Below, in pieces: positions 1-64,000 of a stretch of 64,000 bases of DNA; position 1 is the first letter of the stretch; every line of letters starts with the position of its first letter. The notes under the pieces are model-generated. The model was not told where the DNA came from, ran no database searches, and was given only the letters and a program-made list of their open reading frames with translations. Origin of the DNA: Rubritalea profundi (GTDB lineage Bacteria; Verrucomicrobiota; Verrucomicrobiia; Verrucomicrobiales; Akkermansiaceae); assembly GCF_002954445.1 (NCBI RefSeq), contig NZ_MQWA01000001.1, positions 833,931-897,930 on the forward strand, given 5' to 3'. Made by a program: the position numbers and the translations under genes.

Positions 1-11
1 ACAAGTCAAAA

Positions 12-668
12 CTATGATGCGGTGAATTCCTTTACTCCTTTGATCATCAAGCTCCCCACTAGAGCTGCAATAAAGATGGTAGTAAAAAGCACGCCGCTGA
101 GGCCTGCAAAGATAGCTACAATTTTAGCAATCGGGCTCACAGGCACGATGTCTCCATAGCCCAGCGAGGTGATCGTCACGAAGCTATAATAGAGTCTCTC
201 TGCAGCGGAGGCAGCCTCCCCAGAAACTTGATTCAAGATAGCTCCCGGTTGTTGCTCACCGATAAAGATAAAAATGCCAGCCCAAAACAGACCTAACAAA
301 ATGTAACCCGCTATCCCCGACAGCACCCTATCTGATTTCGGCACATTCTTCCTAAAAAAGCTATGCTTAACCAAAACCTTGAAAATCATCAAATGGGCCA
401 GCGTAGAGCAAACGCAAGCTAACAACTCGACCCAGAAACCGCCCACCATTAGGTTCAACAACAGATTGCCGACACAGAGAATTATGTATCGGTAGAGCCA
501 GCCTTTATTCTGAGCTAAGGCATAGCCACCAAGTGTGAAAAATATGAAATAAATAGATGTGAGCCAATACCCTCCTTGAAGCTCTTTTTCCCAAAACGCC
601 GAAGTGCTAATGAGAAAAATCTCGGCTAAAATCAACGCCATTGCCTGGTTACGGAAGTGCATATTCAT
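12..668 (-). CDS. Two-pore-loop type K+ channel family protein
   Basis: Integral membrane protein of 218 residues with a potassium selectivity filter TSLGYGD at about residues 167-173, followed by a long hydrophobic helix (about 178-205). This is the pore-loop/inner-helix arrangement of the Ion_trans_2 family. Several hydrophobic segments precede it (about 5-25, 36-52, 60-97, 115-137), so it has more membrane helices than a minimal two-helix channel. It should let K+ cross the inner membrane; no RCK/TrkA regulatory domain is attached. It starts 5 bp after the end of the GYF-domain gene on the same strand, so the two are probably co-transcribed. Family assignment is firm; ion selectivity is inferred from the filter. 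Confidence 0.85.
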   Translation of the reverse strand: MNMHFRNQAMALILAEIFLISTSAFWEKELQGGYWLTSIYFIFFTLGGYALAQNKGWLYRYIILCVGNLLLNLMVGGFWVELLACVCSTLAHLMIFKVLVKHSFFRKNVPKSDRVLSGIAGYILLGLFWAGIFIFIGEQQPGAILNQVSGEAASAAERLYYSFVTITSLGYGDIVPVSPIAKIVAIFAGLSGVLFTTIFIAALVGSLMIKGVKEFTAS

Positions 669-673
669 ACTAT

Positions 674-1585
674 TTAGTCAGATTCTCCTTCTTTAGCGTG
701 CTGCTGCTCCTCGATCTGTTGCTGAGCCTTATCCGCCGCCTCTTTGTAATAGCTAGCTCCCGAGAACAATACAGGCGTCGCTATGCAGAACAGTATGTAG
801 ACAACAAATAGTACTAACATTACTTTACCTGGTACATCTAATTTCTTGTGTTGAGCGTAGCCAGGAGGGCAGGCAATCATCCTGAATCCCAACCAGATAT
901 TGGCAAATGGCACGAAGCTCCAAAGGAAATTCCATCGTGACATCGATAGGTTTTTAAGACGTGAAAGACTGACAACCAAGCCCAGAATACCAAGCACCAA
1001 TATGGTTGCTAGAACTCCAACGACTAGACCGTCCTCACGAACTCCAGTCTCATCCACTAGAGTCTTATATCTACCAGCTATAGAAAATACCACCATGACT
1101 CCTGCGACATTTATCAATAGGCTCCATAAAAAGTACGCCAACCGCCCCATTCCTGTAGAGCTCTCCCCCACACGTCTCGCAGCCATCGCGTCTGCTAAAG
1201 CAGTGTCATCCTCTAGACTTGCTGGAGATTCATAAGGATTGGCCGAAGCTGGTGCGTCAGCTGGCTTTGGAGCCGAAGCTATGCCACTTGCTGGCGGTGA
1301 AGGCGGACTCTCAGTTGGAGCGATCGGCGCTGGTGGTTCTACCTTTGCTGAAGCGGTTATTTCTGGTGGACCAGCGGGTGCTACTGGAGGTGGGCCAGCG
1401 GCTAGACCTTGCAGCTCAGGAACCTTGTCCATGGTCACCCAATCACTCAAACCTGGTCCCCAAATGAGATCCTTCTGGCGATCAATCTTCACATGCTCGA
1501 TCGCCCCACGCAACACGTCCAAAGTAACTGGCCCTTTGCGCTCCCCGTGTTGGGTATAATACCAGACTGATTCTTGTTCACTCAT
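674..1585 (-). CDS. GYF_2 (DUF4339) plus DUF805-like membrane protein
   Basis: Protein of 303 residues in three parts. Residues about 6-60 form a GYF_2 domain (WYYTQHGERKGPV near the N-terminus and a WGPGLSDW-type core), a small module thought to bind proline-rich peptides. Residues about 62-125 are a proline/alanine-rich linker. Residues about 148-275 contain four hydrophobic segments with the motif SLSRLKNLSMSRW, resembling the DUF805 membrane family. The arrangement predicts a cytoplasmic GYF head tethered to the inner membrane. The gene lies between the acyl-CoA mutase gene and the K+ channel gene, 5 bp from the latter. The biological role is unknown. Confidence 0.75.
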   Translation of the reverse strand: MSEQESVWYYTQHGERKGPVTLDVLRGAIEHVKIDRQKDLIWGPGLSDWVTMDKVPELQGLAAGPPPVAPAGPPEITASAKVEPPAPIAPTESPPSPPASGIASAPKPADAPASANPYESPASLEDDTALADAMAARRVGESSTGMGRLAYFLWSLLINVAGVMVVFSIAGRYKTLVDETGVREDGLVVGVLATILVLGILGLVVSLSRLKNLSMSRWNFLWSFVPFANIWLGFRMIACPPGYAQHKKLDVPGKVMLVLFVVYILFCIATPVLFSGASYYKEAADKAQQQIEEQQHAKEGESD

Positions 1586-1648
1586 TATTGCCGCGCAATC
1601 TATCGTATTGAAACCACACTGTGAAGCATGGAAGAACGATTTGCAGAA

Positions 1649-3286
1649 TTAAATCATTGGCCTGAAAATGCCGACATCTCGTTGCAAGCGTTCTGTGATT
1701 TGACCCAGCGAGCAAACCTCTACAGTCTCAACTAACTGCGCAAAAACATTCCCCCCATTCTCAACCACTTGGCTCAGGCCATCCAGAGCCTCGGCAGCGG
1801 CCTCTTTATTTTTCATTTTAAAGGCGCGCACTCTTTCCAGCTGCTTGAGCTTCACGGCATCCGTCACACGCACTACAGAGGGGAGCTCAGCATCATTCGA
1901 ATCAGCATAGCGATTCAGCCCTATCACACGTCGTTCGCCGCTCAGTATTTGTTGCTCGTAACGGTATGAGGCAGCCTGGATCTGACTGCGTTGGTACCGG
2001 TGCTCCATAGCTCCCAACACACCACCGAGCCTTTCTATCTCGGCGAATTCCTTTAGAATTTCAGACTCCACAGCACGCTCCACCGCCTTCATCCCTGGTG
2101 AGCCGCTCAGACCATTCATCATGTGCCGAAATAAGCCGGATTCTTCCAACAAGATCGATTGGCCATGCGAAGCCAGCTTCACATACTCCTCGCTGGGTGT
2201 GGTAAATGGCTCGTCGGCACTATTACTGTGGCATGAGTTCGTCGCATTCATATATGCCATCATCATTTCTAGCGCTGTCCTTGTTAGATTGTTTTTAAAT
2301 TCCGCAGAAACCAGCGACCTCCCACTGGTCTGGGTGTGCATCTTCAATAACTGCGATCTGTTATCGCCACCGAAAACTTCACGCATCCCGATCGCCCAAA
2401 TTTTACGGCACACCCTACTCAGGGCGATAAATTCCACGTCCACTCCACAGTCAAAAAAGAATGAAAGCCTCGGTGCAAACACATCCACTGCCACTCCTTG
2501 CTCACGCATCATATCAGCGTAAGAGAATCCGTTAGAAAGCGTGTAGGCGGCCTGTTGGACTGGAGTGGCTCCAGCTTGAGAGATGTGATAACCACTGATA
2601 GAAATGGGATACCATTTCGGAAAATGGGAAACACTATACTCCATCATATCTAGCAAAAACCGAAGAGACGAAGCCACAGGAAAGAGTACCTCATTTTGCC
2701 CCTGAACTTCTTTAAGAATATCCGCCTGCACGGTCCCTCGTAACACCTTCTCGACATTTGGACCAAATCGCCTCTTTGCTGCCGCCACATACATCGCCAT
2801 AATAGTTGGTGCGGGTCCATTGATCGTCATTGATACCGATGTCTGCGGATCACTGAGGTCAAAACCATCGAACAGCCGCTCCATGTCCTCCACCGTGTCC
2901 ACCGCCACTCCTCCCTCACCAATTTTGCCAAAGACACCATCGGCATCGCTGTCCATTCCGTAGAGAGTCGGTCCGTCGAATGCCGTACTCAGACGGTGAC
3001 TTTTCTGACTTTTAGTGAGCAAATGAAAGCGTGCGTTGGTTTCCTCAGCCGTTCCTAGCCCAGCAAATAACCGAGTAGGTTCTTCTTGCGGTTTACTCCC
3101 ATCCTCAGGGTCGAGGTACATTTCAGGATACGCTGAGCTAAGAAATGGGAACTCGCCTGGTAGACCTTCGCCGCAAAGATAGCGAGCGATCGCTCCAGGC
3201 TCATCGAGTTCAGGCAGGGGTAGCCGTGGCAACGAAATCCCTGTAGCGTCACCACCTGCGGGATCGAATTCTGAATCTCTTTCCAA
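1649..3286 (-). CDS. icmF: IcmF-type acyl-CoA mutase, catalytic (large) domain
   Basis: TIM-barrel part of an adenosylcobalamin-dependent acyl-CoA mutase. Motifs match fused isobutyryl-CoA mutase (IcmF) better than free methylmalonyl-CoA mutase: LPGEFPFLSSAYPEMY, EEPTRLFAGLGTAEETNARFH, RLSTAFDGPTLYG, TSVSMTINGPAP and SISGYHISQAGATP. The enzyme interconverts branched and linear acyl-CoAs, such as isobutyryl-CoA and n-butyryl-CoA. In IcmF this domain follows the B12-binding and GTPase domains in one chain; here those domains lie upstream in another frame (3396-4532). Between them, a 113-nt stretch in a third frame (3399-3287) encodes a helical linker-like peptide ending ANWLLRWKE, where IcmF has its linker. 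The TTG start given has no convincing ribosome-binding site. The part is more likely the C-terminal half of one broken or coupled gene. Confidence 0.8.
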   Translation of the reverse strand: MERDSEFDPAGGDATGISLPRLPLPELDEPGAIARYLCGEGLPGEFPFLSSAYPEMYLDPEDGSKPQEEPTRLFAGLGTAEETNARFHLLTKSQKSHRLSTAFDGPTLYGMDSDADGVFGKIGEGGVAVDTVEDMERLFDGFDLSDPQTSVSMTINGPAPTIMAMYVAAAKRRFGPNVEKVLRGTVQADILKEVQGQNEVLFPVASSLRFLLDMMEYSVSHFPKWYPISISGYHISQAGATPVQQAAYTLSNGFSYADMMREQGVAVDVFAPRLSFFFDCGVDVEFIALSRVCRKIWAIGMREVFGGDNRSQLLKMHTQTSGRSLVSAEFKNNLTRTALEMMMAYMNATNSCHSNSADEPFTTPSEEYVKLASHGQSILLEESGLFRHMMNGLSGSPGMKAVERAVESEILKEFAEIERLGGVLGAMEHRYQRSQIQAASYRYEQQILSGERRVIGLNRYADSNDAELPSVVRVTDAVKLKQLERVRAFKMKNKEAAAEALDGLSQVVENGGNVFAQLVETVEVCSLGQITERLQRDVGIFRPMI

Positions 3287-3395
3287 CGCAGCAGCCAGTT
3301 CGCGCCCACTTCAGCATCATTTCTAGCCTCGCACACTCGTTGCTCCACCTCTTTGTTAAACAACTCCACGCTTGAGACAACTTTGTTAAGTACCT

Positions 3396-4532
3396 TCACC
3401 CTAACAAATCCTTTCTAAGCTCAGTCACACCAACATTGCCATGCTCACTCGCTTGTGTCTGATAGAGCCTAACTTCTCCCTCATTGCTCAGCGAAATTTG
3501 ATGAGCCACCTCTTCCACCGCCCTCGCAGCGCTCGCCCAATCGGTCTTATTAAGCACCACCACATCAGCGCTATCCATCATCAATATTTTCTGTAATTGC
3601 ACCCGAGCTCCGTACTCGGGGTGGAGCACCAAAACCTTCGTATCGATCACAGAATTCTCAAACGGCAATGCTTCCTGCCCCGTCCCCACTGTCTCGACTA
3701 ACACATGATCAAACCCCGCTGCCACACTAGCGAGAACCCGCAAACAAACCTCAGTCGAAGGAGCAAAACCACCCTGCCTCCCTCTAGTAGCCAGACTCCG
3801 CATAAACACCCTATCATCCTGCGCATATACCATCGATGCCCGATCCGCTAACAACCCACCTCTCTCCATAGAACTAGGATCGTGAGTTAAGATCGCCACC
3901 CGCCCGACTGGATGATCAGCCAAATAACCACGCACCCATTCATCTATCAATGTCGACTTACCCGCGCCACCAGGCCCAGTAAAACCAATCACCTTAGCTG
4001 AGCCTCGAACCCATTTCTTCCGATCTATTTCTAAGCTACCCACCGAGCTCAGCACCATCGCCAAACCTCTATCATCATTCGCTATTTCCAGCTCACACTC
4101 AGCTCGATCTCGCCCACCGCCGTAGAGTTCTCTGAGCCTCTCATCTATAAACTCAAAACTCGTCCCCGCTAGAAAAATTTCATCCACACCATAGCTCTTC
4201 ATCAGTACCACATCCGCAGGGGTAATCGTCCCACCTCCTCCTCCAAACACTCCTATGTCACAGCGTCCTTTCACCTCTAACAATTCCACGACTTCTCTGA
4301 AAAATTCCAAATGGCCACCATTGTAACTAGAAATACCAACCGCAACCACGTCCTCTTGGATCGCCGCCCTGACTATATCTTGCACCGACCGATGGTAACC
4401 TAGGTACACCACCTCGTACCCTTGAAGGATAAGCGCCTGATTCACCGCCATCACCGCACTATCATGCCCATCACACAGAGGCACCGCAGTCAGTATACGG
4501 AGTGGTTCACTTGCTAAATCAGAACAGCCCAT
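3396..4532 (-). CDS. icmF: IcmF-type B12-binding and G-protein chaperone domains
   Basis: N-terminal two thirds of an IcmF architecture. Residues about 10-135 form the cobalamin-binding domain, with the cobalt-coordinating DGHDSAVMAVNQ motif at about 21-32 (D-x-H variant) and SSYNGGHLEFF. Residues about 180-378 form a MeaB/ArgK-like P-loop GTPase with Walker A GPGGAGKST and the NKTDWA specificity motif. The GTPase loads and protects the B12 cofactor of the mutase. The stop TGA at 3396-3398 overlaps a GTG in the -1 frame (GTGA), which could couple translation to the next frame. The domain match is strong. Whether this is a natural split or a frameshift is unresolved. Confidence 0.85.
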   Translation of the reverse strand: MGCSDLASEPLRILTAVPLCDGHDSAVMAVNQALILQGYEVVYLGYHRSVQDIVRAAIQEDVVAVGISSYNGGHLEFFREVVELLEVKGRCDIGVFGGGGGTITPADVVLMKSYGVDEIFLAGTSFEFIDERLRELYGGGRDRAECELEIANDDRGLAMVLSSVGSLEIDRKKWVRGSAKVIGFTGPGGAGKSTLIDEWVRGYLADHPVGRVAILTHDPSSMERGGLLADRASMVYAQDDRVFMRSLATRGRQGGFAPSTEVCLRVLASVAAGFDHVLVETVGTGQEALPFENSVIDTKVLVLHPEYGARVQLQKILMMDSADVVVLNKTDWASAARAVEEVAHQISLSNEGEVRLYQTQASEHGNVGVTELRKDLLG

Positions 4533-4838
4533 TTGAGAATTTTAACGCACAATCTCCACTTAAACGAGCTTCATTCTCTATCAACAAAGACGGACTGGCG
4601 AAACGATTCTATCGCTAAACACGCGAAAGTGACGAAAAGTCGAGCACGATGAAACTAGGATAATGAAACACCATCTACCACGGATTTCACTAACGCCACG
4701 GATGAGACTGGGCCAATTGATAAAATCTAGGACTCCTAATTGGAAGCCACTTTCCCCACCTTCGCGCCCCTATTTATCGATTTTCATGTCACATTATGAG
4801 GCGGCCATGCCAATGGTCATAGAAACCATAGAATTACG
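4533..4838. other. Intergenic region between divergent genes
   Basis: This stretch separates the mutase gene (minus) from the lipoprotein-like gene (plus). It contains two partial copies of CCACGGAT spaced about 20 bp apart near 4680-4705, a type of short repeat often seen in environmental bacterial genomes. No convincing open frame, RNA or terminator was seen. Confidence 0.4.
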
Positions 4839-5336
4839 ATGAACCCACAAGACTATATACCGACACCCTGCCACGAAGACTGGAACCTAATGACTGGAGA
4901 ACAACGCCAGAAATTTTGCAATAAATGCAGCACTCATGTCCACGACCTCACCGACTATTCCTGCGATGAAATCCTAGCTCTCAAAGTTCAGAACGGCGGC
5001 AAGCTCTGTGGTGCATTTCGTCTCGCTAGGCCACTCACCCTCGGAGCCAGCATCGCCACTCTCGCCTTGGCTTCCTGCCAACAAAAAGAAACCACTGCCA
5101 CTGAGAACACTGAGTCCGGACCCGACAAGACCTCTGAAACCATCCCGGTTCATGCAGATCCTGATCCTATCCTTAATGTCCTCAAAGGCATCGTTTGCCC
5201 AGAACCTGAGCTAGAAGTCGTCGAGCCGGAATCAACGACCAAGCATCTCCTTGGTAAAATCGCAATTCCAGAAGTTGAGCTTGTTCCTGTCCCAAGAATC
5301 AAAGGGGAGATCCACATACCAAACACTGAGGAATAG
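4839..5336 (+). CDS. Small cysteine-rich domain protein with one membrane segment
   Basis: Protein of 165 residues. Residues about 10-65 carry PCHEDWNLMTGEQRQKFC-N-KC-x-x-HVHDLT and end with LCGAF. This resembles a conserved module (P-C-x-E-x-W-x-x-M ... F-C-x-x-C ... V-x-D-L/F-T ... C-G-x-F) otherwise familiar from Bacteroidetes proteins, where paired cysteines suggest metal binding or a redox role. A hydrophobic segment at about 67-82 ends in SCQQ; it lies inside the chain, so it is a membrane anchor rather than a lipoprotein signal. The C-terminal half is acidic and low complexity with repeated short VPEVEL-like stretches. No function is known. Confidence 0.65.
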   Translation: MNPQDYIPTPCHEDWNLMTGEQRQKFCNKCSTHVHDLTDYSCDEILALKVQNGGKLCGAFRLARPLTLGASIATLALASCQQKETTATENTESGPDKTSETIPVHADPDPILNVLKGIVCPEPELEVVEPESTTKHLLGKIAIPEVELVPVPRIKGEIHIPNTEE

Positions 5337-5465
5337 TGACCGTCCGTGGAGAGCAAAGGCAGGCTTGGGCTGCTCGACGAACCATTCTAGCACTTGATCT
5401 GATTCGGCGGGTTTGCTATCTTGATCCTTGATGCGTCCTCCTTAAAACGCCAGTCTAACTACCTT

Positions 5466-6371
5466 ATGAAATCGCCATTTTTCGTCCCCATGACACTTCT
5501 TTACCTCGCGCTTGTGGCACCAGCGCAGGACAAGAATCTCAACAGCATCATCGCACCCGGCACCGAGGTCAATTTACTCGCCACTGGCATGAAGTTCACC
5601 GAGGGGCCAGTCTGGCTGCCTGAGAATAGCATGGTCGTTTTCAGTGACATCCCTAACAACATGCTAATGCAGTGGTCGGAAAAAGATGCACTCCTGCCCT
5701 ACAGAAAATCCGAGGCCTCGAACGGCAACATCCTTGACCTGCAAGGCCGACTTCTCACCTGCCAACATGCGGGACGTAACATCATCCGCACCGAACCCGA
5801 CGGCACCATCACCGTGCTCGTCGATAAATTTGAAGAAAAAAAATTAAACTCCCCCAACGATCTCGCGATCAAATCCGATGGTTCGATCTGGTTCACCGAC
5901 CCTAGCTACGGGTTACGGGGAAAACCAAGCGAGCTTCCAGGCAAGTGGGTGTTCCGGCTCGATGTAACAACGAAGAAGATCACTGTGATATACAAGGACT
6001 TCGACATGCCAAATGGCATTGCCTTTTCTCCTGATGAAAAACGCGTTTATATCGCAGACACGGGCAAGGTGGGCATCATCAGAGCCTTCGACGTGTTAGG
6101 AGATACCATCGGAGACAAACCTGTCTTCGAGATTCCGATACGCTGCGATGGTATGTGTATCGACACCAAAGGAAACATCTACACCACTTCCAAAGGTGGT
6201 GTCCATGTGTTTGATAAGGATGGCAAAAAACTCGGCGTGATCTCGATACAGGAACATCCAGCCAATGTTTGTTTTGGTGGCAAGGACTTCGATACCTTGT
6301 TCATCACAGCTAGGAAGTCGCTTTACTCGGTCAAGACTCTGGCCAGGGGGGCACTGCCAGCAAAAAAATAA
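5466..6371 (+). CDS. SMP-30/gluconolactonase-like six-bladed propeller protein, secreted
   Basis: Secreted lactonase-type beta-propeller of about 301 residues. The ATG at 5466 is chosen because it begins a good signal peptide (MKSPFFVPMTLLYLALVAPAQ); an in-frame start at 5421 would place residues in front of it. Metal-site motifs of the SMP-30 family are present: EGPVWL (Glu), SPNDLAIKSDGSIWFTDPSYG (Asn) and NGIAFSPDEKRVYIAD (Asp). Such enzymes hydrolyse sugar lactones such as gluconolactone using a divalent metal. The gene ends 31 bp from the convergent DUF1080 gene. It fits the surrounding set of exported carbohydrate-processing genes. Confidence 0.85.
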   Translation: MKSPFFVPMTLLYLALVAPAQDKNLNSIIAPGTEVNLLATGMKFTEGPVWLPENSMVVFSDIPNNMLMQWSEKDALLPYRKSEASNGNILDLQGRLLTCQHAGRNIIRTEPDGTITVLVDKFEEKKLNSPNDLAIKSDGSIWFTDPSYGLRGKPSELPGKWVFRLDVTTKKITVIYKDFDMPNGIAFSPDEKRVYIADTGKVGIIRAFDVLGDTIGDKPVFEIPIRCDGMCIDTKGNIYTTSKGGVHVFDKDGKKLGVISIQEHPANVCFGGKDFDTLFITARKSLYSVKTLARGALPAKK

Positions 6372-6402
6372 AGGATGTCTACCAATCCCCTTCGAGGCAA
6401 AC

Positions 6403-7092
6403 CTACTTCTTTGCTAACGGTTCAAGATCGACTTTTTTAAATTCAACTTCGGAGCCTTCGGCTTGAAGCGCGATTTGCCCTTTTCTGGCTGTTGATTTAG
6501 TCCCATGGTTTACAAGGATATCGTTGACCCATACTTTCACCTCGTCAGCTTTACACTCGATGACCATTTTATTCCACTCACCTAGCTTGTTCTCGGAATC
6601 ATCCGTAAGGTTCAGGATGCGACGTGCATCGCCTTTACTTCCACCATATTTTTGTCCCTCTTTCTTCGGCCGGCGCTGATCCATGTTGGGGACTTCAATA
6701 TTTTCCTCGATACACCAGAAGTCTCCGGCATGACCGGATTGCATCTGAATTTCGATCGATTTTGGAAACATTCCATAAAGAACTCGTGGCGTGGAGGAAT
6801 GAACCAACACACAACAATTGCCGGGCTTTCCAGTGAAACGATACTCCACGGTAAGACGATAGTTCTCGTAAGACTTGTCAGAGATTAAATGGCCGCGAGG
6901 GCTGCCAAGGCTCACCAATTTTCCATCCCTCACAATAAAGCTGGGCTGAATGCCAGGGGTTTTATCGGCACTTGGCACATCGGTCTTCCAGCCCGCAAGA
7001 TCTTTCCCGTTAAATAATGGTTCGGCAGTCGCTAGCGGTCCACCAAGTAAAGCCACAGCTAATGTAGCAAAAATTGTCATTCTGATTTTCAT
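6403..7092 (-). CDS. DUF1080 (3-keto-disaccharide hydrolase-like) secreted protein
   Basis: Protein of 229 residues with a signal peptide (about 1-23, cleaved near ATAEP) and one DUF1080 domain: LFNGKDLAGWK at the start, then RDGKLVSLG, NYRLTVEYRF, SIEIQMQSGHAGDFW and EWNKMVIECKADEVKVWVN. The fold is a concanavalin-like beta-sandwich. Some members hydrolyse 3-keto-glycosides made by sugar oxidoreductases, while others may only bind carbohydrate. A copy of the conserved CTAGCAGT element lies about 75 bp upstream in the matching orientation (7163-7188). Confidence 0.88.
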   Translation of the reverse strand: MKIRMTIFATLAVALLGGPLATAEPLFNGKDLAGWKTDVPSADKTPGIQPSFIVRDGKLVSLGSPRGHLISDKSYENYRLTVEYRFTGKPGNCCVLVHSSTPRVLYGMFPKSIEIQMQSGHAGDFWCIEENIEVPNMDQRRPKKEGQKYGGSKGDARRILNLTDDSENKLGEWNKMVIECKADEVKVWVNDILVNHGTKSTARKGQIALQAEGSEVEFKKVDLEPLAKK

Positions 7093-7162
7093 GATCTCTT
7101 TTAAAACGTTTGCTTGTAGTACTATATTTCACTCAGACTCAGCAAACATCAAGTTACTGCTA

Positions 7163-7188
7163 CTGACTGCTAGGAATTTGATTTTTGG
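7163..7188 (-). promoter_or_regulatory. Conserved CTAGCAGT element, copy 1
   Basis: Read on the minus strand this is CCAAAAATC followed by AAATTCCTAGCAGTCAG. It is one of seven copies in the window, lies in the 117-bp gap between divergent genes, and points toward the DUF1080 gene about 75 bp away. A conserved GCC lies 3-4 bp before the A-run. It is proposed as a promoter or activator site; the role is inferred. Confidence 0.55.
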
Positions 7189-7212
7189 ATGGCTTTCTAG
7201 AGGACTGCGTTG

Positions 7213-8184
7213 ATGGTGAGGAAAAAAACTTTCATAAGATCATCCTTGTCATATGTCCTCATAAAGAGAAGCCTTTTTCCAATGTTAGGAAGAGTATTAT
7301 TTTTGGTCACCCTGCTGTCAATCCCGCGGCTGGAGGCAATTACATTTAAGGACAGCGATGTGGTTGTTTTTCTGGGAAACACCGTGATCGAACGCGCGCA
7401 AAAGTATGGCCACTTGGAGACGTCAGTCACTTTGGCTGCTGGGAAAAAGAACCTCAAGTTTCGAAACCTTGGCTGGAGTGGTGATAGCGTTTTTGGGCAC
7501 GCTCGCAGTTATTTCGGGCCTCCGAAAGATGGAATCGGTCGACTCAAGGCCGACCTAGCTGAGCTCAAGCCGAATGTGGTCATCGTCTGCTACGGCGCGT
7601 TAGCCGCTTTTGAGGGAGATAAAGGACTGCCAGAATTTATCGCGGGATACGAAGGTCTCTTAAATATGATCGCGGAGACGGCAAACCCGCGTGAGATTGT
7701 TCTCGTTTCACCACCTCCGGCCGAAAGCCTTGGAGATCCCATGCCCGATATGACGGAGCACAACCAGCGTTTGGCACAGTACTCGAATGCAATTGCCGAG
7801 CTAGCCAAGAAGAGGAAGCTTTCCTTTGCCGATTTTTATACTGCAGTGGGGACCGGAGGGAAGGGTCTCACCGATAATGGACTACATTTCCATGAAAAAG
7901 GTTATCGTGTAATCGCTCCGAAGTTCACCAAGGCTCTTGGACTGACTCCACCTAACGAAAGCCAGCTTGAGAGCGAGCGGGGTGGCAAGCTCCGCGAAAC
8001 CATCGTAGCAAAAAACAAACTTTTCTTCCACCGCTGGCGACCAGCCAACGAAACCTACCTGCGTCTTTTCCGTAAGCATGAACAGGGAAACAACGTCAAG
8101 GAACTACCCATGTTTGATCCTTTCATTGCAGAACGTGAAAAAGAGATCGAAACCTTCAGACAATCCATTTCAACCGTCAAATAA
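7213..8184 (+). CDS. SGNH-hydrolase-fold secreted protein (catalytic residues altered)
   Basis: Exported SGNH/GDSL-fold protein. ATG 7213 or the internal ATG at 7282 could start it; the latter gives a clean signal peptide (MLGRVLFLVTLLSIPRLEA). Block I, normally GDS, reads FLGNTVIE, so the serine nucleophile is absent. The last block reads TDNGLHFHEKGY, keeping the histidine but with Asn where the catalytic Asp three residues before it is expected. The block with Gly/Asn of the oxyanion hole is also degenerate (YGALAAFEGD). It overlaps the next gene in a TAATG junction, so translation is probably coupled. Together with the fused homologue at 35827 this suggests a conserved non-hydrolytic role. 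Confidence 0.8.
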   Translation: MVRKKTFIRSSLSYVLIKRSLFPMLGRVLFLVTLLSIPRLEAITFKDSDVVVFLGNTVIERAQKYGHLETSVTLAAGKKNLKFRNLGWSGDSVFGHARSYFGPPKDGIGRLKADLAELKPNVVIVCYGALAAFEGDKGLPEFIAGYEGLLNMIAETANPREIVLVSPPPAESLGDPMPDMTEHNQRLAQYSNAIAELAKKRKLSFADFYTAVGTGGKGLTDNGLHFHEKGYRVIAPKFTKALGLTPPNESQLESERGGKLRETIVAKNKLFFHRWRPANETYLRLFRKHEQGNNVKELPMFDPFIAEREKEIETFRQSISTVK

Positions 8185-11100
8185 TGATCCCGAGAACCTT
8201 ACTTACCGTCTTGTTTTGCACTCTCTCTGCCCACGCTCAGCGCGGGCTAACCGATATTCCTAATCCTGATCCGGTCGTACAGAAGCAAGGCTTCAATCTA
8301 CCGGAGGGCATGCAAATCGAACTTTTCGCGTCCGATCCCATGATCGCGAAACCCGTGCAAATGAATTTTGATACGCAAGGTCGTCTCTGGCTTGTTTCGA
8401 GCGGAATGTATCCCCACATCGTTCCCGGAGCTGAGGAGAATGATCGAGTTCTGGTGCTTGAGGATACCAATGGTGATGGCAAGGCTGACAAGCGCACTGT
8501 CTTTGCCGAAAATCTACACATCCCAACAGCCGTGTTGCCTGTCGATGGTGGAGCGTATGTTGCTAACTCAACCGAGATTCTCTTCTTGGAAGATACTGAT
8601 GGTGATGGCAAGGCTGATAAGCGGACCGTTGTACTCTCAGGTTTTGGAACCGAAGACACGCATCATCTTGTGCACACCCTGAAGCAGGGGCCAGATGGCA
8701 TGATCTATTTTATGCAATCGGTTTATATTCATAGTCATCTTGAAACTCCCTATGGCGTGCGTCGTCTGATGGGTGGTGGAATCTGGCATTTCAGACCAGA
8801 GACCCAACGCGCAGAAATCCTTTCCAAAGGTCTCTGGAATCCCTGGGGATTTGCCTTCGACGATTACGGTCAAACCTTTGCTACCGATGGGGCAGGAGGA
8901 CAAGGTATCAACTATATTTTCCCACGATCAGTTTTTCACCCTTCTCCCGGAGCCAAGCGCGTGATGAAAGGGCTTAACCCAGGCCAGCCAAAACTCTGTG
9001 GACTCGAAATCCTCTCAGGCTCCCATGTTCCCGATGCCTTGCGCGGTGTGATGATTTCACCAGACTTCCGCGGCCATCGGATCAACACCTACAAACTCAC
9101 ACCCGACGGCAGCACCTACACCTCGACTCGGATTGCAGATTTCCTGAGTTCATCCCATCGGGCCTTTCGACCTATTGATGTGAAAATGGGACCAGACGGA
9201 GCGGTTTACATTGCCGATTGGTATAACCCTATCATTCAGCACGGTGAAGTGGATTTCCGGGACAAAAGACGAGACCACACAAGGGGGAGAATCTGGCGCG
9301 TCACGTTCAAGGATCGCCCGCTGATTGAGAAGAAGAATTTTTCCAAGGCTACGATTGATCAGATTCTAAGCAGCCTGCTTTCAAAGGAACGCGTCCACCG
9401 TGATCTGGCGCGGACCGAACTCCGGAATCGCAAAAAATCTGAGACTTTTCCGAAACTGAAGTCATGGAGCGCTGGTCTGAAGGATGATTTTTCACTGCTA
9501 CAAGCCATGTGGGCGTATCAAGCGCTCAACTCGACCAACGTCGACATCGTAACGACTCTAGCTTCATCCAGCGACCCTCGTTACCGAGCTGCTGCGTTGC
9601 GCTTGATCTATCATCGCTACGATGAAGTGACGGGAGCGAAGGAAATTGTTAGGAAAGCCATTGACGACAAGAACGCTCAGGTGCGTCTCGGGGCCATCAG
9701 TTGTCTAGCGCAAATGCCCGATTCTCAATCGGTCCCGTTGGCTCTCCGTGCGCTGGATCACCCCGTGGACAAACCCATCGATTTTGCGCTCTGGTCGATT
9801 GTGCGCGAGCACGAAGCTCACTGGGTTCCGCAATTTGAATCGGGAAAAAACATCTTCGACGGCAACCTTCCTCATCTTCTCTTTGCGATGAAGTCACTCG
9901 GCAAACCGCTCTCATTGAAGATCATTTTCAAAGGACTTGATGACGACTCGCTCGACGCGCAACAAAAGGCTCAAGCCATTGAAGTGATCTCGCAGGTTGG
10001 CAATGCCAAGGATTTGGAACGCCTGCTCGATCTTGCTCCTAATAATCCGGCCGTACTGGATCATCTCATCACGGCTAAAAAAATCAGAAAGCTTCAGCCA
10101 GCTAAAGGGCTAGAGAAAATCCTCCCATTACTGGAGAGTGATCAGCCGGAAATTTTCAGTAAAGCGGCACAACTCGCTGGATTGTGGAAGCTTGCCCCTG
10201 CGCGCAAAAAACTCGTTGCAGCATTGATGGACTCACCCAAAAAACGTAAAGCGGCGGCGGAAGGCCTTAGGCTCTACGGGGGAGCTCAGGCGGTGACCTT
10301 GTTTGAAAAAATGATTCAGCAAAACACGGACGAGCCACTTCGCATTCTTGCCGTTAGGGAACTGGCGAGTCTTGCGCCCGACAAAGCCGCGGCTGCCGCT
10401 GTTGAACTACTGGCAAAGGATGATGGCTCAGATCGGCACAGCCTCTTGAGTCTCTTCTTGAAAAACCCTAAAGCTTCCACAGCCCTCGCTAACGCACTGA
10501 AAGGAAAAACGCTTTCACCCAAGATTGCCAGCCTTGGATTACAACGCGCAGGAACTTCAGGAAAGCCACCAAAAGACTTGATGGAAGCACTCAAGATTGC
10601 CGGAAAACTCAAGCCCATGACACAAAAGCTCTCGGCGAAGGATATGGCCACAATGGTGAAGCGCGTCAATACTGATGGCGACCCTCATCGTGGCGAGACC
10701 ATCTACCGTCGTGTAGCTATGCAGTGCACGGCATGTCACGCTATCGGAGGGATAGGCTCTCCCATTGGTCCCGACCTTGTCAGCATCGGCGCAAGTGCCC
10801 CTGTAGACTACCTCATCACCTCGCTACTTAACCCCAATGACAAGATCAAAGAAGGTTACCACACCACGTCGGTGATTGAGAAAAATGGCAATGCCCACAC
10901 TGGCGGGCTTGTGAGCGAAGGTCGAGAGGAAGTCGTTCTGCGTGACTTTGCTGGCAAAAGCATCCGCATCGCCAGAGCTGACATTAAGTCCCTCAAAATA
11001 AGCCCGGTTTCCATGATGCCTCCGGGACTCACCGCAAGCCTGCGGGAAGACGAATTTATCGACCTAGTCCGGTTCCTTTCCGAGCTCGGCAAAGAGGGTG

Positions 11101-11537
11101 ACTTCAAAACCGATGCCCGGCAGGTTATTCGTAAATGGAAGGTGCTTCAGTCTCACAAGAGAGTGGCTGACCAGATCGCTCACCGAGGAGCAGTTATCTT
11201 CGCCGAGCCATTCAAAGGCTACCTGTGGACTCCACTAGTCAGTCGCGTCAATGGGGGAATCCGTCCAGGTGATCTTCCGATAGTCAAAGGCAGGGGAAAT
11301 AGTCGTTGGGGGGTCGCTAGATTTGGTCTAGGCTCTAAAAAGAAGGGCAAAGTCATTCTAAAAATAAATAATACTCACCAGATGTATCTTTTTGACGGCA
11401 TCAAAGAAATCAAACTCCCTAAAGAAGGACCCGCAACAATCGTAGTTAATGCCGGGGGAGCGGATGACCGCTTCACCCTAGCTGTCAATTCAACCCAACG
11501 CCTAGCTCCTTTCCTTATCGAGACTCAAACAAAATAG
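8184..11537 (+). CDS. PVC-type membrane-bound dehydrogenase with HEAT repeats and cytochrome c domain
   Basis: Secreted protein of 1117 residues. After a signal peptide (about 1-18), residues 30-390 form the PVC N-terminal dehydrogenase-like propeller (NLPEGMQIELFASDP, two DTNGDGKADKRT-type calcium-like loops, NPWGFAFDDYGQTFATD, GAVYIADWYNP). Residues about 395-800 are HEAT-like helical repeats. A single heme c site CTACH lies at about 847-851, inside the PVC heme-binding domain with GPDLVSIGA and GLVSEGREEVVLRD. The last about 120 residues form an extra beta domain. Such proteins are thought to oxidise sugars or sugar derivatives in the periplasm and pass electrons to cytochromes; the substrate is unknown. 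It is translationally coupled to the SGNH gene and lies 12 bp before the FG-GAP gene. Confidence 0.88.
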   Translation: MIPRTLLTVLFCTLSAHAQRGLTDIPNPDPVVQKQGFNLPEGMQIELFASDPMIAKPVQMNFDTQGRLWLVSSGMYPHIVPGAEENDRVLVLEDTNGDGKADKRTVFAENLHIPTAVLPVDGGAYVANSTEILFLEDTDGDGKADKRTVVLSGFGTEDTHHLVHTLKQGPDGMIYFMQSVYIHSHLETPYGVRRLMGGGIWHFRPETQRAEILSKGLWNPWGFAFDDYGQTFATDGAGGQGINYIFPRSVFHPSPGAKRVMKGLNPGQPKLCGLEILSGSHVPDALRGVMISPDFRGHRINTYKLTPDGSTYTSTRIADFLSSSHRAFRPIDVKMGPDGAVYIADWYNPIIQHGEVDFRDKRRDHTRGRIWRVTFKDRPLIEKKNFSKATIDQILSSLLSKERVHRDLARTELRNRKKSETFPKLKSWSAGLKDDFSLLQAMWAYQALNSTNVDIVTTLASSSDPRYRAAALRLIYHRYDEVTGAKEIVRKAIDDKNAQVRLGAISCLAQMPDSQSVPLALRALDHPVDKPIDFALWSIVREHEAHWVPQFESGKNIFDGNLPHLLFAMKSLGKPLSLKIIFKGLDDDSLDAQQKAQAIEVISQVGNAKDLERLLDLAPNNPAVLDHLITAKKIRKLQPAKGLEKILPLLESDQPEIFSKAAQLAGLWKLAPARKKLVAALMDSPKKRKAAAEGLRLYGGAQAVTLFEKMIQQNTDEPLRILAVRELASLAPDKAAAAAVELLAKDDGSDRHSLLSLFLKNPKASTALANALKGKTLSPKIASLGLQRAGTSGKPPKDLMEALKIAGKLKPMTQKLSAKDMATMVKRVNTDGDPHRGETIYRRVAMQCTACHAIGGIGSPIGPDLVSIGASAPVDYLITSLLNPNDKIKEGYHTTSVIEKNGNAHTGGLVSEGREEVVLRDFAGKSIRIARADIKSLKISPVSMMPPGLTASLREDEFIDLVRFLSELGKEGDFKTDARQVIRKWKVLQSHKRVADQIAHRGAVIFAEPFKGYLWTPLVSRVNGGIRPGDLPIVKGRGNSRWGVARFGLGSKKKGKVILKINNTHQMYLFDGIKEIKLPKEGPATIVVNAGGADDRFTLAVNSTQRLAPFLIETQTK

Positions 11538-11549
11538 AATTCCATAAAA

Positions 11550-12761
11550 ATGAAAACCATCTATCTCATCATCCCCCTCGGTCTAGTTGCCATGCTCATG
11601 GCAGCCATCGATTCTCATTCCGATTCTACCAACCACCAGAAAATAGTCCTCGCCCCGGGGATTTACACCGAGGGAGCATCCTTCGGAGATGTCAATGGCG
11701 ATGGCCAGATCGATCTTGTTGCCGGCCCACTATGGTGGCAAGGACCGGATTTCCAGAAAAAACATCGCTACCGCGCTGGCGAAGCCGTTTCTCCAAAAGG
11801 CTACGCCCACAACTCTTTTCAAAGCTGGATAATGGATATGAACGGAGACGGCAGAGCCGACATCTTCCAAGTGGCACACGATGGAAAATTCCATCTTGAT
11901 CTCTACCTGCAACCCGAAAATCCCTCAGAAGACTGGCCTCGCCACCGCGTAGCAGCAAAGGTCGGTAATGAATCACCCGAGATGGGCGACCTGACAGGAG
12001 ACGGCAAGCCGGAATTCATCGCAATGCAGGAAGGGCGGTTTGGCTTCTTCACCCCAGACTGGGAAAACGCAGAGAAACCTTGGGTATTTCACCCCATCTC
12101 ACCTAAGCGCACAGGGTCACCTTACTACCACGGTCTAGGTTTTGGTGATCTCAATGGCGATGGAAAAATTGATATTCTGGAAAAGGAAGGTTGGTATGAA
12201 GCGCCAGCTGATCCGCTTAAGCCCGGCGATTGGAAATTTCACCCTTATAGCTTATCCTCAAAAAAAGGTGGCGCTCAAATGTTAGTCTATGACATCGATG
12301 GCGATGGTGATCAGGATATCGTGACCAGCCTCAGTGCCCACGCATGGGGTCTTGCATGGTTCGAGAACGAAAAGCGAGATGGCCAGATTCATTTTAAGAA
12401 GCACGTGCTCATTCCTGAGGACAAGTCTCCCGGCGTCGGAGGAGTCAGTTTCACACAGTCACATGCGCTGGTAACAGGTGATTTCAACGGCGACGGCCTA
12501 ACTGACTTCGCTACAGGAAAGCGTTACTGGGCCCACGACGGTCGAGACCCGGACGCCAAAGGAGCCGCAGTGCTCTATTGGTATGAGCTTGTTAGAGACG
12601 ATAAGGGGGCGCGTTTCATCCCCCATCTCCTCGACTCAGATTCCGGGGCAGGAACCCAGTTGGTGGCAGCAGATGTCAACGGCGATGGTAAAAGCGACCT
12701 CGGCGTCGGAAATAAAAAAGGAGTCTTTCTGTTCGTGAGCCGTAAAGGAAGCGGCGAGTAG
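11550..12761 (+). CDS. FG-GAP/VCBS repeat secreted protein
   Basis: Protein of 403 residues with a signal peptide (about 1-20) and repeated calcium-binding loops of FG-GAP/VCBS type: GDVNGDGQIDLV, MDMNGDGRADIF, GDLTGDGKPEF, GDLNGDGKIDIL, YDIDGDGDQDIV, GDFNGDGLTDFA and DVNGDGKSDLGV. Seven such loops imply an integrin-like seven-bladed beta-propeller. It probably binds polysaccharide or partner proteins outside the cytoplasm. It is the third gene of the SGNH/dehydrogenase/FG-GAP operon (12 bp gap). Confidence 0.87.
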   Translation: MKTIYLIIPLGLVAMLMAAIDSHSDSTNHQKIVLAPGIYTEGASFGDVNGDGQIDLVAGPLWWQGPDFQKKHRYRAGEAVSPKGYAHNSFQSWIMDMNGDGRADIFQVAHDGKFHLDLYLQPENPSEDWPRHRVAAKVGNESPEMGDLTGDGKPEFIAMQEGRFGFFTPDWENAEKPWVFHPISPKRTGSPYYHGLGFGDLNGDGKIDILEKEGWYEAPADPLKPGDWKFHPYSLSSKKGGAQMLVYDIDGDGDQDIVTSLSAHAWGLAWFENEKRDGQIHFKKHVLIPEDKSPGVGGVSFTQSHALVTGDFNGDGLTDFATGKRYWAHDGRDPDAKGAAVLYWYELVRDDKGARFIPHLLDSDSGAGTQLVAADVNGDGKSDLGVGNKKGVFLFVSRKGSGE

Positions 12762-12907
12762 CGATAGATTCTCATGCCAGCCCCCTTTCCTTCTCCAGAA
12801 ACCTGGCTCCACTCCAAGCTGAAATTTCTTAGGAAATGCTTCCGGCCATTCGGATTTTACAGTCTATTTACATACTCTTTCACAATCCCACGCCACTATT
12901 GCATCCT

Positions 12908-13345
12908 ATGAAAACACCAACGTCTGCAAATCAGAACCCGCTCATTTTCGGGATCAAAGGAATCCTCATCACCACCCTACTGATCACCATCAGCCTCGGA
13001 ACCGCATCCGCCGAAAAGAAATCTCGTAACTTTTTTGCTCCAAAAGGGATTATCGTAACTGCCCCCACGGTTCAGAAAGACGGAACCCATAGAATCCCGA
13101 TCAAGTTCAAGACGGCGATTATCCACTCAGCGCAATGGATGTCCAAAGTCCACAGTTCGGTTGTCGGAAAGGAGATCCACATCACTGCCGATTTTAGGCT
13201 GGCCGGAGGATCTAGTCTTGTCGGACGAAAAAAAACCTACCCGGGCTACATCGAACCCAAAGGGGTTGCAGCAGGAACCTATGAACTCAAATACCTCGAT
13301 CCAAACGGCAACCTGCATGACATCGGGCCGGTGACCCTTCCGTGA
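12908..13345 (+). CDS. Hypothetical small secreted protein
   Basis: About 145 residues when started at ATG 12908, which precedes a hydrophobic segment (GILITTLLITISLGTASA) consistent with a signal peptide. The mature part appears all-beta, containing RNFFAPKGIIVTAP, HRIPIKFKTAIIHSAQWMSK and GTYELKYLDPNGNLHDIG, with the look of a single immunoglobulin-like domain. I do not recognise the family. It follows the FG-GAP gene by about 150 bp. Confidence 0.6.
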   Translation: MKTPTSANQNPLIFGIKGILITTLLITISLGTASAEKKSRNFFAPKGIIVTAPTVQKDGTHRIPIKFKTAIIHSAQWMSKVHSSVVGKEIHITADFRLAGGSSLVGRKKTYPGYIEPKGVAAGTYELKYLDPNGNLHDIGPVTLP

Positions 13346-13420
13346 TTCACTCCCCCATCTTTTTACCGGTGAGCAGACAAGCCGCTATCTTCCCCCATGC
13401 CAGCCCTCCGAACACCTTAG

Positions 13421-13445
13421 CCAAAAGGTAAATTTCTAGCAGTTC
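13421..13445 (+). promoter_or_regulatory. Conserved CTAGCAGT element, copy 2
   Basis: CCAAAAGGTAAATTTCTAGC followed by AGTTC, located about 40 bp before the DUF4159 gene and pointing toward it. The sequence just upstream, CCTCCGAACA-x-CTTA, recurs in front of copy 4 (20769-20782), so the conserved block is longer than the core. Confidence 0.55.
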
Positions 13446-13481
13446 AACCAGCTCAACGAGCGCGATCCAGAAGAAGAGCAA

Positions 13482-14350
13482 ATGAGAAAAAATCAAAACA
13501 TGTTCTCCCGCTCCATCCATCTGACCTTGGTGATCCTAGTGGGTTCCTTTTCCTCACTCAACGCTGAGGACCCGCAGATCACGGAAGAGATCGATGAATA
13601 TATGGAGCTGATGACACAGTTAACCTACAAGACCACCACCAAGCCGGAGCGCGGAAGAGTGTCAGAGTGCAAAGCTGTGAGCCCAATGCGTGGTTTTCCC
13701 AAGGCTATGGCGAATGTAAAGGTTCGCTTCATCCGCCTCAATCACGGTGGAAATGGATGGGACGATGGCATGGGCAAAAGCGGAGCCGACACCAATTTTC
13801 TGCAAGCCTTCGGTAAAGCGACCGGATTCAAGGTCGCCGAGAAAGGCGAAAGCCACGCGGTCGGGCTTCTGAAAAAATATCCGGATGACGGCTTCCCTCC
13901 TTTCGTTTACCTGACTGGAAACGGAAGCATGGGACGGGTCAGCACCGCAGGTACAAAAGTCCTCCGTGAATACTGCCTCAAAGGCGGAATGCTCATCGCC
14001 GATGCCGGTAGGCGAAATTCCACCAATCGTTCTTCCACTTCATGCGGCAGGTCTTTCCGGACAAAGCCCTCGTAGATATCGCCGACGACGACATGATCTA
14101 CCAACTGCCTAACGGATTCCCTGATGGGCCTCCCGCCTTCTGGCACCACGGTGCAGGCGCCCTCTGGGAATTAAGCACGACGGGCGCTGGTGCGTATTCT
14201 ATCACCCAGGTGACATGAACGATGCCTGGAAATCGAAGGGGTCCATAGACGTGACGCCGAAAAATGCGCGACGCCGCAATAAATCTCGGGATCAACCTCG
14301 TTTACTACTCCTTCAACCAGTGGGACAAGGCGACCCAGAAGAAAAAATGA
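13482..14350 (+). pseudogene. DUF4159-type protein, broken by at least three frameshifts
   Basis: The first frame (13482-14075, or from ATG 13500) gives a signal peptide and a domain reaching YCLKGGMLIADAG. The coding sense then continues in other frames: FHQSFFHFMRQVFPDKALVD to FWHHGAGAL (from about 14012), GIKHDGRWCVFYHPGDMNDA (from about 14163), and MRDAAINLGINLVYYSFNQW to the TGA at 14350 (from about 14264). Read together these match the C-terminal DUF4159 layout (glycine-rich strand, catalytic-looking Asp, GRW, D-x-x-x-x-W, LG-N-YY). The third break lies at an A5 run. Either the gene is dead or the sequence has indel errors. DUF4159 proteins are secreted and of unknown function. Confidence 0.75.
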
Positions 14351-14359
14351 CGGTGGGAG

Positions 14360-14608
14360 ATGGTTAGCCAGAAACCTGGCCCACCATGGGCCAGAGCCCA
14401 ACCCAAACTCAACATCATGGCCAGCTTCACCGATGATGGTCAGTGCATCCACCTAGCACCGATCGGAACCGTCCGCCTCGGCCCGCAATCCACCTTGGAA
14501 TACTGCAACTGGATGGTGCTCGGCAACAAAGCTGAAATCGTACCACGACTCAATGCATTGTTAGCAAAACACAAAGACGAGAAGTTCAAGCTCACCGATA
14601 CTAAGTGA
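14360..14608 (+). CDS. Short fragment of unknown secreted-type protein
   Basis: An 82-codon frame with plausible protein character in its second half (MASFTDDGQCIHLAPIGTVR, then GPQSTLEYCNWMVLGNK) but no ribosome-binding site or signal peptide. It starts 10 bp after the broken DUF4159 gene. It is probably the C-terminal end of a larger gene damaged by the same kind of indels, or a remnant. I do not recognise the family. Confidence 0.35.
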   Translation: MVSQKPGPPWARAQPKLNIMASFTDDGQCIHLAPIGTVRLGPQSTLEYCNWMVLGNKAEIVPRLNALLAKHKDEKFKLTDTK

Positions 14609-14649
14609 GCTTTGGTCTCATCTCTGCGCCTGTGCCAGCGCATGAGATT

Positions 14650-15708
14650 CTATTTGAATTCGAGCTCTGAGAACTTCAGCGGATGCTGGAGAACTTTTTC
14701 GCCTGCATTGTTGATGATGCTGAGCGCGATCGACTTGTCGTCCCAATCGATTTCGATGAGCCCGGAGTTTTGTACGGGAAATGATTTGCCGACTCGGAAT
14801 GAGTTTTTAGCGTTGGCCCATCCCTTGCTTGCATGGGTCATTCCGCTACTGGTAAGATCGTAAAACGGGTAACCTAGGGCATCCGTCTTCGATAGCTCCG
14901 CGAAGTGCACGTCGCCAGAGATCGCAAAGGTGTGCACCGCCTTGTGCTTCTTGAGTAATTCGAAGAGGCGCTTTCTTTCGTGCGGGACATTGCCCCAGTT
15001 CTCCATGCCCTTTTCGTGAGCGAGCACCTGGATGCTGCTGCCGATGATGCGGATGTCAGCAGCGACTTGGAGTTGTTCGTCGAGCCACCTCCATTGTGCC
15101 TCGCCCAGAAGAGTCTTGGAGGTGTCGTCGGTGGGCTTGTACCAACCGACGGTTCCTTTCGCTTTCGGTCCTTTTGTGCGTGGTAGTTCGTCGCGGAAAT
15201 AACGGGTGTCGAGCATCAATATCTGGCAGGTTTTGCCAGGGGTACCGAAGGTGTATGAGGCGTAGACTCCAGCGCGTTTGCGTCGCGGTGAGTCGGCTGG
15301 GTCTTTGAAAAAATCGAGGAAGATCTGTTGTGACTCTTCACGCATCTTGTAGGATTTGCCGCCGTCGTTGATGCCGTAGTCGTGGTCGTCCCATGTCGCG
15401 ATCACAGGAGTGTTTTTACAAAGTTTTTGGTAGCCTTCGCTGTCTCCGAGTTTTTGCCATTTTTTCGAAAGGAGCTCCATGTCCGCGGTGTCGCCGTAGA
15501 TGTTGTCGCCGAGGAAGAGAAACGCATCGGGTTTGTGTTTAAGAATTGCCTCATACATCGGAGAGTTCCCTTTCTTCGGTTCATTGCACGAACCAAACGC
15601 TATTTTTTTGATAATCTTGGCTTGGTGGAAATCGCTTTTCACCTGCGATTGTGCGGCAGCGCATAATCCGGTCGAGATCGTTGCTATTGAAAATAATTTT
15701 TTCATCAT
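14650..15708 (-). CDS. phoD: PhoD-like alkaline phosphatase/phosphodiesterase
   Basis: Exported metallophosphatase of 352 residues with a signal peptide (about 1-21). PhoD-family metal motifs are in order: FGSCNEP, LFLGDNIYGD, ATWDDHDYGINDGG, LMLDTRYFRDELP and AISGDVHFAELS. These residues bind iron and calcium in characterised PhoD enzymes, which release phosphate from phosphomono- or diesters. The chain is shorter than Bacillus PhoD and lacks its N-terminal domain, as in many PVC homologues. A terminal hairpin-like sequence (TCTCAT ... ATGAGA, 14617-14647) lies between it and the preceding convergent frame. The DUF6288 gene lies 21 bp upstream, likely the same operon. Confidence 0.87.
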   Translation of the reverse strand: MMKKLFSIATISTGLCAAAQSQVKSDFHQAKIIKKIAFGSCNEPKKGNSPMYEAILKHKPDAFLFLGDNIYGDTADMELLSKKWQKLGDSEGYQKLCKNTPVIATWDDHDYGINDGGKSYKMREESQQIFLDFFKDPADSPRRKRAGVYASYTFGTPGKTCQILMLDTRYFRDELPRTKGPKAKGTVGWYKPTDDTSKTLLGEAQWRWLDEQLQVAADIRIIGSSIQVLAHEKGMENWGNVPHERKRLFELLKKHKAVHTFAISGDVHFAELSKTDALGYPFYDLTSSGMTHASKGWANAKNSFRVGKSFPVQNSGLIEIDWDDKSIALSIINNAGEKVLQHPLKFSELEFK

Positions 15709-15729
15709 GATGGTTGCTTTTGGTAATGG

Positions 15730-16536
15730 TTAGAGCGCTGACTTGATGCTTCGGAGCTTCGGCCGTTCAGTGGATTCCTTGATCTCTTTAATGGCATCTC
15801 TTACGGTCTTGGACTTGAATTCTCCGAGTCTTTTGGGGAAGCTCTTTTCTTTGTTATCGAAGTAGTCAATTGCATCCTCAAGCATCGGTATGGCGCGCTG
15901 TCCGTGAGCTCCGTAGCTCTTCATAAGCTCCATGACTACGGTAATACGTTTCTCACTCGCATGTTGTTTCATGTTTTTTGCATAAGCTGCAGTCAGCTCA
16001 ATACCCTCGCTAATGCCGTGCTTGGCAAAAAGCTTCAGACCTGCTGTCTGGATTTGGTCGGCAAACATAATTCCACTTGGTGCGGGTTCTACGATGGCGC
16101 GGTAGGTGCCGAGAACAGGAAGTTTCACCACTAGTTGCTTCTGCTTTCCTTGGCGCCAACAGATTAGAGAGAGGTTTCCTTTGCCGGCATCCGACTCGGC
16201 GATTGTGAGTGCCTTGCCGAATTCGGTTCCTGGATCATAGGAGAAAAGTTTGCCGAAGACTCCAAGTATTACGTCACCCACTTTTAGTACGTTGGCGGCA
16301 GGTGAGCGTGCATCTACTTTGGTGATATAGATTTGCCGAGCCTCGGAAGTTACCATTTGATTGCTGAAGATCCATCCGCGAGCTCCAGTTGCGCCGAGAT
16401 TCCAGTCATGGGTCGCGCCCTCGGGGATAGCATCGCCTTTGAGGAAGTCAGGTATTTTCATCTTACCAGACGGTGCAGCAATAAGGTGGGCTGTAGTCAG
16501 CACTAAAATTCCTAGGACTTTGATGAGTTTTTTCAT
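15730..16536 (-). CDS. DUF6288-like PDZ-domain secreted protein
   Basis: Protein of 268 residues with a signal peptide (about 1-21). Residues about 40-145 match the N-terminal part of DUF6288 proteins: HDWNLGATGARGWIF, ITKVDARSPAANVLKVGDVI (a PDZ peptide-binding core) and FSYDPGTEFGKALTIAE. The rest is helical and charged. Full DUF6288 proteins are usually much longer, so this is a short version. It lies 21 bp upstream of the PhoD gene on the same strand. A CTAGCAGT element about 105 bp upstream points toward it. Confidence 0.75.
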   Translation of the reverse strand: MKKLIKVLGILVLTTAHLIAAPSGKMKIPDFLKGDAIPEGATHDWNLGATGARGWIFSNQMVTSEARQIYITKVDARSPAANVLKVGDVILGVFGKLFSYDPGTEFGKALTIAESDAGKGNLSLICWRQGKQKQLVVKLPVLGTYRAIVEPAPSGIMFADQIQTAGLKLFAKHGISEGIELTAAYAKNMKQHASEKRITVVMELMKSYGAHGQRAIPMLEDAIDYFDNKEKSFPKRLGEFKSKTVRDAIKEIKESTERPKLRSIKSAL

Positions 16537-16640
16537 ATAGATAGAAGAGAGATCTAGTGAAGCGGTAGTACACCACTTTTATTTTTAATAAGAAAAAATG
16601 CAGCGAGGTCTTTTATATTGCCAGTAAAATCGTAACTTTA

Positions 16641-16666
16641 TTGACTGCTAGAAATTGACTTTTGAG
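16641..16666 (-). promoter_or_regulatory. Conserved CTAGCAGT element, copy 3
   Basis: On the minus strand this reads CTCAAAAGTC followed by AATTTCTAGCAGTCAA, directed toward the DUF6288-PhoD gene pair about 105 bp away. It lies in a 295-bp gap that otherwise shows no gene. Confidence 0.55.
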
Positions 16667-16831
16667 GTAAGATACTCAGAAGGGTTGGCATGGGGGGAGA
16701 TCGATAACATCACGCAATGTTACCATTAATTTGACGCGACACCTCCTTTCTCATCAACTAACGGGGAAGCTAGGAGAATTGAATTTTATCTACTATGCAC
16801 TCGGTGTGATTTCTGTAACGTTCGCGAGACC

Positions 16832-18034
16832 GTGGCTGACGCATTCTCTACTCTCTTCTCTTTTCAAGGGATATTTTTCATCCTACTAGGAACAGCTCTC
16901 GGCATCTTTGTGGGTGCTATTCCCGGGCTCACAGGGGTCATGCTTATTGCCCTAGTTTTACCGCTCACTTATACGATGGACTCGCACCTGGCGCTGACGC
17001 TGCTGATTGCTATCTATGTAGGGGCTATCTCGGGAGGAATGGTCACCTCTACTTTACTGCGTATGCCGGGAACACCGGCATCCATCGTGACGACGTTCGA
17101 TGGCTATCCGATGGCGAAAAAAGGACAACCTGAACGCGCTTTAGGACTTGGTGTGATGGCGTCCTTTGTGGGCGGCCTTATCTCGTGGGGGTTTCTGATA
17201 TTACTGGCCAAACCCATTGCAAAACTATCGCTTAATTTTGGCCCCTGGGAATACTTCACTCTAGTACTTATGGCGCTTGTTCTTATCGCTACCATCGGTG
17301 GTAAGTCACTGAGTAAGTCCTTGTTTGCGGGTTTTCTAGGCATCCTGCTCTCGATGCCCGGCATGGCAGCTGCGACCGGTCAGACGAGGCTGACTTTCAA
17401 TCTCCCTGAGTTAAACGACGGCTTCAAACTCCTGCCAGTCCTGATTGGCCTGTTTGCTGTAAATCAGATCTTTCGAGAAATAATCAACAGCCGCAAAACC
17501 AGCAAAGCTCCCGCTATTCATACTACAGGGGCAAAAATTAGACTCAAAGACTTTGCCCAGCACGGAGTCAATATGGTTCGCTCGTCAATCATCGGCACCT
17601 GGATTGGGCTGTTGCCTGGCATCGGGGCAAACATTGGATCGGTCACTGCATACTCGGTGGCTAAATCGACCTCGAAGGAGCCCGAGAAATTTGGCACCGG
17701 TCACGAAGATGGAGTTGTAGCCGCTGAGTCCGCTAACAACGCGACCATTGGCGGCGCTCTGATCCCGCTGGTGGCGATGGGAATTCCCGGCTCGGTGGTG
17801 GAAGCCGTTCTGCTAGGTGCGCTGATTGTGCACGGACTTCAGCCCGGACCACGCCTTTTCACTGAATCACCGTCGATGGTTTATACCATCATGGGAGCCA
17901 CCATCATGGCGAACTTTGCAATGGCCGCCATCATGTTGGTTTCGATGCGTTTTCTCGCCAAGCTGGCCAAAATACCACTCCCCTATCTGATGCCGCTGAT
18001 TCTAGCGTTCTGCATCATCGGCTCATTTGCCTGA
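16832..18034 (+). CDS. tctA: Tripartite tricarboxylate transporter TctA, main part
   Basis: Large membrane subunit of a TTT-type secondary transporter, which imports carboxylates captured by a periplasmic binding protein. Conserved features are GTALGIFVGAIPGLTGVM near the N-terminus, YVGAISGGMVTSTLLRMPGT (the TctA signature around residue 75), and PGIGANIGSVTAYSVAKSTS and ALIPLVAMGIPGS in the second half. The start is a GTG. The frame ends GSFA-stop, but the family continues with LNNxVFDxWVML, which is encoded in the -1 frame immediately after (18031-18300). One missing C in GCCTG at 18029-18033 explains this. The transporter genes and the idonate dehydrogenase form one cluster. Confidence 0.88.
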   Translation: MADAFSTLFSFQGIFFILLGTALGIFVGAIPGLTGVMLIALVLPLTYTMDSHLALTLLIAIYVGAISGGMVTSTLLRMPGTPASIVTTFDGYPMAKKGQPERALGLGVMASFVGGLISWGFLILLAKPIAKLSLNFGPWEYFTLVLMALVLIATIGGKSLSKSLFAGFLGILLSMPGMAAATGQTRLTFNLPELNDGFKLLPVLIGLFAVNQIFREIINSRKTSKAPAIHTTGAKIRLKDFAQHGVNMVRSSIIGTWIGLLPGIGANIGSVTAYSVAKSTSKEPEKFGTGHEDGVVAAESANNATIGGALIPLVAMGIPGSVVEAVLLGALIVHGLQPGPRLFTESPSMVYTIMGATIMANFAMAAIMLVSMRFLAKLAKIPLPYLMPLILAFCIIGSFA

Positions 18035-18300
18035 ATAACCGAGTGTTCGATATCTGGGTAATGCTGGGCTTCGGTTTGTTAGGATTTCTTCTCGAAAGCA
18101 AAAACATCCCACTCGCTCCCTTTGTCATTGGTTTTGTATTAGGGCCGATTGCCGAAGAAAACCTTACCATCGCGTTGTTATCAGAGACGCCTATCTTCAC
18201 CAGGCCGATTTCAATCGTCTTCATAGCTGTTGCCGTATTCATGCTGCTGTTACCTATTTTCAAAAAAATGCGTAATCAATCAAAAATGAATCCAGCCTAA
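18031..18300 (+). CDS. tctA: TctA, C-terminal part (displaced by frameshift)
   Basis: From CTG at 18031 the -1 frame reads LNNRVFDIWVMLGFGLLGFL and ends after a final hydrophobic helix. This is exactly the missing C-terminal segment of TctA (family consensus ALNNSxFDVWVM). A GTG at 18043 could start it artificially, but it is not an independent gene. Confidence 0.8.
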   Translation: MNNRVFDIWVMLGFGLLGFLLESKNIPLAPFVIGFVLGPIAEENLTIALLSETPIFTRPISIVFIAVAVFMLLLPIFKKMRNQSKMNPA

Positions 18301-18308
18301 ACTCGATC

Positions 18309-19643
18309 ATGAAATCTAACGCAGTGAAATATTTTCTATCGCTCATCATCCTTGCGCTTCTAGTCTGGCGTTTTGTCCCGACTGGAGAAAACTCCGATCA
18401 GTGGCCGCAAAGGACTGTTCGTATCGTAGTGCCCTACGGGGCCGGTGGAGGAACGGACACGTTTGTTCGTAAAGTCGAGCCCATTTTCAAACAACAAAAC
18501 TTGCTACCACAGAGCATCACCATACTCAACCAAGCGGGTGGAGGCGGCACGATAGGAACGCTGGACGTGATAGATGCTGCTCCCGATGGCTATAAGCTGC
18601 TCTGTCACCACGAAGCAATGCTCACGGCCAAGCTCTCGGGCGTCGTTGATTTTGGATCTGAGGACTTACTACCGATCATCCAGACGGGAAAAGTGATCTT
18701 AGTTGTCGTAGTGCGGGCGGACTCGCGCTTCACCGATCTCAAGTCATTGCTTAATGAGGCTGCCGCTAAGCCTAACACGATCAATTTTGGTGCCGATGCT
18801 GGGTCAGACGCCCTTGCGGCTGCCTTATCATTAGAGAAACATGTTGACGGAGCAAAGATGAAATACATCCCCTCTGCTGGGGGCGCAAAGCGTTTGACCA
18901 ATCTCTTAGGAGGGCATTTGGACGCCGCTATCTTCAACTTAGGAGAGTATCACGATTTCCTAGCTTCTAAAGACACACCACCTTCTGAGAATATCAAAGC
19001 CATTGCCTCGTTCGATAGTGAGCGCCATCCTTCTGTGCCTGAGCTAGCCACATGCACCGAGCAGGGCTTCCCTGTCGTTGCCAACAATGCGTATTACTGG
19101 TTCGCGCCCAAGGGCACTCCACAACACATCATCGATACCATGCGTGTTGCTCTGGAAAAGGCATTCACCCACCCTAACCTGATCAAAGAACTTGATGAGC
19201 TATCGATTGATCCTGTTATGCGCAGCGGAAGCGAGCTCGATGAGTATCTTAAAAACCGTATAAAAGCACTCAAGAGTGTGATGACACCCACGACGCTCAA
19301 AACGCCCGATTTCCCATTCTACATCATCATCATCGTGGCTATTTTATTTTTCCTCATGTTGATCCTGAAGCACCCGCCGGAGGATCAAATGGGTGGCGAA
19401 AAGCAATCTTCCCGATTCAACAAGCCCGCTACTCTCTCGCTGATTGTGTTCGCTCTGACGATCATCGCGCTACAATTCAATGTGCCCTACATTCTGGTGA
19501 TCAGCGTCTCTATCTTTCTGATTGGAAATATCATCGCAGGATGGGAGAAAGCGCACTTACTGCCACTCGCTCAGACCGCTGTTCTTTTCGCGCTGGGAAC
19601 TGAGCTAGTTTTCACCCGCCTCTTCACCGTTCCTTTACCTTAA
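18309..19643 (+). CDS. TctC binding protein fused to TctB-like membrane domain
   Basis: Protein of 444 residues. Residues about 8-24 form an N-terminal membrane anchor. Residues about 30-325 are a TctC/Bug-type solute-binding protein (TVRIVVPYGAGGGTDTFVRK, NQAGGGGTIG, APKGTPQHIIDTMR). Residues about 335-440 contain about four hydrophobic helices (FPFYIIIIVAILFFLMLIL, then three more after a charged loop), the size and layout of the small TctB subunit. Standard TTT systems encode TctC as a free periplasmic protein and TctB separately; no separate tctB is present here. The gene starts 8 bp after the TctA C-terminal part. The likely ligand is a sugar acid or other carboxylate, judging by the adjacent dehydrogenase. 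Confidence 0.82.
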   Translation: MKSNAVKYFLSLIILALLVWRFVPTGENSDQWPQRTVRIVVPYGAGGGTDTFVRKVEPIFKQQNLLPQSITILNQAGGGGTIGTLDVIDAAPDGYKLLCHHEAMLTAKLSGVVDFGSEDLLPIIQTGKVILVVVVRADSRFTDLKSLLNEAAAKPNTINFGADAGSDALAAALSLEKHVDGAKMKYIPSAGGAKRLTNLLGGHLDAAIFNLGEYHDFLASKDTPPSENIKAIASFDSERHPSVPELATCTEQGFPVVANNAYYWFAPKGTPQHIIDTMRVALEKAFTHPNLIKELDELSIDPVMRSGSELDEYLKNRIKALKSVMTPTTLKTPDFPFYIIIIVAILFFLMLILKHPPEDQMGGEKQSSRFNKPATLSLIVFALTIIALQFNVPYILVISVSIFLIGNIIAGWEKAHLLPLAQTAVLFALGTELVFTRLFTVPLP

Positions 19644-19653
19644 TATTACCTTG

Positions 19654-20613
19654 ATGCCAGATTCATCTAACATGAAAGCCTTCGTCCTTCACGGAGCCAA
19701 AGACGTCCGCCTTGAAGAAGTTCCTAAACCGAAACCTGGACCTAATGAGGTTCTCGTCAAAGTCCGCGCAGCCGGGATCTGTGGCAGTGATCTTCACTAC
19801 CATTCCCACGGACGCTGTGGTGACTTTGTTCCAACCCGTCCATTTATTCTGGGTCACGAATTTGCTGGTGAAATCGTGGCTGTCGGTGATGCCGATCAAC
19901 AATCTTTGTTAGGCACGCGTGTTGCCGTAGACCCCTCACGTCCGTGCGGTCAATGCAGAATCTGCCGCCAAGGGCGTTATAACCTTTGCCCAGAAATGGT
20001 GTACTTTGGCTCAGCCAGCGTCACCCCACCGAGTGATGGCTGCTTTGCAGAATATGTCGTAGCGCCAGCTAAAAATTGTGTCCCTATCCCCGATGCGTTT
20101 GAGTTTGCCTGGGGTGCATTGTTAGAGCCTCTGAGCGTGGCGACGCATGCCATCATGCGATCTGGTGGAGTTTCCGGAAAGTCCGTGCTCATCACCGGTG
20201 GTGGCACGATTGGTCAGATGATTCTCATCGTCGCCAAAGCATTCGGAGCCAGTCAGGTAGTGGTCACTGATGTTAAACCATTTTCCCGCACCTTCGCTGA
20301 AGAGCAGGGAGCCAGCGCCGCTATTGATCCGACGGCGGAAGATTTCCGTGAGCAAATGGATGCCCTCGCCCCGGATGGGTTCGAAGTCGCATTCGAGGCT
20401 TCAGGAGTCCCTGCCGCGCTGAACCAGGCATTCGAGTTTACTGCCAAGGGCGGCACAGTTGTCCAGGTCGGCACTCTTGAAAATGGCATCAGTATTCCAG
20501 CCAACACCCTGCTTACTCGGGAAATAAAATACCTAGGATCGTGGCGCTTTGCCAATGTCTTTGACCGGGTGATGGCTCTCATCAGCTCAGGAGCGATCGA
20601 CGTTCGGGCCTGA
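19654..20613 (+). CDS. idnD: L-idonate 5-dehydrogenase-like zinc alcohol dehydrogenase
   Basis: Medium-chain zinc dehydrogenase. The N-terminus has catalytic zinc motifs GICGSDLHYHSHGRCGDF and GHEFAGE; the structural-zinc cysteines are in CGQCRICRQGRYNLC. The nucleotide-binding glycine motif is GGGTIGQM. The HYHSHGRxGDF stretch resembles L-idonate 5-dehydrogenase, which oxidises L-idonate to 5-ketogluconate with NAD(P)+. The frame stops at 20613, but the expected C-terminus (LISQKLPFSELPTAIEAAYG, then ADVIKVQIENLD) follows in the -1 frame to a TAG at 20708, so one G is missing from the GGG at 20606-20608. It lies 10 bp after the transporter fusion, supporting sugar-acid catabolism. Confidence 0.82.
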   Translation: MPDSSNMKAFVLHGAKDVRLEEVPKPKPGPNEVLVKVRAAGICGSDLHYHSHGRCGDFVPTRPFILGHEFAGEIVAVGDADQQSLLGTRVAVDPSRPCGQCRICRQGRYNLCPEMVYFGSASVTPPSDGCFAEYVVAPAKNCVPIPDAFEFAWGALLEPLSVATHAIMRSGGVSGKSVLITGGGTIGQMILIVAKAFGASQVVVTDVKPFSRTFAEEQGASAAIDPTAEDFREQMDALAPDGFEVAFEASGVPAALNQAFEFTAKGGTVVQVGTLENGISIPANTLLTREIKYLGSWRFANVFDRVMALISSGAIDVRA

Positions 20614-20782
20614 TCAGCCAGAAATTGCCATTCTCAGAGCTACCCACTGCGATAGAGGCCGCGTATGGTGCCGATGTCATCAAAGTTCAGATTGAAAATC
20701 TGGATTAGCACAAAACCCTGCCAATGCTCTGTTTGAGCGATCGGCAGCAATCGCCCCCATCCCGGTTCCTCCGAACAGCTTA

Positions 20783-20801
20783 CCTAAAAAATCTAGCAAT
20801 C
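20783..20801 (+). promoter_or_regulatory. Conserved CTAGCAGT element, copy 4 (shorter variant)
   Basis: CCTAAAAAATCTAGCAATC, about 38 bp upstream of the sialate O-acetylesterase ATG. It lacks the AAATT block but shares the A-run, the CTAGCA core and the upstream CCTCCGAACA-x-CTTA with copy 2. Confidence 0.45.
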
Positions 20802-20838
20802 ATTTACAGAACCTTATAAACCAGATCTTTTAAACTTT

Positions 20839-23523
20839 ATGAAACGATTACTCCAATCAAAATCGCTGGCACTGATGGTGCTGTTCGCAGGTAGCCTGGC
20901 TGTCCAGGCCGCTAATATCCCCGCACCCAAGGATGCGGAAAAACCTAAACCCGCCATCGAACTCGGTGCACCCTTTGCCGATAACGCGATCCTGCAGCGG
21001 CAAATGGATCTTCCCGTCTGGGGATGGTCGAAGCCGGGCACCAAGGTGACCGTCGCTTTCGCCGGTCAGAAAAAATCCGCCACCACCGACAAAGACGGCA
21101 AGTGGATGCTCAAGCTCGCTCCGCTTAAAGCCAGCTTCAAACCCGCCGAGATGCTCATCACCGAAAGCACAGGCAAAAAGGTCACCCTGAAAAATATCCT
21201 CGTCGGTGAAGTCTGGATGGCATCCGGCCAGTCGAACATGCAATGGCTTACAGCCAAGAGCGTTTGTAAGGATTTAATAGTGGAGGACAAAAACGGGGTC
21301 GCCCCGATCCGTGAATGTAAGGTGACCAATTACTTCGCCGCACTGCACCCGATCGAACACGCCACCGGCGTATGGAAAAATGGGGATTATTTAACTTACA
21401 GCGCCATCGCCTTCGCATTCGCCCACAAGCTCTACGAAGAGCTCGGCGTGCCGATCGGTATTCTCAACTGCTCGTTCAGTCAAACCGCCATCCAAGCATG
21501 GACACCACGCGTTGGATACATCGACGCCAAGGATGATTACAGCAAGGCACTCTACCTAAAAACGCTGGAGACCGACCCGTCCACACCCGAGCACAAAGCC
21601 GCATGGGATAAGTTCTATCAGGACATCGAAAACACGATCAAAGAAAATGCCGAACTTGTAAAAAATGGCAAGCCGGCCAAGCAAATTCCAACCAAGACTC
21701 CGGGCAACCTCAGCGGCAACCGCGACGCCACCTGGCTGTTCAACGCCCGCCTCAACCCGATGATCCCCTGCGCCATCCGCGGTGCCATTTGGAACCAAGG
21801 GTACGCCAACATGGGTGAAGGCCTAGTTTACTACAACAACCTGCACAGCCTGATCCGTGGCTGGCGCAAACTCTGGGACAAGCCAGAGCTCCCCGTCTAT
21901 TTCCACCAGTTCTACTGCCCCCGCGTCAAAGGTGGTCGTAAACACAACCACCCGAGCATCGGAAGCACCGCTGAAATGCGCGCCGGCACCTGGCTCGCAC
22001 GCGATATCCCACATGCCAACATGGCCAGCCAGATCGATATCGAAGGAGCCATCCACTACCAAAACAAAGCCATCCCCGGCCAGCGCCTCGCACTGCACGC
22101 ATTGAAAAACCAATACGGTAAAAAAATCGTCGCCGACGGACCGATGTTCAAGTCTTACAAAGTTGAGGGCAACAAGCTGATTATCGAATTCGACCACGCA
22201 GAAGGCGGACTGGTCGTTGCCGAAACCCAAACCAACTCGAAGAGCGTCGCCGTCCCGACTGTCATTCCGAACGGAGCCGATAAAGTAGGGCTCTTCTCCC
22301 TCGCTGGTGAAGACCGCATCTGGCACCCGGCCACGGTGAAGATCGAAGGCAATCAAGCCATCGTCACCTCCGCCGGAGTCAAAGCCCCCCGTGGCGTTTC
22401 CTACGGCACCGGTGGTATCGGATTCCAGCCGAACCTCTACAACAAGGCACTGCTGCCGACCACTCCGTTTATTTTCTACGATCACAAAATGGTGACCGCC
22501 AAAGAATGGCCCCACGATCCGATCCAGATCGCCGGCGTCGTGCCCGACCCGAACATGGGTGGCAAAGTTTACGCCTACCGCAAAATGCCGTTGCTCAGCA
22601 CCCAGTTCCGCGACAACGCCGTGTTCCAATCTGGCGTTCCCGTCACCATCTTTGGCTCAGCAGTCCACGACTGGGGCCACGATGCCGATGGCGAAGCCGT
22701 TATCAAGTTCAGCTTTGCAGGTGTGGAAAAAACCATCCCGGTCATAGCCGGCATGAAACGGTGGCAGGTCGTCCTGCCCGCCATGAAACCTAGCGCCGAA
22801 CCAAAAACACTGAAGGTGACATTCACCATCGACGGCGAAGTCATCCACGAACGAACCGTCAAAAACGTCGTCATCGGTGACGTCTGGTATGTGGCCACAC
22901 CGAATCTAAATCTCGAGATCAAAGGCAACCCGGCATCAAAAGGTATCATCCGCGTCATGCAGCGCAAGGCCAAGGGCGGAATGGCTGGCCGGGCCAGACC
23001 TTACAGCGTGTGTGTCTCGACCACTCCGCTCAACCGTTTTGCCTCTATCTGGGCAGACGCCAGCGGCTCAACTCTGGCACTCGGCCAACGGCTCGCCTCC
23101 AAATCCGGCAACCCTGTCGGAATCATTATCATGCAGGGAACCGCAAGCGTGAAAGTGCCTGGCCAAAAGAAAGCCAAGCGCGTCCCGCTCGACCTCAAAC
23201 ACTGGATCCCCAATGCCTACCTCAAGCAAGCACCCAGCTTAATGACCGATTACAAACAGCTCGCCACCATCAACCCCGGCAACGACATCTACGATGCCAA
23301 CGCCAAACGTTATATGGGCGACTGGAAAAAGCTCTGGGGCGAATACATCCCGCAGCTCATCGCCACCAAAAAAAGTGCCCGATGGAGCCCCCTGGGGACG
23401 CTATCCGTCGCTGCCGAGTGCCGTCACCACCGATGCCTCACAGGCCTACTACGTCATGACCCACTCGTTTGGTCCTGCCAGCTTAAAGGGAATCCTTTTC
23501 CTCTGCAGCGAAAACATGTTTGA
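20839..23523 (+). CDS. Sialate O-acetylesterase family protein, main part
   Basis: Secreted esterase with a signal peptide (about 1-24), a leading beta domain (PFADNAILQRQMDLPVWGWS), then an SGNH-type SASA domain with the nucleophile block VWMASGQSNMQW, IWNQGYANMGEGLVYYNNLH in place of the usual WYQGEsN block, and QIDIEGAIH supplying the acid/histidine pair. A second beta-rich region follows (about 560-880). The enzymes deacetylate acetylated sugars. At 23368-23374 a run of seven A shifts the frame; six A would give TKKVPDGAPWGRYPS and join the second part to 23764. The last about 50 residues of this frame are therefore spurious. The gene looks more GC-rich than the later housekeeping genes. 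Confidence 0.83.
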   Translation: MKRLLQSKSLALMVLFAGSLAVQAANIPAPKDAEKPKPAIELGAPFADNAILQRQMDLPVWGWSKPGTKVTVAFAGQKKSATTDKDGKWMLKLAPLKASFKPAEMLITESTGKKVTLKNILVGEVWMASGQSNMQWLTAKSVCKDLIVEDKNGVAPIRECKVTNYFAALHPIEHATGVWKNGDYLTYSAIAFAFAHKLYEELGVPIGILNCSFSQTAIQAWTPRVGYIDAKDDYSKALYLKTLETDPSTPEHKAAWDKFYQDIENTIKENAELVKNGKPAKQIPTKTPGNLSGNRDATWLFNARLNPMIPCAIRGAIWNQGYANMGEGLVYYNNLHSLIRGWRKLWDKPELPVYFHQFYCPRVKGGRKHNHPSIGSTAEMRAGTWLARDIPHANMASQIDIEGAIHYQNKAIPGQRLALHALKNQYGKKIVADGPMFKSYKVEGNKLIIEFDHAEGGLVVAETQTNSKSVAVPTVIPNGADKVGLFSLAGEDRIWHPATVKIEGNQAIVTSAGVKAPRGVSYGTGGIGFQPNLYNKALLPTTPFIFYDHKMVTAKEWPHDPIQIAGVVPDPNMGGKVYAYRKMPLLSTQFRDNAVFQSGVPVTIFGSAVHDWGHDADGEAVIKFSFAGVEKTIPVIAGMKRWQVVLPAMKPSAEPKTLKVTFTIDGEVIHERTVKNVVIGDVWYVATPNLNLEIKGNPASKGIIRVMQRKAKGGMAGRARPYSVCVSTTPLNRFASIWADASGSTLALGQRLASKSGNPVGIIIMQGTASVKVPGQKKAKRVPLDLKHWIPNAYLKQAPSLMTDYKQLATINPGNDIYDANAKRYMGDWKKLWGEYIPQLIATKKSARWSPLGTLSVAAECRHHRCLTGLLRHDPLVWSCQLKGNPFPLQRKHV

Positions 23524-23764
23524 AGGTGAAAAAGCCGCCAACTACGGCGCCGAGCTTTCCGCCCTGGCCAACGGCTGGAAAAACCACTTCGGTGGCACGG
23601 ACACTCCGTTTTTCTACACCATGCCCGCCAAATCACTCTCAGCCAAAGCCGCGGCTCCCAAGTCGATCAAAGGCAAGAGTGCGGCCATTGAGATCAGCGC
23701 CTGGGCGGACAATTCCGCCATCGAGAACTTGATCGACACCGCCGTCAAGGAAACGAGCAAGTAA
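23372..23764 (+). CDS. Sialate O-acetylesterase, C-terminal part (displaced by frameshift)
   Basis: Continuation of the esterase after the A7 run, reading VPDGAPWGRYPSLPSAVTTD, YYVMTHSFGPASLKGILFL and FGGTDTPFFYTMP to a TAA at 23764. These are C-terminal motifs of the same esterase family. The in-frame ATG at 23294 lies inside the preceding domain in the wrong frame and is not a real start. Confidence 0.75.
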   Translation, partial: KVPDGAPWGRYPSLPSAVTTDASQAYYVMTHSFGPASLKGILFLCSENMFEGEKAANYGAELSALANGWKNHFGGTDTPFFYTMPAKSLSAKAAAPKSIKGKSAAIEISAWADNSAIENLIDTAVKETSK

Positions 23765-23802
23765 GGAAGGAACCAATCAGAGAAGCTCACAAAGAGTTTA
23801 CA

Positions 23803-23850
23803 GATGCCGGGTTGTTGACAGTGAATGTCAGCCTCTCGGCATTTTTTGTA
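23803..23850 (+). terminator. Rho-independent terminator after the esterase gene
   Basis: Nested stem TGCCGGG ... CTCGGCA with inner TTGACA/TGTCA pairing, followed by six T. It lies about 40 bp after the esterase stop. The rest of the gap to 24050 shows no gene. Confidence 0.6.
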
Positions 23851-24050
23851 GCAGGAAAAATCACCTCCTACTCGGTCAACTTTAGCAACTAGGTAAATGG
23901 AGAATTGATTCATTGTTTATCGATTTACCCTGGCAGGCTGATCATCAGGCTGCACTTGCCAGAAAAGCGTTTCGTGCAAAGGGCCTTTTCGCGGTAGGGG
24001 TTGGTTTCAGCGTACTGGGGAGGAGGTAGCCCTTGCTCACTCTAGCAGCA

Positions 24051-24079
24051 TTGACTAATGTTCATTTGAACATTACATT
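24051..24079 (+). promoter_or_regulatory. SOS promoter with LexA box TGTTC-ATTT-GAACA
   Basis: TTGACT (24051-24056), a 17-bp spacer and TACATT (24074-24079) form a near-consensus sigma-70 promoter. The spacer contains the perfect palindrome AATGTTCA-TT-TGAACATT, including TGTTC-N4-GAACA at 24059-24072. This is the LexA motif reported for Verrucomicrobia. The -10 ends only 6 bp before the ATG, so the transcript would be leaderless or nearly so. Confidence 0.85.
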
Positions 24080-24085
24080 TTTGTA

Positions 24086-25318
24086 ATGCACGAGCTACCG
24101 CTAAGCGCCCTATTTCTTGATTTTGATTCCTACTTTGCCTCGGTGGAGCAGCATCTACAGCCGCATCTGAGGGGGTGTCCTATCGGCATTGCACCGGTGG
24201 ATGCTGAGACTTCTTGTTGTATTGCGGCGAGTTATGAAGCCAAGGCGCATGGAGTGAAGACGGGAACGTCGATCCGCGATGCTCGGCAACTCTGCCCAGG
24301 CATCACGATTGTTGCAGCCCGGCCGGAACTCTATGTCCAATACCACCATCGACTGGTTGCCGCGATAGAATCAACTATTCACGTCGAGGCCGTTCTCTCG
24401 ATCGATGAACTCTGGTGCTGGCTTCCTTACAATCTGCGGAGCCTAGAGCAGCTCGCCGAAATAGGTCAGAATATCAAGCGCGCCATCGCGGATCAGGTCA
24501 GCCCAAATATCACTTGCACGATTGGTGTTGCGCCTAACCGATGGTTGGCAAAAATGGCGTCAAAAATGCGAAAGCCAGATGGGTTTCTGATTCTTGAGTC
24601 GAAGGATCTTCCGGATGCGCTGCACTCGCTCCAGCTCTCCGACCTCACGGGGGTGGGCCGCAGCATGGAGCTCAGACTGCACTCCCGTGGCATCCACAGT
24701 GTCGCGGAGATTTGCGCCGCTTCCCAGCAAACTCTCCACAGTATCTGGGGCAGCATCGGGGGTGACCGGTTCTGGATGGACCTCCACGGCATTGAACAAA
24801 GCGAACAGAAAACCACGCGCCGCAGCATCGGCCACAGCCACGTCCTGCCACCAGATAAACGCAAACCAGATATGGCGCTTCCAGTGGTGCACAAGCTCAC
24901 GCAAAAAGCTTCGATTCGTTTGAGAAAAGAAGGCTACCTCGCAGGCGCACTCCAGCTCCAGCTTCGCTACCTGCATGGCCCGGGGTGGTCAGCTGAAATG
25001 CGCTTCGAGCACTCGAACGATTCACTCCACTTCGCCAAGGTAGTCCGCACGCTCTGGAAAAAACGCCCTGACCAGCAAGCTCCCCTGCTGCAGGTAGCTA
25101 TGACGCTTAACCACCTTTTAGAACAAAACAACTACACGCCTTCACTTTTCTCTCAGATAGACCCAACAAGAGAGCGACTGAACCAAGCGCTCGATTCCAT
25201 CCGGCAAAAGCACGGTCAAAAATCCATTCACCTCGCCTGCGAACAAGACGGACTCTCCGCCGCGCCGATGCGTATCTCCTTCACCCACATTCCCGATGTT
25301 GATTCAGAGAATCGTTAG
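24086..25318 (+). CDS. Y-family translesion DNA polymerase (DinB/UmuC-like)
   Basis: Error-prone polymerase of 410 residues. The palm carries the catalytic acidic residues in ALFLDFDSYFASVEQ (Asp 12 and 14) and SIDELW (Asp 107, Glu 108), plus the fingers motif CCIAASYEAKAHGVKTGTS. A helix-hairpin-helix-like thumb region LTGVGRSMELRLHSRGIHSV follows at about 190-210, and the C-terminal part fits a little-finger domain. No beta-clamp motif was clearly recognised at the C-terminus. The start is fixed by the promoter directly upstream. A LexA operator inside that promoter predicts DNA-damage induction. Assignment to pol IV rather than pol V is uncertain. Confidence 0.87.
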   Translation: MHELPLSALFLDFDSYFASVEQHLQPHLRGCPIGIAPVDAETSCCIAASYEAKAHGVKTGTSIRDARQLCPGITIVAARPELYVQYHHRLVAAIESTIHVEAVLSIDELWCWLPYNLRSLEQLAEIGQNIKRAIADQVSPNITCTIGVAPNRWLAKMASKMRKPDGFLILESKDLPDALHSLQLSDLTGVGRSMELRLHSRGIHSVAEICAASQQTLHSIWGSIGGDRFWMDLHGIEQSEQKTTRRSIGHSHVLPPDKRKPDMALPVVHKLTQKASIRLRKEGYLAGALQLQLRYLHGPGWSAEMRFEHSNDSLHFAKVVRTLWKKRPDQQAPLLQVAMTLNHLLEQNNYTPSLFSQIDPTRERLNQALDSIRQKHGQKSIHLACEQDGLSAAPMRISFTHIPDVDSENR

Positions 25319-25487
25319 AGAAACTGGAGAGAGGAGGCTCATCAATGGATCGATGTGTCGAAGGTCAAAATGTCGAAAGTCTGGTGACTTTATCAAATTT
25401 GCAGATAGCCGCTAGAATACAATGGCTTCCTTAAAATATTTATCCGTGCAACTTTTGCGAACGGGAGTAGTTTAGTTTTTCAGGGAT

Positions 25488-26171
25488 ATGATGGCGAAAC
25501 GACAAATACTAGTGGGGAGCCTGAGCATTGTGCTGATCGCAGTGTTCGGCTATTTTCTGATGGCGACTTTCCCTGGTTCAGAATCGAGTTCAAAAGATGC
25601 TGAGCGTAAGCAATCCAGCCCAAGAGAGTCGGTTCAACGAAGCCCTTCTACTCATCGCGCTAGCAAGCAGAGCCCGACGGGGCTCGCGGAGGAAGCCGCT
25701 AAAAACCTAGACTCCGAACTGCCTAAGGAAGGACTCGTCCGCTTTAAAGACGATGAAAACTATCGAGCCTTTTTAAATAATCTTTCGAGCCGAGGCCTTC
25801 GTCTTCTCGGCAACTCTGATACTCTAAAGACAGTGCGTGTGGGGTTTACAAATTTTGACCAACTCAAAGGTATAGACGGCTCTGAGATCTCTCCTAATTT
25901 TCCAGTTTTCATACCCTCTCCACCTGAAGTCGGCGTCCAAGCTGGCGCCCAGGCATTTGGAGCCAACGTCCTCGAAGCTATCGGGATTTTCGGCGATAAT
26001 TCAACATGGGGGAAAGGCATTACTGTCGCCGTTATCGACTCTGGGGTGAACCAGCATATTGCGCTAGAAGAGGGAATCAAGCGACTCACACTCACGGAAC
26101 TGGCCGATGATGTCACCCAGCTCGGCATGGCACGGCAGTGGCTTCTATCATTTCAGGAAACCATCCATTGA
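25488..26171 (+). CDS. S8 subtilisin-like serine protease, N-terminal part
   Basis: An N-terminal membrane anchor (about 6-26) and a low-complexity polar linker (about 30-70) precede a propeptide-like region. The first subtilase motif is at about residue 180 (VAVIDSG, catalytic Asp). The frame then loses sense at 26124-26130, where GGCATGG should read GGCCATGG to encode GHGTAVASIISGNHP; the catalytic His codon is exactly where the base is missing. The remainder is in 26138-27085. The start ATG-ATG at 25488 follows a GGGA-type sequence at some distance. Confidence 0.8.
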   Translation: MMAKRQILVGSLSIVLIAVFGYFLMATFPGSESSSKDAERKQSSPRESVQRSPSTHRASKQSPTGLAEEAAKNLDSELPKEGLVRFKDDENYRAFLNNLSSRGLRLLGNSDTLKTVRVGFTNFDQLKGIDGSEISPNFPVFIPSPPEVGVQAGAQAFGANVLEAIGIFGDNSTWGKGITVAVIDSGVNQHIALEEGIKRLTLTELADDVTQLGMARQWLLSFQETIH

Positions 26172-27085
26172 CACTGGGGGTGGCGCCAGCGGCTGACATT
26201 CTTTCGATTCGTATCACCGATGACCAAGGGGCTTCAAACTCCTTCACTCTAGCAGAGGGCATCATAGCGGCGGTGGATGGGGGGGCGCAAATCATCAACA
26301 TCTCGATGGGCTCCGAGGGAAACAGCATTGTCGTAGCGGATGCAGTGACCTACGCGCAGGGGCGTGGTGCGGTGATTGTTGCCTCGTCTGGCAACGAAGG
26401 CTACAGCACACCGGCCTACCCAGCGGCCTACGATGGAGTCATTTCTGTGGGGGCTATCGATGCCGGCGGCCAGCACCTCGATTTTTCTAACACGGGAAAG
26501 AATCTCTCGATCGTGGCACCTGGTTACGAGGTGAATGCTGCGTGGGGTGAAGACCAACTAACGGCATTCACCGGCACATCAGCCAGCACCCCATTTGTCA
26601 GCGGAGCGATCGCGGCGGTCATGTCAGAAAACCCAGGCTACACAGCGCAACAAGCGACAGACCTCGTACTCCAACTCTCTAACGAAGCAGGCCAAGTTGG
26701 CAGCGATCCACAATACGGGCAAGGTTCGCTGGATCTGGGGAGGGCACTAGAAAACGGCCAATCGGGAATTTACGACATCGCAGTCACCAGCCAAGTACTA
26801 GGAAGCAACAGCGCTGGCAGCCCTGTGGTCACTATCGTGGTGCAAAACCAAGGGACTGAGACACTCTTCAATAGCCCATTGCGCATCCAGACTCCTAACG
26901 GCACCACAGACATCAGCATCAATAGCCTGATCCCGGGTCAAGTCTACACCACCACCCTTCCCCTTTCCTCTCTTACCAGCGGGGAAACTGCTATAGTTTA
27001 CAGCTCAGCCAGCACCAGCGGATCCGAAGATAATCAACTCGGTAACAACTCTCGCCAAAATTCCTTTAGTCAAAGCGCGGAATAG
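26138..27085 (+). CDS. S8 subtilisin-like serine protease, C-terminal part with CARDB-like domain
   Basis: Continues the protease after the frameshift: ASIISGNHPLTLGVAPAAD, the substrate-binding ASSGNEGYSTPAYPA and the catalytic-serine motif FTGTSASTPFVSGAIAAVM. From about residue 215 of this frame a beta-rich CARDB-like domain follows (VVQNQGTETLFNSP, then LGNNSRQNSF). The protein would act outside the cytoplasm, anchored by the N-terminal helix of the first part. Confidence 0.82.
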   Translation: MASIISGNHPLTLGVAPAADILSIRITDDQGASNSFTLAEGIIAAVDGGAQIINISMGSEGNSIVVADAVTYAQGRGAVIVASSGNEGYSTPAYPAAYDGVISVGAIDAGGQHLDFSNTGKNLSIVAPGYEVNAAWGEDQLTAFTGTSASTPFVSGAIAAVMSENPGYTAQQATDLVLQLSNEAGQVGSDPQYGQGSLDLGRALENGQSGIYDIAVTSQVLGSNSAGSPVVTIVVQNQGTETLFNSPLRIQTPNGTTDISINSLIPGQVYTTTLPLSSLTSGETAIVYSSASTSGSEDNQLGNNSRQNSFSQSAE

Positions 27086-27168
27086 CAAATATTCTGCATT
27101 CTCACGCTTGCCCCTCGCTCATATTGCGCATAGTTTCCCCGCATCAATCGCTGAGCAACTTTCGCATC

Positions 27169-28218
27169 ATGACTGAAGCAATTATCAAAAGCGCGTTATC
27201 TAACGTCAAATACCCAGGATTTTCCCGCGACATCGTCGCATTTGGACTCGTCAAAGACATCAAGATCGACGGCTCTGACGTGGAAGTCACTATCTCGATC
27301 CAAACCAAGGACCCCAAGGTCCCTGAAACCATTTTCAAAGAGTGCCAAGATGCTCTCAACCAGATCGATGGGATTGGGACGACTCGCGTCAATGTCGACG
27401 TGAAAAACCCGGAAGCGCAAGCTGGTGGTGATCAATCGACAGCTGGGGGGAAAACCTCGATCCCAGGTGTCAAACAAATCATCGCAGTGGCATCTGGCAA
27501 AGGCGGCGTCGGCAAATCGACAATTTCCACAAACCTCGCAGTGGCGCTGGCTAAGACTGGCGCCAAAGTAGGTCTCTGTGATTGCGACCTCTATGGACCA
27601 TCCACGGCTCAAATGTTTGGCACCAAGCAACAGCCTCTGGCAAACGAGCGCGACGAGATCATCCCGATCGAGGCTCACGGGATCAAACTGATGTCCATGA
27701 GCTTCTTGCTCGATGACAACTCTCCAGTGATTGTCCGTGGTCCACTGGCCACTCGCTACACTCAGCAATTCCTCCGCCAAGTCGAGTGGGGTGAGCTGGA
27801 CTACCTGATTCTCGACCTCCCGCCCGGCACTGGTGACATCCAGCTGACTATCGTCCAGACTGTCGCACTCAGCGGAGTAGTCATCGTGACCACTCCTCAG
27901 GAAGTGGCATTGATCGACGCGCGCAAGGCGGCCTCTATGTTTGCCAAGGTCAACGTAGACATCCTCGGGGTGGTGGAAAACATGGCATGGTTCGAGTGTG
28001 ATCACGGCACTCGATATCCTATTTTCGGTGAAGGTGGCGGAGTGCGCGAGGCCGAGCGTCTCAAGGTCCCATTGCTTGGTCAAATCCCAATCGATGTGCA
28101 AACCCGTGAGTGCGCAGACAACGGCACTCCAATCGCCTTACTTTCTGAAACAAATTCTACAGTCAGTGCCGCTTTCAAAGAAACAGCAGCCAAAGTCGTA
28201 GCGCGCGTGCAGCGCTAG
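27169..28218 (+). CDS. mrp: Mrp/NBP35-type Fe-S cluster carrier ATPase
   Basis: About 349 residues from ATG 27169 (an in-frame start at 27124 adds 15 unlikely residues). Residues 1-85 form a DUF59/MIP18 domain; residues about 105-345 form the P-loop ATPase with deviant Walker A ASGKGGVGKSTISTNLA, DLPPGTGD and VENMAWF. Mrp/ApbC proteins bind and deliver Fe-S clusters. The usual C-terminal CPxC pair is reduced to a single Cys (FECDHGTRY), as in some relatives. It lies 66 bp before the DUF58 gene, at the position where a MoxR ATPase normally precedes a Bat operon. Confidence 0.88.
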   Translation: MTEAIIKSALSNVKYPGFSRDIVAFGLVKDIKIDGSDVEVTISIQTKDPKVPETIFKECQDALNQIDGIGTTRVNVDVKNPEAQAGGDQSTAGGKTSIPGVKQIIAVASGKGGVGKSTISTNLAVALAKTGAKVGLCDCDLYGPSTAQMFGTKQQPLANERDEIIPIEAHGIKLMSMSFLLDDNSPVIVRGPLATRYTQQFLRQVEWGELDYLILDLPPGTGDIQLTIVQTVALSGVVIVTTPQEVALIDARKAASMFAKVNVDILGVVENMAWFECDHGTRYPIFGEGGGVREAERLKVPLLGQIPIDVQTRECADNGTPIALLSETNSTVSAAFKETAAKVVARVQR

Positions 28219-28284
28219 ACCAAAAGCTCAAAATCCAAAGAAGCCAGAGGCATCTTCTACGACTAACCCGAGTAATTACTTAAT

Positions 28285-29187
28285 TTGCAGAATTCACTGA
28301 CAGAAGAGCATTCCATCGAAGAAATGATGCGTAAAGTCCACCACCTTGAAATCAAGGCTAGGCGGCTTTCACGCGAATCATTCTCGGGCGAATACCATGC
28401 CTCGTTCAAAGGGCAAGGGCTCGATTTCGAGGACTTCCGTGAGTATCAACATGGAGACGAAATCCGTTTCATTGACTGGAATGTGACCGCGCGGATGAAC
28501 ACCCCGTTCATCCGAACCTTCCGTGAGGAACGCGAGCTCACGGTCTTGCTGGCAGTGGATATCTCTGGCTCCTTTGACTTTGGCAGTCAGCATTTTTCAA
28601 AACGCGAGGTCGCTGCCGAAATCGCTGCAGTCCTCGCATTTTCAGCCAAACATAATGGAGATAAAGTGGGGCTGTTGCTTTTTGCTGAAGAGCCGGTGCT
28701 CTATTTACCTCCAGCGAAAGGAAGCCGTCACACTCTACGAATGATCCGCGAGGTTCTGGCTACCCATCCTGCTAAAAAATCCACCAACATTGCTGGAGCA
28801 TGTGATTTCATCAACCGCACGATCAAACGTAAGGCGCTCGTTTTCATGCTCTCAGATTTCGTCGACAACGACTTTCACAAGAAACTGGGAACACTGAGCC
28901 AAAAGCATGAAACCATTGCTATCCGGATCTTTGACCCAGTAGAAGAAGAACTTCCAGATGTAGGAAAGGTCAACCTAACTGATCCAGAAACTGGTCAGGA
29001 AACAATGGTCAACACCTCTAACGCTAACGTCAGAATCGCCTATAAAAAGCTCAATAAACGCAGGTTAGAAGGCTTACAAAAGGCGCTGGCAAAATATAAA
29101 ATCGACCACGTCGACGCCGCCACAGATGCCGACTACCTGCCCTTGCTCCATCAACTTTTCAAAACACGCTCTAGCAAACACGCTTAA
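28285..29187 (+). CDS. DUF58 domain protein of the Bat operon
   Basis: Protein of about 300 residues (TTG at 28285 or ATG at 28324). The N-terminal DUF58 signature is clear: SGEYHASFKGQGLDFEDFREYQHGDEIRFIDWNVTARM. It is followed by a von Willebrand A-like part with VDISGS as a MIDAS-type motif. DUF58 proteins work with MoxR AAA ATPases and VWA proteins, probably as a chaperone-like complex. First of five closely spaced genes (5 bp to the next). Confidence 0.87.
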   Translation: MQNSLTEEHSIEEMMRKVHHLEIKARRLSRESFSGEYHASFKGQGLDFEDFREYQHGDEIRFIDWNVTARMNTPFIRTFREERELTVLLAVDISGSFDFGSQHFSKREVAAEIAAVLAFSAKHNGDKVGLLLFAEEPVLYLPPAKGSRHTLRMIREVLATHPAKKSTNIAGACDFINRTIKRKALVFMLSDFVDNDFHKKLGTLSQKHETIAIRIFDPVEEELPDVGKVNLTDPETGQETMVNTSNANVRIAYKKLNKRRLEGLQKALAKYKIDHVDAATDADYLPLLHQLFKTRSSKHA

Positions 29188-29192
29188 GAATA

Positions 29193-29711
29193 ATGCCTGA
29201 GATAAACGACATCATTGAAACCAGTGATCCATCGCCTCTCTTCTTGTGGTGGCAATGGGCGCTAGTAGGCATAGGAGTTTGCTTATTTTTGTATCTGTTG
29301 AGCTTTCTTTTAAAGCGCAAAAAGGGACAACCTAGACTCCCCTCGCATTCGAATCTCGACCTAGCCCTGCAGCAGCTCACGGCATTGGACTCATCAAAAA
29401 ACGACAGTAACCGACTCGCTGTCCACCTCTCACTGATTGTTAGAAAATTCATCCAACGCTCATTTGGCGATACGGCTTTGTTTGAAACTGATGAAGAATT
29501 CCATGCTCGCTCCACTGAGCTAGAAAGATTCTCACCGGAAGCCACGGAGCAACTCAAGAACTACCTCACAGCGGTAGCGGATCACAAATACGCGCCGAAC
29601 CCTAATCATCCAGCGGCGTTAGAATCACTGATTGAAAACGCGGAGTTGCTCTTACGCAACCTCGACTCCATCGATTTGTCCGCCCCACAAGTAACCACTC
29701 AAGCGAGCTAA
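29193..29711 (+). CDS. DUF4381-like membrane protein of the Bat operon
   Basis: Protein of 172 residues with one transmembrane helix at about 18-42 (WWQWALVGIGVCLFLYLLSF) and a helical cytoplasmic domain (RLAVHLSLIVRKFIQRSFG, then YAPNPNHPAAL). Size, topology and position between DUF58 and BatA fit the DUF4381 family. Its function in the Bat system is unknown. Confidence 0.75.
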   Translation: MPEINDIIETSDPSPLFLWWQWALVGIGVCLFLYLLSFLLKRKKGQPRLPSHSNLDLALQQLTALDSSKNDSNRLAVHLSLIVRKFIQRSFGDTALFETDEEFHARSTELERFSPEATEQLKNYLTAVADHKYAPNPNHPAALESLIENAELLLRNLDSIDLSAPQVTTQAS

Positions 29712-29773
29712 GCCCTATCGACACGCATTTCACAGGATATCTTTTCACGCAGCCATGGTGGTTACTCCTCCTC

Positions 29774-30715
29774 TTGGCTCTTATCCCGCTTGCCTTGTTG
29801 AAAAATAGAGCAGGCTCGCGAAGTAGTATCATTTTCTCCTCGCTCTCTTTGTTAGGCTCATTGGGAACTCGCCAACGCGACATTGCCGGCCGTATCTCTC
29901 TCGCCTTCCTTTCGCTCTTCATCATTTTCTCAGCCATCAGCTTAGCACGTCCGCAAAAGCAAAATAGCCACACCGAACGCAAAGCAAGCGGCATTGATAT
30001 CATCATCAGCATGGACGTCTCGTTCTCGATGGAAATCGCCGACTTCCGATTCGATGGACGCACGGTCCAGCGAGACCTCGTCTCGCGTGAAGTGGTGAAG
30101 CAGTTCATCAAGCAACGGCCGAACGACCGGATCGGCCTGATCCCTTTTGCTGGGCAACCCTATCAAGAATCACCCATCACTCTTGAGCATGATTGGCTGC
30201 TTGGTAAGATAGATAAAGTGCGTCCTAACAGAGAACTCTCACAAGGCACTGCTATTGGCTCGGCTCTCTCAGCATCCGCTATTCGCCTAGATAAGCGCCA
30301 GGACACCAAGTCACGCATTATCATTCTACTGACAGATGGTTCTAACAACTCAGGGAAACTTTCCCCTATTCAGGCAGCTGAAGCAGCCAAGACACTCGGC
30401 ATCAAGGTCTACACTGTGGCTATTGGCACCGAGGGCGGCCGCCTCAATGGCCAGCGCAATGCAGCACAAGAATTCGACACTGAGACGCTTGAGCAAATCG
30501 CTAAAATCACCGACGGTGAATACTACCGCGCCAAGTCCACTAATGATTTGGTCAAGGCCTTCAGCAGCATTGATGCCCTAGAGAAAACTGAACGCACTCA
30601 AAAAGTGGTGGCTACCTACCAAGACTTCCACCACTACTTCACCTTTGCTGCTGCCCTCAGTTTGTTAGGCCACTTAGTTATCCTTTGCTTCCACAAATCC
30701 GCAGGACCCGAATAG
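29774..30715 (+). CDS. batA: BatA-type von Willebrand A membrane protein
   Basis: Aerotolerance-operon VWA protein. The MIDAS motif is MDVSFSM (about residue 77), with GSAL/TDGSNNSG further on, flanked by an N-terminal membrane helix (about 37-58) and a C-terminal one (about 290-308). The annotated start (TTG 29774) is probably too late: the same frame upstream reads FTQPWWLLLLALIPLALL, the conserved N-terminal helix of BatA/BatB, back to about 29717, but no ATG, GTG or TTG lies there. A rare ATC start at 29717 or a base error are possible. VWA domains bind ligands through the metal site. Confidence 0.83.
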   Translation: MALIPLALLKNRAGSRSSIIFSSLSLLGSLGTRQRDIAGRISLAFLSLFIIFSAISLARPQKQNSHTERKASGIDIIISMDVSFSMEIADFRFDGRTVQRDLVSREVVKQFIKQRPNDRIGLIPFAGQPYQESPITLEHDWLLGKIDKVRPNRELSQGTAIGSALSASAIRLDKRQDTKSRIIILLTDGSNNSGKLSPIQAAEAAKTLGIKVYTVAIGTEGGRLNGQRNAAQEFDTETLEQIAKITDGEYYRAKSTNDLVKAFSSIDALEKTERTQKVVATYQDFHHYFTFAAALSLLGHLVILCFHKSAGPE

Positions 30716-30721
30716 CCAACG

Positions 30722-32734
30722 ATGCACTTCCTCACTCCAGAATGGCTTTACGCCCTCGCTTTGATCCCCTTGCTCGCCATTTTAGCGATTTTATCAAGGC
30801 GATCACAAACACGAGCATGGCAGTCACTGGTAGCTCCACGACTAGCTAGCAAACTGATCAACAAGGCGCCAACAGTGCGCCACTGGATAGCTCTGGCGTT
30901 AGCTCTTCTCTCCTTTGGTTGCATCATCGTGGCACTCGCTCGGCCCTACCAGGGCGAACATATTACCCACGAGAAAATTCAGAGCCGCAACATTCTGGTA
31001 GCGATCGACACCTCAAAGTCGATGCTCTGCCAAGACGTCTCTAGCAACCGCCTGACAGCCGCTAAGTCACTTTCTCTGCAGATGTTAGAACGCTTCCCGA
31101 CGGATCGGATCGGCGTGCTCATTTTTGCTGGTAGCAGTAATGTCATTGCACCACTGACAGTGGATCACATAGCGGTCCACGATACGATATCTCAGCTAGA
31201 TACAAACTCGATTCCTATGGGGGGGTCAAATCTAGCGGACGCAGTGATCCTAGGAGTTGAGACATTAAAAACCACTGGCAAGCGAGCCAACGCGCTAGTT
31301 ATTTTCAGTGATGGTGAAGAGCACGACAGCGGGATTGAAAAGGCTATAGAAAAAGCCAACAAGGCGGGAGTTCAGATCATCACCATCGGTGTGGCCACAC
31401 CATCTGGAGGCATTATCCCTTCAGCAAAAGAAAGCGACGGCAAGCACCGCAACAACAAAGGTGAGGTCGTCCACACCAAGCTACACGAGTCTCTACTACA
31501 AGAATTGGCAATCAAGACCAATGGCGCGTATACTTCAGTAAACAACCGCCCAGACGCCGTGATCACCTCAACCATCAATAAAATGAAGAGTTTCGAGCAA
31601 GAAGGACGCGCTCAGGTGATTCCACACGAACGCTACTATTGGTTCGTCATTCCAGCGGTATCCTTTGCCCTGCTCTCGGCGTTTGTGCGAGCTAGGTGGA
31701 GAGGCCAGACTGCTTTCCTCATGCTTATTTCAGGATTTATCAGCCTGAGCCCCACTCAGGTAGACGCACAAGATTCTTGGTTCGAGCAACAAAAGCACAA
31801 TTTATTCACCGGTCCTGCTGATGAGAAACGCGGCTACCAGGCGCTCAAGCAAAAGGATTATAAAACGGCTATCGATGCTCTTAAAAGCGCCCGTAAAAAC
31901 ACCACCGGCGAAAATCACGCCAAACTATCCTCAGCTCTCGGCCAGGCGCTGTACCGCAGTGGTGACTACAAAGCGGCTTCAGAAGCCTTCACGAAGGCGA
32001 TGCTATCTGAACAAAACACTCTCCAGAACGAAGCTCAATACAACCTCGGAAATACCCTCTTTAAGGATCAATGGAGCCAATTCGATGGGATTGGAGACGG
32101 CGCGCTCAAGGACTATCTCATGCAGCGCCTACAAGCCCCAGAAGGTGAAGGGAAACTCACCAAGGAAGATCTTGATCTCTATGAAGAAGGATTCGCTAAC
32201 GCTTTAGAAAAGTTTCAATCTAGTAACAACACGAGCAAGTCAACCATCAGCCAGCAGAACGCCACTGCCAGCCAAGAAGTCATCCAAACCATCCAAGAAG
32301 TGCGCAAAGCTCTCGAGCAGCAGCAAAAACAGGATCAAGAGAAAGAGGACGACAAGAAAGAGGACGGGGACAAGAAGGAGGACGGTGATAAGAAGGAGGA
32401 CGGCGATAAGAAAGAGGATGGCGATAAGAAAGAGGACGGTGATAAGAAAGAGGACGGTGACAAGAAGGAGGACGGTGATAAGAAAGAGGACGGGGATCAG
32501 AAGGAGGATGGTGACAAGAAAGAGGACGGCGACCCAAAGAAGGCTGGTGATCCGCAACAAGGTCAACAAGGGACTCCCGCAGGAGACCAAGACAAAAATT
32601 CCCAGGAAAATGGCTATGCCATTAAAGAACAAAAAGATGCCCGCGAGCTGCTAGAGCGCCACGCGGACATGCAACAACGACCAGATTCCTCGCGGAATCA
32701 ATGGAGAATCAACAAACCTGAAATCGATTGGTAA
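30722..32734 (+). CDS. batB: BatB-BatC fusion: VWA domain plus TPR and charged repeat tail
   Basis: Protein of 670 residues. Residues 1-330 are BatB: FLTPEWLYALALIPLLAIL helix, second helix about 57-77, MIDAS DTSKSM at about 95, TDR-IGVLIFAG, and a closing helix at about 305-320. Residues about 340-520 are BatC-like with a second hydrophobic segment and TPR helices (RGYQALKQKDYKTAIDALKS, AALGQALYRSGDYKAA). Residues about 540-610 are ten KKEDGD-type hexapeptides encoded by an 18-bp tandem repeat, then a Gln/Pro-rich tail. In Bacteroidetes these are usually two genes. Confidence 0.85.
   Translation: MHFLTPEWLYALALIPLLAILAILSRRSQTRAWQSLVAPRLASKLINKAPTVRHWIALALALLSFGCIIVALARPYQGEHITHEKIQSRNILVAIDTSKSMLCQDVSSNRLTAAKSLSLQMLERFPTDRIGVLIFAGSSNVIAPLTVDHIAVHDTISQLDTNSIPMGGSNLADAVILGVETLKTTGKRANALVIFSDGEEHDSGIEKAIEKANKAGVQIITIGVATPSGGIIPSAKESDGKHRNNKGEVVHTKLHESLLQELAIKTNGAYTSVNNRPDAVITSTINKMKSFEQEGRAQVIPHERYYWFVIPAVSFALLSAFVRARWRGQTAFLMLISGFISLSPTQVDAQDSWFEQQKHNLFTGPADEKRGYQALKQKDYKTAIDALKSARKNTTGENHAKLSSALGQALYRSGDYKAASEAFTKAMLSEQNTLQNEAQYNLGNTLFKDQWSQFDGIGDGALKDYLMQRLQAPEGEGKLTKEDLDLYEEGFANALEKFQSSNNTSKSTISQQNATASQEVIQTIQEVRKALEQQQKQDQEKEDDKKEDGDKKEDGDKKEDGDKKEDGDKKEDGDKKEDGDKKEDGDKKEDGDQKEDGDKKEDGDPKKAGDPQQGQQGTPAGDQDKNSQENGYAIKEQKDARELLERHADMQQRPDSSRNQWRINKPEIDW
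32351..32530 (+). repeat. 18-bp tandem repeat (10 units) inside the BatB-BatC gene
   Basis: Ten consecutive 18-bp units of the type GAYAAGAARGAGGAYGGN, all in frame and encoding D-K-K-E-D-G with one Q variant in unit 9. Third-position changes between units keep the peptide constant, so the peptide is under selection although unit number could vary by slippage. Confidence 0.9.
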
Positions 32735-32740
32735 GGCATT

Positions 32741-35101
32741 ATGCGACTTCTCACACTTATTTTCACCCTACTCGGCATTTGCTGCGCACAGGCGCAGCAA
32801 GAAGTATCCATCATCACACAGATCTCTTCCACCAACCTGATTGAAGGAGAAGTGGGCTATTTTAGTTTGATCTACCGCGGCGTCAATCCAAAGCAAGCCC
32901 CACCCGAGTCGATCGATCTTGGCGGCATGAAGCTCACCCAGCGCGGTTTCCAACAGCAGTTCGTCAATGGCGACCGCTATTTCATCTATCAGTATCCCAT
33001 CACTGAGGCCAAGGCTGGCAACTATACTATCCCAGCTCTCGAACTCCAGCTCCAAGGAACCACCGTCAAATCCCAGCCCGCAAGTTTTCAGGTCGTCCCT
33101 CTTAAGGACCTTAAAATTGAACGATTCAAGTATCAGGAAAACACCATAAGTTGCTACTCAAAGGTATTTATCGGCAAGACCTCACTCTACCCAGGTGAGT
33201 CAACTAAGGTGGAATATAAAATCTACCTCCCAGCTAATCTTAACCCTCAAGGATGGGGACTCCCTAAGCCGGATAAGACATTCAACTGCACGGCATGGCG
33301 CTTTTCACCGCCGAGTTCTAACCGCGACGTAGGCCAAGCCATTATCGACAACAAAGGTTACGTCGTCGGTAGTTACACCACGGTGCTTAGCTCGATCAAG
33401 GCTGGCGATGCTAGCTTTGGCCCACTCACCACCGAGCTCATTATCGCCCCCTCAAGAGTCAACTCGCGCTTTGGTTACAACCGTACTCAAACAGCAGAGA
33501 TGCCAATCACCTCAGATAATCTAACACTTGATATTTTACCATTTCCCAGCACTCCACCCGCTGAATTCAAAGGGGCCGTCGGCCAGTTCACTATCGAAGC
33601 TAACCTCCCAGCAAACGAGAGCATTAGCCTAAATGACTCGATCACAGCAACTGTGACCATCGAGGGAACTGGCAACCTGCCGAACATCGTCGCACCTGTG
33701 CTAGAAGATTCAGCGACTTGGAAAGTGATCGACGTCTCACGCGTCCAACAAGGTGATGAACGCAAAGAACTTAGTGGCCAAAGCCAGTTCACCTATATCC
33801 TACAACCACAGCGTGGAGCCAATGCTCTACCACGTTTCACCTTCGCGCATTTCGACCCTGTAGCCGAAGAGTTCGTTATCAATACCACTGCGACCAGTGC
33901 TATCAGTGTGACAGTCCCAGAAGTGACTGGCAGTGCGGTCCTTCCAGCCACGGCTGTTCCCTTAGAATCCATGCAAGACATCCTCGGACCATTGAGTGAT
34001 GTTAGGCCCACAAAGCCAGTGAGCTCTACAATCGCACAGCTTCCAGTCTGGATTTGGCAGGCAATCCCCGCTCTCATACTAGTCGTCATGTTAGTCATTG
34101 CCGGCAAACGCAAACTCAGTGACTCAAAGCAGAATAACTTGGAGAAATCTCTCCAGATAAATGAACTTAAAAAGCTCAACTCGATCAACGACCAAGACTT
34201 CCTCAAAGAAGCTGGTGGCTACGTCGAGCGTTGGTTAACCGACTCCATGGAAGCCCAAGCGGTCCTCAATCAACGTGATAGCCAGTGCTACCAACCCGAT
34301 ACTGAGCAAAATCTAGATTCGAAACAACGCGGCTCGATCCTGCAATTGCTCAAGTCACTCTCGGTGCTCACTCTGATAGCTCTCCTCACGTTTAGCCAGC
34401 AGAGCCGTGCGGACGAGCTAAGTCTCAAGGCTTGGGAAGCAGGCGACTACCAGACCGCGCTCGATGGCTACCTCGCGGCGAGCCAGCAAAACCCAGAGTC
34501 CGCCGACCTTCTATTTAATGTGGCCGACAGTTACTACCGGACAAATCAACCGGGCATGGCTGCGCTCTATTACAAGAAAGCTCTGGTGATCGATCCATTC
34601 CATTCTGAAGCATCCAAGAACCTCGCATTCACTCAGAAAACCCAGGGAAGCATCCTCGGCCCGAAGCTCAGTGAGCTAGAACAATGGATCTCAGAACTCC
34701 CCGCCGCAGCCTACCAACAATCCATCTTTCTCGGAGTCTGGACACTGGTTCTAGCACTCATCGCGCTGAAGCTCTTTTATCTGCACAATGGCAGGTTTGC
34801 CCTGGTGCTCACACTCATCATTCTCAGCCCATTTTGGATCGTCCTCTCCTCAGCCGCCTGGCTCAAGCACCCCCAACGGATCGCCACCACCACGGGCAAG
34901 CCTGGGATCGTGACTAACTTCGCCTCAGTCCTAACCGAACCCGTTGATGTGTCTGGTAAAGAACTCGATAAAAAAACTATGATCAAAGCAAATCCAGCAT
35001 CGCCCTGCAGAATCATCGCAGAGCGCGGCTCATGGTCCTACATAGAACTCGCCAACGGCACCCGCGGCTGGATTCAGAGTGAGCGCGTGAAGGAGATTTA
35101 G
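32741..35101 (+). CDS. batD: BatD-BatE fusion: oxygen-tolerance beta domains, TPR and SH3
   Basis: Protein of 786 residues. A signal peptide (about 1-18) is followed by tandem beta domains of BatD (IYRGVNPKQAPP, YPGESTKVEYKIYLP, SITATVTIEGTGNLPNI) up to a transmembrane helix at about 445-465. After a cytoplasmic stretch and another hydrophobic helix (about 545-560), TPR units appear (LKAWEAGDYQTALDGYLAA, LLFNVADSYYRTNQPGMAAL), then two membrane helices (about 665-710) and a C-terminal bacterial SH3 domain ending GTRGWIQSERVKEI. TPR plus SH3 is the BatE layout, so this is a BatD-BatE fusion. It ends the operon. Confidence 0.85.
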   Translation: MRLLTLIFTLLGICCAQAQQEVSIITQISSTNLIEGEVGYFSLIYRGVNPKQAPPESIDLGGMKLTQRGFQQQFVNGDRYFIYQYPITEAKAGNYTIPALELQLQGTTVKSQPASFQVVPLKDLKIERFKYQENTISCYSKVFIGKTSLYPGESTKVEYKIYLPANLNPQGWGLPKPDKTFNCTAWRFSPPSSNRDVGQAIIDNKGYVVGSYTTVLSSIKAGDASFGPLTTELIIAPSRVNSRFGYNRTQTAEMPITSDNLTLDILPFPSTPPAEFKGAVGQFTIEANLPANESISLNDSITATVTIEGTGNLPNIVAPVLEDSATWKVIDVSRVQQGDERKELSGQSQFTYILQPQRGANALPRFTFAHFDPVAEEFVINTTATSAISVTVPEVTGSAVLPATAVPLESMQDILGPLSDVRPTKPVSSTIAQLPVWIWQAIPALILVVMLVIAGKRKLSDSKQNNLEKSLQINELKKLNSINDQDFLKEAGGYVERWLTDSMEAQAVLNQRDSQCYQPDTEQNLDSKQRGSILQLLKSLSVLTLIALLTFSQQSRADELSLKAWEAGDYQTALDGYLAASQQNPESADLLFNVADSYYRTNQPGMAALYYKKALVIDPFHSEASKNLAFTQKTQGSILGPKLSELEQWISELPAAAYQQSIFLGVWTLVLALIALKLFYLHNGRFALVLTLIILSPFWIVLSSAAWLKHPQRIATTTGKPGIVTNFASVLTEPVDVSGKELDKKTMIKANPASPCRIIAERGSWSYIELANGTRGWIQSERVKEI

Positions 35102-35127
35102 CGTCCTTCATCTATGAACTACTTTGC

Positions 35128-35630
35128 GGTAGAGGGGCGGCTTGACGTGCGCGGTGCTCTCCATTGCTATTGTCTCGGCGTCTCTGGGGGCTATTTCATC
35201 AGGGAGTTTCTGCTCGTCTATTTCATTTTTGTCAGTATTTTCAGCTTTGCTAAGAAGTTCGGCTATATCTGTCTGCAAGGATTGCCGAATCTCTTTGGCA
35301 CGCTTGTAGGTGACGTTTTGATTGATTGAGGCGCGGCCTTTGATGTGCGTTCCCTCGGTACTTACTTACCCGACTTTGAGTAAACCCATCTCACAGGCTA
35401 GTTGAAGGATTTCAACGAATGCCTTGGATATGGCTGGCAGATTCTTTCGGCGAAAGGTGCAGATCGTATCGGGATCGGGATCGGTGTCCGCGGTTAGAAA
35501 GCGCACGGCAACATCGCGGTAGGTGGCGCGTTCGATTTTTCGAGAGCTTAAAATTCCATTGCTGTAGCAATAAACAAGTAACGCGAGCATCATGTGCGGT
35601 GGCATTTGAGCATTGCCGCAGCCAAAAAGT
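35128..35630 (-). pseudogene. Decayed IS5/IS1182-like transposase fragment
   Basis: The minus strand from about 35630 reads CGNAQMPPHMMLALLVYCYS, RKIERATYRDVAVRFLTAD and DTICTFRRKN, the N-terminal DUF772 domain of IS5/IS1182-type transposases. An in-frame TAA at about 35367-35369 interrupts it, after which the same frame continues VSTEGTHIKGRASINQNVTY and then a charged helix to about 35128, matching the family's DGTKIxANAS region. The catalytic C-terminal half is missing and no inverted ends were found. The 5' break falls next to a CTAGCAGT element. Confidence 0.75.
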
Positions 35631-35647
35631 AAATCCCTAGCAGTCAG
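35622..35647 (+). promoter_or_regulatory. Conserved CTAGCAGT element, copy 5
   Basis: CCAAAAAGTAAATCCCTAGC then AGTCAG, about 180 bp upstream of the SGNH-dehydrogenase-cytochrome gene and in the same orientation, at the edge of the transposase remnant. Copy 6 follows 140 bp later before the same gene. Confidence 0.5.
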
Positions 35648-35788
35648 TCGTCCACCCCTCCGCGATTCTGTTCATTTTCCATTATTTTGCGATTTCCCCC
35701 TTGCTTGAGCGTAGTCCACTCGTCACTGTCCACTCATCCCCCCGCCCCCCCCTTTTCCCCTCTCAACGGCGCCCGTCAAGGCCGCCTT

Positions 35789-35814
35789 CTAAAAAGCCAA
35801 TTGTTAGCAGTTTA
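35789..35814 (+). promoter_or_regulatory. Conserved CTAGCAGT element, copy 6
   Basis: CTAAAAAGCCAATTGTTAGC then AGTTTA, ending only about 12 bp before the ATG at 35827. The 35 bp before it (CTCTCAACGGC, GCCCGTCAAGG, CCGCC) closely match the sequence before copy 7, so the conserved region is about 60 bp in this pair. Confidence 0.5.
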
Positions 35815-35826
35815 CTGCACTTTCCC

Positions 35827-38784
35827 ATGAAATTGAAATCCAGTATTCCTACCCCTTCTTCGCTTTACACGGCCCTCTCACTAGGGATCGCAGCCCTCCT
35901 ACCACTCTCCGCGTTCGCCCAGCTTCCACTGCAAGACGGGGACAAGATTAGCATCATCGGAAATGGTCTCGCCGACCGTATGCAGCACGACGGCTGGGTC
36001 GAGACGGTGATCCAGAGCCAGATGGCCGACAAAAAACTGTCCTTCCGAAATCTTTCCTTCACCGGAGACACCGTGACTTCCCGCCCACGCAACAAGGGTT
36101 TCACCTCACCGGAAGACTACCTGAAACACTGCGAAACGGATGCCATCTTCGTCTTTTTCGGCTACAATGAGTCATTCGGCGGCGACAAGCAGGTTGGGAA
36201 ATTCAAGAGCGACCTCGGCAGCATGATCGACAAATACAAGGGTATCAAATTCAATGGCGAGTCCGCGCCGCGCCTGGTGCTCTTCTCCCCGATTGCCCAT
36301 GAGGACCACGGCACGCAGCTATTGCCGAACGGCAACTCCAACAACGTCAACCTAGCCCTCTACACAGGTGCCATCAAACAAGTCGCCGACGAGAAGGGTG
36401 TGGGATTTGTTGATCTATTTTCTGCAACCCAGGGACTCTATAGCAAAGCTGACACCCCACTCACCTTGAACGGCATCCATCTCCTACCCGAGGGCAATCG
36501 CAAGCTTGGTGAAGTGATTGCTTCGGCGCTCACCGGCAAAGAAGTTAAGGCTACCGCTACACTTGAACCACTCCGCCAAGCCGTGCTCGATAAGAACTGG
36601 CACTGGCATAACCGCTACCGCGCAGTCGATGGCAATGATATCTGGGGCGGCCGCTCTGGATTGAAATTCGTCAACGGCCAAACCAACCGCGAAGTGCTTG
36701 AGCATGAACTCTCGATGCTCGATGTAACCACAGCGAACCGCGACCTGAAGGTATGGGCGGTGGCACAGGGCAAGAAATACAAAGTGGACGACTCGAACGT
36801 ACCCAAACCGATCGAGGTGATTTCCAACGTTGGCGGCGGCAGCAAGAGCTCCAGCGCTGCTAAGGAAGGCAACAAGGACTACCTGAGCGGCAAGGAGGCG
36901 ATCTCCAAGATGCACATGCCTGAGGGATTCGAAGTGAACCTGTTCGCTGATGAAAAAATGTTCCCTGAAATGGCGAACCCTGTGCAGATGCAGGTCGATG
37001 CCAAAGGGCGCCTCTGGGCTGCATGCTGGAACACTTACCCGAAATGGGAGCCTCTCAAGGAAATGAACGACAGCCTGCTAATCCTACCGGATGAAAACCG
37101 CGATGGGGTCGCCGACCAGGCGATCGAATTCGCTAGAGTTCACAACCCGCTGGGCTTCGAGTTCTGGGGCGGCGGTGTGATCGTCGCAACCCAGCCTGAC
37201 ATCATTTTCCTCAAGGACACGGATGGCGATGACAAGGCGGACCTCCGCATCGTCCTAGTCCAGGGTATCGGATCCTCCGACACCCACCACGCGGCCAACA
37301 ATTTCGTCGTCGGCCCAGACGGTGCGCTCTACTGGCAAAGCGGGATCTTCCTGCAGAACAATTTCGAGCATCCGTGGGGTCCCTCTTTGTCCTCGACGGC
37401 ATCCGGGATGTATCGGTTCGACCCGCGCCAGCACACGATCACCTTCCACGCCAGCAACCGCCCAAACCCCCACGGGATCAGCTTCGACCGCTGGGGATAC
37501 CAATTCGCCAACGACGGCACCGGCGGACGCTCCTACCAGGTGCGCCCTTCGGGCAAAGGGTTTAAAATGTTCACTCTGCTGAAAAAGGAAGTCAGGCCGG
37601 CAGCGGCAGATGCTATCGTTTCCAGTTCGAATTTCCCCGATGACCTGCAGCAGGATTTCCTCGTCTGTAACACCATCGGCTACCTCGGCATCAAACGCTA
37701 CAAACTCCACCGCGACGGCTTCACTGACGGAAAAAAAGAATACAAGCCCGGTGAAATCTGGGGTACCCCGACCGACAGTTTTTTCTACAGCGACGACAAA
37801 AACTTCCGCCCCACCGATGCAGTCTTCGGCGAAGATGGAGGACTCTATATTGCCGACTGGCAGAACGTGATCATTGGCCACATGCAGCACAACATCCGCG
37901 ATCCTTATCGGGACAAGAAGCACGGCCGTATCTACCGCCTGATCTGTAAGGACAGACCTCTGCAAAAACCGGTAGCAATCGCCGGCCAACCGGTCGCCGC
38001 CCTGCTCGACAACTTGAAACATCCTGTCGATGGCGTCCGCCATCGTACGCGGGTTGAGTTAAGCGCACGCAAGTCCGACGAGGTCATCGCCGCTCTCGGC
38101 GAATGGGTGACACAGTTCAACCCCAAGAAAGCTGAGGATGCCCTTCCCCTTCTTGAAGCGCTTTGGCTGTATCAGCAAAATCATGTCCGCAACGAGGAAT
38201 TGCTCGCCACCCTGCTCGAATCCCCCGAGCAGCACGCCCGCATCGCCGCCGCGACAGTAAAGCATTTCTGGGGACCAGCCGACCCGACTCAAGGGAAAAT
38301 GGCGACCCAAATCGTGGAGGTTGAGAAAAAACTTAAAATCGACGTTCCCGCCCACCTTTCCGGCGCGGATGCTGTGGCTTACAAGCTCGGCGGCGAGATA
38401 TTCCACCGGGATGCCCATTGTGCCACCTGCCACCAACCGGATGGCAAGGGCATGGACCCCGTCTATCCTCCACTCGCCGGCAGCCAATGGGTCACTGGAG
38501 ACCAAGAAAGACTTGCCAAGCTCACTCTCCACGGACTCTGGGGTAAGATTGAAGTCAAAGGCAAAACCTACGACCCGACGAAAGGCGTCCCGCCAATGAC
38601 AGCCTTCGGCTCACTCCTCGACGACAAAGAAACCGCCGCCGTCCTTACCTACGTCCGCAACTCATGGGGCAACAAGGCCGCGCCGGTGAAGGCTGAGACA
38701 GTGAAAAAAGTCCGCGCCGCCACCAGTGACCGAAGCATCTTCTGGAAGCCCGAGGAATTGCTCAAAGCTCATCCGATGAAATAG
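35827..38784 (+). CDS. SGNH-fold + PVC dehydrogenase + cytochrome c fusion protein, secreted
   Basis: About 985 residues from ATG 35827, chosen for its signal peptide (LYTALSLGIAALLPLSAFA). Residues about 40-245 form an SGNH-fold domain in which GDS is replaced by IIGNGLADRM and the acid/histidine block reads LNGIHLLPEGN, so Ser and Asp are missing. Residues about 350-730 form the PVC dehydrogenase propeller (MPEGFEVNLFADEKMF, DENRDGVADQ, DTDGDDKADLR, NPHGISFDRWGYQFANDGTG). A C-terminal cytochrome c domain has CATCH at about 865-869 and an MTAFGSLLDD methionine ligand region. It is the fused counterpart of the separate genes at 7213-11537. It probably oxidises a sugar-type substrate in the periplasm. 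ThuA follows 41 bp downstream. Confidence 0.87.
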   Translation: MKLKSSIPTPSSLYTALSLGIAALLPLSAFAQLPLQDGDKISIIGNGLADRMQHDGWVETVIQSQMADKKLSFRNLSFTGDTVTSRPRNKGFTSPEDYLKHCETDAIFVFFGYNESFGGDKQVGKFKSDLGSMIDKYKGIKFNGESAPRLVLFSPIAHEDHGTQLLPNGNSNNVNLALYTGAIKQVADEKGVGFVDLFSATQGLYSKADTPLTLNGIHLLPEGNRKLGEVIASALTGKEVKATATLEPLRQAVLDKNWHWHNRYRAVDGNDIWGGRSGLKFVNGQTNREVLEHELSMLDVTTANRDLKVWAVAQGKKYKVDDSNVPKPIEVISNVGGGSKSSSAAKEGNKDYLSGKEAISKMHMPEGFEVNLFADEKMFPEMANPVQMQVDAKGRLWAACWNTYPKWEPLKEMNDSLLILPDENRDGVADQAIEFARVHNPLGFEFWGGGVIVATQPDIIFLKDTDGDDKADLRIVLVQGIGSSDTHHAANNFVVGPDGALYWQSGIFLQNNFEHPWGPSLSSTASGMYRFDPRQHTITFHASNRPNPHGISFDRWGYQFANDGTGGRSYQVRPSGKGFKMFTLLKKEVRPAAADAIVSSSNFPDDLQQDFLVCNTIGYLGIKRYKLHRDGFTDGKKEYKPGEIWGTPTDSFFYSDDKNFRPTDAVFGEDGGLYIADWQNVIIGHMQHNIRDPYRDKKHGRIYRLICKDRPLQKPVAIAGQPVAALLDNLKHPVDGVRHRTRVELSARKSDEVIAALGEWVTQFNPKKAEDALPLLEALWLYQQNHVRNEELLATLLESPEQHARIAAATVKHFWGPADPTQGKMATQIVEVEKKLKIDVPAHLSGADAVAYKLGGEIFHRDAHCATCHQPDGKGMDPVYPPLAGSQWVTGDQERLAKLTLHGLWGKIEVKGKTYDPTKGVPPMTAFGSLLDDKETAAVLTYVRNSWGNKAAPVKAETVKKVRAATSDRSIFWKPEELLKAHPMK

Positions 38785-38825
38785 ACTTCCACCCAATTCA
38801 AACTGAAACAAAGACAATTCATACC

Positions 38826-39854
38826 ATGAAAAATATCCTCATACTCTTCGCCTTGCTCACAGGTTTAGCACAGGCCGACACCTCCATCGTTTACCAAGGA
38901 GATGCCGGTCCAGGACTTGGCAAGCACATCGTCTTCCTCGCCAGCGATCACGAATATCGTACTGAAGAAACCAGCCCAGCGCTCGCTCGCATCCTCGCAA
39001 AACGCCTCGGCTTCAAGTGCACAGTCGTTTTCGGAGTTGATAAAGATGGCTTCATCGAGGCTGGTTCTTCGAATATTTCCGGATTGGAAGCGCTCAAGGA
39101 TGCTGACCTGTTCTTCATCTTCGCCCGGTTCCTGAATCCGCCGGACGACCAGATGGCTCACATCGAATCCTACATTGAGCGCGGTGGCCCGGTCGTCGGG
39201 CTGCGTACCTCCTCCCATGCTTTCAAGATTCCCAAGAACTCGAAGTATGCGAAGTATGACTTCAAATCCAACGTCAAAGGATACGAAAAAGGTTTCGGCC
39301 ACCAGATCCTTGGAAATACCTGGGTCGGCCACTACGGCACCAACCACAAACAGGGTACCCGCATCCAGATCATCCCCGCACAGAAGGAGCATGCCATCCT
39401 CACGGGTGTTAGCGACAATGCGTTCACCCATGCCGGTGCATATGTTGGAAAACCCGGCCCCGACTTCACCGTTCTGACCAAATCGCAGCCGCTCGTTTCG
39501 ATGGATCCTAACGCCGAGCCTGACACAAAAAAACCGCCAATGCCATCCACATGGACTAGGCATTACGAGACCAAGGACGGGAAGAAGCACCGCGTTTTCC
39601 ATTCCACCCAAGGCGCATCAGAGGATATTCTGGATGAAAACTACCGCCGCATGATCATCAACGGCGTCCTGTGGGCGGCTGGCATGGAAAAAGTCATCAA
39701 GCCCGGTCTCGACATCTCATTCGTCGGCCCCTACCAGCCGAGCACCTTCTCCTTCGGCGGCAATGTGAAGAATGTGAAGCCCTCCGAACTCGCCGGATGG
39801 GATTCCCCCATCATGCCGGCCCGCGAAGAGAAGAAAGCGAAGAAGAAAAAGTAG
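38826..39854 (+). CDS. ThuA domain secreted protein
   Basis: Protein of 342 residues with a signal peptide (about 1-17) and a ThuA domain (class I glutamine amidotransferase-like fold): IVFLASDHEYRTEETSPALA, DADLFFIFARFLNPPDDQM, GGPVVGLRTSSHAFK and, near the end, RRMIINGVLWAAGME. ThuA was linked to trehalose/disaccharide catabolism in rhizobia and may act on keto-sugars. The C-terminus is a lysine-rich tail. It lies 41 bp after the dehydrogenase-cytochrome gene, so it is probably one operon for extracytoplasmic sugar oxidation. Confidence 0.87.
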   Translation: MKNILILFALLTGLAQADTSIVYQGDAGPGLGKHIVFLASDHEYRTEETSPALARILAKRLGFKCTVVFGVDKDGFIEAGSSNISGLEALKDADLFFIFARFLNPPDDQMAHIESYIERGGPVVGLRTSSHAFKIPKNSKYAKYDFKSNVKGYEKGFGHQILGNTWVGHYGTNHKQGTRIQIIPAQKEHAILTGVSDNAFTHAGAYVGKPGPDFTVLTKSQPLVSMDPNAEPDTKKPPMPSTWTRHYETKDGKKHRVFHSTQGASEDILDENYRRMIINGVLWAAGMEKVIKPGLDISFVGPYQPSTFSFGGNVKNVKPSELAGWDSPIMPAREEKKAKKKK

Positions 39855-39942
39855 CTGCCACGCGAGCGTTTGATTCCCCGCGTTTTACTCTTTCTTCATC
39901 ACCCCCCTTTCCTCCCTCTCAACGGCACCCTCAAGGATGCCA

Positions 39943-39970
39943 CCCAAAAAGCAAATTCCTAGCAATCGCA
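39943..39970 (+). promoter_or_regulatory. Conserved CTAGCAGT element, copy 7
   Basis: CCCAAAAAGC followed by AAATTCCTAGCAATCGCA. It lies after the ThuA gene in plus orientation, but the next gene is on the minus strand, so this copy has no obvious target. The preceding CTCTCAACGGC-ACCC-TCAAGG matches copy 6. It may be left from a lost gene. Confidence 0.45.
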
Positions 39971-39974
39971 GTGA

Positions 39975-40041
39975 GTTAGCAGCTCCGCTGGGATCATTTT
40001 GAGCGACCGAGACGGTCGCGCTACCTGGAGAGACCTTCACA
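39975..40041. repeat. Dispersed repeat, copy A
   Basis: GTTAGCAGCTCCGCTGGGAT, then CATTTTGAGCGACCGAGACG, GTCGCGCTACCTGGAGAGAC and CTTCACA. It shares most bases with copy B at 63247-63345. The part CGACCGAGACGGTCG is palindromic, as in REP-like elements. Confidence 0.7.
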
Positions 40042-40107
40042 TTGCGTAAATATTGTGTGTCTAATCCGTAAGCGTTGCGTAAATATTGTGTGTCTAATCC
40101 GTAAGCG
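40042..40107. repeat. 33-bp perfect tandem duplication
   Basis: Two identical adjacent copies of a 33-bp unit starting TTGCGTAAATATTGTGTGTC and ending AATCCGTAAGCG. The unit begins at the end of dispersed repeat A and partly matches the tail of copy B (ATATTG, ATGTCTA). Confidence 0.85.
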
Positions 40108-40115
40108 CTCAATAG

Positions 40116-40141
40116 AAAAGTATCATAGGTGTGATACTTTT
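40116..40141. promoter_or_regulatory. Perfect 10-bp inverted repeat (hairpin or operator)
   Basis: AAAAGTATCA, a 6-nt loop TAGGTG, then TGATACTTTT. As RNA it is a perfect AU-rich hairpin with U-run; as DNA it could be a dimeric repressor site. No start codon for a convincing gene lies directly downstream. Confidence 0.45.
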
Positions 40142-40322
40142 ATCAGCCTTCGTTCAAACGACGGAGCGACCAGAGTCCGCTCTTCTTGAGCTTGCCTTTC
40201 GGCTTGCTGCTGCCTGTTTTACGGCCGGGCTTGAGGTCGTCACCTTATCCCCCCCACTGACGAAAAGAAAGCAACTCAACAAAACTCTGTCGTGTCGCAT
40301 GCCGCTATTTGGAGGATCGCAA

Positions 40323-40360
40323 AAAAAGCGAAGCCGGTGAGGGCCTCGCTTTTTGTTTTA
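40323..40360 (-). terminator. Terminator of the DUF1080-dehydrogenase operon
   Basis: On the minus strand AAAAAGCGAGGCC, loop, GGCTTCGCTTTTT: an 8-bp stem with one G-U pair followed by a T run, 20-50 bp after the stop of the 40373 gene. Reading on the plus strand introduces an A-C mismatch, so it acts mainly for the minus genes. Confidence 0.7.
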
Positions 40361-40372
40361 ATAGATAGGAAC

Positions 40373-43354
40373 TTACTTACCTAGTTCGTGAATGGTCATC
40401 CAGACTGGGAAGATTGCTTCGTCTAGGTCTTTGGTTTCGACATCAACATCTAGCTTGAGCTCGTGCATTGGCTGCATGTTATCGATGCTGAGGAAGACGG
40501 ACTTTTTATCCTCCTGTAGCTTTGCAGCAGTGACCGCGAGCTTGCTCCAGCCCTGTTTCGTAGCATCGTCGATGAGGTACTCTTTAGAACCATAGACTTC
40601 GCTCCATTTGATGTTTGCTGCTTTGATTGAATAGGACTCAGGATCTCCAGCGAGCTCGCCGTCGAGTTCGAAGTTAAAGTGAACCAGTAGTCCCTTTTCT
40701 TTAGCCTGAACGAGGGTCACAGTGTTGTGCTGCGCGCCAGTGAAACGGATACGGTCGATGCCACCGAGTTCGGCAGCATTTGTCTGCCACCCTTTAAGTC
40801 CACCAATGAAGAGTTGGCCGTCGGCTGGGTTGAAACGCGCACGGAGGGCACTAGAAGTAAGCGCGGGGAATGGGACTTTCGTCACACCTCCCTGAACTTG
40901 ACCATTCACGGTCTCGTGGAAGACTCGGTAAACCGAACTTTTTCCGTAAGAGCAATGCAGCAACTGATCTTTCGGCATTCCGAAGCGCTCATCTGTGGTC
41001 CAGACTTGGCTACCGCCAGAATTGTCTACATCCATAGGAAGCCACATCAATGGCTTAGCCATCTCGCTCACATCATTCACTTCTGGTTTAGCACCCCAAA
41101 TAGAACTCTTGAGTTTCTCTTTCTGGGCGTAGGTGTCGACCACACCACCGAAGTAGTCTTTGGTCACCCAGTGGATAGGGCAACGCGGCATGAAGGAGCC
41201 TTCGTTGTCGCCTGCGGTAATTTCACCGTTAGGTCCCACACCAATACCGTTAGGAGAACGGAATCCTGAGGCAAATTGCTCCAGAGTGCTGCCTTCTTTA
41301 CTGACTTTGAAGATGCTTCCGTTAGTTGGAGAAATACGCTCGAATCCACGTCCTCCAGAGCGCACAGGAGATCCCTGAGCGAACCAGAAGTTGCCTTCAG
41401 CATCAGTCTTTAGATCAAAGCTGAAGATGTGGAAGCCTTTGTTGATTTTCCAGTCGTTGTTGAATGTTTCGAAGAAGTCCGTCTCGCCGTCGCCGTTGAG
41501 GTCGTGGTGTTTCGTGATTTGGTCGTTACCTACAGTGTAGATTGTGTTGTCAACAATCGTCAGACCGAGTGTCTCGTGGAGGCCGGTTGCGATGAGTTGG
41601 TACTCGAGTTTTTCTAGTTTTTCATCGATCCCAGTGACCTTCCAAAGGTCGCCATCCCAAGTCGAGAATGCGAGGCTCTTACCGCCTTCAAAGAAATCAA
41701 ATCCGCCCACACGTATCTTCAATCCGAATGGATTGTCATGCGGCAGAGTGATCTTGTCCGTCACGTAAGGAGCCTTTTTGGTGGAAACCTTTCCAGTGGT
41801 GACGATTGGTTTTTCCGTAGAGTAACGTGGCTTACCGCCCTTGATGCTTGCTGAAAGTGGTGCAAATTTACTCACTGCTGCGATCACTTCAGCGGGGGCT
41901 GTTTTGCCAGTCCACACAGCGAGTGTGATAGATTTCTCGGACTTGTTAGCTGAGATAGTTAAGTAAATAGCTCCATCTTTGGCACTGAACTTAGCTCCTG
42001 CAGAAGCGACAAATGTGGTGCCATTGACTTTAGCAATGGTACCTGAAGCATCCACAGCCACCTCGCCTTTGCTGTCGGCGATGTAGAGCTCTTTAGCTTT
42101 GCTCAATTTAGAAAGCTCTAACTGACGAACAATCACTTTGGTGGCGTCTATTTGCACAGCATCCGGGCTATCTAACACAGAAGCCTCACCTACGCTGTAG
42201 GAGAAAACAACTTTGCCATCGGCAACGTAGTAGCCATTGAATTTTGCCCAGTCTTTCGGCAGGCTGCCGAGGTTTGGAAGTTGGCCGTCGGACGCACGTG
42301 GATCTGAAAATGATCCGTCAGCATTTGCCCAGCCAGGTTGATTCTTAGCAGCAAAGAGAGCCAACTTCTCATTCCAAGAAGGAGTCGCTCCGTGGCCACC
42401 TTGATAAGGCAAGCCGTGGAAGCCTGCGCCACCACCATTAGTCCAAGCTCCCGCGAGCTGGAATGTGTCAGCATTGAATACTGCTCCAACATTGGTGGAG
42501 TCGTCGAGGAGGTTGACGTAGTACGCACAATTCACATCGTAGGCGTCGTCGTTGCCGGAGAGTACGTTGCCGATCACTGGGCCACGCTTGCTGAAAATCT
42601 TTTTACGAAATTTCTGAGCTTCGTTGGCGGCATCTGCGCCTGTTAGCTCGCGGAACTTAATATTTCGATACGACACCTCGTCGCCATGATCCTGTAGGCC
42701 AATGACGCCTTTCTGGAGCATCCCATAGTCTTTGTTGTTTTTAAATTTACTCTTCGGAAGTCGCTTATCAAACCAAGTCTCGTCACCCACTGTGTAACGG
42801 TAGAGCTCTTTACCATTGAGATAGTGCGTGAACTCGCTATTGCGGCAAATTATTTTCACTTTATTCCAGCCATCTTCATTCAGTACTTTTCTACCTTTAC
42901 GCATGCCGATGAAGTCATACAGGGCTCCAGCGGAATGTGTTCCTCGGTCATTAGCTGTGTCGTTTATCACCTGCATTTCGAGCGCGTTCGCCCAAATAGC
43001 GCCCTTACCACTAGGATCCACACGCAAGAACACGCCACTATTGCCCTTAGTGTTCCATTCGAGCTCAAGCTCGTAGTTCTCTGCGAGTGACGCAGGGAAG
43101 TAGATGTCTCCGCCACCGCTTTTAGCGGCGAGAGTGAGCACGCCGTCCTTGACGGACCAGCCACCAGCTTCGAGCGCCTTACGGCTTTTCCAGCTGTCGA
43201 TACCTTTGAGTGTTTTGCCGTCGAAGAGCGGCTTCCAACCAATTACTTGTTCTTCTTCAGTGATCAGCACAGGCTGCTCAGCGAAGACCAAAGGTGTGCT
43301 CGCAAAAGCGGCTCCGAAGAGCGCCGCGCTGAGCATTGATGTTGTTAGTTTCAT
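40373..43354 (-). CDS. DUF1080 + DUF6797 + glucose/sorbosone dehydrogenase-like secreted protein
   Basis: About 993 residues from ATG 43354, which opens a signal peptide (MKLTTSMLSAALFGAAFAST); the longer frame upstream overlaps the previous gene. Residues about 25-250 form DUF1080 (WKPLFDGKTLKGIDSW, NYELELEWNTKGNSGVFLRV, EMQVINDTANDRG). Residues about 260-560 match DUF6797 (YVNLLDDSTNVGAVFNADTF, GLPYQGGHGATPSW). Residues about 590-920 form a propeller resembling PVC dehydrogenases (DLNGDGETDFFETF, FASGFRSPNGIGVGPNGE). The last 70 residues form a beta domain. It lies 46 bp after the pentaheme cytochrome gene on the same strand, the likely electron acceptor. Substrate is unknown, probably sugar-derived. 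Confidence 0.85.
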   Translation of the reverse strand: MKLTTSMLSAALFGAAFASTPLVFAEQPVLITEEEQVIGWKPLFDGKTLKGIDSWKSRKALEAGGWSVKDGVLTLAAKSGGGDIYFPASLAENYELELEWNTKGNSGVFLRVDPSGKGAIWANALEMQVINDTANDRGTHSAGALYDFIGMRKGRKVLNEDGWNKVKIICRNSEFTHYLNGKELYRYTVGDETWFDKRLPKSKFKNNKDYGMLQKGVIGLQDHGDEVSYRNIKFRELTGADAANEAQKFRKKIFSKRGPVIGNVLSGNDDAYDVNCAYYVNLLDDSTNVGAVFNADTFQLAGAWTNGGGAGFHGLPYQGGHGATPSWNEKLALFAAKNQPGWANADGSFSDPRASDGQLPNLGSLPKDWAKFNGYYVADGKVVFSYSVGEASVLDSPDAVQIDATKVIVRQLELSKLSKAKELYIADSKGEVAVDASGTIAKVNGTTFVASAGAKFSAKDGAIYLTISANKSEKSITLAVWTGKTAPAEVIAAVSKFAPLSASIKGGKPRYSTEKPIVTTGKVSTKKAPYVTDKITLPHDNPFGLKIRVGGFDFFEGGKSLAFSTWDGDLWKVTGIDEKLEKLEYQLIATGLHETLGLTIVDNTIYTVGNDQITKHHDLNGDGETDFFETFNNDWKINKGFHIFSFDLKTDAEGNFWFAQGSPVRSGGRGFERISPTNGSIFKVSKEGSTLEQFASGFRSPNGIGVGPNGEITAGDNEGSFMPRCPIHWVTKDYFGGVVDTYAQKEKLKSSIWGAKPEVNDVSEMAKPLMWLPMDVDNSGGSQVWTTDERFGMPKDQLLHCSYGKSSVYRVFHETVNGQVQGGVTKVPFPALTSSALRARFNPADGQLFIGGLKGWQTNAAELGGIDRIRFTGAQHNTVTLVQAKEKGLLVHFNFELDGELAGDPESYSIKAANIKWSEVYGSKEYLIDDATKQGWSKLAVTAAKLQEDKKSVFLSIDNMQPMHELKLDVDVETKDLDEAIFPVWMTIHELGK

Positions 43355-43400
43355 TTGAATGTTATTAAGTTGTTTGTTGGGAAATTTCTTACTTATCAGA

Positions 43401-45386
43401 TTATTCATTGAGCTCCTGCATCCAGTTCCAAATGGCCTCCATTTGCTTCTGGCCGTCACCATCGAGAGGTTCGCTGAGTGTCGTAACGTTCTCCTCCACG
43501 AAATATTTCGGCATGATGGTTGCTGGGTCAATCCGACGCGGATCGCGCATCCAGCGATGGTAGTAATCTTGGCGAAGCCGTGCTCCTGCAAACTGGAGGT
43601 TCACCCCTGCTGCTTCGAATACTGCGAGGGGTTTCGCGTCTGCTGCCCCATGACATGCAGCACAGCCAAAGCCGCCAACCATACCGAAGAGTTGCTTTCC
43701 AGGCTCTTCCATTGGTGTCGCCTTTGCCGTTTCAGCAATCACTCCGTAAGCCGCAGGAAAACCTTCTGCTAGATTCTTCGCGCGGGACGGGAAGGCTGGC
43801 ATCCGTTGCTTGAGCCACGGTCGGGTGCGTCTCTCTAAGGTCCCGGAAAACAGCTGAGTCATCCAGTCGGCACGGAGCTTTTCTCCGATGAATGTTAGAT
43901 CCGGCGGTGTCGCTCCTTTACCGGGCGCTTTGTAGGCTTCACCAGAGTATTTAGCGGAGAGCGGATGGGTCTTTGTGAGACCGCTGAGGTCGTCATCCAT
44001 CTGGTGGCACGCGGCGCAGTTGAGGTTCTCGAACTGGCGCTCAGCGTACTCAGCTTTGTTGAAATGTGCTAGAGATTTGACAGCTTGCTGGTCAGCTAGG
44101 AATGCTGTGAGCGCAGCTTTGTCAGCAGCAAGGAGCCCATAGTGAGCACCTTTGCCGGTATCGCCTAGGCAGCTGCTGGCGGCGGTGGATTTACTAGACA
44201 GATGAGCGAGTGGCGCGTAGCTGGCTGCGGATTCCTCCACGCCTTCGTGACATTGTGCGCAGTGGTTGCTGGCTACGAGGGCCTTGCCTTTGGAGGCGTC
44301 CCCTTTTTCTGTAAGCACCGCTTTGTTTACTGCTAGACCGCGTACAAAGCTGGCGAGATCTGCAGCCTCTTTGTCATCCAGACCAAAGTCAGGCATGCGG
44401 GTGGACGCGTAATTTTTACCCGGCTCTTTGAGGAAGGCGACGAGCGCTCCGTCTGAGTATTTATTCCCAGCATTGAAAAGGTCAATAGGCGCGTGGTTCC
44501 ATGTCGCCATGTCTTGATCCGACTCAGAGCGGTGACAGGCAATGCAACCTAGATCGTGGAACTTCTTCGCTCCTGCGGCTTTATCGCCAGCGATCACTTT
44601 GGGTGCACTTTCGGTGAGAGTCTTGAGGTAAGCTGCGATGTGTTTCGCATCGTCGTCGTTGCTTAGGACTTTAGGCATGCGAGCGTACGCTCGGAGGTTT
44701 TTAGGGTCTTTCACCCACGCTTCCATCCAAGCTTCATCGAGCCGGCTTCCGACTCCTGCCAATGATGGAGCCATTTCACTCACTTCAGGCATGCCGCTCG
44801 CGCTGTCGTGGCATTGTGCGCATTTTAGTTCAGCAAAAAGTGCCCGCCCCCTGCGTACGAGAGTTGCTTGGGAGAGTTTCTCGTCACTCACGTGCTTAAG
44901 TAATGAAGCAGGCAAGGGCTCTTTTCCAAAATCACGGCCACGCCAGATCAAGCGAAAATGCCCTGCTCCATTCTCTGGACTGGTGTAAACTACTTTGACT
45001 GGAACCAAACCAGAGTTGAGACGTAGTCGATCAGATTCGGAGCTTCCTAGCTTTGAATCTTCTTTCAGAGCGGACTCTCCGTCGATGAAAAGCTCTGCAG
45101 CCCCGATCCCTTCAAACGAGAAATACACGCGACTGCGCTTTTCAATATTCAGCTGACCTTGCCATGTGGCAGTAAATTGAGCTGGCGCTAAAAGCGCAGT
45201 TGGGGACTCCCCCTCTGCGACCGCGAGAGCTATACGCTTAGTGACTCGTAGGTCTTCAGCGTGCTCAGTCTTCACCTCCATGCGCAGGCCAGCCCCCCCT
45301 TGTGCTGCAACTTTTGAGTCTTCAGCTGAAAGAAAACTAGCCGTAAGAACTATAATGGTGGCGAATATAGGGTGGGCGTTGGCCAT
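43401..45386 (-). CDS. PA14-like domain plus pentaheme c-type cytochrome
   Basis: Secreted protein of 661 residues with a signal peptide (about 1-21). Residues about 30-150 resemble a PA14 carbohydrate-binding domain (TWQGQLNIEKRSRVYFSFEG, ELFIDGE, FRLIWRG). Five heme c attachment sites follow: CAQCH at 189, CIACH at 281, CAQCH at 376, CAACH at 457 and CAACH at 575, each in a mono-heme-like module with MP or MPDFG/MPAFPS methionine-containing segments. It would carry electrons in the periplasm from the dehydrogenase encoded directly downstream. First gene of that operon. Confidence 0.86.
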   Translation of the reverse strand: MANAHPIFATIIVLTASFLSAEDSKVAAQGGAGLRMEVKTEHAEDLRVTKRIALAVAEGESPTALLAPAQFTATWQGQLNIEKRSRVYFSFEGIGAAELFIDGESALKEDSKLGSSESDRLRLNSGLVPVKVVYTSPENGAGHFRLIWRGRDFGKEPLPASLLKHVSDEKLSQATLVRRGRALFAELKCAQCHDSASGMPEVSEMAPSLAGVGSRLDEAWMEAWVKDPKNLRAYARMPKVLSNDDDAKHIAAYLKTLTESAPKVIAGDKAAGAKKFHDLGCIACHRSESDQDMATWNHAPIDLFNAGNKYSDGALVAFLKEPGKNYASTRMPDFGLDDKEAADLASFVRGLAVNKAVLTEKGDASKGKALVASNHCAQCHEGVEESAASYAPLAHLSSKSTAASSCLGDTGKGAHYGLLAADKAALTAFLADQQAVKSLAHFNKAEYAERQFENLNCAACHQMDDDLSGLTKTHPLSAKYSGEAYKAPGKGATPPDLTFIGEKLRADWMTQLFSGTLERRTRPWLKQRMPAFPSRAKNLAEGFPAAYGVIAETAKATPMEEPGKQLFGMVGGFGCAACHGAADAKPLAVFEAAGVNLQFAGARLRQDYYHRWMRDPRRIDPATIMPKYFVEENVTTLSEPLDGDGQKQMEAIWNWMQELNE

Positions 45387-45549
45387 TTTTAGTGATTCCG
45401 GTATTTCTTTCTACGTAAGTATTAGAAATTTCATTCACTATTCGAAAAAAATCACCCTCGTCCACACAATAAACAGCTTTCCAAACGGTCGGCAGAAGGC
45501 TGCTCTAAAATCTTACTTCTTGCATCCTACCTCCATCCTACTAAAGTGC

Positions 45550-45640
45550 CACTCAGACAGGGGAGCCGATGAGGCTGAGAATGTGCATCACCGCGCGTGA
45601 CCCTTCGAACCTGCCACGCTAGCACCGGCGAAGGGAGTCG
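45550..45640 (+). ncRNA. TPP riboswitch (THI element)
   Basis: Canonical thi-box signatures in order: GGGGAGCCGATGAGGCTGAG, then ACCCTTCGAACCTG, then CTAGCACCGGCGAAGGGAG. Closing stem ACTC/GAGT is at 45551-45554 and 45635-45638. It lies about 120 bp before thiC. Binding thiamine pyrophosphate should lower thiC expression, here most likely through the terminator that follows. Confidence 0.95.
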
Positions 45641-45664
45641 CATTTCCATCATCCGAAATCCGCC

Positions 45665-45700
45665 AAACCTGTCCGCCCTCAGCTGACAGGTTTTTTATTT
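45665..45700 (+). terminator. Riboswitch-controlled terminator before thiC
   Basis: AAACCTGTC ... GACAGGTTT, a 9-bp perfect stem followed by a T-rich run, 25 bp after the riboswitch and 60 bp before the thiC start. Its position suits transcription attenuation in the ligand-bound state. Confidence 0.85.
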
Positions 45701-45744
45701 CCATAAAATATTTCCTCATCAGCAACTAACATTTTCATTTATAA

Positions 45745-47865
<2,121 letters not shown>

Positions 47866-47886
47866 CTCGTTGCAACACATTTACTC

Positions 47887-47926
47887 AAAACGCCCATAGG
47901 ACGAGAATGTCCTATGGGCGTTTTTT
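47887..47926 (+). terminator. Strong terminator after thiC
   Basis: AAAACGCCCATAGGA, 8-nt loop, TCCTATGGGCGTTTT then more T: a perfect 15-bp stem that works in both directions. Confidence 0.93.
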
Positions 47927-48035
47927 GTGACTTAAAAATCGTAGAATAAGACACGTTAAGTCTCGCAGAATATAAATTTATAGGGAAGTATAATGTGTAT
48001 ATAAGTCCCCTCCAATCTCAATTTATCTCACACAA

Positions 48036-48962
48036 ATGCCAGCTAACCCAATTCACCCAGACGAGCTAAACTCGTTAATGACCACACGCTCCTCTTTAGT
48101 TATTATCGATGTCAGACTAGCCGATGATTACGATTTTAAGCGTATTCCAAACGCAATCAACAACCCATTTTTAGATGTTCAGTTTGCAAATAAGATGGCA
48201 GAACTCGTTCCTGATCTACTCACTCCTATCTGCGTCTACGGCACTCAGAAGGGTAGTATCGAGTCGACAGAGGCCGCTCAAAAGCTCATTCGACTGGGCT
48301 ATGACAGAATCTACGACATGACCTCTGGGTTCGCGGGATGGACTAACAATGGTCATCCTATGGAAAGCGGTCTAAGCCCGCAACCAGAGCCAGCTCAGTT
48401 AGCCGACGGTCTCTACCCGATAGACACCAAGGAATCATGTGTCCAGTGGACTGGTAAAAACCTTATCAATTCACACTCCGGGGAAATTGCCATCACGTCA
48501 GGCCATCTAGAAATCCAAGGCGGCAGCCTCGTCGATCTAGAACTTATCATCGATTTCAAAAGCATCACCTGCAACGACATCACAAACCCTGAAGTGCACG
48601 ACACTCTCATCCAGCATCTCGAAAGCGACGATTTTTTCTACACCGATAGGTTTCCTACCGGGAAATTTCAACTTACCGGCTCAGAAGCTCAAGGTAGCCT
48701 CAATGATGGCTCACTGAATCTACAAGTAGAAGGAGACCTAACTATGAGAGGCCAAACTAAGGCAGTCAGCCTCTTTGCCGCGACCGGCGTCACTGATGAT
48801 CTTCGCCCCGCTGCCCAAGCTAACATGAGTATCAATCGTACGCATTGGGGCATACGCTATGGGTCAGGAAAATTTTTCTCACGTCTCGCGGGTCACCTTG
48901 TGAACGATCATATCGGCCTGCAACTGAAGATCATTGGCGAACTCACTAGACAGAGTGAGTAG
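48036..48962 (+). CDS. Rhodanese-YceI fusion protein
   Basis: Protein of 308 residues without a signal peptide. Residues about 5-112 form a rhodanese domain: VIIDVRLADDYDFKRIPNAI, active loop CVYGTQKGS with the catalytic Cys, and GYDRIYDMTSGFAGW. Residues about 125-305 form a YceI-like lipocalin-fold domain (SGEIAITSGHLEIQGGSLVD, FYTDRFPTGKFQLTG, GDLTMRGQTKAVSL, INRTHWGIRYGSGKF). YceI proteins bind polyisoprenoids or amphiphiles and are normally exported, so a cytoplasmic version tied to a sulfurtransferase is unusual in placement. The gene stands alone behind the thiC terminator. Confidence 0.87.
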   Translation: MPANPIHPDELNSLMTTRSSLVIIDVRLADDYDFKRIPNAINNPFLDVQFANKMAELVPDLLTPICVYGTQKGSIESTEAAQKLIRLGYDRIYDMTSGFAGWTNNGHPMESGLSPQPEPAQLADGLYPIDTKESCVQWTGKNLINSHSGEIAITSGHLEIQGGSLVDLELIIDFKSITCNDITNPEVHDTLIQHLESDDFFYTDRFPTGKFQLTGSEAQGSLNDGSLNLQVEGDLTMRGQTKAVSLFAATGVTDDLRPAAQANMSINRTHWGIRYGSGKFFSRLAGHLVNDHIGLQLKIIGELTRQSE

Positions 48963-49290
48963 GAAGTATTGACTGTGAAACGCCCTATGACAGTAACCAC
49001 GTCATAGACAATTCCCAGGCTCTTCACGCGCTACGCATGATCAAATTATCGGGAAATGGTAGAATTCCTATAGTTGGGTTGAGTTCACAAGTGATTGATC
49101 GATATTAGACATTACTCAATTCACACCTTTCAAATCGAACTGAATCAAACCTAACAATAATGAGTCGCCAAGCTTTACTGTGGTTGTATTTAACCCTGAC
49201 CCTCTTTAATCGCTAGTCTAGAGAAACGGGTAAGGACTCCTCATGCATAGCGCGGGGAGAGCCAATCTCCATCAATTCTGTTACGGATCT
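48963..49290. other. Gene-free stretch between convergent genes
   Basis: This 328-bp gap separates the rhodanese-YceI gene and the YrbL-like gene, which converge. No open frame, RNA signature or clear terminator was recognised; short AT-rich segments predominate. Confidence 0.4.
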
Positions 49291-49839
49291 TCAATCCAAA
49301 AAAGACTGAGGTAAATCCAGTAACTCACACAATCCTCTGAATTTTCTAGTCAGTTTATTCTTAAGGAATATTCGTGAAAAATCGCATACTTTAATGAAGT
49401 CTGAGTTACCAAATCCGTCAATTATGTAGAGTTCGTAATCCCCATTTTCCCACCTTTTAACCAAAATATTACAAGGCTCCAGTTCACTCACGGCAGATTT
49501 ATTTTTTAAGAGACTTTGATACATGGATGCGACCTTCTCACCCAATCCATCTAGCTCAGAATAAATCGACTCTAGCGGTTTTGAAACAGCTCCGTCATGG
49601 TCACATATCAACGAAAATAGATAACCTTTCCCTAGGTTAGTCTCTATTTCGCCTAGATAATTGGACAAAAACTGTAGTTTCTGTTGATGCCTTTTGAGGT
49701 ATTTTATCTCTCTTTTGAGACTTTTAAGCAGTCGGGGCTTAGCCTTGGGGATTTTGATACATAAGTTAGGGTCACATGGGTGTCGGTACACGACTTTCTG
49801 CCTACCTTGCCCAAGATAATGTTCATTTAAGAGCTCCAC
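49291..49839 (-). CDS. YrbL-like kinase-fold protein
   Basis: Protein of 182 residues resembling the PhoP-network protein YrbL family: LGQGRQKVVYRHPCDPNLCI at the N-terminus (glycine-loop analogue with CIKIPK lysine), REIKYLKRH, then SELEPCNILVKR and LYIIDGFGNSDF, positions that correspond to the catalytic loop and DFG-like region of a small kinase fold. Enterobacterial YrbL is PhoP-regulated, and relatives are often found with surface-polysaccharide genes, but none lies here. The region is more AT-rich than its surroundings, which may hint at transfer. Confidence 0.72.
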   Translation of the reverse strand: MELLNEHYLGQGRQKVVYRHPCDPNLCIKIPKAKPRLLKSLKREIKYLKRHQQKLQFLSNYLGEIETNLGKGYLFSLICDHDGAVSKPLESIYSELDGLGEKVASMYQSLLKNKSAVSELEPCNILVKRWENGDYELYIIDGFGNSDFIKVCDFSRIFLKNKLTRKFRGLCELLDLPQSFLD

Positions 49840-49915
49840 ACAATAAATTGAGATGTAATCCTACAGAATTTGATCACCTAGACAGCCATTTACCTGGTGA
49901 ATAATTCAGCTTTTT

Positions 49916-50683
49916 TTACTGCTCAGAAACTCCAGGTCCCATTGTTCCCTGTGAACTAGTAGATTGAGAATCGCTCTTTGGTGGAGCTTGATTGTCAGTC
50001 TTTTCAATCTCGATTCCTTCTGCTGCAGCAAAGTCGGCAAGAGCCATTTCAGCGAGAGCGTCTTGCTCCTCTTGTTTCATGTTGATATCAGACAGATCCA
50101 TGCTGTCTTTAGCGACACGAGCACGACCAGCGGCCTTGGTTCGCTCTTCTTCGACGATTTCTTCGAGTCGGTTGAGGTTATCCCCTGAACCACCAATTTC
50201 TGAGATCATCCCTGAAGCCATTTCATTGAGTTCCGCCATAGCCTTCTTGACTTTCATATCGTCGATTCCACGGCGCAGTTCTTGGATCTTGTCACGAGCC
50301 TCTTTCACAGACACGTCGCGCGCACGGAGAAGTTCTTTATAATGCTTTTCAGCATCAACTAGTTGGTCTTTTACCTCATCGTGAGAAGCATCCACTTTTT
50401 TGAGTTTGAGAGCGAAGTCACCAGCGAGCTGATGGTTGCCGGCTTTGAGATGGGCAGAAGTTTTTGAGCGCAAGTCGTTTTCCTCTCTATCGAGTTTTTT
50501 GACCTGTGAGATAAGCTTTTCCACCAAGCCAGCGTGCGTCGCCAGTCCTTGGTTGAACTGAGCTATCTGTTTACGGAGATTTTCCTTCTCCACGTCTAAC
50601 AATGCTTCCGGGCTGCGCTTTTCAAGGCCGCCGACGAATAGGCCAATAAAGCCTTTGATGAGATTTCCGATTCTTTTAAACAT
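49916..50683 (-). CDS. pspA: PspA/IM30 family membrane-stress protein
   Basis: Protein of 255 residues, mostly long coiled-coil helices: MFKRIGNLIKGFIGLFVGGL as an amphipathic membrane-binding helix, then ENLRKQIAQFNQGLATHAGL, KLDREENDLRSKTSAHLKAG and ALKLKKVDASHDEV. This is the ESCRT-III-like PspA/Vipp1 layout that coats and protects stressed inner membranes. The C-terminal 40 residues are polar and low complexity. No pspBC or pspF gene is nearby. Confidence 0.86.
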   Translation of the reverse strand: MFKRIGNLIKGFIGLFVGGLEKRSPEALLDVEKENLRKQIAQFNQGLATHAGLVEKLISQVKKLDREENDLRSKTSAHLKAGNHQLAGDFALKLKKVDASHDEVKDQLVDAEKHYKELLRARDVSVKEARDKIQELRRGIDDMKVKKAMAELNEMASGMISEIGGSGDNLNRLEEIVEEERTKAAGRARVAKDSMDLSDINMKQEEQDALAEMALADFAAAEGIEIEKTDNQAPPKSDSQSTSSQGTMGPGVSEQ

Positions 50684-50804
50684 AGAACAATTGAGTTGTT
50701 ACTGCGCACTCTGCGCAAATCTAACTCTGACGGCAAGTATAAGAAGCGAGAGAATTTGCAATAGTTCTCCAAACTTACTCAGTCTGGAAATTTGGACTCC
50801 AAAA

Positions 50805-51386
50805 TCAGAGCCTCTTAAATAGCATAAGATGCTCACGGCCTTCTCGCCCCTGATAGAAAGCCTTCGGCTCATCCACCCACTCCAAGGAAAAATGGGAGCT
50901 AAATATTTCACGTAATTCTTCGCAACTCGTCTTGTAGGGCGGCCCTTCATTTGGAATCACGTCAGGATTCGTGAAGAAAACCCCTAATACTACTCCACTA
51001 GGCTTCAGAAGCTTCCACATGGCTGCCACGTAGTCAGCTCGAAGCGTAGGATCTAATGCGCAAAAACAGGTATGCTCCCAGACCATATCAAAATTACCAA
51101 CCAAGGACTCAGGAATTGTTAAAATATTGAGTTCTCTAAAATCCACTTGATGGGGATTCTCCTCTTTTGCTCGTGCAATAGCTAAGGGCGCGATATCTCC
51201 ACCGACCACATTTAGGCCGTATTTAGCTAACTCTTTGGCATCATGACCGATTCCACATCCTGGAACAAAGACTCGATGACCAGAAAAAAGTTCAGGTTTC
51301 TCCTCGATTAGCGGCTGTATAGAAGGCGCTGATGCTCCCTTATCCCATGGAGTATCACCACTAAGGTAACGTTCTTGCCAGTCCAC
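50805..51386 (-). CDS. TPMT-like SAM-dependent methyltransferase
   Basis: Protein of 193 residues related to thiopurine S-methyltransferases: DWQERYLSGDTPWDKGASAP at the start, the SAM-binding motif VFVPGCGIGHDAKELA (about 40-55), VVGGDIAPLAIARA, and WEHTCFCALDPTLRADYV typical of the TPMT family. The natural substrate in bacteria is often a chalcogen or halide compound and is not evident here. It lies 13 bp after the unknown-family gene 51400-52068 on the same strand, so the two are probably co-transcribed. Confidence 0.87.
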   Translation of the reverse strand: MDWQERYLSGDTPWDKGASAPSIQPLIEEKPELFSGHRVFVPGCGIGHDAKELAKYGLNVVGGDIAPLAIARAKEENPHQVDFRELNILTIPESLVGNFDMVWEHTCFCALDPTLRADYVAAMWKLLKPSGVVLGVFFTNPDVIPNEGPPYKTSCEELREIFSSHFSLEWVDEPKAFYQGREGREHLMLFKRL

Positions 51387-51399
51387 AATTGTGAGATTG

Positions 51400-52068
51400 T
51401 TAGCAGACCTTTCGGCCCATCCGATCTTCCAGAACTAGCTTATCCTCAGAGTTAAATGCAGTGCAGAACATGGAAGCCATTTTCATAGCTTCCTCAATTG
51501 TTTCAGCCTCTGCTACAGTTTGGTAATCTCCACTTTCGTCTTCTAATTTGACGGTGAATGGACCTTCCATCACGAGCCATTGGTCATCCTCAGTCTCAGC
51601 AAAATCGCTGAAATCTACTTCTGGGAAAGAAGCCGTTAAGAAGCTCAAGACGTTTCGGTGAAACCAAACTGGAGTCAATTTGTGGTATGCCACATCCACT
51701 TCGGTCACAGCTCCGACGTAATTATGCGTCTGTAAGGTAAACTCAAAACAATATGGGTCACCAGTGTAAACAATAGCACTGTGCATGTGCCCACGTGAGA
51801 TTCGAAGACCTGCACCACAGACAAATAGATCATCGCACACATTCGATTCAGTATCGAAAACGACAATTTCCACGTCGTAGCCTGCATCCATCAAAATCGC
51901 CCCAACCTTTTCAAACTCTGGAATCACCACCTCTTCAGAGATTCTTTCCATCTCTACAAAGCCGATACGCACCGCTTGGCGGTAGCGCCCTCGCTGATCC
52001 TTCATTTCTTTCTCAGATGGCCGTAAATACAGGTCAGCAAATTCGGGAATTTTTTCAGCTGTGGACAT
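51400..52068 (-). CDS. Unknown protein, paralogue of 52384-53043
   Basis: Soluble, acidic protein of 222 residues with no signal peptide or membrane helix. A helix near residue 35 reads FVEMERISEEVVIPEFEKVG and is followed by DVEIVVFDTES, matching EMERITDDVIVPVFSKL and DIILMDCES in the divergent gene at 52384. Both have a mixed alpha-beta pattern with the same order of blocks, a FPEVxF stretch and a Cys as last residue. I do not recognise the family. It starts a two-gene unit with the TPMT-like methyltransferase. Confidence 0.65.
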   Translation of the reverse strand: MSTAEKIPEFADLYLRPSEKEMKDQRGRYRQAVRIGFVEMERISEEVVIPEFEKVGAILMDAGYDVEIVVFDTESNVCDDLFVCGAGLRISRGHMHSAIVYTGDPYCFEFTLQTHNYVGAVTEVDVAYHKLTPVWFHRNVLSFLTASFPEVDFSDFAETEDDQWLVMEGPFTVKLEDESGDYQTVAEAETIEEAMKMASMFCTAFNSEDKLVLEDRMGRKVC

Positions 52069-52383
52069 TATTATTAGGTTACAAAATAGCTAACAGAAGG
52101 TTATATTTAAGTTTTTTTAAAAATAATCCAGTCTAAGTGATTTCTTGCTAACTTTTCTAAAAACAATATAATCTATAGAAACAGCTGGGGGTACAGCATT
52201 TAGGCTTATAAGATGCTAGATCAGTCTTATTTTTGCAAGCAAAACCCGCAATCAAACGGATGTTTATCAAAATAACCCTCACATATTTAAGAAAACTTAA
52301 AATTATATGGCATGTTTATAAATCTTTGCTAGTTTTTAGATTCTTTAATTCAAAAAAACCGTCTACATTTTACAAACTCATTC
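52069..52383. other. AT-rich divergent intergenic region between paralogues
   Basis: A 315-bp gap between the two divergently transcribed paralogues, strongly AT-rich with many T and A runs. It must hold both promoters. I see no palindromic operator or RNA structure that stands out. Confidence 0.5.
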
Positions 52384-53043
52384 ATGCAGCAAGAAATTTC
52401 AGCTGAAAAAAATGCAGAGACCGAGGCCGTAAAGGCAGCGAAGGAAGAGGATAGCCAAATTTGGGAGCGTCAGAATTTCATGCTAGGTTGTGATGAAATG
52501 GAGCGAATCACGGATGATGTCATTGTCCCCGTGTTTTCAAAGCTTGCGCGAGCCGTGAAAGACAGTGGCTTCACAATGGATATCATATTGATGGATTGTG
52601 AATCCCCACTGGATAAGAAACTCTACAATGTCGGTGTCCGCCTCAACTTCGAATACCACCACAAGGCCATCGAGATCAGCATTGTTGCTGACCCCTCAGA
52701 TTTCACCTTTACCCTCTCTATATATGGAATCGAAGATGAAATTGCGGACGAGTTCAACTTTCATGAAGTAGTGCCGCTACTGATCCAGAAACAACTTAAG
52801 AGTCACATTGAGAAGCATTTTCCCGAGGTTGAATACACATTTCCTATCGGTCGCACCGACGCGGCCTTTGAGAAGTACTCACCACCCTACCGAGTCCAAT
52901 ATGACGACAACGGAAACGTTTCCGACGTCGCCACGACTCAAACCTTGCACGAAGCTGCTAATATGGGCAGTACTTTTGCTAAGATGTTTAAGAAGGAAGA
53001 CGCGATCACAGTCATCGATGCTAACGATGCCGTAATTTGTTAG
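52384..53043 (+). CDS. Unknown protein, paralogue of 51400-52068
   Basis: Soluble protein of 219 residues. After a charged N-terminal helix (about 3-30) the shared core is MLGCDEMERITDDVIVPVFS, DIILMDCES, RLNFEYHHKAIEIS, SDFTFTLSIYG and HFPEVEYTFP, then an AANMGSTFAKMF helix and a terminal Cys. Block order and spacing are the same as in the divergent gene at 51400, at clearly lower than 50 % identity by eye. No function can be assigned. Confidence 0.65.
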   Translation: MQQEISAEKNAETEAVKAAKEEDSQIWERQNFMLGCDEMERITDDVIVPVFSKLARAVKDSGFTMDIILMDCESPLDKKLYNVGVRLNFEYHHKAIEISIVADPSDFTFTLSIYGIEDEIADEFNFHEVVPLLIQKQLKSHIEKHFPEVEYTFPIGRTDAAFEKYSPPYRVQYDDNGNVSDVATTQTLHEAANMGSTFAKMFKKEDAITVIDANDAVIC

Positions 53044-53141
53044 GTCTGCTTTGCCAAAAGTTTTGGATTTAACAAGGTATTCCAATTGTTCTTAGATTTT
53101 GCAATCGCCAGAACTGACTGCTTACGTTTAGTTTTCCTGAG

Positions 53142-54443
53142 ATGGATCCAAGTTACCCCACAAAATTTCAAAAGAAGACGCTCTGGCGCGCACTCACAGG
53201 CATTGGCATTTTCACCATTGGTTTTTTGTTAGTAAGCTTCATATGGATTGGAAGCCAAGTGTTAGGCTATCTACAGCCAGTGCTCATCCCGATAGCCGTT
53301 TCTGGAATCGTCGCCTATCTATTAGATCCATTCGTAAGCTGGCTACAGCACAAGGGGCTAAACCGGCTAAAATCTGTCATCACTGTATTCACCACCTTTC
53401 TCGTCGCTATTGCTCTCATGGGATTTGTGGTAGTGCCTCCCATCGTAGCGCAGGCGAAGAACCTCTTCACTGCCAAAGCCGATAATGGAGAAAGTCAACT
53501 CGGCCAGAACATCACAAAAACAATTTCCGAGCTAGGTGAAACACCTTGGATCAAACCAGCTGCCAACTGGGCACTCGCGAGATACGAGGATCCTGAAGCA
53601 ACTCCAACAACCGAGCCTCACGAAGACTCGGATGGAGTTGAAGTCGGCTTCAGCGACACTAATGTAGCCTACCAACTTACTTCCCATTTCGAGCAAATTG
53701 CCCGCTATGCTGGAAAATTTATAACCACTGGAACCTCTACAATCCTTGCGTCCTTAGGCTTGGTAGTTGGATTAGCGATGGTCCCGATCTATCTCTATTA
53801 CTTCCTCAAGGAATCTGCCGCCATCAAAGGACATTGGCACGAGTATGTACCTCTCCGCGCCTCATCCTTTAAAAATGAGGTGGTCGACAGCTTGCAAGAG
53901 ATCAATGGCTACTTGATCTCATTCTTCCGAGGTCAGATGCTAGTTGCCTTTATCGATGGTATCTTAGTCGGCATCGCGCTCTTTATCTTTGGTCTCCCCT
54001 ACGCCCTCGTCATTGGAGTCGCGATGGCTGTGCTGGGAGTCATTCCCTACATTGGGAACATTCTCTGCCTCATCCCCTCGTGTATCATCGCCTATGTCCA
54101 CTTCAATGCTGCCGAAAACAGAGACGGTCTCGAATGGATGTTAGGATCAAATCCATGGTCCTATGTGATTGCGGTGATTGCCATTTTCCTGATTGTCCAA
54201 CAGATCAACTCACTCGCGACCGCCCCAAAAATAGTAGGTGACTCTGTGGGGCTACACCCCATGACCGTGATATTCTCTATGCTCTTTTGGTCGTTACTCT
54301 TAGGCGGATTCCTCGGTGCCATCCTCGCTGTACCTATGACTGCTGCGGTAAAAGTACTTTTCCGCCGCTACGTCTGGGAAGCCCGAATCAAGTCTAATGT
54401 GTTGCCGAGCGACACTCTATCAGCCTCAACGACGAACAGCTAA
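53142..54443 (+). CDS. AI-2E family (PerM-like) transporter
   Basis: Membrane protein of 433 residues with helices at about 22-42, 45-65, 72-100 and a cluster at about 205-400. The family signature is present in PVLIPIAVSGIVAYLLDPFV, VPIYLYYFLKES, GYLISFFRGQMLVAFIDGIL, VIPYIGNILCLIP and the final AILAVPMTAAVKVLFRRY. Members export autoinducer-2 or act as Na+/H+ antiporters or simple permeases, and the role here cannot be chosen. A central extracellular or periplasmic loop (about 110-190) is polar. Confidence 0.87.
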   Translation: MDPSYPTKFQKKTLWRALTGIGIFTIGFLLVSFIWIGSQVLGYLQPVLIPIAVSGIVAYLLDPFVSWLQHKGLNRLKSVITVFTTFLVAIALMGFVVVPPIVAQAKNLFTAKADNGESQLGQNITKTISELGETPWIKPAANWALARYEDPEATPTTEPHEDSDGVEVGFSDTNVAYQLTSHFEQIARYAGKFITTGTSTILASLGLVVGLAMVPIYLYYFLKESAAIKGHWHEYVPLRASSFKNEVVDSLQEINGYLISFFRGQMLVAFIDGILVGIALFIFGLPYALVIGVAMAVLGVIPYIGNILCLIPSCIIAYVHFNAAENRDGLEWMLGSNPWSYVIAVIAIFLIVQQINSLATAPKIVGDSVGLHPMTVIFSMLFWSLLLGGFLGAILAVPMTAAVKVLFRRYVWEARIKSNVLPSDTLSASTTNS

Positions 54444-54499
54444 GCGCGGCTCCCGAATGAGTATTGCACCCTAAGCGAACAATTCAGCAACTTGATTTT

Positions 54500-54901
54500 A
54501 TGTTTCTATCCAAAAGTGATATCCTCTCCGAATCCGTACCGATGGGTCTGAATGAATTTTTTTCTCACCCAAAGTCAGATATTGGAGCGCCAACCGAGGA
54601 CCTCGTCTTTATCCGAGGAACCCTCAAGCCGGGAACTGGCCACGATTTCCACCTCCACACAGACCGTGAGGAATTTATCTACGTTCTTAGCGGCACCATC
54701 GAGCAGTGGGTAGACTCCGAGAAAAAGATCTGCACCGCCGGCGATGTGATTTATGTGAGCCATGGAACTGTGCACGGCTCCTTCAATATCGGAGACGACA
54801 CAGCTCAAATACTCGCAATCTTTAATAACAAGTACGCGAAGGCTGACCTCACTACTGATGTTTCGCAGCAAGAACCATGGGCAAGCCTCCGTCAGGGCTG
54901 A
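54500..54901 (+). CDS. Cupin domain protein
   Basis: Small single-cupin protein of about 133 residues from ATG 54500 (a TTG at 54464 would add 12 residues). Metal-binding cupin motif 1 is H-D-F-H-L-H-T-D-R-E-E (HxHx4E type) followed by GTIEQWV, and motif 2 includes GDVIYVSHGTVHGSFN. It probably binds a metal and a small ligand. It ends 6 bp from the convergent NhaC gene. Confidence 0.82.
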   Translation: MFLSKSDILSESVPMGLNEFFSHPKSDIGAPTEDLVFIRGTLKPGTGHDFHLHTDREEFIYVLSGTIEQWVDSEKKICTAGDVIYVSHGTVHGSFNIGDDTAQILAIFNNKYAKADLTTDVSQQEPWASLRQG

Positions 54902-54907
54902 ACTAAT

Positions 54908-56407
54908 TCACTTCTTCTGCACCGTAAAAACACACGTCGCTATTGCTATCGCAAGAATCATCGTCGCCGCCCACGCGGGGACTCCAATGGCCATCAAAGC
55001 ATAGGCCGCAGCCGCAGCCACAGCGGCAATCATGGCATAGGGGAGCTGAGTGACCACATGAGAACTCGGACTGCAACCAGTCGCTAATGAGGTGACTATC
55101 GTCGTATCCGAAAATGGGCTGCAGTTATCGCCAAAGACTGCGCCACCAAAAACCGCGCCTATCACAACAGGCAAAAGCACCACCACTTGCTCGACCGGCA
55201 AATCTCCCCCCATTTCTAGAGCTATAGGCAAAGCTAGGGGCATGAGTATCCCCATCGTCCCCCATGACGACCCCGTCAGAAAAGAGGTCAGGGCGCCAAT
55301 AAGAAAAACGGCAAATGGCAACCACGCCAGGCTCAGTTGTCCACCTAACAGATTAGTAATCAGCAGGGCTACCTGAAGATCTTTAAACACAGAACCCAGC
55401 GCCCAGGCTAACACCAAAATCACGAGAGCAGGCAACATCCCTGCCGCTCCATCCGCTAAGTATCTAGGAAGCTCTTTTTTCCGTGAAGTCGGAAAGCATA
55501 AGCAAGCAATCAATAAGGAGATAAAACCTCCCGCCACCATAGCCTGGGGAACAGCGCTACTGGAAAATGCATTGCGCCACGACCAGTCTCCACCATCTTG
55601 CCAGAGGTAGATCACACTTGGTACAGTGATCAAAATAGACAGCAGAGGAATCACCACCGAGCGACTGGATGCGCCTTGTTCTAGCTCAGCACTCGCAGCC
55701 ACATCATCGCCACTCTGACATTCAGATTGGTAATGTTTCATCGGCCCTATCCACCAAGACTTCCATATCACTAAAAACAAGAGCCAAAGAACCATCCAAC
55801 AATAGGGGTTTGCAGGGATCGAGTAAAAGTAGAGTTCCACAGCGCCTACGTCCAGTCCGCTGCCCTTGATGCCATCCTGAATCAATGAAAGTTGGGTCGC
55901 AATCCAAGTGGATATAAAGGCAATACATGCAACTGCCGAGCTGGTCGAATCGACAAGGTAGGCTAGTAGCTGGCGAGAAACTTTCAGTCTATCCGTCACG
56001 GGCCGTGCCACCCTTCCCACTAAAATGGCATTCGCCAAGCCATCAAAAAAGCACAACAAACCCAGCCCGTAAACGCTCAGCAAACTTCGTCTTTGGATAT
56101 TTTCATTAGGCTTATCCAACCACGCTCCGAGCATCACACTAAAACCACCAGAGCGTTCTAACACGTGAGCAAAACTTCCGAGTACTAGAGTGAATACAAT
56201 CGACCCCATGTGCCAAGGTCCCGAGAGAGCTGGAAAGAGATAATCCACAAACAGCGCTTTTGACGCAGTGATAGGATCTCCTCCCTGCAGCATCAAAACT
56301 CCCACTACCACGGCAGCAAACAGAGAAACTGCGGCTTTCCGAGTACACAATATAGTGACCAAAGCCACCACAGAGGGCAGCAACACCCATAAACCGCCAG
56401 TCACCAT
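54908..56407 (-). CDS. NhaC-family Na+/H+ antiporter
   Basis: Membrane protein of 499 residues with about twelve hydrophobic segments. Family features include LLPSVVALVTILCTRKAAVS near the N-terminus, GLLCFFDGLANAILVGRVAR, YLVDSTSSAVACIAFISTW, SFLTGSSWGTMGILMPLALP and FGDNCSPFSDTTIVTSLATG. These match the NhaC/YfkK-like group that exchanges sodium and protons or small carboxylates. It lies 29 bp after the peroxiredoxin gene, same strand. Confidence 0.87.
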   Translation of the reverse strand: MVTGGLWVLLPSVVALVTILCTRKAAVSLFAAVVVGVLMLQGGDPITASKALFVDYLFPALSGPWHMGSIVFTLVLGSFAHVLERSGGFSVMLGAWLDKPNENIQRRSLLSVYGLGLLCFFDGLANAILVGRVARPVTDRLKVSRQLLAYLVDSTSSAVACIAFISTWIATQLSLIQDGIKGSGLDVGAVELYFYSIPANPYCWMVLWLLFLVIWKSWWIGPMKHYQSECQSGDDVAASAELEQGASSRSVVIPLLSILITVPSVIYLWQDGGDWSWRNAFSSSAVPQAMVAGGFISLLIACLCFPTSRKKELPRYLADGAAGMLPALVILVLAWALGSVFKDLQVALLITNLLGGQLSLAWLPFAVFLIGALTSFLTGSSWGTMGILMPLALPIALEMGGDLPVEQVVVLLPVVIGAVFGGAVFGDNCSPFSDTTIVTSLATGCSPSSHVVTQLPYAMIAAVAAAAAYALMAIGVPAWAATMILAIAIATCVFTVQKK

Positions 56408-56436
56408 CCGCTCTAATTACAGGGTTGCGTTTGTCT

Positions 56437-56949
56437 TCACTTTGCCGCTTTGGCAGCAGCTATCGCGTCCTGAGATTGAGAGGTCGGAGTGGCTTTTAGA
56501 TCCGCCCAGATAATCTTGCCATCTTTGACTAGGAAGCTTTGTCGAGCAGCAAATTTCCCAGCCCTCGCTGTCACTCCAAACGCCTGCATCACCTTAGTGT
56601 CCGCATCCGCAACCAATGTGAATGGCAGCTCGTACTTTGTAGCAAAAGCTTTTTGTTGGGCTGGCTTGTCACCAGACACCCCGATCACCTCGATCCCTGC
56701 AGCTTTGACATCTTCAAAAGCATCTCGCAGATTACAGGCCTGCTTTGTGCAGCCTGGGGTATCCGCCTTTGGGTAGAAATAAACGAGAGTCAGTCCGCTA
56801 GCAAACTTAGCACCGAGATCGATCACCTTATCGTCTTGGTCTTTTGCGGTAAGTTTAGGGGCATCAGCCCCCACTTCTAAAGGGGCTGCGGATACAAAGC
56901 CCGCACAGACTAGAGAAAGTAGTGAGCTCACAATCGATTTCAGTTTCAT
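56437..56949 (-). CDS. Bcp/PrxQ-type peroxiredoxin with signal peptide
   Basis: About 170 residues from ATG 56949, which opens a signal peptide (MKLKSIVSSLLSLVCAGFVSA). The peroxidatic cysteine is in ADTPGCTKQACNLRDAF, with resolving Cys four residues later, the PrxQ/Bcp arrangement. YFYPKADT and FTLVADADTKVMQAFGV are also typical. It reduces peroxides outside the cytoplasm and needs a thiol donor; the thioredoxin-like gene 99 bp upstream on the same strand is a candidate partner. Confidence 0.88.
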   Translation of the reverse strand: MKLKSIVSSLLSLVCAGFVSAAPLEVGADAPKLTAKDQDDKVIDLGAKFASGLTLVYFYPKADTPGCTKQACNLRDAFEDVKAAGIEVIGVSGDKPAQQKAFATKYELPFTLVADADTKVMQAFGVTARAGKFAARQSFLVKDGKIIWADLKATPTSQSQDAIAAAKAAK

Positions 56950-57047
56950 AACCAGCACTATAGCAAGAAGCTGAGCTCTGCAAATAGAAATCTCCCATAT
57001 GACCAATAATTGTCAGTTAGAAGATTCAAAAATAAGCTCAGTTCTCT

Positions 57048-58136
57048 TTACAAACCTTCCAGAAACCTTCCACCACCACGGGGAGATCTGTCCCCTCTAC
57101 GCCCTTGACCCGGTTTGTGTTCATCTATTTTCCCGTCGCCATCGCGGTCTTCACCTTGCTGGATGTTATTCTCAAATTTCACTCCCTCACGACGGCCTTG
57201 ATTGACATGTTTCCCGTAGTCCTTTCTTTTCTCAAACTCGGAAAATTTCTTATTCATTGCTAGCAAGTCGGCTTTGAGTCCCCTGGGAGAGACATCCAGC
57301 GGCAAAGCCTTCACTACAATTCCATCCTGCCCAAACTCATGCGATCTTATAAGGAAAATACCAGTTTTTGCATTCACATTCTTGAGTGATTCAGCCCACT
57401 TCACATCTCCCTTCCCAGCGATATCAAAATGGAATTTCCCACTAACACTCGGATTATTAAATACCGCCCGCAATGTCTTTTTCACACTCGTCATTTTACT
57501 CTGAGGTGACACTGTAAATACTAACAAACGCTGATCGGCTGAGGCAACATTCAAAGATTGTTTAAAACTATCAAAGTCCTGCAAGACCTCCTGATTTGGA
57601 GAACCTTTGACTTTGTATTTATCCGCAATTTTCCCCATCTCATCAATCACCGGCGCGATGTCCTTAGACCCACGTCCTCCGAGAATTGACTGTGGGCTGC
57701 GGTGAGATCGCGTCAGCTTCGTCTTCCCGTCTGGAGCATAAACGACAAACGCCGTATTCTGCATCGAGCCGCTCAAGAGATCACGGATACGATCTTGAGT
57801 TTCCTTATTTTCGTAGGTTTCTAGACGAATGCATACGAATTTTTTTGAGGCTTCGATAAAGTCTTTTTGTGAGAGCAAACTGATCTCAGTTCCTTTATAG
57901 CCTGGTCAGAAAGTGCCAGAAACATCACCACACTGTGCTGCCGCCGCATAAAAAAAGATCGGTCTGTTGCTCCGCTGAGCTTCTTCAAGCCCAGTCTTCC
58001 AAGTGGTGTACCACGCCACTCCTTGCTCACCAACCGGCTGGGAAATTGCTCCCAATTGCTCCGGACGCGGCCCTTGAGCTGGAGCTAGCCCGCACAATGC
58101 TAGGCTCGTTGCCACCGTGAAAATCGTCTTAGTCAT
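57048..58136 (-). CDS. Thioredoxin-like secreted protein with in-frame UGA (candidate selenoprotein)
   Basis: One continuous frame of 362 codons contains a single internal TGA at 57906-57908 (codon 77). Upstream: signal peptide (about 1-20), TWKTGLEEAQRSNRPIFFYA and QCGDVSGTF. Directly after the TGA, PGYKGTEISLLSQKDFIEAS and KKFVCIRLETYEN continue the thioredoxin-fold pattern without a frame change. A Cys or Sec fits the TGA position in the active-site segment. The TGA is followed, 15 nt downstream, by AACTGAGATCAGTT (57891-57878), a 5-bp stem with loop AGAT. This fits the bacterial SECIS rule of a short stem with G in the first two loop positions, 16-37 nt after the UGA. Residues about 295-360 hold a DRDGDGKID calcium-like loop and an Arg/Gly-rich tail. 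No sel genes are in the window. Confidence 0.6.
57878..57891 (-). promoter_or_regulatory. Candidate bacterial SECIS hairpin
   Basis: On the minus strand AACTG-AGAT-CAGTT: five Watson-Crick pairs (a G-U pair can extend it) closing a 4-nt loop with G at position 2. The loop begins 20 nt after the in-frame TGA. It is coding sequence at the same time, as bacterial SECIS elements are. Confidence 0.5.
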
Positions 58137-58263
58137 ACTCTATGAACACCCAGCTCGGATAAAAGTTGCACATCCATTTGGTGGGCTTCTCAAAACTGAC
58201 AAGATAAGCCCTCTAGATTTTATCCTACGCAGCTGAGCCATTATACGCTATGCCTCATAGCAC

Positions 58264-59541
58264 ATGAAACTAGAAACACTTTGTCTCCACGGCGGTCAAC
58301 AACCAGATCCAACAACCAATGCCCGCGCTGTGCCGCTCTACCGCACAGCCTCCTATGTTTTCGATTCTGCTGAACACGCCACCAACCTCTTCGCTCTCAA
58401 AGAACTAGGCTATATCTACACCCGCCTTCAAAACCCTACCACCGAGGTGTTAGAAAAAAGAGTAGCATTGTTAGAAGGAGCACCTGAGATGGGCGGCCTA
58501 GCTCTAGCTTCTGGCACCTCAGCAATTTTCTATACCATTATCAATATAGCCCAGGCTGGTGATAATATTGTCTCTGTCAACAACCTCTACGGTGGCACCT
58601 ACACTCAGTTTAACAACATCCTGCCAACACTCGGAATCGAAGTTCGCTTTGTCGACCCTAACAACCTCGAAGAAGTTGCAGCGGCGATCGACGGCAAGAC
58701 CCGCGGTGTCTTTATCGAAACAATCTCTAATCCAGCCTCTGAAGTCACCGACATTCAAGCGGTCGCCGACATCGCTCATGCAGCGGGTATTCCACTGATT
58801 GCTGACTCCACATTCACCACCCCACACCTCTGCCGACCATTCGAACACGGAGCCGACATTGTCATTCATTCACTTACTAAATGGCTCGGCGGCCACGGCA
58901 CATCCATCGGCGGCATTGTCATCGATTCAGGAAAATTCAACTGGGCAGCAGGCAAGCACCCACTCTATGACACGCCAGATGATTCCTACCACGGACTGCG
59001 CTGGGGTCATGATCTGCCCGAGCCTTTAGCGCCACTCGCCTTCATCCTCCGCATGCGCACCGTCCCATTACGAAACCTCGGTGCCTGTATTGCACCAGAT
59101 AACTCATGGATGATACTCCAAGGTATCGAAACCCTACCTCTCCGTATGGAAAGGCATTGCGAAAATGCTCTAGCAGTCGCCAAGTTCCTCCAATCGCACA
59201 GCAGTGTAGAATGGGTTCGTTTCCCGGGTCTAGAAGATGACCCAGAGTATCAAAAGAACCTCAAATACCTCAAGGGCAAGGGTGGTTCTGTTGTCATCTT
59301 CGAAATCAAAGGGGGCCGCGAAGCTGGTCAGAAATTCATCGAGGACCTTCAACTTTTCTCTCACCTCGCCAATGTCGGCGATGCGAAGTCACTTTCCATT
59401 CACCCATCATCAACCACCCACTCTCAGATGAACGAAGAACAACAGGTTGCGGCTGGAATCAGCCCTGGCATGGTTCGCCTCTCAATCGGAATAGAACACA
59501 TAGACGACATCATCGATGACCTTCAGTCAGCTCTGAGCTAA
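58264..59541 (+). CDS. metY: O-acetylhomoserine sulfhydrylase (MetY-type)
   Basis: PLP-dependent Cys/Met metabolism enzyme of 425 residues: TLCLHGGQQPDPTTNARAVP at the N-terminus, YIYTRLQNPTTEVLEKR, LASGTSAIFYTI, and Lys 206 in IHSLTKWLGGHGTSIGG binding PLP. SIHPSSTTHSQM and GMVRLSIGIEHIDDIIDDL close the chain. The long insert and HGGQ start separate MetY from MetB/MetC. It makes homocysteine directly from O-acetylhomoserine and sulfide. The 122-bp leader was checked for a SAM riboswitch; none was recognised. Confidence 0.93.
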   Translation: MKLETLCLHGGQQPDPTTNARAVPLYRTASYVFDSAEHATNLFALKELGYIYTRLQNPTTEVLEKRVALLEGAPEMGGLALASGTSAIFYTIINIAQAGDNIVSVNNLYGGTYTQFNNILPTLGIEVRFVDPNNLEEVAAAIDGKTRGVFIETISNPASEVTDIQAVADIAHAAGIPLIADSTFTTPHLCRPFEHGADIVIHSLTKWLGGHGTSIGGIVIDSGKFNWAAGKHPLYDTPDDSYHGLRWGHDLPEPLAPLAFILRMRTVPLRNLGACIAPDNSWMILQGIETLPLRMERHCENALAVAKFLQSHSSVEWVRFPGLEDDPEYQKNLKYLKGKGGSVVIFEIKGGREAGQKFIEDLQLFSHLANVGDAKSLSIHPSSTTHSQMNEEQQVAAGISPGMVRLSIGIEHIDDIIDDLQSALS

Positions 59542-59612
59542 TTTTGCGAATGCAGTCTCGAATTGGTGGGCGGTTCAATATCCTCCCGCCAATGTGCGTT
59601 AACCGATTTTCA

Positions 59613-60728
59613 CTATTTCTGCTGAGTGCAATGCAGTAAACTGCCCTTCTTGACTCCTAATTTTGCTTTCACAATGAAGCCTAGGCCAATCAAAATCATG
59701 AACAAGGAAAGGAACTGGCCCATCGTCCATTCGCTACCAAGCCAGTTGATGTTCGCAATCTCTGGCTCGCGAAACTGCTCCATCGATATCCGGAAGATTG
59801 CGTAAAAAATGAAAAACAATCCAGTCAACACACCGTAGGCAAGCTTTGGAAACTTCATACGGACGATGAAAAGAATCAGAAATAGAGAAAAGCCTTCCAG
59901 TGCAGCCTGGAAAAGCTGTGATGGATAGCGTGGTTCTAGGAAATGGGCCACAGCTTCCTTCACATCAGGATTCTCTCGGACTGCTTTATTGAGCATTTCA
60001 ATTTTGTGAGATGAGAGTTCTTGGTATTCGGCAAGCTCGGCAGATCCTTTAGGCATTGAACCGTCGAAATAAGCATCAGAGCCTTTGATCAAATCGTTAT
60101 AGTACTCAGTGTACTCGCCTCCTTTGTCAGCCCGGGCTGCAGCCGCTTGCGCTAAGTTAGGACTTTGCCCTTCTACCGTATTCTTATCCCAAAGCGCATT
60201 GGGGAATTGCATCGCCCAAACGTAGCCCTTATCGACTCGGCCATAGAGTTCGCCATTGATGAAGTTTGCCAAGCGGCCAAACATAATCCCTAAGGGAGCG
60301 ACCACACTGAGACCGTCGCCCAATCCAGTCCAAGATACTTTTTTATGTCTTGCGTAGAAAAAGGTGAAGATCATCACGCCCAAGATCCCACCGTGACTCG
60401 CCATCCCGCCTTCCCACACTCGGAAGATCATCAGCGGGTCATCCATCAGCTCCTGACGTTGATAAATCAACACATTGCCAATTCGTCCGCCAAGGAACAC
60501 ACCACAAACTGCTGTGTAGGCAATGAAGTCGCCAACAACCTTCCCTGGGAGCACCCAGAGTTTTTTGTCGGCTAACCATTTCAAAAGAAAATAGCCAACA
60601 ACGAAAGCTATCAAGTAGGCGAAGCCATACCAACGAAGCTTGATACTTTCCGTGATTTCAACAATCACCGGGTTGAGGTCATGTACGTATATTGCGAGCA
60701 CGGCAAATAGCTGACATATTCCCCGCAA
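59613..60728 (-). CDS. lgt: Prolipoprotein diacylglyceryl transferase Lgt
   Basis: Inner-membrane enzyme that attaches diacylglycerol to lipobox cysteines. Motifs: LRWYGFAYLIAFVVGYFLL, WEGGMASHGGILGVM (essential His-Gly-Gly), GIMFGRLANFINGELYGR and EPRYPSQLFQAALEG, with closing helices at the C-terminus. At up to 371 residues it is longer than E. coli Lgt because of a polar insert at about 190-270. The start is uncertain: TTG 60728, or GTG 60701 (MLAIYVHDLNPVIVEI). It lies 24 bp after the M42 peptidase gene, same strand. Confidence 0.93.
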   Translation of the reverse strand: MRGICQLFAVLAIYVHDLNPVIVEITESIKLRWYGFAYLIAFVVGYFLLKWLADKKLWVLPGKVVGDFIAYTAVCGVFLGGRIGNVLIYQRQELMDDPLMIFRVWEGGMASHGGILGVMIFTFFYARHKKVSWTGLGDGLSVVAPLGIMFGRLANFINGELYGRVDKGYVWAMQFPNALWDKNTVEGQSPNLAQAAAARADKGGEYTEYYNDLIKGSDAYFDGSMPKGSAELAEYQELSSHKIEMLNKAVRENPDVKEAVAHFLEPRYPSQLFQAALEGFSLFLILFIVRMKFPKLAYGVLTGLFFIFYAIFRISMEQFREPEIANINWLGSEWTMGQFLSLFMILIGLGFIVKAKLGVKKGSLLHCTQQK

Positions 60729-60752
60729 CCTGTCCAGCCGACATCTACAGCT

Positions 60753-61829
60753 CTATAGGTACTGGGTCAGCCCTGCTACGGTCTCGGCATCAAGCCTGCG
60801 AACCAAGGCCAAGCTCAATTTCACCATTTCTAAGTAGTCGTTGATATCGATGATCCCGTTGTGTGAATGGATGTACCTAGCAGGCGTGCCTAACACGATA
60901 GAAGGCACTCCCTCATTCGATTGGTGAAAGCTTCCCGCATCGGTTCCACCACTAGTACGCATCGTCAGCTGGTAGCGGATACCTTCCCTCTCAGCCGTCT
61001 CGACAACCAGTTCAACTAATCGTGGGTTCATGATCGCAGTTGGGTCCTGCATGCGAATCTGCACACCGCCACCCAAGCGCCCCTGAGCCTCACTTTTAGG
61101 AAAGCCTGGAGCATCGTCTGCGGGTGGGCCTTCTAATACGATTGCCACATCCGGCTGAACTTTCACGGCCGCGACTTTAGCCCCGCGTAACCCCACTTCT
61201 TCCTGCACCGTTCCACAAGCTATCAAAGTATTCGGTAATTCCTCATCGCTGAGTTCCTGTACCGTTTGAATAGCACAAGCCATGCCCACTCGGTTATCAA
61301 ATGCTTTAGCCATGTAGTAATCGCGCTTTTGCATCGCGGTAAATTCTGTCTCTGGCGCAATCGGATCTCCGAGTTGGATTCCAAAATCACGTTCCACTTC
61401 CTCGCGGCTCGCTGCCCCAACATCTATAAATAATGCTCCAAGAGCCATGACCTTACTGCGCTCGGATTCGGGTAGAAAATGCGGAGGTTTACTAGCGATC
61501 ACCCCGAGCACTTTGGCTCCAGACCGAGTCTTCACCTCGACCCGCTGGCTCAAAAGCGTGTGTGCCCACCAACCACCAACCGGAAGGAATTTTATAAAAC
61601 CGTCGGGGGTGATGTTCTGCACCCGAAATCCAATCTCGTCCATATGACCTGCCAGCAAAATTTTAGGCCCCTGTCCCCTTTCACAATACACACCACCCAT
61701 GCGATCTGAGCTCAGGTCCCCCACCGAAACGAGTTCCTCGATGAAGATATCACGGACTTCGTCTTCATACCCAGGCACACTGTGCGCTTCTGTGAGACTC
61801 TTTAATAGAGATATCGCCTTGTCTTTCAT
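60753..61829 (-). CDS. M42 family metallo-aminopeptidase
   Basis: About 358 residues from ATG 61829 (a longer frame to 61991 has no family-like residues). Metal and catalytic residues are in ILLAGHMDEIGFRV (His), YYMAKAFDNRVGMACA (Asp), GTVQEEVGLRGAKVAA (two Glu), TSGGTDAGSFHQSNEGVPS and RYIHSHNGIIDINDYLEM (His). Such dinuclear enzymes form large tetrahedral aminopeptidases that finish peptide degradation in the cytoplasm. It diverges from the DAHP synthase gene across a 69-bp gap. Confidence 0.92.
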   Translation of the reverse strand: MKDKAISLLKSLTEAHSVPGYEDEVRDIFIEELVSVGDLSSDRMGGVYCERGQGPKILLAGHMDEIGFRVQNITPDGFIKFLPVGGWWAHTLLSQRVEVKTRSGAKVLGVIASKPPHFLPESERSKVMALGALFIDVGAASREEVERDFGIQLGDPIAPETEFTAMQKRDYYMAKAFDNRVGMACAIQTVQELSDEELPNTLIACGTVQEEVGLRGAKVAAVKVQPDVAIVLEGPPADDAPGFPKSEAQGRLGGGVQIRMQDPTAIMNPRLVELVVETAEREGIRYQLTMRTSGGTDAGSFHQSNEGVPSIVLGTPARYIHSHNGIIDINDYLEMVKLSLALVRRLDAETVAGLTQYL

Positions 61830-61898
61830 TTGAAAAAGACTACGCAAGCACTGGCACCCATGTAAATCATGAACGCCATCCAATAAACAATTTACATT

Positions 61899-62939
61899 AT
61901 GGCACAGGTCCGCGATCTCAACGTCACTAAAAACGTCCCTCTCCCTACACCTGCAACTCTTATGCAAGAAGTTGTCCGTAGCTCGGAGCAAGCTGAATTC
62001 ATCGCCAATTCACGCGAAATCATCCGTAGCATTCTGCAAGGAACTGACGAACGATTTCTCCTCATCGTTGGTCCTTGCTCGATCCACGACACCAAAGCTG
62101 GATTAGAATATGCGCAAAAGCTCGCTAAACTCGCTGAAGAAGTGAAGGACAAGGTCTACATCGTGATGCGTGTCTACTTTGAAAAGCCGCGCACGACCGT
62201 CGGCTGGAAAGGTCTCATCATGGACCCAGCGCTCGATGGCTCAGACAACATCACTGAAGGCCTCACACAAGCCCGCACTTTCCTCCGCCAGATCATCGAC
62301 ACCGGCCTCCCAACAGCGACTGAACTGCTCGACCCGATCACTCCACAGTACATCGCCGACCTCATTTCTTGGTCAGCCATCGGTGCGCGCACCACAGAAT
62401 CTCAGACTCACCGCCAAATGGCATCGGGCCTCTCCATGCCGCTCGGTTTCAAGAACAGCACCGCTGGTGATCTAGTAGCCGCAGTCAATGCTATCAATGC
62501 TGCTGGCAAGCCTCAGACATTCCTCGGCGTTGCTGAAACTGGCATGGCTTCCGCTGTGACAACTTCTGGCAACCCAGACTGCCACATCATCCTCCGCGGT
62601 GGTGAAAATGGTCCTAACTACGGTGCTGATGACGTGGCCGAAGCCATTGAAAAACTCACTAAGAGCGGAGTAAACGACGCCGTCATGACCGATGCCTCAC
62701 ACGCCAACTGCGGCAAAGACGACACCAAGATGCCTAGCGTCTACCGTGAAATCATTCGCCAACGGGCAGCGGGCAACAAAAAGCTAGTCGGAGCCATGCT
62801 CGAGTCCCACCTCGTTGGCGGCAACCAAAAGTTCCCTCAGCCGCTCGAAGACCTCACTTACGGCCAGTCTATCACCGACAAATGTATCGACTGGGACACC
62901 ACGGTGACTCTCGTCAACGAGACGGCTGCTGCTCTGTAG
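61899..62939 (+). CDS. 3-deoxy-7-phosphoheptulonate synthase (class I, AroF/G/H type)
   Basis: First enzyme of the shikimate pathway, 346 residues, joining phosphoenolpyruvate and erythrose 4-phosphate. Family motifs: LLIVGPCSIHDTKAGLEYAQ, VMRVYFEKPRTTVGWKGLI, GLPTATELLDPITPQYIADL, WSAIGARTTESQTHRQMASG, ILRGGENGPNYG and MTDASHANCGKDDTK. Which aromatic amino acid inhibits it cannot be read from sequence by eye. The gene is followed by a strong terminator. Confidence 0.95.
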   Translation: MAQVRDLNVTKNVPLPTPATLMQEVVRSSEQAEFIANSREIIRSILQGTDERFLLIVGPCSIHDTKAGLEYAQKLAKLAEEVKDKVYIVMRVYFEKPRTTVGWKGLIMDPALDGSDNITEGLTQARTFLRQIIDTGLPTATELLDPITPQYIADLISWSAIGARTTESQTHRQMASGLSMPLGFKNSTAGDLVAAVNAINAAGKPQTFLGVAETGMASAVTTSGNPDCHIILRGGENGPNYGADDVAEAIEKLTKSGVNDAVMTDASHANCGKDDTKMPSVYREIIRQRAAGNKKLVGAMLESHLVGGNQKFPQPLEDLTYGQSITDKCIDWDTTVTLVNETAAAL

Positions 62940-62967
62940 TCTTATCCCAAGTTAAAGCAAATCTTCC

Positions 62968-62994
62968 AGCCCGCCTTTATTGGCGGGCTTTTTT
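62968..62994 (+). terminator. Terminator after DAHP synthase
   Basis: AGCCCGCC, loop TTTATT, GGCGGGCT, then six T: perfect 8-bp GC-rich stem with U-run, about 28 bp after the stop. Confidence 0.95.
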
Positions 62995-63025
62995 GTCGGT
63001 TAAAACATAGACCCACGATCGCGCT

Positions 63026-63167
63026 CCATAGACCCAGATCATTTTTCAAATCTCTACAAATCCTACAAATCTCTACTACACACCAAATCTCTAATAGACA
63101 CACAATACTTACTTATCCCAAAATCCCTTTACCTGTAAGGAATCGAGAAAATAGTCTGGGTCTATGG
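63026..63167. repeat. 13-bp inverted repeat bounding a 116-bp segment
   Basis: CCATAGACCCAGA at 63026-63038 and its exact complement TCTGGGTCTATGG at 63155-63167. The segment between has repeated CTCTACAAATC/CTACAAATCTCTA words. It may be a small mobile or REP-type element; no coding sense was found. Confidence 0.55.
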
Positions 63168-63246
63168 TCGGCTATATCAGCTTGGTGTGGAGGGCTGACG
63201 GGGCTGAATGGCACGCGGAGCTCGCGGGTGAGGTCTGAGCGCTGTG

Positions 63247-63345
63247 AGTCAGCAGCTTCGCTGGAATTATTTTGAGCGCCCGAGACGGTCGCGTTACGTG
63301 GAGTGACCGTCTCGGTCACATTGTGACAATATTGGATGTCTATGA
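63247..63345. repeat. Dispersed repeat, copy B
   Basis: GTCAGCAGCTTCGCTGGAAT, then TATTTTGAGCGCCCGAGACG, GTCGCGTTACGTGGAGTGAC and CGTCTCGGTCAC, ending ATATTGGATGTCTAT. It aligns with copy A at 39975-40041. GAGACGGTC and GACCGTCTC form an internal inverted repeat. It ends within a few bases of where the helicase frame opens. Confidence 0.75.
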
Positions 63346-63350
63346 ACTGA

Positions 63351-64000
63351 GATTCATCAGACAGACTAAATGAGCTGAGCGTAATCCGCGACAAAAACGA
63401 TCTAGCTCCCTTTGATCTTATCCTTGCCGATGAGGCACATCGTTGCGCAGGCAAGATTGGCTCAGACTACTCCACAGTCCTTGATAACGATCAAATACCC
63501 GCTGTAAATCGCCTGTTCATGACAGCAACGCCCAAGGTGTTCGCTGCCCATTCCATGAAACAAGCGGCGGATTCTGGTGTTGATGTGGTTTCAATGGATG
63601 ATGAGGCTACCTTTGGTAAGGTCCTGCACACACTCTCTTTTGGTGAAGCTATTGAGCAAAAGCTCCTGACCGATTACCAAGTGGTGGTTGTCGGCATTGA
63701 TAGCCCATCCTATGAGAGCATGATCACTGAGCGCACTCTGGTCAAAACAGACACTGACATTGAGCCTGATGCACAATACCTGGCCAGCCACATTGGTTTG
63801 GCAAAGGCCATGAAGAACTACAATCTAAGGCGCATCATTAGCTTTCACTCTAGAGTTAAATCGTCGCGTGATTTTGCTAATGACCTCCCTAAAGTCATCG
63901 AGTGGATGCCTGAATCAAACAGACCTGATGGTGAGTTGATCACCAGCTATGTATCAGGTGCCATGCCCACCAATCAAAGAAACCAAAGCCTTCAGGCACT
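63351..64000 (+). CDS. DEAD/DEAH-box helicase fragment, 5'-truncated, runs off the window
   Basis: Open frame from just after a TGA at 63348-63350 to the window end, with no start codon near its beginning. It opens inside a helicase core: DLAPFDLILADEAHRCAGKI (motif II DEAH), RLFMTATPKVF (motif III, TAT) and IISFHSRVKSSRDFAND (motif IV region). These are typical of large restriction-type or phage-type SF2 helicases. Walker A (motif I) and the residues before it should lie upstream but are replaced by the dispersed repeat. The gene is therefore probably a remnant truncated at its 5' end; its 3' part is outside the window. Confidence 0.8.

What the first reader, a model, noticed from the sequence alone, without database searches (positions are those of the whole stretch)
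57048..58136. Candidate new selenoprotein: thioredoxin-like protein with in-frame UGA and SECIS-like hairpin
The sequence shows one uninterrupted frame of 362 codons with a single TGA at codon 77, good protein on both sides and no frame change. The residue before the TGA is Phe in QCGDVSGTF and the residues after are PGYKGTE, a thioredoxin-fold active-site position where Cys is expected. An exact 5-bp hairpin with loop AGAT begins 15 nt after the TGA. Known rule for bacterial SECIS: short stem-loop 16-37 nt downstream with G in the first two loop bases. The gene precedes a secreted peroxiredoxin, a natural redox partner. The other broken genes in this window are indels; this one is not, which argues against the same error source. 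That Sec is really inserted is inference.
Basis: partly seen in the sequence, partly recalled or inferred. Interest (0 to 1): 0.88.

Follow-up and report, generated by a model that had tools for sequence, protein, structure and literature searches.

The report
Selenium protein family without cysteine version
This gene, from a bacterium of or near the genus Rubritalea, almost certainly makes a protein that carries the rare selenium amino acid selenocysteine, and it belongs to an apparently undescribed family in which no ordinary cysteine version was found, which would make it easy for current gene finders to miss.

Summary
On the minus strand (58136 to 57048) one 362-codon frame holds a single TGA at codon 77. 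It is not an error: all 78 distinct homologues read at this codon have TGA (Verrucomicrobiota, plus four records titled as planctomycete groups); none has Cys. The genome has tRNA-Sec(UCA), selA, selD (with its own Sec codon) and selB (split by one frame change). selA is in 34 of 35 genomes with the gene and 28 of 107 without. A SECIS hairpin lies 24 nt after the UGA: synonymous codons are completely frozen only at codons 84-88, its core pairs covary, and a second subfamily keeps the loop position with a different stem. The peroxiredoxin neighbour is not conserved either. The protein looks exported and has two thioredoxin-like domains; the first has C-x7-U-P-G instead of CxxC, so Cys69 is the likely resolving residue. 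No NCBIfam model fits, nor, by stated motif and model, any of 119 families in a 2026 review. Best reading: a new selenoprotein family, possibly Sec-only. Sec insertion and activity remain to be shown at the bench.

The parts
57048..58136 (-). Selenoprotein gene, 362 codons plus TAA; ATG at 58136
57906..57908 (-). In-frame TGA, codon 77, read as selenocysteine
   Evidence: TGA in 78 of 78 distinct homologues
57870..57888 (-). bSECIS hairpin (nt 21-39 counted from the T of TGA): UGAGA(U)C-AGUUU-G(C)UCUCA, apical loop 24 nt after UGA, G at loop position 2
   Evidence: 60-nt fold; 78 of 78 with G in the first two loop bases; core helix 97.6% paired
57873..57887 (-). Codons 84-88, the only stretch with complete synonymous freezing
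   Evidence: Ser86 is AGT in 25 of 25 against background 111 of 631; Leu87 is TTG in 25 of 25 against 93 of 571
57878..57891 (-).
57930..57932 (-). Codon for Cys69, invariant in both protein alignments; likely resolving residue (C-x7-U)
57831..57833 (-). Codon for Cys102, invariant in A1 and at least 90% in A5
58074..58136 (-). Signal-peptide-like N-terminus (MTKTIFTVATSLALCGLAPAQ); export is inferred
   Evidence: sequence; similar hydrophobic N-termini in relatives; no signal-peptide program was run
57606..58016 (-). N-terminal thioredoxin-like (Thioredoxin_7 / DsbD-gamma-like) domain with Sec77
   Evidence: 3f9u Z 10.6; 2fwe Z 9.7
57228..57590 (-). C-terminal thioredoxin-fold domain without any Cys in this protein
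   Evidence: 2trx Z 9.9
57123..57149 (-). DRDGDGKID, EF-hand-like calcium-loop motif near the C-terminus
   Evidence: motif recognised from memory
56437..57006 (-). Downstream peroxiredoxin-like gene; same strand, synteny not conserved

Best explanation
The gene encodes an exported selenoprotein of an undescribed family. UGA-77 is decoded as selenocysteine by SelB and tRNA-Sec, directed by a SECIS hairpin inside the reading frame (apical loop A-G-U-U-U, 24 nt after UGA). The product has two thioredoxin-like domains. In the first, Sec sits at the position of the attacking Cys of a CxxC motif. The second Cys of CxxC is Tyr (Lys in the second subfamily), and an insertion before the Sec brings an invariant Cys69 (C-x7-U). 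Inferred mechanism: Sec77 attacks a disulfide or a peroxide and the intermediate is resolved by Cys69 as a selenenylsulfide; the Cys-free second domain helps bind a substrate or partner. Shown here by sequence: UGA conservation, SECIS, Sec machinery, predicted fold. Inferred: Sec insertion itself, export, redox reaction, resolving residue.
For: Genome: tRNA-Sec 49.6 bits, over cut-off, anticodon TCA; selA 496 bits; selD 376.5 bits with in-frame TGA at CGG-U-ASK; selB 267.7 bits, over cut-off. Homologues: 35 of 142 genomes including the own one, the best match in each with an in-frame TGA; 30 of 30 read loci have TGA at the aligned codon; 63 of 63 genome-contig loci that cover it; 78 of 78 distinct in all. 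UGA also serves as the terminal stop of several of these same genes (L021, L022, L026, L029, L030 and others), so it is not a sense codon by default. SECIS: complete synonymous freezing at codons 84-88 only; 71 of 78 have all four core pairs plus a loop G, against a synonymous-codon null with mean 15.8 and maximum 27 in 2000 draws; 27 cells with changes on both sides against 3.0 shuffled, 0 of 500. Second subfamily (L117, L139, L153 twice, L154-L157): C-x7-W-U-P-G-K, stem CAGG/CCUG (CGGG in L157), loop again 24 nt after UGA. Co-occurrence with selA: 34 of 35 against 28 of 107, Fisher p 1.3e-14, not corrected for phylogeny. In the 41 genomes with the family (35 plus 6 from the class search): selA 40 of 41, selB over cut-off 38 of 41. 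Fold: pLDDT 85.7, pTM 0.83.
Against: selB of this assembly is split by one frame change near L009:2560; open frames of mostly 631-669 aa in relatives make an assembly error likelier than loss. In L036, L043 and L046 the probability is 0.08, 0.38-0.39 and 0.43-0.44. Of the measures, the number of pairs with two-sided changes was reached by 9 of 500 shuffles and the number of pair types by 137 of 500. The model is weakest at the active site (residues 80-83 under pLDDT 50). One family genome, G008 (83% complete), shows no selA; G001, G003 and G116 show no selB over cut-off. No experiment shows Sec.
Confidence: 0.95

Rival explanations
1. Sequencing error or pseudogene: TGA is a wrong base call or a fixed nonsense mutation.
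Against: The same codon is TGA in 78 of 78 distinct homologues, including the type strain Rubritalea marina DSM 17716 (L062) and a record not labelled as a MAG (L099); protein conservation continues after it.
Confidence: 0.01
2. The gene ends at UGA-77 on purpose, and the downstream frame is a separate gene or read-through without Sec.
For: A 76-aa product is possible; UGA is also a normal stop here. The codon TTG at position 87, a possible start codon at which the ORF finder begins its 276-aa ORF, is conserved in 25 of 30 members.
Against: That TTG is GAG in the other 5 of 30 and is CTG, GTG, GAG or other codons in further members. The thioredoxin-like domain spans the UGA; Sec machinery and SECIS go with it.
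Confidence: 0.03
3. Selenoprotein as described, but not a family of its own: a divergent branch of the VPGUxxT or Trx7/PDZ selenoproteins that annotators would merge with them.
For: Weak NCBIfam matches: NF041199 in 17 of 30 members (best E 0.0079), NF041382 in 9 of 30 (best 5e-4), TsoB NF045694 in 6 of 30 (best 0.0044); Sec at the same thioredoxin position, judged by eye, as in VPG-U-xxC proteins of related genomes.
Against: The window protein scores 11.9 bits against a cut-off of 300 for NF041199 and has no NF041382 match at E 1; no CxxC or UxxC; extra Cys69; second thioredoxin-like domain.
Confidence: 0.12
4. Cys-containing orthologues exist but were missed, so the family is an ordinary Sec/Cys family.
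For: Only one pattern scan of 84,980 species and three searches of 142, 387 and 384 genomes were run; the Planctomycetota phylum was not searched by profile (one search failed).
Against: One of the two scan patterns, as printed, has Cys at position 77, yet all 63 confirmed loci covering it have TGA; all 15 full-length matches in 14 genomes of the class search have one TGA inside.
Confidence: 0.35

Closest known systems
VPGUxxT thioredoxin-like selenoproteins (NF041382, NF041383)
   Same: Thioredoxin-like domain with Sec at what is, by eye, the first Cys position of CxxC; proteins of this type, matching NF041382 below its cut-off, occur in relatives
   Different: Those in relatives keep a resolving Cys (for example VPG-U-AGC); here U-P-G-Y/K with Cys69 upstream and a second thioredoxin-like domain; the window protein has no match to the model at E 1
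Trx7/PDZ selenoprotein (NF041199)
   Same: Weak alignment over residues 41-108; can contain Sec
   Different: CxxU motif by the 2026 list (PMC13188914, section read) and a PDZ domain by its name; 11.9 against 300 bits
PrdC form 2 (UPGQ motif, TIGR04481, in the 2026 list)
   Same: The letters U-P-G
   Different: An electron-transfer protein of proline reductase by its name; no TIGR04481 match in any of 30 members at E 1
DsbD gamma domain / TXNDC12-type thioredoxins
   Same: Predicted fold of residues 36-177 (3f9u, 2fwe, 2lst by VIA-align; 1sen by Foldseek)
   Different: They have CxxC and no selenium (recalled); here no second Cys in the motif
PDI-family tandem thioredoxin proteins (QSOX1, ERp44, calsequestrin)
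   Same: Two successive thioredoxin folds
   Different: TM-scores by query length only 0.20-0.26 with large rmsd: a shared arrangement, not shown homology

Membership tests
Bacterial selenoprotein | In-frame UGA conserved among homologues with protein similarity on both sides | tested here: met
   78 of 78 distinct sequences
Bacterial selenoprotein | Host has selA, selB, selC, selD | tested here: met
   selB interrupted by one frame change in this assembly
Bacterial selenoprotein | Sec found in the protein | not testable with these tools
   needs mass spectrometry or 75Se
[quoted passage not shown]
   24 nt; G in 78 of 78
bSECIS (model quoted in PMC13188914, section 5) | Free energy at most -7.5 kcal/mol | tested here: inconclusive
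   window: -4.8 for 39 nt, -10.3 for 60 nt
Usual selenoprotein pattern (statement in PMC12013277) | Cys-containing homologues exist | tested here: inconclusive
   0 of 78 family members within the searches; only distant single-domain CxxC thioredoxins; search not exhaustive
Thioredoxin_7 (PF13899) | Score over gathering cut-off (27 bits) | tested here: not met
   13.6 bits for the window protein; all 30 members match at E 1 or less, best 5.6e-6
Thioredoxin-fold oxidoreductase | Thioredoxin fold | tested here: met
   predicted model
Thioredoxin-fold oxidoreductase | CxxC, UxxC or CxxU active site | tested here: not met
   U-P-G-Y or U-P-G-K
VPGUxxT (NF041382) | Score over 350 bits | tested here: not met
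   no match of the window protein at E 1; no match over the cut-off in 142 genomes
Trx7/PDZ (NF041199) | Score over 300 bits | tested here: not met
   11.9 bits

The most novel reading that the evidence does not exclude
A bacterial selenoprotein family that uses selenocysteine only: genomes that lack the Sec machinery lack the gene rather than carry a Cys form, because the C-x7-U-P-G active site without a CxxC needs selenium chemistry. It would contradict the statement in the deep-Sep paper that all known selenoproteins now seem to have Cys homologues, and such families would be filtered out by pipelines built on Cys/TGA pairs.
Probability: 0.55. Interest if true: 0.78.

Novelty: new variant of a known kind. 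Interest (0 to 1): 0.68.

Why it matters
Bacterial selenoprotein finders lean on Cys homologues. PMC12013277 (passage read) says that its method may lose selenoproteins without Cys homologues and that all known ones now seem to have them. A family present in many Verrucomicrobiota with Sec codons in 78 of 78 members and no Cys form found is a likely counter-example, and a test set for Cys-free detection by codon freezing plus SECIS covariation. It also offers an unusual redox motif (C-x7-U-P-G) and a direct way to ask when Sec cannot be replaced by Cys.

Tried and rejected
No result: Rfam in 57700-58000 (none at E 10); plasmids (none); viral contigs (31 pattern matches, none confirmed); solved homologues by sequence (none for the single protein; two at E 0.56 and 0.98 with the profile, taken as chance). 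NCBIfam hits of single members (for example XopAW 1.4e-6 and CT795 2.5e-4, each in 1 of 30) were taken as EF-hand or low-complexity matches and not followed.

I still reject it because its inner pairs fail in 64 and 57 of 74 rows.

Rows dropped before counts: L051 and L118 had no match over codon 77; L050 and L052-L054 are distant CxxC thioredoxins; the G001 fragment (L143) was not printed by my script, though one search gives one TGA; partial matches G067:C62, G094:C39 and G004:C318 were not read. 104 entries collapse to 78 by identity over 120 nt from the TGA. Four of 68 pattern stretches were not confirmed and not seen. L118 (record titled Gammaproteobacteria) matches only residues 126-287, upstream frame broken. 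My first de-duplication dropped L087 by a slicing fault; it is. My first neighbour test used a wrong frame for the peroxiredoxin; repeated. In one search several VPGU loci printed a wrong frame and were not read.

Papers: PMC13188914: outline, abstract, section 5, section 7 parts 1 and 2 of 3, passages. PMC12013277, PMC2398784, PMC4807772: passages. Others: search listings. No description of this family was found in searches (open-licence PMC only). Deng et al. on groundwater genomes, cited in PMC13188914, did not turn up and could list this family.

Full report
What is there. On the minus strand, 58136 to 57048, one frame of 362 codons holds a single TGA at codon 77. The ORF finder splits it into a 76-aa and a 276-aa ORF, as an annotator unaware of Sec would. 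The N-terminus looks like a signal peptide (inference). The host is of or near Rubritalea: G010, given as the same genus, has a contig of the same length (110,966) as the Rubritalea marina record L062; inference.

The genome can decode Sec. It holds a tRNA-Sec with anticodon TCA (49.6 bits, over the family cut-off), selA (496 bits), selD (376.5 bits) whose own site is CGG-U-ASK with TGA, and selB (267.7 bits over model positions 1-332, with a C-terminal piece of 20.2 bits in another frame). The selB frame changes once near L009:2560; relatives mostly have single frames of 631-669 aa. I take this as an assembly indel, which is inference.

The codon is TGA in every member read. With the protein (Cys letter at 77) as query, 35 of 142 genomes including the own one match, the best match in each with an in-frame TGA. 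At the aligned codon 30 of 30 fetched loci have TGA. A scan of 84,980 species genomes gave 64 loci; 63 cover the codon and all 63 have TGA; one of the two scan patterns, as printed, has Cys there. A profile search of 387 genomes of the phylum gave 3 full-length members, none new, and 5 short matches (the four read at this codon are CxxC thioredoxins). One of 384 genomes of the class gave full-length members in 14, six of them new, each with one TGA, and 13 with short matches only. After collapsing duplicates there are 78 distinct sequences, 78 TGA. Four of the scan's records are titled Pirellulaceae, Phycisphaeraceae or Phycisphaerae (L058, L075, L087, L117); I did not test them for contamination.

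The SECIS. Counting T of TGA as 1, nucleotides 22-36 (codons 84-88) show complete synonymous freezing: Ser86 is AGT in 25 of 25 against 111 of 631 in the background, Leu87 is TTG in 25 of 25 against 93 of 571. Codons 79, 81, 83 and 107 show a partial excess; most others are near background. The frozen positions form a hairpin: core stem 24-27/33-36 with variable outer pairs, loop 28-32 (AGUUU in 55 of 78, CGUGA in 14, GGUCU in 4, five others once each), G in the first two loop bases in 78 of 78, loop 24 nt after the UGA. On 74 distinct rows 97.6% of core cells pair; 27 cells have changes on both sides against 3.0 in shuffles; slid controls reach at most 49.7%. The number of pairs with two-sided changes (4) was reached by 9 of 500 shuffles and the number of pair types by 137 of 500. 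All four core pairs form with a loop G in 71 of 78, against a mean of 15.8 and a maximum of 27 in 2000 synonymous redraws. L094, L101 and L109 replace A25-U35 by U25-A35. In the second subfamily (L117, L139, L153 twice, L154-L157) the stem is rewritten (C24-G36, G26-C34, G27-C33) with the loop in the same place. The window's own version has a U-C mismatch at 26-34; seven of 74 rows, it included, lack a standard pair there. Its pairing probability is 0.52-0.59.

Co-occurrence. selA occurs in 34 of 35 genomes with the gene and 28 of 107 without (Fisher p 1.3e-14, uncorrected for phylogeny; selA at E 0.001, two of the 62 below the family cut-off, both without the gene). The exception, G008, is 83% complete. 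In all 41 genomes found with the family, selA is in 40 and selB over cut-off in 38. Genomes without the machinery seem to lack the gene rather than carry a Cys form.

The protein. AlphaFold with the 30-row alignment gives pLDDT 85.7, pTM 0.83 and, two thioredoxin-like domains. Residues 36-177 match DsbD-gamma-like structures (3f9u Z 10.6, rmsd 3.1 over 122; 2fwe Z 9.7), residues 183-297 match thioredoxins (for example 2trx Z 9.9). All 30 members hit Pfam Thioredoxin_7 at E 1 or less, best 5.6e-6; the window protein itself is below the gathering score. Against distant CxxC thioredoxins (L050, L052-L054; for example DW-CPPC), local alignment puts Sec77 at the first Cys, and Tyr80 then stands at the second. 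Cys69 is invariant in the 30-row alignment and in the 22-row one, which includes both subfamilies; Cys102 is invariant in the first and at least 90% in the second. Past the signal peptide the window protein has only Cys69, Sec77 and Cys102, so the resolving residue is one of the two Cys or comes from outside; Cys69 in the insertion before Sec is my choice (inference).

Neighbours. The peroxiredoxin and the gene on the other side do not recur in the DNA held around 63 genome-contig loci and 29 others. The peroxiredoxin is thus no evidence of partnership across the family.

Known or new. NCBIfam release 20.0 gives only weak matches to thioredoxin-like selenoprotein models (best E 5e-4, 0.0014); the window protein has 11.9 bits against a cut-off of 300. 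I read the whole table of 119 families in the 2026 review. None has C-x7-U-P-G-Y/K by its stated motif; the nearest in letters is PrdC form 2 (UPGQ), whose model no member matches. Families in that table without a stated motif or an NCBIfam model were not all tested. The deep-Sep paper says all known selenoproteins now seem to have Cys homologues and that its filter may lose those without. My paper searches found no description, but the library lacks most subscription papers, and the groundwater study did not turn up.

Verdict. A real selenoprotein gene (0.95), a new family or at least a new variant of thioredoxin-like selenoproteins, and possibly a Sec-only one (0.55).

Noticed in passing
L160 (minus, 646-1839), L166 and L167 (plus, TGA at 583 and 601): Another thioredoxin-like frame with a shared in-frame TGA, motif PILLWAMNG[NH]PCGET-U-NNG (C-x3-U), followed by a possible stem-loop with loop GGUC (GGUCU-GGUC-AGACC in L160, read by eye, not folded). 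No NCBIfam match at E 1 for L160 and L166. A second candidate selenoprotein family in these relatives.
   Followed up: partly
L009:1495-3401 (own genome, C1 about 1020800): selB is split into two frames by one frame change near L009:2560, probably an assembly indel.
   Followed up: partly
L014, TGA at 1531: selD of the own genome carries an in-frame TGA at MAACGG-U-ASK, the known SelD Sec site.
   Followed up: yes
L128, L130-L133, L137, L138: Relatives carry VPG-U-xxC proteins that match NF041382 only below its cut-off; L124, L125 and L135 have Cys there.
   Followed up: no
L153, TGA at 669 and 1791: One genome (G695) has two copies of the second subfamily in tandem, both with TGA.
   Followed up: no
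window 57123-57149: EF-hand-like calcium-loop motif DRDGDGKID near the C-terminus, at least 90% conserved at its main positions in the 30-row alignment, absent from L117 and L139.
   Followed up: no
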